From a virus, in IMG/VR virus record IMGVR_UViG_3300043465_000726, positions 1 to 23,777 of that record: DNA of 23,777 nucleotides. One strand, 5' to 3'. Made by a program: the position numbers and the translations under genes. How positions within the stretch are numbered: the stretch's first letter is position 1; each line of letters opens with the position of its first letter. Below, piece by piece: positions 1-23,777 of the stretch. The notes beneath the pieces were generated by a model. The model searched no databases, was not told the DNA's origin, and saw nothing but the letters and a program-made list of their open reading frames with translations.

Positions 1-564
1 GCGCGCAATAAGCCGGAAGTACACCGTTTCCGAAGTGCCCGTGTCAAACGCCAGCGTGTTGATCGGGAAGTTCGTTCCCATGAAGCTGGCGAACTGCGCG
101 TAGTTGGAAGTCGGAAACAGCGCGCTTTCAATGGGAAGCGTCAGAATCGTGTTGGTCGCGCCGCCCGCAGGGCCGGTCGGGCCGGTGGGGCCGGTAACGG
201 TAGATGCAGCGCCAGTCGGCCCCGTGGGGCCAGTCGGGCCAGTCGGGCCAGTCGGGCCAGTCGGGCCAGTCGGGCCAGTCGGGCCATCAGCGCCACCCGG
301 TCCTGTAGGGCCAGTGACCGTAGAAGCAGCGCCCGTGGGTCCAGTCGGGCCGGTAGCGCCAGTCGGTCCTGTGGGGCCTGTGGGGCCTGTGGGGCCTGTA
401 GCGCCGCCGCCAGGGCCGGTAGGCCCGGTTGGGCCTGTTACGCCACCGCCCCCTAAGCTGGACGCTGGGACGCGGTAAGTGACGCCCGTGCGAGCAATAG
501 GGATCTGGTCAGTACCTACCGCTGCGGTGCCATCCGGCAAATCGCTGATCTTGACACCGCTCAT
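1..564 (-). CDS. Collagen-like phage tail fibre/appendage protein, C-terminus cut by window edge
   Basis: The reading frame from ATG at 564 stays open to the left edge, so at least 188 residues are present and the gene continues outside. The N-terminus ([20 protein letters not shown]) resembles the short particle-anchoring start of many phage fibre and appendage proteins. Residues about 43-130 are Gly-X-Y repeats, mostly Gly-Pro-Thr, as in collagen-like phage fibres that trimerise. A non-repetitive region rich in Phe, Asn and Thr follows and would begin the distal domain. GAGGG upstream of the ATG is a fair ribosome binding site. The gene is the last leftward gene seen after terS, terL and portal. 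Role as an adsorption fibre or virion appendage is inferred from the repeat and from position. The opposite-strand proline/valine ORF over the repeats is an artefact. Confidence 0.8.
229..282. repeat. Six perfect tandem copies of a 9-bp unit in the collagen-like gene
   Basis: The unit GCCAGTCGG is repeated six times without error. Each copy encodes one Gly-Pro-Thr triplet on the minus strand. A second tract of related 9-bp units (GGGCCTGTG type) lies at 365-400. Nine is a multiple of three, so copy-number change would alter collagen length without breaking the frame. Confidence 0.9.
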
Positions 565-632
565 AGAAAACCCTCAATGCTCACGTTAGACCGTTCTAAA
601 CAGCTTAATTTTAACCTGTTCAGCAGCCACTC

Positions 633-2684
633 TTATAAAAGCGCCTCGCCTCGGTTCATGTCGCCGCTAATCAAATCCCCGGTCTCGATAGCCGCCGCCA
701 GTGTGCCGCGTATGATGTCCTGAATCTGATCCTCGGTCATGCCCGCCTGCGTGGCGCTGATGCGCTTCGTCTCGGCGTCGTACTTCTTGATCTCCAGTTC
801 CTGGGCTTCCATCGACTGCTGCACGCCCTTGAGCATCTGGTGCATCTGGTCAAGTTCCTGCGACATCGCCTGCATCTGCTGTTCAGCGGCCTGGAGCGCA
901 GGCGACTTGTCATTGTCCTCGGTAAGTTTAGGATCAATAGTCTTGGCGAGGCGTTGAGATAGCTCCTGCGCTCCAGGCCAGTCCATGTGCTTGACGAACA
1001 GGTCGCCAGCAATAGCCCACAGTTCGGGATTGCCCTGCAACAGGTTGCCCATGCTCTCAAGGGCTTCCTGCCGCTTGGTCATGTACGACGGGCCGGTAGT
1101 GACCCTAACATCGTACTTACCCACGCCGGGGTTGTATATCTTGGCAATCAAGATGCCATTTTCGTCCTGTATTCGGCGTACCGGAACCGGCTGAGACGGG
1201 TCGATCTGCACGGCGCTTGTCTCGCCATCAAGACCGACAATTCGTGCCACCCGCTGGGTGTCGTAGATTTTCGGGATGAGATCCACAATCTGACGGGTGA
1301 CATAGCGCACGGCGCGGGCCAGGTTATCCACATAGTGATAAGTGCCCGTGTCCGTCTGTCTTTCGCGGGCCAAAATGGCTTTGCCCGAGCGTTCGTTGCT
1401 GGTCGCCCCGAGCGAGGAGTCGTACTGCCCGGTGGTCGATTTGATGTCGTCTGAGGCGCCTGCTTTCGCGTTCAGCAGACCAGACGAGGCCATCGGAGGC
1501 TGCGAGCGCGCCGGTAGCGGCAGCACCGCGCCTTGGCCGTCCGTTACGTCCGGGTTGACCTCCAGATACGGCCAGTTGGTCGTATTGGCGGTCTTCCACT
1601 GGTGTTCGTACCCTTCAAACTGCCCGCCGTAGCCGATAAACGGCGCTTTGGGCGCCAGCGCGAGCATTTCCGCTTCCTGGCTGACCCAGTAGTTGTACAT
1701 CCGCTGGGCGTCCTTGGCGTTTCGCACCAGCCCGCTGACGTAAATGCGCCCATCGACCTCAAACTCGTTGCCGACCACGCGCACGACGGGAATCCACTTG
1801 CCCGCCCAGTCGCTCTCCTCCAGCACCTCAAAACCGTTAATCTTGCACCACTTCACCTTGCGCCGGTCCGCTTCGCGCGACCGCACAGGCGTCATCCCCA
1901 TCATTTCCATCTGCTTGGCTTCGGGCGATCCCTTGAACGCCGTCTCGCCGTTGGGGTACTGGTGCAGGGTTTCGCTGTCCTGCTCGATGTAGAAGTATTC
2001 CGCAATGCGGACGGTGGATTCCGTAATCCACTGGCTCAGAGACTGATCCCCGATGCCTACCTGCTGGATTGACGACACGGGCGCCGCTTTCGGGTACATG
2101 CGCTCAAAGTCGTCCTTCAACACATCCTGCGTGATGAAACACCACTTGGCGTCCGACCCGCACGGATCCTGAACCGTAGGGTCCATGTACACGCTGAACG
2201 AGTTGCGGACGCGCGCGATGCGGATGTCCTGATCGAACGTGTTGTCGTCGCAGTACTCGGTCAGGATGCGGACGTACCCCTCCCCGTAGGTGACCTGGTT
2301 CTCGCACGCGGTGTCGTAGGCCACATCGGCGTCTGACATGTACTCAATATGCCGGACGATGCCGTCCAGTATTTCCGCCATTTCGATGTCGGCGGCGTCG
2401 TCCACAGGAATGACTTTGCCCGCTGGGCGGTTTTGACGCTGGTCATTGGTGACCTGCTTGATGTGCTGGGGGAGCTTGTTGATCGTCAGGCACGGGCGCG
2501 CGTTGATCGTCTGCCCCTGGATCGACCCGCGTGTCTGTAGTACGTCAGCCGGCCACTGCCACTGATTGTCGGGCGAGCCGGCGGCAAAGCGCAGGTCATC
2601 CATCTGATCTTCGCGGCTCTCGGACAGAGCCGAGATCGCCATCATCAGACGTTTACGGGCGACCGATAACAGGTCTTTGTGCAT
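633..2684 (-). CDS. Portal protein, P22-like
   Basis: The 683-residue product fits the P22-type portal family in size and order. An N-terminal helical region (SVARKRLMMAISALSESRED) is followed by the wing/stem core, with the portal-like stretch GYEHQWKTANTTNWPYLEVN. A long charged helical, coiled-coil C-terminus (EQQMQAMSQELDQMHQMLKG) could form the barrel of podovirus portals. Portals form the dodecameric ring at the capsid vertex through which DNA is packaged and ejected, and where terminase docks. The ATG at 2684 overlaps the terL stop as TGATG, which implies translational coupling. An in-frame TTG at 2699 would add five residues and is less likely. The position directly after terL supports the call. 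Family assignment is by recognition, not by a search. Confidence 0.88.
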   Translation of the reverse strand: MHKDLLSVARKRLMMAISALSESREDQMDDLRFAAGSPDNQWQWPADVLQTRGSIQGQTINARPCLTINKLPQHIKQVTNDQRQNRPAGKVIPVDDAADIEMAEILDGIVRHIEYMSDADVAYDTACENQVTYGEGYVRILTEYCDDNTFDQDIRIARVRNSFSVYMDPTVQDPCGSDAKWCFITQDVLKDDFERMYPKAAPVSSIQQVGIGDQSLSQWITESTVRIAEYFYIEQDSETLHQYPNGETAFKGSPEAKQMEMMGMTPVRSREADRRKVKWCKINGFEVLEESDWAGKWIPVVRVVGNEFEVDGRIYVSGLVRNAKDAQRMYNYWVSQEAEMLALAPKAPFIGYGGQFEGYEHQWKTANTTNWPYLEVNPDVTDGQGAVLPLPARSQPPMASSGLLNAKAGASDDIKSTTGQYDSSLGATSNERSGKAILARERQTDTGTYHYVDNLARAVRYVTRQIVDLIPKIYDTQRVARIVGLDGETSAVQIDPSQPVPVRRIQDENGILIAKIYNPGVGKYDVRVTTGPSYMTKRQEALESMGNLLQGNPELWAIAGDLFVKHMDWPGAQELSQRLAKTIDPKLTEDNDKSPALQAAEQQMQAMSQELDQMHQMLKGVQQSMEAQELEIKKYDAETKRISATQAGMTEDQIQDIIRGTLAAAIETGDLISGDMNRGEALL

Positions 2685-4204
2685 CAACTGCCCATCCAAC
2701 TATTGACCACTTGTCCAGAATACGCACGCCGCGCACCCTTGACTGTAGCCTGCCTAGACGCTACAGGATACGCGAATGTTACCGCAATAGCATCCGCAGC
2801 GTCTGGAGAGGCCAATCCACGCGCCCGCATGTCCTTTTTGGCCTCCAATTGGATGGCCCCGGACGAATTCAGCTTCTGGTGCGGCCCCGTAAAGTCCGAT
2901 TTTAGCCGTCTGTCGGTCGGAATTGACGCATTTTTGAGCCAATCCTTCATCAAACCCCACAATTCGGCCCGTTTGTTCATGTAGACGACCGGATTCTTGG
3001 CTTTCCAGCCGAAATTGACCCCTCGGACCTTGTACCGCTGCTCGTTTAGCCGGTCGAGGATGCCGTAGCCCAGCCCGCCCTCGTCTATTACGGTCAGGGT
3101 GGGCTTGTACTCCTCAATCGCCTCGATGATCCGGCCCACCGTGGTCATCGTGTCGTCGCCCTGGTACCGTTTGATCGCGATCAGGTCCCGCCCCCGCCGC
3201 ACCGCCAGCACGGTCGAGTCCAGCCCTGAGCGCGCCGGGTCGATCCCCAGCACGATGGCCGCGTTCTCATCCTTATATGAGGGCCGCTTCATCGCGTCAT
3301 CGACCAGTTGCGGGTTGATGAACTGATCGTCCCCTGCCGCCGGGAACTCCCCGTACACCTCCATGCGCGCCTGCGGGCTGTCCTCGCCGTGTTCGGCGAT
3401 GATCTGCTCATAGATGTTCTTGTCCGTGTCCTCGACGGTGCGGGCGTCGATGTTTCGGGTGTTCCAGAAGTCCCGTTTGGCGTTGAAGCACTCGTAGAAG
3501 TACCCCTGATTGCGTCGCGGGTTGCTGAACGCGAACCAGTACCGGTGCAGCACGTTCTCCGTGAAGAAACCCGCCCCGACCGACCAGATGGCGTCCGGGA
3601 TACCGGAGGCCTCATCGAACACCAGCATCATGCCGTCGTGGTTGTGCGCGCCCGCATACGAGTCCGGGTTCTCCTCGCTCCAGAGCTTCCCCTCCGCAGC
3701 CCAGTAGCGCGTTCCCTTCTTCAGGTCGCGCTCCACGATGTCCGTCAGCCACTGCGCCGGCGTCAGCTTGGTCGCCGAGATCTCCCACCAGTGCGCGTTC
3801 AGGATCATCGTGGACCACTTGGCCAGTTCGCCCCAGGTCACCGAGCGTAGCTGCGCCTCGCTGTTGGCGCTGACGATCACCGTCCCGCCGATGCGCGTCG
3901 TGAGGAACCACAGGATCAGCCACGCCACCAGCGCCGACTTCCCGATGCCGCGTCCCGAGGCGACCGCCTCGCGCAGCGCCTGCATGTCCACCTGGCCCTT
4001 GTTCTTGGCGATGTGCTGAGCCACGCTCCGCAGGACGTCCCGTTGCCACTTGCGCGGCCCTTTGAACTTCGCCAGCGGGGTGTTGGGCTGACCCCACGGG
4101 AACGAGAACAGCACAAACGCTTCCGGGTCGTCCGCGATCTTCGGCGACCACAGGCGCGCCATCAGCGCCTGCTCGTCCTCAGCGGAGTAGATTGGTTTCT
4201 GCAT
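2684..4204 (-). CDS. terL: Terminase large subunit (packaging ATPase/nuclease)
   Basis: The 506-residue protein has the two domains of a phage DNA-packaging motor. The ATPase carries a Walker A motif GRGIGKS at residues 84-90 and a Walker B motif MLVFDEAS at 193-200 with the catalytic Glu198. The RNase H-like nuclease has acidic residues at D322 (GIDPARSG), D374 (TVIDEGG) and D468/D471 (SPDAADAIA). The protein binds the portal, is recruited by the small subunit, translocates DNA into the prohead and cuts the concatemer. Its start overlaps the upstream stop as TAATG, and its stop overlaps the portal start. The length is normal for the family and no key motif is missing. Confidence 0.95.
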   Translation of the reverse strand: MQKPIYSAEDEQALMARLWSPKIADDPEAFVLFSFPWGQPNTPLAKFKGPRKWQRDVLRSVAQHIAKNKGQVDMQALREAVASGRGIGKSALVAWLILWFLTTRIGGTVIVSANSEAQLRSVTWGELAKWSTMILNAHWWEISATKLTPAQWLTDIVERDLKKGTRYWAAEGKLWSEENPDSYAGAHNHDGMMLVFDEASGIPDAIWSVGAGFFTENVLHRYWFAFSNPRRNQGYFYECFNAKRDFWNTRNIDARTVEDTDKNIYEQIIAEHGEDSPQARMEVYGEFPAAGDDQFINPQLVDDAMKRPSYKDENAAIVLGIDPARSGLDSTVLAVRRGRDLIAIKRYQGDDTMTTVGRIIEAIEEYKPTLTVIDEGGLGYGILDRLNEQRYKVRGVNFGWKAKNPVVYMNKRAELWGLMKDWLKNASIPTDRRLKSDFTGPHQKLNSSGAIQLEAKKDMRARGLASPDAADAIAVTFAYPVASRQATVKGARRAYSGQVVNSWMGS

Positions 4205-4989
4205 TAGTCAGTATCGGGCGTGTTAATCGAACGCGGTGCGTAGACTTCTTTAATGTTGTGTGGGGCTAACCTAATTTCGCGTCCGTTTGGCAGCCTAACA
4301 ATAGGCGCTCGCGCGGTGCCGGCGGTCTTGTTCTGAAGCACATGCGTGCCTACGACTACGCCTTCGCGTATGTCCTCATTAAACCCGTGTTGAAACTTGA
4401 TTTTGGTGCCTACAGGAATAACCGACATGTTTTCAAATACCGGGCGAGCGGTATTTAACATAGTTTTTGCTCTTTCAGCGTTATAAGTAATGTCTTCTAA
4501 CGGCTTTAACCTAGCAAAAAGTTCATCGTAAGTAATTTTGTTTTCGCGTGCCATTTTCCACAAGTCAAGTTTCATGGCGTTTGCGCGTTCTGGCGATATA
4601 GGCGGAAATTTTTTATCTACGTTGAGCATGTCGGGCGCTCGCCCACCAGGCCGCAGCGGCAGCATCTCGCCCGCAACTTCGCCAAACCCCAGCGGGCCGC
4701 TCTTGGCGCGGCGCGCAGTGTCGCGCAGGACGTTGCCGATCAGCGCAGGGTTACGCATCAACTCGCGCATTCCGCGCAGCGTGTTAGTGGCATACGCACG
4801 CGGGTCTGACACCAGCGCCTGCACATCTTGCAGTTGCGTAACGGCGCCGCGCCCAAGCCCCGCCGATACGTTTTCTAGCTGCTGTCGTATGCCAAGCGGA
4901 GGTGCGTATTCTGGCGTGCGCGCAGTAGGGTCAGGCACGCTGTTATAGAGCGCGTTGTAATTGTTAGGCGCAATTCGGTTAGTCGGCAT
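4204..4989 (-). CDS. Unknown protein encoded between terS and terL
   Basis: I do not recognise this 261-residue protein. The N-terminal half is helical and has a proline-rich start followed by GLGRGAVTQLQDVQALVSDP and GEVAGEMLPLRPGGRAPD, a style seen in phage virion-associated and polyvalent proteins. The C-terminal part (about residues 195-255, including VPVGTKIKF-like, GVVVGTHVL and VRLPNGREIRLAPHNIKEVY stretches) looks like a small beta domain. It overlaps the terS end by 11 nt and the terL start by 1 nt (TAATG). By eye the DNA for the C-terminal half (about 4204-4620) is clearly more AT-rich than the terminase genes on either side, which suggests a separately acquired segment. A packaging accessory or virion-carried protein is possible from position only. 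Confidence 0.75.
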   Translation of the reverse strand: MPTNRIAPNNYNALYNSVPDPTARTPEYAPPLGIRQQLENVSAGLGRGAVTQLQDVQALVSDPRAYATNTLRGMRELMRNPALIGNVLRDTARRAKSGPLGFGEVAGEMLPLRPGGRAPDMLNVDKKFPPISPERANAMKLDLWKMARENKITYDELFARLKPLEDITYNAERAKTMLNTARPVFENMSVIPVGTKIKFQHGFNEDIREGVVVGTHVLQNKTAGTARAPIVRLPNGREIRLAPHNIKEVYAPRSINTPDTD

Positions 4990-5374
4990 AGGTATGCTCT
5001 ATTAGTCGCCCTTGCGCTTGCTCCAGCGCCGTGATGACGCTGATCTGCTGCGATACGTCGATCTGCACTTGTTGCTTGGCGACCCAGCCGTGCTGGTGCT
5101 TCAGGATCTCCAGCGCCATCTTGGCGTCGCCGTTGTTGGCGGCTTCGTGCAGCACGTTCGACAACCGGCGCTCGCCGTCAGCGCGCCCCTTCAGTTCGGC
5201 CATCTCCGCCAGCGGGTCCAGTTCCTTCAGCCTGCGGTACTCGACGGGCAGGAACCCGGAGGCCAGCGCCAGCGAGTCCCCTTTCAGCCCCAAGGTGGCC
5301 GAGGCATAGATGCGCTCAAGGTTCGCTTCGGTCGCGCGCACTTCGCGCACTGTCAAAGGAAGTGATTTGAACAT
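4979..5374 (-). CDS. terS: Terminase small subunit (putative)
   Basis: The 131-residue protein is almost wholly helical. It has a basic N-terminal part likely to include a DNA-binding fold (ASATLGLKGDSLALASGFLP), then a helical segment (NNGDAKMALEILKHQHGW) and a Gln-rich C-terminal oligomerisation-type region (VQIDVSQQISVITALEQAQG). This matches the size and style of small terminases, which form rings that recognise the packaging site and hand DNA to TerL. It is the first leftward gene after the large intergenic region and sits one gene upstream of terL. There is no good Shine-Dalgarno; the region just upstream of the ATG is an inverted repeat with a T-run. Assignment rests on recognition of the family style plus position. 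Confidence 0.78.
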   Translation of the reverse strand: MFKSLPLTVREVRATEANLERIYASATLGLKGDSLALASGFLPVEYRRLKELDPLAEMAELKGRADGERRLSNVLHEAANNGDAKMALEILKHQHGWVAKQQVQIDVSQQISVITALEQAQGRLIEHTYAD

Positions 5375-5375
5375 G

Positions 5376-5392
5376 TTTGGTAGATTACCAAA
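5376..5392. promoter_or_regulatory. Perfect 7-bp inverted repeat touching the terS start codon
   Basis: TTTGGTA and TACCAAA flank a 3-nt centre, and the repeat begins 1 nt upstream of the terS ATG. On the minus strand a run of T residues precedes it. It occupies the place where a Shine-Dalgarno should be. An operator, or a translation-controlling hairpin for terS, is inference. Confidence 0.5.
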
Positions 5393-5457
5393 AAAAATTG
5401 TGCTTGGGGGCTGTACCGCTGATGGCCCGATGCCAAGGCCCTCCCCCCCCCACCCTC

Positions 5458-5495
5458 GTTACGTTATTACATACTATGGTACGCTATAACGTAAC
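5458..5495. promoter_or_regulatory. Perfect 10-bp inverted repeat with 18-nt centre
   Basis: The arms GTTACGTTAT (5458-5467) and ATAACGTAAC (5486-5495) match exactly. The wide AT-rich centre and lack of a T-run argue against a terminator and fit a dimeric repressor or activator site for the divergent region. Confidence 0.5.
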
Positions 5496-5506
5496 AGCCT
5501 GGTGCC

Positions 5507-5534
5507 CGGCATGGGGGCGCGCGGCATGGGGGCG
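5507..5534. repeat. Two 13-bp direct repeats
   Basis: CGGCATGGGGGCG occurs at 5507-5519 and 5522-5534, with a degenerate related copy near 5557-5566. They lie just ahead of the 40-bp duplication. Confidence 0.7.
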
Positions 5535-5570
5535 TAGGCGCGCAGGCTAGTGGCGCGCGGCATGGCCACG

Positions 5571-5650
5571 ATTCCCATGATTCCCATGGCCATTTGGTCG
5601 CTGAACCGGAATTCCCAAGATTCCCATGGCCATTTGGTCGCTGAACCGGG
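5571..5650. repeat. Tandem 40-bp duplication
   Basis: Units 5571-5610 and 5611-5650 are head to tail and differ at only two positions (5578/5618 and 5610/5650). Each starts with two ATTCCCA boxes 9 bp apart and then carries the palindrome CCATGG and the shared tail GGTCGCTGAACCGG. Short spurious ORFs over this region on both strands reflect the repeat. Confidence 0.92.
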
Positions 5651-5923
5651 TTTGCGGTCTGTCGGGCTGCTGGCTGGCTGGCTGGCTGGCCAATTATTCC
5701 CATTATTCCCATATTCCCATGGGAAAAAAAGTCATGCGGGGAGACACGCACCAAGATGGTGCAGACGCCGCGCTCCAAGGGAAGCTGTACGGATATACAG
5801 TATATATATAAATTTTCCTTTTTCTACTAGCTAACAAAACCATAGGAATATAGGAATTTAGGGTCTAAGCCATTGATTTTGCGGCCGCAAATCATGGCCA
5901 CGCATGCGGCAAACCATGGGAAT
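5571..5923. repeat. Iteron-like ATTCCCAT boxes
   Basis: The 8-mer ATTCCCAT is found at 5571, 5580, 5620, 5696, 5705 and 5713, with a variant ATTCCCAA at 5611. Neighbouring copies are 8 or 9 bp apart. The reverse complement occurs at 5916-5923, and a one-mismatch inverted form ATAGGAAT occurs in tandem at 5842-5857. The AT-rich stretch 5797-5820 lies between the direct and inverted groups. This is the typical layout of initiator-binding iterons, but no dedicated initiator gene is obvious next to it. Confidence 0.6.
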
Positions 5924-5952
5924 CCGCACCGTGGTCATCATGTCGAAAGGTG

Positions 5953-5980
5953 TTGCACAGTCTGACAGACGTGCTAATCT
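5953..5980 (+). promoter_or_regulatory. Possible promoter of the early operon
   Basis: TTGCAC at 5953-5958 and TAATCT at 5975-5980 are separated by 16 bp and lie 30 bp before the first early gene. Both hexamers match sigma70 consensus only in part. Position is the main support. Confidence 0.3.
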
Positions 5981-6010
5981 TACCCCGTCGGACACATACA
6001 CGGAGCGAAC

Positions 6011-6205
6011 ATGAACAAGTCAGAAACGCGGGAATTCACGAAGCTGGTTACGGTCGCCAAGTCACACCCTGACTATGCCGCGCGCGGGCTGGCAGCGTTG
6101 CATCGCGCGGCCATGCGAAACAGCACGAAGGCAACCATTGACGCGGCCATCGCGCAGTACCAGTTGGCCGCGCACCTGACGCGCGTCAACGGCAGCTGGA
6201 TCTAA
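6011..6205 (+). CDS. Small early protein, unknown
   Basis: This 64-residue basic, helical protein (MNKSETREFTKLVTVAKSHP) has no motif I recognise. It is the first gene of the rightward operon. GGAG, seven bases before the ATG, is a clear ribosome binding site. The leader CACGGAGCGAAC and the first codons ATGAACAAG are repeated at the next gene. It is a likely early host-interaction protein by position only. Confidence 0.7.
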   Translation: MNKSETREFTKLVTVAKSHPDYAARGLAALHRAAMRNSTKATIDAAIAQYQLAAHLTRVNGSWI

Positions 6206-6212
6206 CGCTAGC

Positions 6213-6234
6213 GGCGCCCCGCCTACGGGGCGCC
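6213..6234 (+). other. Intergenic GC-rich hairpin 1 of early operon
   Basis: GGCGCCCCG and CGGGGCGCC form a perfect 9-bp stem around the loop CCTA, 7 nt after the stop codon of the first gene. No T-run follows, so a simple intrinsic terminator is unlikely. An mRNA-stabilising or attenuating structure is possible. Confidence 0.65.
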
Positions 6235-6265
6235 CATCCCACACACAGACACGGAGCGAACGAAC

Positions 6266-6439
6266 ATGAACAAGCGAAGCCCCGAATACAAAGCCTTGCG
6301 GCAGACCTTCAAGGTCTACTTTTCTGACCTTCAGGACGACGCTCGCAAGGAAGGCTACTCGGTATCCCGAACTGATGAATGGGAGCGTTTCGTAGCGGCG
6401 CACCTTGAGCAACTGTCCGACGATATCCGCAATTCGTAA
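6266..6439 (+). CDS. Small early protein, unknown
   Basis: This 57-residue ORF begins MNKRSPEYKALRQTFKVYFS and ends LEQLSDDIRNS. It is helical and rich in charged residues. The ribosome binding site lies in CACGGAGCGAAC, a copy of the leader of the preceding gene with an extra GAAC before the ATG. There is no recognisable domain. It fits snugly between the first hairpin and the next gene. Confidence 0.68.
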   Translation: MNKRSPEYKALRQTFKVYFSDLQDDARKEGYSVSRTDEWERFVAAHLEQLSDDIRNS

Positions 6440-6456
6440 CCCGGAGCACACAGAAC

Positions 6457-6852
6457 ATGATCACAGACACACTTGCAGACGCAGCCCGTGCCGCAGCCGA
6501 CGCAGCAGCCGACGCAGCCACGGGTGACGTAGAGACGGCATACGTCCAAGCGTATGCGCTCGCCTACGCGTTGGAAGCGCTGGAGGTGCCGACGGCTGGC
6601 ATGTCCTACGATGACATGGCCGTAGAGCTGGCTTGCATGGCTCAGGACGTAGACGGTCGCGACGGTCGGCCGGAAGAGGTCACGGAGAATTGTCACATCA
6701 TCGCTCAGTCGCTAATCGGGCACCTCAAAAGCCAGCTCACGCCGGAACAGCGTGGGTACACGTTGGTTGAAATTTCCGCGTTGCATGACTGCGCGGTAGA
6801 GCACGACGGCGCTGAAGATTGGTTGACGGACGCTGCTGGCATCGGCGGTTAG
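6457..6852 (+). CDS. Acidic early protein, unknown
   Basis: The 131-residue product has an alanine/aspartate-rich N-terminus (ADAARAAADAAADAATGDVE) and a more globular second half (CHIIAQSLIGHLKSQLTPEQ). It is strongly acidic. Acidic early phage proteins sometimes act as DNA mimics, but nothing here proves that. GGAG lies 11 nt before the ATG. The stop codon is followed directly by the second conserved hairpin. Confidence 0.72.
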   Translation: MITDTLADAARAAADAAADAATGDVETAYVQAYALAYALEALEVPTAGMSYDDMAVELACMAQDVDGRDGRPEEVTENCHIIAQSLIGHLKSQLTPEQRGYTLVEISALHDCAVEHDGAEDWLTDAAGIGG

Positions 6853-6887
6853 CCTCATGCGTCGCCTACCGGCGGCGCATCGGGATA
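6853..6887 (+). other. Conserved intergenic hairpin 2 (CCTCATGCG...GCATCGGGATA)
   Basis: The stem pairs 6857-6866 with 6871-6880 (ten pairs, one of them G-U) around the loop TACC. Its flanks CCT-C and CGGGATA recur around hairpin 3 while the inner stem differs. It begins directly after the stop codon of the upstream gene and is not followed by a T-run. Confidence 0.75.
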
Positions 6888-6911
6888 CCCACCAAACGAA
6901 GGTAACGTGAA

Positions 6912-7142
6912 ATGAAATTCCTATTGCCTCTGATTCTCTTGACCGGCTGCGCGACCGTGCCGCACGACATGGACGAAGACGCGCGCGTGGCGCACCGGGA
7001 GCACCTCGCGGAATGGTGCCAGCACGTTGGGCCATGCGTGACGGGGCGTGGCGGGCAGATGCCCGCCCCCGGCGCGCCGCCCCTGCCGATCTACTCGGAC
7101 ACTTGCGGGTACCTGCCCGCATCATACGGAGACGATTGCTGA
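6912..7142 (+). CDS. Small early lipoprotein
   Basis: The 76-residue protein begins MKFLLPLILLTGCATVP: a basic residue, a short hydrophobic stretch and the lipobox LTGC with the lipidated cysteine at residue 13. It would be processed by signal peptidase II and anchored in the inner or outer membrane. The mature part is hydrophilic with four further cysteines, so disulphides in the periplasm are possible. Lipoproteins made early by phages often block superinfection by other phages. That role is inferred from location and type, since no homologue is recognised. The stop overlaps the next start as TGATG. GGTAACGTGA precedes the ATG as a modest ribosome binding site. Confidence 0.78.
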   Translation: MKFLLPLILLTGCATVPHDMDEDARVAHREHLAEWCQHVGPCVTGRGGQMPAPGAPPLPIYSDTCGYLPASYGDDC

Positions 7143-7825
7143 TGAAATTCCATATCACCATGCGTTCTTCAAATGCGAAGACTGGCCCGATTCCCGTCAC
7201 GACTACCAGCCAGGAATCATGCGATCCGTCCTGCCCTTTCATGGGTTCGGGCTGCTATGCGGAATCCGGCCCGCTGGCGTTGCATTGGCGCAAGGTCACC
7301 AATGGCGAACGCGGTATCGATTGGGAATCGTTCGTCGCCGTGATTGCGGCAATGCCGCTTAATACCCTCTGGCGCCACAATCAAGCGGGCGATTTGCCAG
7401 GCACGGGCGCGAGCATTGATGCGGCTCGACTGGCCATGCTTGTGAACGCGAACGCGGGCAAACGCGGGTTTACGTACACGCATAAGACTGTTACGGGCGA
7501 TAGCGTCAAGGCAACGCATAACAGGCGCGTCATACGGGAAGCGAATCAGGACGGTTTTACGATCAACTTGTCCGCTAACAATTTGTCCCATGCGGACGAA
7601 CTGTCCGAACTGGATATCGGGCCTGTAGTTGTGGTCATGCCGCGCGATGCGTCCAACACACTCACGCCCGACGGGCGACGCGTGGTCATCTGCCCGGCTG
7701 AAACGCGCGACGACGTAACGTGTGCGTCATGCCAGCTTTGCGCGCGTCGGGATCGAAACGGCATCATCATTGGGTTTCCGGCGCACGGTAGCGGCGCCAG
7801 GAAAGCGGAAGCAGTTGCAAGGTAA
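7142..7825 (+). CDS. Conserved seven-cysteine phage protein (DUF7227-like)
   Basis: The start is the ATG at 7142, which overlaps the lipoprotein stop (TGATG); the longer open frame upstream is the shadow of the lipoprotein gene. The 227-residue product has an N-terminal cysteine motif C-x3-C-x6-C (C27, C31, C38, ending GCYA), central conserved stretches LWRHNQAGDLPG and FTYTHK, then NLSANNLSHADEL, and a C-terminal cluster C184-x9-C-x2-C-x2-C (C194, C197, C200) before ARRDR and GFPAHG. This layout matches a family widespread in phages and plasmids, which I believe is DUF7227. Its function is unknown. The cysteines imply bound zinc or an iron-sulphur cluster. The product is soluble. Confidence 0.82.
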   Translation: MKFHITMRSSNAKTGPIPVTTTSQESCDPSCPFMGSGCYAESGPLALHWRKVTNGERGIDWESFVAVIAAMPLNTLWRHNQAGDLPGTGASIDAARLAMLVNANAGKRGFTYTHKTVTGDSVKATHNRRVIREANQDGFTINLSANNLSHADELSELDIGPVVVVMPRDASNTLTPDGRRVVICPAETRDDVTCASCQLCARRDRNGIIIGFPAHGSGARKAEAVAR

Positions 7826-7863
7826 CCTCATGCGGCCCGGACAGCACGGGCCGCATCGGGATA
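7826..7863 (+). other. Conserved intergenic hairpin 3 (CCTCATGCG...GCATCGGGATA)
   Basis: A perfect 10-bp stem pairs 7830-7839 with 7847-7856 around a 7-nt loop. Outer stem and flanks (CCTCATGCG and CGCATCGGGATA) equal those of hairpin 2, whereas the inner stem pairs have changed together. It starts directly after the stop codon. Confidence 0.78.
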
Positions 7864-7887
7864 TCAGCACGACAAGAGGAAACGAAC

Positions 7888-8070
7888 ATGTACAACAAAG
7901 TTGCCGTAGACAGACAGATAGCGCGAGAAAAAGCGAAGGGTGGCAAAACGATCCACCGATTGTTGCGTGGCCGACGCGAAACGCTACAGGACCGCTATGA
8001 CGTCTATGTTCAGGCATGCAAAGACCTGGGGATTCCGGCCAAGTCTTTTGATGAATGGCTGGCATCATGA
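7888..8070 (+). CDS. Small basic early protein, unknown
   Basis: The 60-residue product is rich in Lys and Arg in its first half (IAREKAKGGKTIHRLLRGRR) and ends with a helical, more acidic segment. No family is recognised. AGAGGA lies about ten nt before the ATG. Its stop overlaps the next start as ATGA. Confidence 0.7.
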   Translation: MYNKVAVDRQIAREKAKGGKTIHRLLRGRRETLQDRYDVYVQACKDLGIPAKSFDEWLAS

Positions 8071-8306
8071 TGGCGCCGTTACGAGCGTTAGCTCGCTACA
8101 AGACGCATGGTGGATATGTGTGGGCTGCCGTCATGAGTGATGGCGAGCTGGTCTGTACGCCATGCGTGCGCTCAAACTACCGGCAGATTTTCGCGTCAAC
8201 TAAACAGGCCGCGCGTGATGGCTGGCAATGTGTCGGAATCACGAATTCGGGAGAATGGGAATCGCCCGAAACGTGCGCCCACTGCAACCAGGAGTTAGGG
8301 GCATGA
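8067..8306 (+). CDS. Small zinc-ribbon-like early protein
   Basis: The 79-residue product carries two Cys-x2-Cys pairs, CTPC in the middle and CAHC near the C-terminus, a spacing that suits a zinc ribbon. Between them runs SNYRQIFASTKQAARDGWQC. The chosen ATG overlaps the previous stop (ATGA); an in-frame ATG at 8055 would add four residues and one at 8133 (MSDGELVCTPC) would shorten it. No canonical ribosome binding site precedes 8067, so translation probably depends on coupling. A role in binding nucleic acid or a host protein is inference. Confidence 0.7.
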   Translation: MMAPLRALARYKTHGGYVWAAVMSDGELVCTPCVRSNYRQIFASTKQAARDGWQCVGITNSGEWESPETCAHCNQELGA

Positions 8307-8470
8307 TGGACGATATTTTAGTTCTCTACTGTGTGTGCCTGGTCGCGTCTGGCGCCGTGCTAGGCATCATCGATTGGTTGCGGCGCCGCGCGCGGTTCGA
8401 TCCGCACGTCGGGCGCCCGGAATGGCACACGCGGAAAATCAGAGGTAACTTCATGAGGGACAGGAAATGA
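8303..8470 (+). CDS. Small membrane protein
   Basis: The 55-residue product starts MMDDILVLYCVCLVASGAVL; residues about 4-24 form one membrane segment followed by a strongly basic stretch (WLRRRARF), which predicts the C-terminus in the cytoplasm. GGAG is ten nt before the ATG, which overlaps the preceding stop (ATGA); longer upstream frame extension overlaps the zinc-ribbon gene and is unlikely. Function unknown. Confidence 0.7.
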   Translation: MMDDILVLYCVCLVASGAVLGIIDWLRRRARFDPHVGRPEWHTRKIRGNFMRDRK

Positions 8471-8637
8471 TTAGCGCATATAGAGGCGACCAGTACTTAG
8501 GCTGCGACGAAGCGCACGTTGGCCGTTTCGCGGGCGTGATTCTTACGCCAGCCGAAGCGACCGAAGCTATCGCAGAGCTGTTGGCCGACCAGCCGGACGG
8601 CTGGCACGACGTAAGGTACCGCTATGATCACGTTTGA
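8467..8637 (+). CDS. Small early protein, unknown
   Basis: The 56-residue product (MISAYRGDQYLGCDEAHVGR) has a helical middle (TPAEATEAIAELLADQPDGW). The ATG overlaps the preceding stop (ATGA) and has AGGGACAGGAA just upstream. It overlaps the next gene by 14 nt. No family is recognised. Confidence 0.66.
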   Translation: MISAYRGDQYLGCDEAHVGRFAGVILTPAEATEAIAELLADQPDGWHDVRYRYDHV

Positions 8638-8866
8638 ATGGCGCGGTCTCACGTTGACGGCATATGGCGACTTCGAACCGCTGATACCAGGCAGATACTG
8701 GGAGCCGCCGGAGGGCGGCTATTTTGAGACACACGAGCTTGAGTGTGAGGGAAAGAACGCTAATTTTCTCTTGCACAGTGACCTGTCTGGCGAGATAGAC
8801 GACGCCGCATACACTGCAATTCTGAAACAGGAGCGCGAAGGTGCAGAACCTAATGATCCGTCTTGA
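8624..8866 (+). CDS. Small acidic early protein, unknown
   Basis: The 80-residue acidic protein begins MITFEWRGLTLTAYGDFEPL and includes aromatic, beta-like segments (RYWEPPEGGYFETHELEC). GTAAGG lies about eight nt before the ATG within the upstream gene. I recognise no family. Confidence 0.7.
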   Translation: MITFEWRGLTLTAYGDFEPLIPGRYWEPPEGGYFETHELECEGKNANFLLHSDLSGEIDDAAYTAILKQEREGAEPNDPS

Positions 8867-9005
8867 ATCTATCCCGGAAGATATGATCGTCGCGGTAGGC
8901 GAGAACGAATATTTGCCGATCGGCGAACTAGTGCGCGATGCCGTGCGGTACATCAAATTGCTGGAAGATGAGCTGTGCTCACAGTCTGCACCGCACTCTG
9001 TGTAG
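8841..9005 (+). CDS. Last small gene of the early operon, unknown
   Basis: GTG at 8841 has AGGAG seven nt upstream and gives 54 residues. An in-frame ATG at 8853 (MIRLESIPEDMIVAVGENEY) gives 50 residues and has AAGGTG upstream; either could be used. The product is acidic. It overlaps the previous gene by 26 nt and ends only 2 nt from the end of the convergent primase-helicase gene. Confidence 0.6.
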   Translation: MQNLMIRLESIPEDMIVAVGENEYLPIGELVRDAVRYIKLLEDELCSQSAPHSV

Positions 9006-9007
9006 CC

Positions 9008-11287
9008 CTACTTTTGGCCGCTTTTGACGATTGACAGCGTGACGGGACTCTCCGCCAGGCGACGCAACTCGCTGGCGGAGAGTCCCCAGAATTCCGGCGC
9101 GCAGAAAACGTGCTTTGCGTTCGCGCCAGCCGCTTTGACTCTCCCACAGTCCCGCCACCCAGCCTCAGCCAGCGCGTGTAGCACATGCGCTTGATGGAAC
9201 CGCACGCTTGATTGCGCGCTGAGGGTTTCGGCAATCGCTTGCCAAGGCGAGCCAATCACGCCAGCCCGGAACACGCCAGCCCGCGCGCGGATCATGTCCA
9301 CGAGCGTAGACTCCTGCGCAGACATTGAATGTTCGACCAGGTTTAATTTCCAGTCGGTCACGGGCGGCGCGGCAGCCGGATTGAATGCGGACACGTCGCG
9401 CGCATATAGCCACGACGCGCATTCTTCAAAGCCCCCGGACCGATACCAGGTCCACAGTGCGTCCCCGTCCATGCGTGGCGCGTGGGACCACAGACAGAAC
9501 CAGCGCCTATCTTGCGTGTCCAGGCTGATCGGCATGGGATCATTGGTGTACGCCAGAACCAGCATGCGGTTCAGCATGTCATACGGGTGCAGATTCTTGC
9601 GATTGACGGACAACAATTCCGGAGGCGCCGCGATGATCGGCTTGAGCCGGTTGGCGAGCGCACGGCGCTCGCGAGCCTCCGGTTCCTTTAATTCGTTCAG
9701 GATCAGAATTTCGCTTTCCAGCGCGTAGCCCCATGAGCTTGATATGGTGTCGTTGTCCAGCAAGCCCTTGTTCGCGTTACCTGGACCGCACACTGCCCAT
9801 ATAAACGGAGCGTACAGCGTATCCTTCCCGCATCCCTGCAAACCGCCATGCAAAATTGCATGGTTAATTTTGACCTCAGGATGCTGGACTTTATAGGCCA
9901 TCACATCGAGCACATGGTTTCGCTCATCCACGTTTGGAATCAGAGTTTCGACATGTGCGAGCCACGGCAGCGGGGCGCCGCCAGGCGCGACCTCGGGACG
10001 GGCATTGCGCCAGCGGTTGCCGTATACCAGCCCGTTGCGGGCGACCAGTTCAGTCTCGCCAGCGGCGTAGGTGACCCCGGCAATGCTGCGGGCGCCGCGA
10101 GCCTGGCGGTTCTCGTCGAACGAGACCGACGCCTCGACGCGCGGGCGCTTGCCATGGATCGACCGGCAATCAATGTGCCGGAACAGCGCGTTGAACGTCC
10201 GTCGCGACACTTCCCGGCGCTCCAGAATATCGAAATACGAATCATCGACCTCGACATAAGCGAACCGGGCCGCCCAGTCGCTTTGCTCCAGCCGGCCAAG
10301 CTCGCGCGCGTTGACTTCCTCGATGACCTTCTGCGCGGCATCGGGAAACGCCTCAGTCGGCGTGATCTGTTTCAGCGTCATCGCCATGCGCTCGGCGAGC
10401 AGCGTGTCCCGCAGGCCGGTTGCGTGACGCGGCCCGCCCGCATCGGCGACCCAGGTGAGGAACGCGGTGCTGCGCCAGTCCTCGCAATGCCCGTGCCAGC
10501 AACAGAACGAGCGCGTGGCCGGCATGTACCTGCCCTCGACCGACCCGTCCGAATGCTCGGCATGGTTAGGGCAGACGACGCCGCACCAGCCCTCTGCGTT
10601 CGTTTGGGACAGCAGATAGCCGTGCTCGGACAGCCAGATCATCACATCGTCGGCGTTATCGTCCGCAAGCCGCAGGGGCCGCAGGGGCGCGCTCGGCTCG
10701 GCAGGCAAGACGCCCAGCGCGGTGCAGATTTCGGGTAACGTGAACTCGCGAGTCGGGTCGAACTCGACCAGCACCGACGCCCAGTTGGCCTTGCCGGGTT
10801 TCAAATTGATTGACCCCGGCAGGCGGAAATTGCGGACGGCATTGAGCGCGCCGGGATCAGTGAATCCGGCATCGGCGATCGCGCGCATGGCGGCGGTGAA
10901 TTCGGCTTTTGTCGGCTGCTCTCGGAAGGCATAGCCCCACTGTTCGTTTCCGGGACTCGTTTCCATGCGCCAGGTCGGCGCAAGCGGCGGCGCTTTGGAT
11001 TTCGTGCCGACGTCATCCAGCACCAACACGAGCGCGTACTCGCAATTGGCGGCGCTGGCCGACACCCGGCCCTCGTCAAACCGTTCAATAATGAAGCTGC
11101 CGGTGTTGCCGTACCACGCTTGGCCCGGTGCCGTGCCGCGCGAGGCGAGGAACGCAGGCCAGGTGCATTTCAGCGTCCCGTCGGCGTGCTGCTGGATCTC
11201 GCCATCGGCAAGCTTGGGCTTTTGCCGGACAATCAGCGCGGTCTCGCCTTGCGGCGCCAGTTTGGCAAACCAATCAAGAAAATTCAT
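9008..11287 (-). CDS. Primase-helicase: RepB-type primase, zinc finger and DUF5906-type SF3 helicase
   Basis: The start is ATG 11287, which overlaps the polymerase stop (ATGA); a longer open frame to 11380 lies inside the polymerase gene. The 759-residue protein has an N-terminal RepB-like primase-polymerase region (about 50-180, with LVLDD and RNFRLPGSINLK), a cysteine/histidine zinc-finger region (C235, C239, H242, C262, H265, C268) and a C-terminal SF3-type ATPase. The ATPase has Walker A GGLQGCGKDT at 481-490, an acidic Walker B region ILILNE (about 527-532) and sensor residues in LAYTNDP (578-584). It would prime and unwind DNA at the phage fork beside the adjacent polymerase. All expected motifs are present. 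The C-terminal codons contain a 15-bp inverted repeat. Confidence 0.88.
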   Translation of the reverse strand: MNFLDWFAKLAPQGETALIVRQKPKLADGEIQQHADGTLKCTWPAFLASRGTAPGQAWYGNTGSFIIERFDEGRVSASAANCEYALVLVLDDVGTKSKAPPLAPTWRMETSPGNEQWGYAFREQPTKAEFTAAMRAIADAGFTDPGALNAVRNFRLPGSINLKPGKANWASVLVEFDPTREFTLPEICTALGVLPAEPSAPLRPLRLADDNADDVMIWLSEHGYLLSQTNAEGWCGVVCPNHAEHSDGSVEGRYMPATRSFCCWHGHCEDWRSTAFLTWVADAGGPRHATGLRDTLLAERMAMTLKQITPTEAFPDAAQKVIEEVNARELGRLEQSDWAARFAYVEVDDSYFDILERREVSRRTFNALFRHIDCRSIHGKRPRVEASVSFDENRQARGARSIAGVTYAAGETELVARNGLVYGNRWRNARPEVAPGGAPLPWLAHVETLIPNVDERNHVLDVMAYKVQHPEVKINHAILHGGLQGCGKDTLYAPFIWAVCGPGNANKGLLDNDTISSSWGYALESEILILNELKEPEARERRALANRLKPIIAAPPELLSVNRKNLHPYDMLNRMLVLAYTNDPMPISLDTQDRRWFCLWSHAPRMDGDALWTWYRSGGFEECASWLYARDVSAFNPAAAPPVTDWKLNLVEHSMSAQESTLVDMIRARAGVFRAGVIGSPWQAIAETLSAQSSVRFHQAHVLHALAEAGWRDCGRVKAAGANAKHVFCAPEFWGLSASELRRLAESPVTLSIVKSGQK
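9044..9086. terminator. Perfect 15-bp inverted repeat at the convergent operon ends
   Basis: GGGACTCTCCGCCAG (9044-9058) and CTGGCGGAGAGTCCC (9072-9086) match exactly around a 13-nt loop. The repeat lies in the last codons of the primase-helicase gene and about 40 nt past the end of the early operon. Neither strand has a T-run after it, so intrinsic termination is unproven. A shared transcript-end structure is likely by place and strength. Confidence 0.6.
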
Positions 11288-13146
11288 TTTCCGTACCTCG
11301 TCATTTTTTTGACGGTAGCCTTGAGGGGAAGTCCGGTCGCCCATTCGGGCGCTCGGCACATAACGGCGGCGAGGTCGCAATCGCCTTCAACCACAATCTC
11401 ATCGTGGACATGCAACACGACGCCATCCAGCCCGCGCAGCGCGTGGCGCAGCAGGTCGGCGGCGGTCGCCTGCACGACGTTTTCGCATAGCAGACCTTTC
11501 CACAAGCGGGCGCGCGGCCACTCGGCGGCATCGGCGCGAGGCTTCCATGATGCGCGAGCGTAGGTGATGCCGTCCTCGTCAAAACGGGCGTAGGGGTAGC
11601 AAAGAATACGCCCGCTCGGCAGCATGTACCAGAGGTGTGTGCCGTCGCTTAGGTAGGTTATCCGGCCCGCCGTCACCTCGGTGCCGGGGCGGCGCAGGGC
11701 GACCGTGGCGGCTTCCTCAAGCTGGCTCCAGAACCGCACCGCCCACGGGTTGGCGCGACGCCAGGCATCGACAATCGTACGAGCTTGCGACTCGGGAAGC
11801 GAAATGCCGTAGGCGCGGCCCATCGCCGCGAACGCGCCGACCGACCCGCCGAACCCACAGGCGAGGATGGCGACCTTACCGATCTGCCGCTGCTCATCGT
11901 CAATGTCCTCGGTGCGGAAGATCGCGCGAGCCTCGCGGACATAGATGTCATCACCTCGGCGGAACGTATCCAGCACCGACTCAGCCGCCGGGTGATTCGA
12001 CAGCCACGGGTTCACCCGCGCTTCAATCGCGCTCCAGTCGGCCACGGTGAAGTCGCCGATCATCGCGGGGCGCAGCATCCCGCGCAGCACATCGGTCGTG
12101 CGCTTGCCGTGCTTGGGCACGATCTCATGCCCGCGCACCATCGACTGGCGCACGGCCTCGGGGTCTTTGGCGCACTTGCGGGTGAAGTTGTGGACCTGCA
12201 AGCCGTAGCTGGATGCCCGTCCAGTCGCGGAGCCGCCCGCGAACACGAACGCGCCGCGCACGCGGTCATCCGGCCCCGCCAGGTCAACCATGCGTGAGAA
12301 CTTGGCGACGCTCGACGCCCACAGATCGTCTGCCGACTGCACGACCTCGCGCACATCAAGGTCAAGGTCATCGCAGGCCAGCAGGTTAGCGCGCACGGTC
12401 TTGTCCATACTCGGCTTGTCGTCCTTGACGGCGAGCTCCAGTTGTTCCGGGGTCAGGCGGGCCAGCACCCATTCGCGCATCCGGGGCGAGCGCACGGTCG
12501 GCACGGCGCCCCCGGTGATCGCCAGCACATGCGCCTCGATCTCGGCGCTCTCGGTCGCGGCGTAGCGCATCGCGGCACGGGCGAGGTCCACATCGACCTT
12601 GACGCCACGGTCATTGATGCGCTCGTTGATGTGGTAATCACTCAGTTCCTCGGGCGACAGTTCGCGCAGCGACTGACTGATGGCGCGCATGGCGCGCACA
12701 TCCTGCTCGCAGTAGGCGATCAGTTCGCTGGGGTCGTCCTCGCTGAAGGGCGGCACGCAGAACTTGCGGACCAGCGCCTTGCCTTTGTGATCCTTCCGCA
12801 TCCCGGCGCCCGCAAAACGACCCACATCCTCCAGACTGCCTGGCGCGCAATTGGCGCGGGCTTGCGTCGCGGTGCAGTAGAACTGCTCCAGCGCGAAGTC
12901 CATCCCCAGCACATGCTTGAAGATCAACCGCTCAAAAGCGGCATTGTGCGCGCGGATCTGCCCAACGAAGTTCGCGACGCGCTCGGGGAACGGATGAAGC
13001 GGCGTCCAGGTACGCACGTCCTCGTCATCGAAGGCGTAGGACATACACAGCACCTCGGTGGTGGCGTGCATCGCGTAGTTGTAGACGCCGCGCGACGGGA
13101 GGTCACAGTGACTGCGGGTCTCGAAATCAATCCACAGTTTTGACAC
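11284..13146 (-). CDS. Family A DNA polymerase with 3'-5' exonuclease
   Basis: The 620-residue protein starts with a DnaQ-like exonuclease: WIDFET with D7 and E9, HNAAFERL around N68, and YCEQDVRAM with D149. The polymerase part has motif A DWSAIEAR (370-377), motif B from R420 through K424 to GFGG, and motif C HDE at 581-583, which are the metal and dNTP-binding residues of family A. It is compact compared with bacterial Pol I and has no 5'-3' nuclease, as is usual in phages. GTG at 13146 has GGAGG eight nt upstream. It overlaps the preceding small gene by 20 nt and the primase-helicase by 4 nt, so polymerase and primase-helicase are probably translated together. Confidence 0.94.
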   Translation of the reverse strand: MSKLWIDFETRSHCDLPSRGVYNYAMHATTEVLCMSYAFDDEDVRTWTPLHPFPERVANFVGQIRAHNAAFERLIFKHVLGMDFALEQFYCTATQARANCAPGSLEDVGRFAGAGMRKDHKGKALVRKFCVPPFSEDDPSELIAYCEQDVRAMRAISQSLRELSPEELSDYHINERINDRGVKVDVDLARAAMRYAATESAEIEAHVLAITGGAVPTVRSPRMREWVLARLTPEQLELAVKDDKPSMDKTVRANLLACDDLDLDVREVVQSADDLWASSVAKFSRMVDLAGPDDRVRGAFVFAGGSATGRASSYGLQVHNFTRKCAKDPEAVRQSMVRGHEIVPKHGKRTTDVLRGMLRPAMIGDFTVADWSAIEARVNPWLSNHPAAESVLDTFRRGDDIYVREARAIFRTEDIDDEQRQIGKVAILACGFGGSVGAFAAMGRAYGISLPESQARTIVDAWRRANPWAVRFWSQLEEAATVALRRPGTEVTAGRITYLSDGTHLWYMLPSGRILCYPYARFDEDGITYARASWKPRADAAEWPRARLWKGLLCENVVQATAADLLRHALRGLDGVVLHVHDEIVVEGDCDLAAVMCRAPEWATGLPLKATVKKMTRYGK

Positions 13147-13288
13147 TGCGCGCCTCCAGGATCAGGATCTTCGCTTGCAGGGCAGCGATCTCACGGTCGC
13201 GCTTGGCGATCTCAAAGATCGCACGCCGCAGCACCTCGCCGCCCCGCGTGAAATACGCATCTTCCAAAGCACTGATGATGTCAGTCAT
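13127..13288 (-). CDS. Small coiled-coil protein upstream of DNA polymerase
   Basis: The 53-residue product (MTDIISALEDAYFTRGGEVL) ends in a heptad-like helix (IAKRDREIAALQAKILILEA) typical of a short dimeric coiled coil. GGAGG precedes the ATG. It overlaps the preceding gene's end by 8 nt and the polymerase start by 20 nt; the polymerase ribosome binding site lies in its last codons. A polymerase accessory role is only a guess. Confidence 0.68.
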   Translation of the reverse strand: MTDIISALEDAYFTRGGEVLRRAIFEIAKRDREIAALQAKILILEARSVKTVD

Positions 13289-13448
13289 TTTCCCCCTCCT
13301 TCACCCGGAGATTGACTGCAATTCTCAGTAGCTCTGCTGTCTTCAACTCTCGTTCTTCGTCGGTCAATTCAGAGAACTCCTTTGCCACGCAGTCTCGCAT
13401 GGTTTGCAGGACGTACTCGCTCATCTGCCTCGGCGTAATTATGCTCAT
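13281..13448 (-). CDS. Small helical protein of the replication operon
   Basis: The 55-residue product (MSIITPRQMSEYVLQTMRDC) is helical and charged. Its ATG overlaps the previous stop in ATGA, with GGAG eight nt upstream. No family is recognised. Confidence 0.68.
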   Translation of the reverse strand: MSIITPRQMSEYVLQTMRDCVAKEFSELTDEERELKTAELLRIAVNLRVKEGEND

Positions 13449-13672
13449 GTCTCACTCCTCTCCCGAATAGCTTTGGCGAAAAACTTCGCCTCGTCTGACC
13501 ATGTGATCGACTCGCACACCTGTGCGTCTTTCTCACGCTCTGCTGCGGCGACAAGGGCGGCGAAGCGTTCGAGTTCTTCCTGCGTGATTGTCCAGAATCC
13601 GTTGCTCCATGCGCCAATCGTGTCAACGTCGCAAGCCTCCCACGCCATGCGGATGATGTCGTCGCGTGTCAT
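13445..13672 (-). CDS. Array gene 5: small FAALV-motif protein
   Basis: The 75-residue protein starts MTRDDIIRMAWEACDV and contains ELERFAALVAAAEREKDAQV, a motif frequent in small proteins of proteobacterial phages whose role is unknown. It ends in the I-R-E-R-S-E-T type tail seen in the neighbours. ATGA overlaps link it at both ends. It is one of three array members sharing MTRD and RFAALV, so a local duplication is likely. Confidence 0.78.
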   Translation of the reverse strand: MTRDDIIRMAWEACDVDTIGAWSNGFWTITQEELERFAALVAAAEREKDAQVCESITWSDEAKFFAKAIRERSET

Positions 13673-13872
13673 GTCTTGCCCCTCGCACGGATCGCTGCGG
13701 CAATCTCGCGATAATCATAGGACCAAACGGGTCCGTCAAACTTCTTTGCTATAGCCTCGCGCTCATGCGCGGCGACAAGGGCGGCGAAGCGGTAGCGGGT
13801 AAACGGTTCGTGAGCTTTCACCGTCTCTTGCAACGCCTGATTCCAAAGCGTGTCGATTTCATCGCGTGTCAT
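13669..13872 (-). CDS. Array gene 4: small FAALV-motif protein
   Basis: The 67-residue protein starts MTRDEIDTLWNQALQETVKA and carries YRFAALVAAHEREAIAKKF, then ends IAAAIRARGKT. It is a paralogue of the genes on either side: the DNA for the motif (GGGCGGCGAA on the plus strand) and the junction TCGCGTGTCATGTCT are shared. ATGA overlaps occur at both ends. The function is unknown. Confidence 0.78.
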   Translation of the reverse strand: MTRDEIDTLWNQALQETVKAHEPFTRYRFAALVAAHEREAIAKKFDGPVWSYDYREIAAAIRARGKT

Positions 13873-14111
13873 GTCTGCGCCTCCTTAATCGCCCGCTCTG
13901 CGATTCGCTGCGCTTTCGCGCCGTTCGTCCACACGTCGTAGGTCTCGTCCGCGATCTGCTGTAACGCCCACAGCAGTGCCGCGTTTACGTTGTGCAACCG
14001 GCGCAGTTCGGCGGTGAAAACAAGGGCGGCGAACCTCTGAAAGTGCGCCTCAGTTCCCCAGTCCGCCCCGGCAGTGTCGTGCATCGTCTGCGCGATCTCG
14101 TCGCGTGTCAT
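13869..14111 (-). CDS. Array gene 3: small FAALV-motif protein
   Basis: The 80-residue protein starts MTRDEIAQTMHDTAGADWGT, contains FQRFAALVFTAELRRL and adds a longer helical tail ending IAERAIKEAQT. It shares start, motif and end with array genes 4 and 5. AAGGAGG near its 3' end serves as the ribosome binding site for the next gene, and its own start overlaps the previous stop (ATGA). Confidence 0.76.
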   Translation of the reverse strand: MTRDEIAQTMHDTAGADWGTEAHFQRFAALVFTAELRRLHNVNAALLWALQQIADETYDVWTNGAKAQRIAERAIKEAQT

Positions 14112-14407
14112 GTCTGCACCTCCCGGATCGCGTCAATGGCTCGCTGAGCTGCCTCCGCCGCCCCCGCCGCTGCCCGCGCTGCATCCCACGCTGCCCACGT
14201 TGCCCGCACTACCGCTGCCCGCGCTTCCCGCGCTGCCCGCGCTGCTGCCTCCGCCTCTGGCCCCTCGACTTCTTGCGCTGCTCGCGCTGCCCGCTCCGCC
14301 GCATCCTCCGTCCGCTCTGTAAGCATTCGCGCCCACGCCTCTGCATACGTTGACGCAGGCTGGTGCTCGGCCAGCGCAGCCCACATCTCGTTCAGTTTGT
14401 CGCTCAT
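14108..14407 (-). CDS. Array gene 2: Ala-rich helical repeat protein
   Basis: The start is ATG 14407 (MSDKLNEMWAALAEHQPAST), which overlaps the upstream stop (ATGA); a longer frame to 14506 runs over the upstream gene. The 99-residue protein is a paralogue of array gene 1 (shared MWAAL-EH-P-YAEA start) and then has long Ala/Arg/Glu helical repeats (ERAARAAQEVEGPEAEAAAR), ending IDAIREVQT. The GGGAGGTG within IREV is the ribosome binding site for the next gene. The simple composition means domain searches would be unreliable. Confidence 0.72.
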   Translation of the reverse strand: MSDKLNEMWAALAEHQPASTYAEAWARMLTERTEDAAERAARAAQEVEGPEAEAAARAAREARAAVVRATWAAWDAARAAAGAAEAAQRAIDAIREVQT

Positions 14408-14604
14408 GGCTGCACCTCCCGAATCGCTGCCCACGCTGCCTCCGCTGCCCGCGCCGCCCGCCTCGCTTCCCGCGCCGCTGCCTCCGCTGCCTCCGCTGCA
14501 TCCCACGCTGCCTCCGCCGCTGCCCGCGCTGCCGACGCCTCGGCGTAGCTCGGCTCAGGCTCATGCGCTTCCAGTGCGGCCCACATTTCTGTCATTTTGT
14601 TCAT
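14404..14604 (-). CDS. Array gene 1: Ala-rich helical repeat protein
   Basis: The 66-residue protein (MNKMTEMWAALEAHEPEPSY) has an Ala/Glu/Arg helix with a near-regular A-A-x-A-A pattern (AAWDAAEAAEAAAREARRAA) and ends AWAAIREVQP. GGGAGG lies eight nt before the ATG inside the end of the winged-helix gene, and the ATG overlaps its stop (ATGA). Clear paralogue of array gene 2. Role unknown. Confidence 0.72.
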   Translation of the reverse strand: MNKMTEMWAALEAHEPEPSYAEASAARAAAEAAWDAAEAAEAAAREARRAARAAEAAWAAIREVQP

Positions 14605-14936
14605 CGTAGTTTCCTCCCGTAGAAAAACATCGCGTTAGCTTTACCGATATGATACGGCCCGCGTCGTCGGATCACGCCCAGCTTCCATAACTCAAAGAGT
14701 CGGCGTCTAACCGTGTGCTTGCGGATGCCAGTGAACTCCGAGATAGATTCGACTGAGTGCTTGCGGGCCATCAGCGCATCGACAATCAGACCTTTCATAA
14801 CCGGTATGCCGTTGCGGATGTTGGCTTGAAGTATTTCGACTTGCTGTTCCAGGCGGTCGTTCTCTTTCTCTAACTCGTCAATTATTCGTACCAAGTCGCG
14901 CATGCGAGCGCGGATCTCACGGTGTGATTCTTCCAT
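14601..14936 (-). CDS. Winged-helix DNA-binding protein with leucine-zipper-like N-terminus
   Basis: The 111-residue protein has a heptad helix at about residues 12-42 (IIDELEKENDRLEQQVEILQ) for dimerisation and a winged-helix domain at about 46-108. In the domain, SVESISEFTGIRKHTVRRRL forms the helix-turn-helix and KLGVIRRRGPY the wing entry, so sequence-specific DNA binding is likely. The ATG at 14936 is only 2 nt after the T-run of the terminator at 14939-14965 and has no Shine-Dalgarno; the longer open frame to 15017 runs through that terminator and the previous gene. The gene heads the array and the polymerase genes. It may control their expression, perhaps its own. That regulatory role is inference. 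Confidence 0.72.
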   Translation of the reverse strand: MEESHREIRARMRDLVRIIDELEKENDRLEQQVEILQANIRNGIPVMKGLIVDALMARKHSVESISEFTGIRKHTVRRRLFELWKLGVIRRRGPYHIGKANAMFFYGRKLR

Positions 14937-14938
14937 GT

Positions 14939-14965
14939 AAAAAAGCGGGGCCGCAGGCGCCCCGC
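14939..14965 (-). terminator. Rho-independent terminator within the replication operon
   Basis: Read on the minus strand, GCGGGGC and GCCCCGC form a perfect 7-bp stem (loop 7 nt) followed by six T residues. It starts 8 nt after the stop of the gene ending at 14974 and finishes 2 nt before the winged-helix start codon. Confidence 0.85.
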
Positions 14966-14973
14966 CCTCTGGG

Positions 14974-15600
14974 TCAGACCCGGCGACGCCGCGTCGGGGT
15001 CGGCTCCGCAGCCTCAACCGGCTCGGACGGACCGTCCAGGCTCATCCACTCCAGCACCTCAAACACGGGCGTGAAGATCCGCCCGTAGCTCTTGTGCTGG
15101 TAGTGATCCTTGCCGAGGCGCACGATGGCCACAGGCTTGGCCTGATCGACGTCCACCTGCGTGGCAATCGCCAGACCCAGCCCCTGCACGCTGCGCTTGC
15201 CGCCGACAGACGTCGAGTTGAAGCGAACTTCAAGCCCTGCATCCTCGCCGGTCAGGCACTTCATGCTGAAGCCGACCTGCATCTCCCAACCCTTCTTAGC
15301 GCCCGCAGGCGCCGCGTCAAGCTGCGGCAGCGGCTCGGTGACCGGCAGAACATGCTCGGCCAGCACCTCACCGTCACCCCACGCGATGTAGCCGTGGGTG
15401 AACGAAAACGGATTCACCGCCCACTTGGACGAGTCCTCCACCTCCGTCTGCTGCGCGCCGAACACCCAATGACCGGTCTTGTCCATCTTGATGATGGCCG
15501 AACCCGCCGCAGGGATGTCCCGCTCCAGCGTGCGAAGCGCCGTCGAGAGCGACGACACGGCGGGCAGACCCGCCTGACTGAACTTTACGATGTTGCTCAT
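14974..15600 (-). CDS. Conserved phage replication-associated protein, putative ssDNA-binding
   Basis: The 208-residue protein belongs to a type I have seen in many proteobacterial phages: SAIIKMDKTGHWVFGAQQTE, WAVNPFSFTHGYIAWGDGEV, GFSMKCLTGEDAGLEVRF and HYQHKSYGRIFTPVFEVLEW. It is rich in beta-strand and aromatic residues and ends with a basic tail after a Glu/Pro-rich stretch. A single-stranded DNA-binding (OB-fold-like) role is inferred from the gene order next to a Cas4-like nuclease, polymerase and primase-helicase, not from a motif. ATGA overlap links it to the nuclease gene. An intrinsic terminator follows its stop. Confidence 0.72.
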   Translation of the reverse strand: MSNIVKFSQAGLPAVSSLSTALRTLERDIPAAGSAIIKMDKTGHWVFGAQQTEVEDSSKWAVNPFSFTHGYIAWGDGEVLAEHVLPVTEPLPQLDAAPAGAKKGWEMQVGFSMKCLTGEDAGLEVRFNSTSVGGKRSVQGLGLAIATQVDVDQAKPVAIVRLGKDHYQHKSYGRIFTPVFEVLEWMSLDGPSEPVEAAEPTPTRRRRV

Positions 15601-16703
15601 AATTTACCCAATGCCTTTACCAATGACGACCCGATCAACAGCGCCGGCTCCCTGGGGTCGGAATCAGGAACCAGCGTAGTGCCCGACGACACGCTGACTG
15701 CGAGATCAGCGGGCAAAACTTGACCAATCTTCTTGAGCTTCTTCTCCATCTGCGCGGGCGACAAGAGCGACGTCTCAAACAGTTCGCCGTACGCCATGAC
15801 GCGAGACAGCGTGTCCGCCACGACGTCCTCGTTCACCCAGCGTCGCGTGCCGCGCTTCGGCACCAGCTTCCAGCCGGGGATCTGGCGATGCTCGGCCACT
15901 TGGAACGCCTGCGCTCGCAGCGCCTTGATCCAGTCATCCAGCATGTCGGCCTTGGTGAGCCACTCGGACAACGTGTCAACGTCCACCTTGTCAAGCGACG
16001 TCCGCATCGCCCGCTCGGCCACGGCGGTGTGCGCGGGGCAAGACGCCTTCGCCGGGCACCAACCGCACCAATCGCCCGCTGCCATCGGCGGCGCTTCACG
16101 CTGCGACAACTTAACGGCGAACTGCAACTCTCGCTCAAAGAATCGCACGCGGTCAATCGTCGTGATCCAGCGCGTCATCTTCGGCGGCTGGATGATGACC
16201 AGTTCCACTTCGGTGACGCCCGCGACGAACTTCGGCAGACTGCGGATCGCGGCAGCAGCGTAAAACAGCAACTGCGGGTTGTCCTCGGCGGTCACGGCCA
16301 CGCCGCTGCCGAACTTCCAATCGACGACAAATAGCCGATTGTCAACGCGACCGAGTATGTCGCAAGACCCAAAGACACCAGGCAAAGCGTCGCCGAAATC
16401 CACACGGCGCTCAACCAGAATGTCCATCTCGCCTTGAATGGTGTCGAACAGCGCGACGGCAGGGTGGATCTTCTCATTGAGCAACTCCTGCGTGAACTCC
16501 ACGCCGTCGAGCTTGACGCCAAGCAGCGCCTCAGGCGCTTTGTTCGCGCCGTACACCTGCGCCATGATCTCGTGCAGCAGCGTGCCCTCGCGGGCGTAGT
16601 CGCTGGTGGGCAGGGGCGGAGCGGCAGCGGCGAGCGCCACTGACGCGGGGCACTTCATCACGCGCTTGGCGGTTGATCCGCCAACGACCTTACTGTGCAG
16701 CAT
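15597..16703 (-). CDS. Cas4/RecB-like nuclease, DUF2800 type
   Basis: ATG 16703 (MLHSKVVGGSTAKRVMKCPA) gives 368 residues; the longer open frame overlaps the small gene upstream. PD-(D/E)XK nuclease residues are visible: H44 in LLHEIMAQ, D115 in CDILGRVD, D128 and K130 in VVDWKFG, and Q144 in NPQLLFY. C18 together with C213-x2-C216-x5-C222 makes the four-cysteine arrangement that binds a 4Fe-4S cluster in Cas4 and AddB. The protein should process DNA ends during phage replication or recombination. It is coupled by ATGA to the putative ssDNA-binding gene, as nuclease and binding-protein pairs often are. The C-terminal 140 residues are less familiar. Confidence 0.86.
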   Translation of the reverse strand: MLHSKVVGGSTAKRVMKCPASVALAAAAPPLPTSDYAREGTLLHEIMAQVYGANKAPEALLGVKLDGVEFTQELLNEKIHPAVALFDTIQGEMDILVERRVDFGDALPGVFGSCDILGRVDNRLFVVDWKFGSGVAVTAEDNPQLLFYAAAAIRSLPKFVAGVTEVELVIIQPPKMTRWITTIDRVRFFERELQFAVKLSQREAPPMAAGDWCGWCPAKASCPAHTAVAERAMRTSLDKVDVDTLSEWLTKADMLDDWIKALRAQAFQVAEHRQIPGWKLVPKRGTRRWVNEDVVADTLSRVMAYGELFETSLLSPAQMEKKLKKIGQVLPADLAVSVSSGTTLVPDSDPREPALLIGSSLVKALGKL

Positions 16704-16845
16704 GGTCCACCTGAGAGAACTTCGCGGAGCGCACGAACGTGACGCCCAGTTCCCACTGGATGTGGTCAAACGAGGCGTTGTACACCCCGTTGAGGTAGTT
16801 GAGCAGGATGCGCTCAATCTCGGCTTCGGTGAGGATGATCTGCAT
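16690..16845 (-). CDS. First small gene of the replication operon
   Basis: The 51-residue product (MQIILTEAEIERILLNYLNG) is helical with an amphipathic start and ends AKFSQVDHAAQ. AAGGAGA seven nt before ATG 16845 is a strong ribosome binding site; further in-frame ATG codons upstream fall in the promoter and are rejected. The promoter at 16878-16906 drives it. It overlaps the nuclease gene by 14 nt. Function unknown. Confidence 0.72.
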   Translation of the reverse strand: MQIILTEAEIERILLNYLNGVYNASFDHIQWELGVTFVRSAKFSQVDHAAQ

Positions 16846-16877
16846 GGTCGTCTCCTTTACTGTGTGTGTGTGCGAGT

Positions 16878-16906
16878 ACGATACCGGCACAGAATCCTTG
16901 TGTCAA
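16878..16906 (-). promoter_or_regulatory. Sigma70 promoter for the leftward replication operon
   Basis: On the minus strand TTGACA (perfect -35 box) and TATCGT (-10 box, four of six) are 17 bp apart. The start codon of the first gene lies 33 bp beyond the -10 box. The untranslated leader includes a (CA)6 run at 16861-16872. This is the best host-type promoter in the window. Confidence 0.8.
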
Positions 16907-16924
16907 CAACTTTCGGATGATAAT

Positions 16925-17221
16925 ATGCTTGAACGTGAGATCGAACAGCATCTGATGTGGGCGGTGGCCCGGATGGGCGGCAAAACGTGGAAGTTCACCG
17001 CCCCCGCGCACCGGGGCGTCGCGGATCGGATCGTGTGCCTACCAGACGGTAGCACCTGGTTCGTTGAACTGAAACGGCCCGGTGGCCGGTTGTCCGCGCA
17101 GCAGGTGGCTTTTGCGGCGGACATGAAGGCGCTGCAACAGAATTACGCTTGCTTGTACAGTAAAGAGGACGTTGACCAATGGCTAAAGTGCTTGTTGCCT
17201 GTGAATACAGCGGGACCGTAA
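16925..17221 (+). CDS. VRR-NUC family nuclease
   Basis: ATG 16925 (MLEREIEQHLMWAVARMGGK) gives 98 residues, the usual size of stand-alone phage VRR-NUC proteins. The active-site pattern is visible: an N-terminal Glu, then HRGVADRIVCLPDGSTWFVE with the conserved G-x-x-D and the E-L-K of VELKRPGG. These enzymes cut branched or flap DNA; in a phage the likely task is resolving replication or recombination intermediates. The gene is the first of the rightward module E and its 3' end overlaps the methyltransferase start by 43 nt. The ribosome binding site is weak (GGATGA). The divergent replication-operon promoter lies just upstream. Confidence 0.85.
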   Translation: MLEREIEQHLMWAVARMGGKTWKFTAPAHRGVADRIVCLPDGSTWFVELKRPGGRLSAQQVAFAADMKALQQNYACLYSKEDVDQWLKCLLPVNTAGP

Positions 17222-17772
17222 GAGACGCCTTTGCGGCGGCGGGGCATGACGCCATGTCCTGCGATCTGCTCCCGACCGACGCGCCAGGGCCGCATTATCA
17301 GGGGGACATACGGGACGTTCTGAGTGACGACTGGGACTTGATGATCGCTCACCCGCCCTGCACCTACCTGTCGGTGAGCGGTATGCACTGGACTACGCGG
17401 GGGCTGCGCGACCCGCAGTTGACCGCTGACGCGCTCGACTTTGTGCGGATGCTGCTCAACGCGCCTATCGAGCGCATCGCGCTGGAGAATCCGATAAGCG
17501 TGATCTCTAGGTTGATCCGTAAGCCGGATCAGATCATTCAACCGTGGCAGTTTGGGCATGACGCTAGCAAGAAAACGTGCCTGTGGCTGAAGAACCTGCC
17601 CCTGCTGCGGTCTACGAAGACCATCCCTCCACGGATTGTGGACGGCAAGAAACGGTGGGCCAACCAGACCGATAGCGGACAGAATCGACTGCCCCCTAGC
17701 CCTGACCGCTGGAAGATCCGAAGCGAAACCTACGGAGGCATCGCGGCTGCGATGGCGTCCCAGTGGAGTTAA
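17179..17772 (+). CDS. Compact DNA cytosine methyltransferase-like protein
   Basis: The 197-residue protein has the SAM-binding start VLVACEYSGTVRDAFAAAGH (motif I, then CDLLP for motif II), HPPCTYLS with the catalytic cysteine C61 (motif IV) and LENPISV with Glu103 (motif VI). The tail RSETYGGIAAAMASQW is typical of this phage subgroup. It is about half the length of M.HhaI-type enzymes and shows no obvious separate target-recognition domain, so specificity may be low or supplied otherwise. A C5-cytosine methylation role, perhaps protecting phage DNA from host restriction, is inferred from the motifs. The start ATG has AGAGGA nine nt upstream. Confidence 0.82.
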   Translation: MAKVLVACEYSGTVRDAFAAAGHDAMSCDLLPTDAPGPHYQGDIRDVLSDDWDLMIAHPPCTYLSVSGMHWTTRGLRDPQLTADALDFVRMLLNAPIERIALENPISVISRLIRKPDQIIQPWQFGHDASKKTCLWLKNLPLLRSTKTIPPRIVDGKKRWANQTDSGQNRLPPSPDRWKIRSETYGGIAAAMASQWS

Positions 17773-19073
17773 GGCCGGTCCAAGAGCGAGGTGCCGACTG
17801 GATCTACGAACACGACCGCAGTCTGATCCTGGCGCCCGTGGGTTCCGGCAAGACCGCGCTGACGCTGCGGGCGCTGTCGGACATGATCCGCAACCAGGTG
17901 GTGCGACAGGTTTTGGTGCTGGCGCCCAAGCGCGTCTGCCTTCAGGTGTGGCCCGTGGAGGCGCGCACATGGGCACCCGACCTCACGGTGTCGGTGGCGT
18001 CCGGCACGCCAATAGCCCGTCTGAAGGCGCTCAACGCAGGGGCGCACCTCACGGTCATCAACTACGAGAACATCGAGTGGTTGTGCAAGCACAAGTTGCC
18101 GTTCGACGCCATCGTGTTCGACGAGTTGACCAAGCTCAAGAACCCGTCTGGCACCCGGTTCAAGGCGCTGTTCAAGGCCATCGAACACATCAAGATCCGC
18201 ATCGGCCTGACCGGCTCGTTCACCAGCAACGGCCTGGAGGATGTCTTCGGGCAGTGCAAGATCGTCGATCAGACCCTGCTAGGCCGTGCCAAGGGCGCGT
18301 TCCTGCAACAGTACTTCTACCTCATCAACCCGGACTTCGGGGAGTGGGCCGCGCGCCCCGGTGCCGTCGAGCAGGTCATGCAGCGCATCAAGCCCGCCAC
18401 GTTCCTGCTGGAGGGCAAGAGCAGCGAGCGGGTGCTGCACACGGTGCCGCTGGCCTGCGAGATGGACATGACCGAGTACCTGACGATGAAGAAGCAGATG
18501 GCGGCGCTCGGCGTCACCGCGCTGACGGCGGCTAGCGTGGTCGGCAAGCTCTCGCAGATGTCCACCGGGTTCATCTACGACACCATCAAAACGCCAAGCG
18601 CCAAACCAGGCAAATGGATCGTCAACACCAAGACCGTGTGGTTCTCCAGCCACAAGTTTGAACTGCTGGAGGACACGCTGGCGGAAAACCAGCGCGCCAA
18701 CACGATCATCGTGTACAATTATCAGGCAGAATTGGACGAGTTAAAGAGACGGTATCCGCACGCACTGACGATGGATGCGCCGAACGCGGAGGCCCGGTGG
18801 AACGCAGGCACTGTGCCGTTGCTGCTGATCCATCCGAAGTCAGCGGGGCACGGGCTGAATTTGCAGTTTGGAGGCCACCACATGGTGTTCCTCTCGACGC
18901 CGTGGTCGCCGGAGTTGTTTGAGCAGACGGTGGGCCGACTGCACCGATCCGGGCAGAAGCACGACGTCTGGGTGTACGTCCTTCAAACGAAGGGCACGAT
19001 TGACGAGCAGATATGGGCGGCGCTGGCCGCGAAGAAATCAGTAAGTGAACTGGCCGTGGAGGCTTTGAAATGA
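17763..19073 (+). CDS. SNF2-family DNA helicase/translocase
   Basis: The 436-residue protein has all core motifs: Q-like LRPVQERGADWIY, Walker A APVGSGKT (24-31), VLAPKRV (motif Ia), VFDELTKLKNPSGTR (motif II, DELT in place of DEAH), LTGS (motif III), a motif V region SAGHGLNLQ and motif VI QTVGRLHRSGQ (388-398). This is the compact two-domain SNF2 type often found in phages. It should use ATP to move on double-stranded DNA or remodel branched DNA, in keeping with the VRR-NUC nuclease in the same operon. The GTG start at 17763 overlaps the methyltransferase end by 10 nt. Its stop overlaps the next start (ATGA). Confidence 0.92.
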   Translation: MELRPVQERGADWIYEHDRSLILAPVGSGKTALTLRALSDMIRNQVVRQVLVLAPKRVCLQVWPVEARTWAPDLTVSVASGTPIARLKALNAGAHLTVINYENIEWLCKHKLPFDAIVFDELTKLKNPSGTRFKALFKAIEHIKIRIGLTGSFTSNGLEDVFGQCKIVDQTLLGRAKGAFLQQYFYLINPDFGEWAARPGAVEQVMQRIKPATFLLEGKSSERVLHTVPLACEMDMTEYLTMKKQMAALGVTALTAASVVGKLSQMSTGFIYDTIKTPSAKPGKWIVNTKTVWFSSHKFELLEDTLAENQRANTIIVYNYQAELDELKRRYPHALTMDAPNAEARWNAGTVPLLLIHPKSAGHGLNLQFGGHHMVFLSTPWSPELFEQTVGRLHRSGQKHDVWVYVLQTKGTIDEQIWAALAAKKSVSELAVEALK

Positions 19074-19252
19074 ACTACCGAGAACTACTGGCGATGCTGC
19101 CGAGCATGGACGAAGAGCAGATCCAGGATCTGCTGTTCGCAGAGAAGAATGGCGCCAAGCGCATGACGTTCCTGATCCGGCTGCACCAGCGGTTTTGCGC
19201 CATGCGTGACGCCCGCGAGCGCCGCGAACTGATCAAGGACGCGGTGGCGTGA
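19070..19252 (+). CDS. Small helical protein, unknown
   Basis: The 60-residue, charged, helical protein (MNYRELLAMLPSMDEEQIQD) has no family I recognise. GGAGG lies eight nt before the ATG in the end of the helicase gene. ATGA at the start and GTGA at the end overlap both neighbours. Confidence 0.72.
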   Translation: MNYRELLAMLPSMDEEQIQDLLFAEKNGAKRMTFLIRLHQRFCAMRDARERRELIKDAVA

Positions 19253-19458
19253 GCGCGCTGGATGAACAGGTGGGCGGCGAGCATTACAAGAACCTGACCA
19301 TTCAGCCCGTCGAGTACATCCACACCAACGGCATCGGCTACGTCGAGGGGTGCGTCATCAAGTACGTCACGCGCTGGCGTAGCAAGGGCGGGCTGAACGA
19401 CCTACTGAAGGCCCGCCATTACTTGGATGTGCTGATCGAACTGGAGACCCACGACTGA
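19249..19458 (+). CDS. DUF3310 family protein
   Basis: The 69-residue protein matches the DUF3310 pattern: VGGEHYKNLTIQPVEYIHTN followed by GCVIKYVTRWRSKGGLNDLL and a final helix KARHYLDVLIE. This small family is common in phage nucleotide metabolism and replication modules and is sometimes labelled nucleotide-kinase-like, without firm proof. GTG 19249 overlaps the previous stop as GTGA, with AAGGA upstream. Its 3' end overlaps the convergent Rz gene by 40 nt. Confidence 0.88.
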   Translation: MSALDEQVGGEHYKNLTIQPVEYIHTNGIGYVEGCVIKYVTRWRSKGGLNDLLKARHYLDVLIELETHD

Positions 19459-19856
19459 AGCGCGCGAAGCTGCGCGGCTAGCGCATCGGCTCGGTCGGCC
19501 TCGACGTAGAGGGCGGGTCCGATATCGCGTCCAGTCTCTCCCTGAAGCTCCCCTCCTTCGGCGCGGGAATCATCAGTTCCGCCGGGGGCGGCTCCGGTTG
19601 CAGGCACGCCTGGGGCGTCGCACACCCGGATAACGCGAGGAGGCTTGTTACGCAGACGATCCATTTCTTGGGCATAGTTCTGTGTGACCTCGGTCCTGAT
19701 ACGCCGCGCGGTTTCCTGAGCGGCCAGCGTCGCCGCCAGCCGCATCTCAACTTCCGGCAGGCGCTGGGCTTGCGAGCGCCAGTGCATGACGGTGGTGACG
19801 ACCAGCAGACCTACGCCCGCGATCAGCGCGTAGGCCAGCAGGCGCGCTTCGATCAC
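19419..19856 (-). CDS. Rz: Rz-like inner-membrane spanin
   Basis: GTG 19856 overlaps the stop of the holin-like gene (GTGA) and gives 145 residues; the longer open frame upstream is the shadow of that gene. One N-terminal membrane segment (LLAYALIAGVGLLVVTTVMH) is followed by a long helical periplasmic stretch (VEMRLAATLAAQETARRIRT), the classic Rz plan. The Rz1 gene is nested in another frame. Together they join inner and outer membranes in the last step of lysis. The 3' end overlaps the DUF3310 gene on the opposite strand by 40 nt, which is odd and may couple late and early transcripts. Confidence 0.85.
   Translation of the reverse strand: MIEARLLAYALIAGVGLLVVTTVMHWRSQAQRLPEVEMRLAATLAAQETARRIRTEVTQNYAQEMDRLRNKPPRVIRVCDAPGVPATGAAPGGTDDSRAEGGELQGETGRDIGPALYVEADRADALAAQLRALQSWVSSSISTSK
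19478..19675 (-). CDS. Rz1: Rz1-like outer-membrane spanin lipoprotein, nested in Rz
   Basis: The 65-residue protein starts MPKKWIVCVTSLLALSGCAT: basic residues, hydrophobic core and the lipobox ALSGC at residues 14-18. The rest is proline-rich (PEPPPAELMIPAPKEG), as usual for Rz1. It lies wholly inside Rz in a different frame, the arrangement of lambda and many proteobacterial phages. In-frame ATG codons upstream would put charged residues before the signal and are rejected. Confidence 0.85.
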   Translation of the reverse strand: MPKKWIVCVTSLLALSGCATPQACLQPEPPPAELMIPAPKEGSFRERLDAISDPPSTSRPTEPMR

Positions 19857-20059
19857 AGGGACCGCTGCCCGCCCACGCCGACCTGAGCGCGATACCAGGC
19901 GAGCGTGACGTTCGCCATGCCAAGGAACAGCAGCAGCGCGCCGGTCCAGCGTGCCGGGATGAAGCTCAGGTCTGCGGCCATCAGGAACCCCAGCAGGGCG
20001 GTGGCAAGGCCGATCCAATCGTAATTGAGGCGGCTGACCGCCATGCTTTTCAGGCTCAT
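19853..20059 (-). CDS. Putative two-TM holin
   Basis: The 68-residue protein has two membrane segments, WIGLATALLGFLMAADLSFI and WTGALLLFLGMANVTLAWY, with a short linker carrying Arg, which is the plan of class II holins. Holins pierce the inner membrane to release or activate endolysin. It lies between endolysin and Rz, linked to both by 4-nt overlaps (ATGA at its start, GTGA at its end). The other membrane protein of the cassette (20394-20618) could be the holin or an antiholin instead. Confidence 0.68.
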   Translation of the reverse strand: MSLKSMAVSRLNYDWIGLATALLGFLMAADLSFIPARWTGALLLFLGMANVTLAWYRAQVGVGGQRSL

Positions 20060-20397
20060 TTCACACCTTCATGTTCCAGCGAATAGTGGTTGCCGTCGTT
20101 GAAACGTCCGCCCCAGCGGGCGTCGGGCGCCTGCTTCTCCCACCACTCGCCCAGCGGCTGGTGGTCGGAGGACTGCTCAAGGAACTGCCCGTCCTTGAAC
20201 AGGTTAAGGTCGATGGCGAGGCGCAGCTTGTGGGCGCTGGACGGGTGGCTGTAGGACTTGCGGACGCCCATGTTGCCATGCACGCGGGGGTCGCGGTAGG
20301 CGTCGCCGAGGGTGACCTCGTAGCCCATCTTGTACGCCTGGGCGATCAGTTGACCCGCCATGCGGGCGAACCGGGACTGTTTCTTTCGCAGGCTCAT
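20056..20397 (-). CDS. M15-family peptidase endolysin
   Basis: The 113-residue protein has the VanY/M15 (T5 endolysin-like) zinc-peptidase signature: YRDPRVHGN, SSAHKLRLAIDLNLF with the zinc ligands His and Asp, and DGNHYSLEHEG with the catalytic Glu/His region. It should cleave the L-Ala-D-Glu or D-Ala link of peptidoglycan. There is no signal peptide, so release depends on a holin. ATGA overlaps join it to both neighbours. The size is normal for the family. Confidence 0.88.
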   Translation of the reverse strand: MSLRKKQSRFARMAGQLIAQAYKMGYEVTLGDAYRDPRVHGNMGVRKSYSHPSSAHKLRLAIDLNLFKDGQFLEQSSDHQPLGEWWEKQAPDARWGGRFNDGNHYSLEHEGVK

Positions 20398-20618
20398 TTG
20401 TCCACCTTGTGATCCAGCTTGTCGTGAATCCGGGTGAGCATACCCTTGATCTCGTCGATATCCGCACGGTATGTGCTTTGCGTGACGTACATCAGCGGCA
20501 TCTGACGCACATCTTTGTCCAGCCGCTCCATCGTCTTGTAGATGTTGTTCAGCACCCAGCCACCCATAAACCCGGCGAATGAGACGACGATGTTGAACAT
20601 GTCTTGTGAATCCATCAT
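20394..20618 (-). CDS. Membrane-anchored coiled-coil protein of the lysis cassette
   Basis: The 74-residue protein has one N-terminal membrane segment (FNIVVSFAGFMGGWVLNNIY) and a charged helical tail (DIDEIKGMLTRIHDKLDHKV). Similar small proteins sit next to endolysin genes in many Burkholderia and Bordetella-type phages and are labelled hypothetical or holin-like. The ATG overlaps the ejection-protein stop (ATGA), with TTGAGG upstream. Possible holin, antiholin or pinholin-type partner. Confidence 0.72.
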   Translation of the reverse strand: MMDSQDMFNIVVSFAGFMGGWVLNNIYKTMERLDKDVRQMPLMYVTQSTYRADIDEIKGMLTRIHDKLDHKVDK

Positions 20619-22801
20619 TGCCTCAAGTTGTTGCGGTTTTCTTCGCCCATAGCGTTGGACGATTCGATGGGCGATGTAGCTGCCGCAGCGGTAGCTACGC
20701 CGGTAGCAAAGCTATTCCACTTGGTGCGGTCGTTAAGCACCGACAAGAACGCATTCTTCTCGACCGTGGGCAAGGCTGCGATAACGGCGTTAAAGTCCTT
20801 TCCAGACTGCGCGGACTTGATCAGCGTATCCATAGTTTTTTCGCTGACTCTTTCTTCCAGCGCCGCCGCAACCTCGTTGACTGCCGTGGACGCGCGGGTA
20901 AAAAACTTGAGTCTCGGAAACTTTGGCTGACGCTTTGCCAACTCAACCGCAGCGGCTTTTCCTTTTGATGCCTGCTGGATCGCTTTAAGATCCAGGCCCA
21001 CGGTGTCGGCCAGCTTGGTCAGGAACGGCAGGTCTTTGGCCATCATTTCGCTGATTTTGTACTTGCCAGAGCCAAAGAAATCCTCAACCACATCCGGCGA
21101 TTCGCCGCGTATGAGGTCAACGATCTTCTGCTTGTCTGCCGCAGACCCGCGCCCGCCGTCGTACCATTTGCGAATCTGATCCGCCAGTTCCATGCCCCGG
21201 ATCTGAGTCATGCCCTGCTCAAAATTGTTCAGGTACTGAGTCCAGGTCTTGCCGCCCGCTTTAACAATCGCATCGTCCATCAGGGGCTTGATTTCCGCCA
21301 GCACACGCGCAGCGAATTTATCCTGCGACTTGGCGTCCATGCCGGGGTTAAGCTCGCGGATGACGCCCGCCACGCCGTTCTTGCGGATGGCGTACAAGGC
21401 TTCTGGCGTGATGGTGCCGTTGGCGTTTGTCCAATCCTGGAGCATCTGGCTGACGCGAGTGATTGACTGCGACGCTTCGCGGTTGGTGCCAATTTCCGGG
21501 TTCTTTAGCTTGGCTTCCAAGGCCGAAGTCAAGTTGCTGGTCTTGATAGGCTCCAGCCCTCGGTCGCGCACGCTCTGCAACGTGTTCTCCGCAGCCCGCG
21601 CGGTGCCGCCCGCACGCAGCGACGCCTCGGCGGCGGTTTCGCCAACTTGACCGGCGCGCGCTGCCAATTCGCCAGGATACGTCCGCGCTACTGGCGGAAT
21701 AGGCGCCCCCGGCTGACGAGCGCCACCCACGCCCCAACTACGCGCCCATTCTTCCGCAGAAGCAATCTGACGTTCTGCTTTGCGGACAACGCCGACGTTG
21801 GCGGCGACTTCATCGCGCGCGTTAGCTGCGATGGTTTCAAGCTTGGGTACGATCTTGTTCGTTTGCCCGGCAGCAGCAAACGCTTCTTCACGCAGCGGCG
21901 CGGTGCCAAGGGTCAGCGCGTCCTTTGCTCCCTCGCGCGTCGCTCTTGCAGTGGTTGCCGTTCCGCCACCCGCAATATCTGCCAAGGCGTTTGACAGCTC
22001 TTGACCTTCCAGATTGCGAAGGGCGTTTATCGTGTCGTCAGGCGCTTTGGATTCTGCGGCTTTCAGTATAGACTGAAGGATGTCCAACTGACGGGAATCT
22101 TGCGCGAAGTCCGTACCCATCTGGGCAACTACCCGACTCGGCAGTGTGCCTTCGGGCGCGGCTGTCATCGCTTGCCGCAGCGAATTGACCTGCTCAGGGG
22201 TCATGGTGTTCCGCAGGAGGGTGCCTGCGCGATTCACACCGAGATTCCCTTTGACAGCGTCCACAACAGCGCCCCCAAAACGCGCAGCTCTGCCCGCCAA
22301 TGACGGCGCGATCAGCGCCAAACCGGTGCCAATACCGGCGGCCATACCGGCGCCCTCACCGCCAAACGGCAGCGTTGCGGCACTGCCCGCAATACCGGCC
22401 CCTACACCGCGCCTTACAAGGTCCGCAATCTTAGATGCGCCGGGAGCTACCCCAGACTTGAAACCGCCCGACTCAACAGCGGTGGCCAACGGGCCTAACA
22501 CGGTACGAGCAACGGGCAACGCGCGAAGCCCCACACCCACCAACCCTGGCGCGGCAAGCGCAGCGGTGTACTGCGGGATCTGTTTTGCCATTGCCAGCCG
22601 TTCTTCCGGTGTTCCGGCTTCGGCTACTATCTCACGAAAGCCCGTAGCCCGATCTCCAGGCAGCGTGAGCTTGGGCGGTGGGGCGGGGGCGGGGGTTGAA
22701 ACCTGTGCAGGCCGCAGCGTAGACGCGATCTCGTCGATCTCATCATCCGACAGCGGCTTCTCCGTGCGAACGCGCTTGCCTTCAATGGTGTACACCGGCA
22801 C
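20615..22801 (-). CDS. Putative internal virion/DNA ejection protein
   Basis: The 728-residue protein starts MPVYTIEGKRVRTEKPLSDD, then has a Pro/Ala linker (about 31-48), a Gly/Ala-rich hydrophobic segment (about 78-180, for example GAGIAGSAATLPFGGEGAGM) and a long helical remainder ending GEENRNNLRQ. Podovirus ejection proteins commonly combine a glycine-rich membrane-active part with extended helices and travel in the capsid to form the trans-envelope channel. No lysozyme or transglycosylase motif is visible. GTG 22801 has GAGGAC upstream and lies 4 nt after the preceding gene. Assignment rests on composition, length and gene order. Confidence 0.66.
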   Translation of the reverse strand: MPVYTIEGKRVRTEKPLSDDEIDEIASTLRPAQVSTPAPAPPPKLTLPGDRATGFREIVAEAGTPEERLAMAKQIPQYTAALAAPGLVGVGLRALPVARTVLGPLATAVESGGFKSGVAPGASKIADLVRRGVGAGIAGSAATLPFGGEGAGMAAGIGTGLALIAPSLAGRAARFGGAVVDAVKGNLGVNRAGTLLRNTMTPEQVNSLRQAMTAAPEGTLPSRVVAQMGTDFAQDSRQLDILQSILKAAESKAPDDTINALRNLEGQELSNALADIAGGGTATTARATREGAKDALTLGTAPLREEAFAAAGQTNKIVPKLETIAANARDEVAANVGVVRKAERQIASAEEWARSWGVGGARQPGAPIPPVARTYPGELAARAGQVGETAAEASLRAGGTARAAENTLQSVRDRGLEPIKTSNLTSALEAKLKNPEIGTNREASQSITRVSQMLQDWTNANGTITPEALYAIRKNGVAGVIRELNPGMDAKSQDKFAARVLAEIKPLMDDAIVKAGGKTWTQYLNNFEQGMTQIRGMELADQIRKWYDGGRGSAADKQKIVDLIRGESPDVVEDFFGSGKYKISEMMAKDLPFLTKLADTVGLDLKAIQQASKGKAAAVELAKRQPKFPRLKFFTRASTAVNEVAAALEERVSEKTMDTLIKSAQSGKDFNAVIAALPTVEKNAFLSVLNDRTKWNSFATGVATAAAATSPIESSNAMGEENRNNLRQ

Positions 22802-22805
22802 GGGT

Positions 22806-23777
22806 TCAGTCCTCTACCGTGTACGACGTACCGCTGGCCGTCTGCCGCGAAGCGCCAGCCGGTGCAGGCGTTGTTCCGCTTGCTGCTGCGGCACGGCGGT
22901 TTGAGGCTTCTTGAATAACAGACCGAAATTCACGCGCGGCGCTAATAAACTCTTTTTCGCTAGTAGCAAGCTGCATGCGTGTGATGGCCGAAGTTGCTTT
23001 GGCGCCTTCAATTTCCGTGATCTGACCCGTGCCCTTGAGCGTTTCGTAGGCTTGCAAGAACGCGCTACCGGTGACCTGATCGTAGCGAGATTGAAACCCC
23101 GCCGCGTCGGTACCGGGAATAAATCGCTGCCCCAAACCGAAACCAACTGCGCCTTGAAACCCAGGGTGCGGCGCAGCGCCTTTGATTAACTTCCCGTCTT
23201 TGTCGCGCTGGCCAATCATTTCGTCAATTAACCGAACAGCTTCGTTAGCTTTCGCGATTGCGTCCGGCAGATCCAAGCGAGCCTTGGCGAGCCGTTCGCC
23301 TTCGTACTTGCCGGCAGCCTTCATCTGCTCGACCTTGGCAAGCGTTTCCGGCGACTCACGTTTCAGCTTGTCAAGTTCCTGTTGGTTCTTGATGCCAAAC
23401 TGCCGTATTTCTTCGTTAAATTTGCGTTCCTGCAACGATTGCCCACGCTGCGACACGGCAAGGTTTCCGGCAGAAATGTCAAGCTGCTCGCGCTGAATAG
23501 CGGAAGTTTCCTGTTTGGCCGCGCGCTCCGCGCGCTCGGCAGGAGTCAGCAGCGAATCCTCGATCGTGTTAATCGCTTCTTCGCCAGGGTATTCTTCGGG
23601 GATCCCGGTCAGATCCAGACCCATGCCTTCCGCAATCTGACGGGCGGTCTGGTAAGTCTGCGGATTCCGCGCCACGCTGAGAATGCCAAACATCGCTTGG
23701 CGCTGTTTCATCGTCCGGTCTTGCGATTCTCCGGCGGCTTTAGCTTGCGACGTTTCGTATTCCCCCAACTTAATACC
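22806..23777 (-). CDS. Putative structural/ejection protein, N-terminus cut by window edge
   Basis: The frame is open to the right edge without a good start; a TTG at 23768 lies at the edge but the codons before it are also open, so the gene very probably begins outside. At least 324 residues are visible. They are mostly charged helix (AERAERAAKQETSAIQREQL, RKFNEEIRQFGIKNQQELDK) with coiled-coil character, then a globular domain (PGFQGAVGFGLGQRFIPGTD) and a low-complexity Ala/Thr/Pro tail. Similar proteins stand beside ejection proteins in podoviruses and are often labelled DNA transfer protein. Function by context only. Confidence 0.66.
   Translation of the reverse strand, partial: GIKLGEYETSQAKAAGESQDRTMKQRQAMFGILSVARNPQTYQTARQIAEGMGLDLTGIPEEYPGEEAINTIEDSLLTPAERAERAAKQETSAIQREQLDISAGNLAVSQRGQSLQERKFNEEIRQFGIKNQQELDKLKRESPETLAKVEQMKAAGKYEGERLAKARLDLPDAIAKANEAVRLIDEMIGQRDKDGKLIKGAAPHPGFQGAVGFGLGQRFIPGTDAAGFQSRYDQVTGSAFLQAYETLKGTGQITEIEGAKATSAITRMQLATSEKEFISAAREFRSVIQEASNRRAAAASGTTPAPAGASRQTASGTSYTVED

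Follow-up and report, generated by a model that had tools for sequence, protein, structure and literature searches.

In the P4 alpha protein a primase, a helicase and a winged-helix domain that binds origin repeats are combined in a single polypeptide, which then unwinds the DNA and primes synthesis (as summarized in PMC4234260). SaPI Rep and SCCmec Cch2 are D5-type self-loading helicases whose C-terminal domain binds the iterons of the cognate origin (PMC7581432), and the replication protein of Bordetella phage BIP-1 comprises an AEP primase, an SF3 helicase and a C-terminal winged helix (PMC4234260). In the case of NrS-1 the recognized site, TTTGGTTA, belongs to the primase part of the protein (PMC8718748). 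The V. cholerae satellites (PLE) provide an example where the DNA-binding domain of the initiator, RepA, and the origin iterons covary and are swapped together, with the swaps driven by a phage nuclease that copies the specificity of the initiator (PMC8263062).

The subject here is a linear virus record from IMG/VR, 23,777 bp in length and referred to throughout as the window, that encodes a polymerase A, a DUF5906 primase-helicase, a terminase and a portal. Positions 5571-5923 are very probably an iteron-type replication origin of a P22-like podophage, read by its own primase-helicase; this protein is taken as the reader because the iteron word covaries with its wing and not with the small terminase, TerS. 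Judged from sequence, it is at these repeats that replication of the virus, an uncultivated one infecting bacteria, most likely starts.

Relatives were collected by terminase and primase and have in common the gene order pol, primase, leftward genes, gap, terS, terL, portal, with TerS identified by position and synteny, without a family match. The only close named record is MW202483, an uncultivated circular podophage of 38.8 kb (Manatee Spring) with P22-like coat and portal; bacterial genome collections gave metagenome-assembled contigs only, and near-identity DNA searches among named phages and plasmids returned nothing useful. Between terS and terL the window has an ORF of 261 amino acids (4204-4989) for which PHROG and Pfam gave no match; one relative (L002) retains the gene, and it went undetected at this location in the others.

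An iteron array in the gap upstream of terS

The repeats are found in a divergent intergenic gap of 636 bp (5375-6010), bounded on one side by the terS-like gene (- strand) and on the other by a + strand ORF, with small genes continuing rightward. Exact ATTCCCAT occurs 8 times in the window where 0.37 copies are expected by chance, a count reached in 0 of 100 shuffles, and 7 of the 8 are inside the gap, the remaining one being at 8255. Six exact copies on the + strand form two clusters with an internal spacing of 8-9 bp (Table 1), the first of which coincides with a tandem 40-bp head-to-tail repeat (5571-5610 and 5611-5650, 38 of 40 positions identical) that also includes the variant box ATTCCCAA. 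Past an AT-rich block, 78% AT relative to a gap median of 56%, there are inverted ATTCCTAT variants at 5842 and 5850 and a single exact inverted copy. The initial annotation had listed the 40-bp duplication, six boxes in two clusters at this spacing and three inverted copies or variants across the AT-rich block, all of which are borne out. Direct short boxes with regular spacing, an AT-rich block alongside, and boxes that are both kept in relatives and confined to the site are as in iteron origins.

The closest relative, L082, with a 99%-identical primase, retains the 40-bp spacing and both inverted sets. Its box columns are identical to those of the window at 78 of 88 positions, as compared with 184 of 291 in the rest of the zone (Fisher p = 3e-6), and because the boxes are more conserved than their surroundings this alignment indicates that they are under constraint.

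Table 1. Coordinates of the proposed origin and of the protein regions discussed in the text (window numbering)
Feature	Position	Strand	Remarks
Left iteron cluster	5571..5650	+	40-bp tandem repeat; ATTCCCAT at 5571, 5580, 5620, ATTCCCAA at 5611; kept in L082
Second iteron cluster	5696..5720	+	ATTCCCAT at 5696, 5705, 5713; partly kept in L082
AT-rich block, proposed duplex-unwinding element	5784..5860	.	~78% AT over best 50 bp; putative role
Inverted iteron variants, ATTCCTAT x2, 8 bp apart	5842..5857	-	Far side of AT-rich block; identical in L082
Inverted exact iteron	5916..5923	-	Upstream of + strand early genes; conserved in L082
Primase-helicase, proposed origin-binding initiator	9008..11380	-	AEP primase domain, DUF5906 D5/SF3-type helicase, C-terminal winged helix
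C-terminal winged-helix domain, residues 688-760	9101..9319	-	AlphaFold2 models; PDB comparison
Wing, residues 746-758	9107..9145	-	Tip residues 749, 751, 753, 754 track iteron word across relatives

Several further elements are located in and near the gap. On the terS side a poly-A tract is followed by a GC-rich element (GGCCCT...CCCTC, 5385-5460) that is conserved in many relatives despite their different iterons; it may serve in packaging or form a terminator-like leader for terS. Next to it, at 5458-5495, the sequence GTTACGTTATTACATAC-TATG-GTACGCTATAACGTAAC forms a hyphenated palindrome. It is strongly conserved in L082 and possibly an operator or regulator site. A likely early promoter, recognized by eye at 5953-5980 (TTGCAC, 16 nt, extended -10 TGCTAATCT at 5972-5980), faces the + strand genes a short distance past the 5916 box and is kept in L082. 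GC-rich tandem arrays with units of 4-8 bp (for example GCCCGACC x10) separate terS from the iterons in the gaps of L012, L013, L016, L036, L037 and L062, and their counterpart in the window is a (GGCT)n run at 5665-5690. A search of Rfam gave no match within 5200-6300 of the window.

Iteron words and the wing of the primase-helicase

In the relatives, gaps upstream of terS were scored with a spacing-aware word score and shuffled controls (null top scores mostly below 10, one of 13.6), used in place of a first EM motif search that was dropped on account of contamination by low thresholds and GC-rich microsatellites, and 104 of 143 distinct gaps pass the threshold. Conservation of box spacing in related genomes, which the initial annotation had singled out for comparison, is seen at the equivalent site in most gap-bearing relatives (8-11 bp), with words that differ by lineage: TGTGGACAA, TGTAGTCAT, AATTGTCA, ATTGGCAAT, TGTCAGCAA and TTGGGTCAT. 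The word of a given locus has a density of 10.3 copies per kb within the gap, as against 0.24 per kb in the remaining sequence, a difference of ~40 times, and in the complete, circular MW202483 the equivalent gap holds 8 of 9 ATGTAAAC copies. The common layout consists of sets of 2-3 direct copies spaced by 8-11 bp, an AT block, and then mostly inverted copies; to the left of the block copies run mostly one way (325:64), while to the right inverted copies predominate (43 loci vs 10), and many relatives have inverted copies ~11 bp apart near the position of the 5916 box and early promoter. Alignment of the words over 32 distinct wings gives a common core of roughly T-N-G-N-C-A with variable positions between, from which the window word, ATTCCCA, deviates at the G. 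Five relatives (L045, L050, L054, L068, L070) encode a TerS with a different N-terminal half and have CCGTAACA/TGTTACGG repeats upstream of terS instead.

The helicase part of the window protein is assigned by Pfam (DUF5906, E 2e-9) and by its relation to the C-terminal region of the NrS-1 polymerase, the nearest structure (6k9c; Foldseek E 2e-17, phmmer E 5e-4), and the primase-helicase model is also matched by the SaPI5 primase-helicase 7ola (E 1e-7). Further matches of the model are the AEP PrimPol 6zp9 and PrimPol-helicases; its primase is AEP-like and not of the TOPRIM type of P4 alpha. As in P4 alpha, a C-terminal winged helix is predicted after the helicase, with matches to generic winged-helix domains (Z up to 6.5), among which the P4 origin-binding domain was absent. 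The wing is the predicted loop between strands 743-748 and 756-760 of the AlphaFold2 model.

Among loci with proteins at least 97% identical, iteron sharing is 0.93 for the primase, 0.44 for TerS and 0.49 for the polymerase. Once overall identity is held fixed the primase signal is confined to the last ~70 residues, and the N-terminal half has no correlation with the iteron word. Comparison of helicases that are at least 85% identical places columns 749, 751, 753 and 754 at the top, with residues that differ in 92-98% of the pairs whose words differ and in 1-27% of those whose words agree. Correlations (rho) with iteron sharing are 0.76 for the wing, 0.31 for the core, 0.14-0.15 for TerS and 0.10 for the genes between primase and gap; since these intervening genes are without signal, proximity does not explain the effect, and together with the TerS control they lead us to reject linkage as the cause of covariation.

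Plain correlations overstate the evidence because pairs of loci share ancestry, and we have therefore analyzed independent pairs, connected by tree paths without overlap, over all 127 usable loci with the hold-out loci included. For the closest such pairs (43: 9 switches, 34 same) wing identity separates switched from unswitched words with an AUC of 1.00, and when switches are chosen first (20 vs 23) the AUC is 0.96, while other 13-residue windows have mean values of 0.56-0.57 and a maximum of 0.87. For path-independent pairs drawn from the training set alone the wing is again the top window, by a small margin (rho 0.64, with no window beyond the domain above 0.61); adding the hold-out loci makes the margin clear. 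Helicase cores at least 97% identical underlie 9 of the 20 word switches; examples are L228 (KSREFDT, TGTGGACAA) and L238 (ASADFTS, ATTGTCA), or L096 (MSRDYTA, TAGTCAT) and L093 (ASAEYMN, ATATTGCCA). The one switch without a wing change is in the L148/L130 primase group, where identical wings go with words that apparently differ; these gaps are GC-rich and their words are called with doubt, so that the exception is perhaps a fault of motif calling. The path-independent pairs supersede a parsimony test that counted the branches with a change in both word and wing and in which, with noisy consensus labels, the wing (0.39) was not distinctive relative to random variable triplets (0.32).

Loci fetched later, with those removed whose gaps resembled training gaps, served as a hold-out set (n=35) in which success was defined as at least 3 occurrences in the gap of the word belonging to the nearest training wing. 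This word is found in 27 of the 35 gaps, as opposed to 3 of 35 when the word is taken from the closest helicase core whose wing differs. Mean copy numbers are 5.31 for the wing word, 0.66 for the control word and 0.61 for random words (Wilcoxon p = 1e-5, a value that is only a guide since some of the 35 loci are interrelated). In these comparisons of sequences the wing tip of the primase-helicase tracks the word, and the initial annotation's suggestion that the primase-helicase could act at this site is one to which the covariation now points. The wing type of the window is found only in the window itself and in L082, so that in the case of this genome the link is drawn from homology within the family and from conservation of the boxes.

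Alternative functions for the repeats

The boxes might be operators of divergent early and late promoters, through which the primase-helicase or another phage protein regulates transcription rather than starting replication. The gap is a divergent promoter region, with a plausible extended -10 sequence 50-60 bp past the 5916 box and, in many relatives, the closely spaced inverted copies described above. We nevertheless regard this as unlikely, as melting and loading account better than repression alone for boxes that are placed on either side of an AT-rich block and covary with a helicase.

The initial annotation had left open whether the region is an origin or a packaging site. The first part is supported, with iterons on both sides of readily melted DNA at a site that is conserved; the second is not supported. 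A pac or cos recognition site bound by the small terminase encoded alongside would be in keeping with the position of the boxes, adjacent to terS in all syntenic relatives, and with the conserved GC-rich element between iterons and terS. However, the site sequence does not follow the small terminase: L044, L065 and L076 have TerS proteins that are 100% identical and three different iteron words, and pairs with TerS at least 97% identical and primases less than 85% identical have no iterons in common (mean sharing 0.006 over 20 pairs). Packaging as the main reading was rejected on these grounds and is very unlikely; the sequence comparisons indicate that the boxes are probably not the packaging site, and the terS-proximal GC-rich element could be involved in packaging. 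The initial annotation had also raised an inflection of GC skew at 5571-5870, which is absent at the gap both in the window and in MW202483, the one complete relative examined, although skew is weak evidence in so small a genome.

Least probable, and very unlikely, is that the repeats are primase start templates read single-stranded by the N-terminal primase part, as is TTTGGTTA by the NrS-1 polymerase (PMC8718748) that the helicase part most resembles, for the signal is in the C-terminal wing, the N-terminal half is uncorrelated with the word and copies are present in both orientations.

Proposed mechanism and comparison with known systems

For an origin read by the primase-helicase we envision that several copies of the protein would bind ATTCCCAT boxes on both sides of the AT-rich block via the C-terminal winged helix. 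Iteron bases that most relatives have in common (roughly T-N-G-N-C-A) would be read by the recognition helix, and those specific to a lineage by the wing tip. Once assembled, the helicases would melt the AT block and load on it, after which the primase-helicase would prime synthesis and the phage DNA polymerase A would extend. Copies near the early promoter may also regulate it.

How initiators remain faithful to their origins and how new specificities arise without loss of replication in between are usually studied on few pairs. This phage group supplies ~30 distinct wings and more than 10 iteron words, several of them switched on helicase cores at least 97% identical with the layout still recognizable, and because across many related viruses a few residues at the primase-helicase tip change together with the word, the matching of protein and origin is predictable from sequence. 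The word-wing link also offers a route to origins in uncultivated phages from sequence alone, and with it short synthetic DNAs and domain swaps become direct tests of specificity change, replicon incompatibility and DNA recognition by a wing. We consider the chances about even that the wing tip is a portable address code, in which exchange of some six residues re-targets the primase-helicase and word and wing have switched repeatedly on nearly unchanged cores, probably under pressure to keep the origin from being shared with rival phages or satellites, or with nucleases directed at origins. By analogy, a pressure like that in the V. cholerae satellites could be behind the diversity of words. 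The PLE RepA_N is an unrelated N-terminal domain with two specificity classes, whereas the family studied here has many more classes and a handful of wing residues accounts for the change in specificity.

Differences from the other systems are also apparent. In BIP-1 an iteron origin was not recognized and a stem-loop was proposed, whereas the present family has iterons. The NrS-1 primase-polymerase has the closest solved helicase region (6k9c), yet there it is the primase part that is tied to the site; in the present family the word is tracked by the C-terminal wing, and polymerase A is a separate protein. SaPI and SCCmec origins lie directly downstream of the helicase gene and their Rep/Cch2 systems are on islands; the proposed origin of the window is ~3 kb from the helicase gene, adjoining terS, in what is a virulent-looking podophage group and not an island. 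P4 alpha, like the window protein, joins primase, helicase and winged helix in one chain, although its primase is TOPRIM-type (PMC4234260) where that of the window is AEP-like (6zp9), and both word sequences and layout differ. By analogy the origin most likely works like those of P4 alpha or SaPI Rep, and what is new here, as compared with the open-licence literature, is a large natural recognition code.
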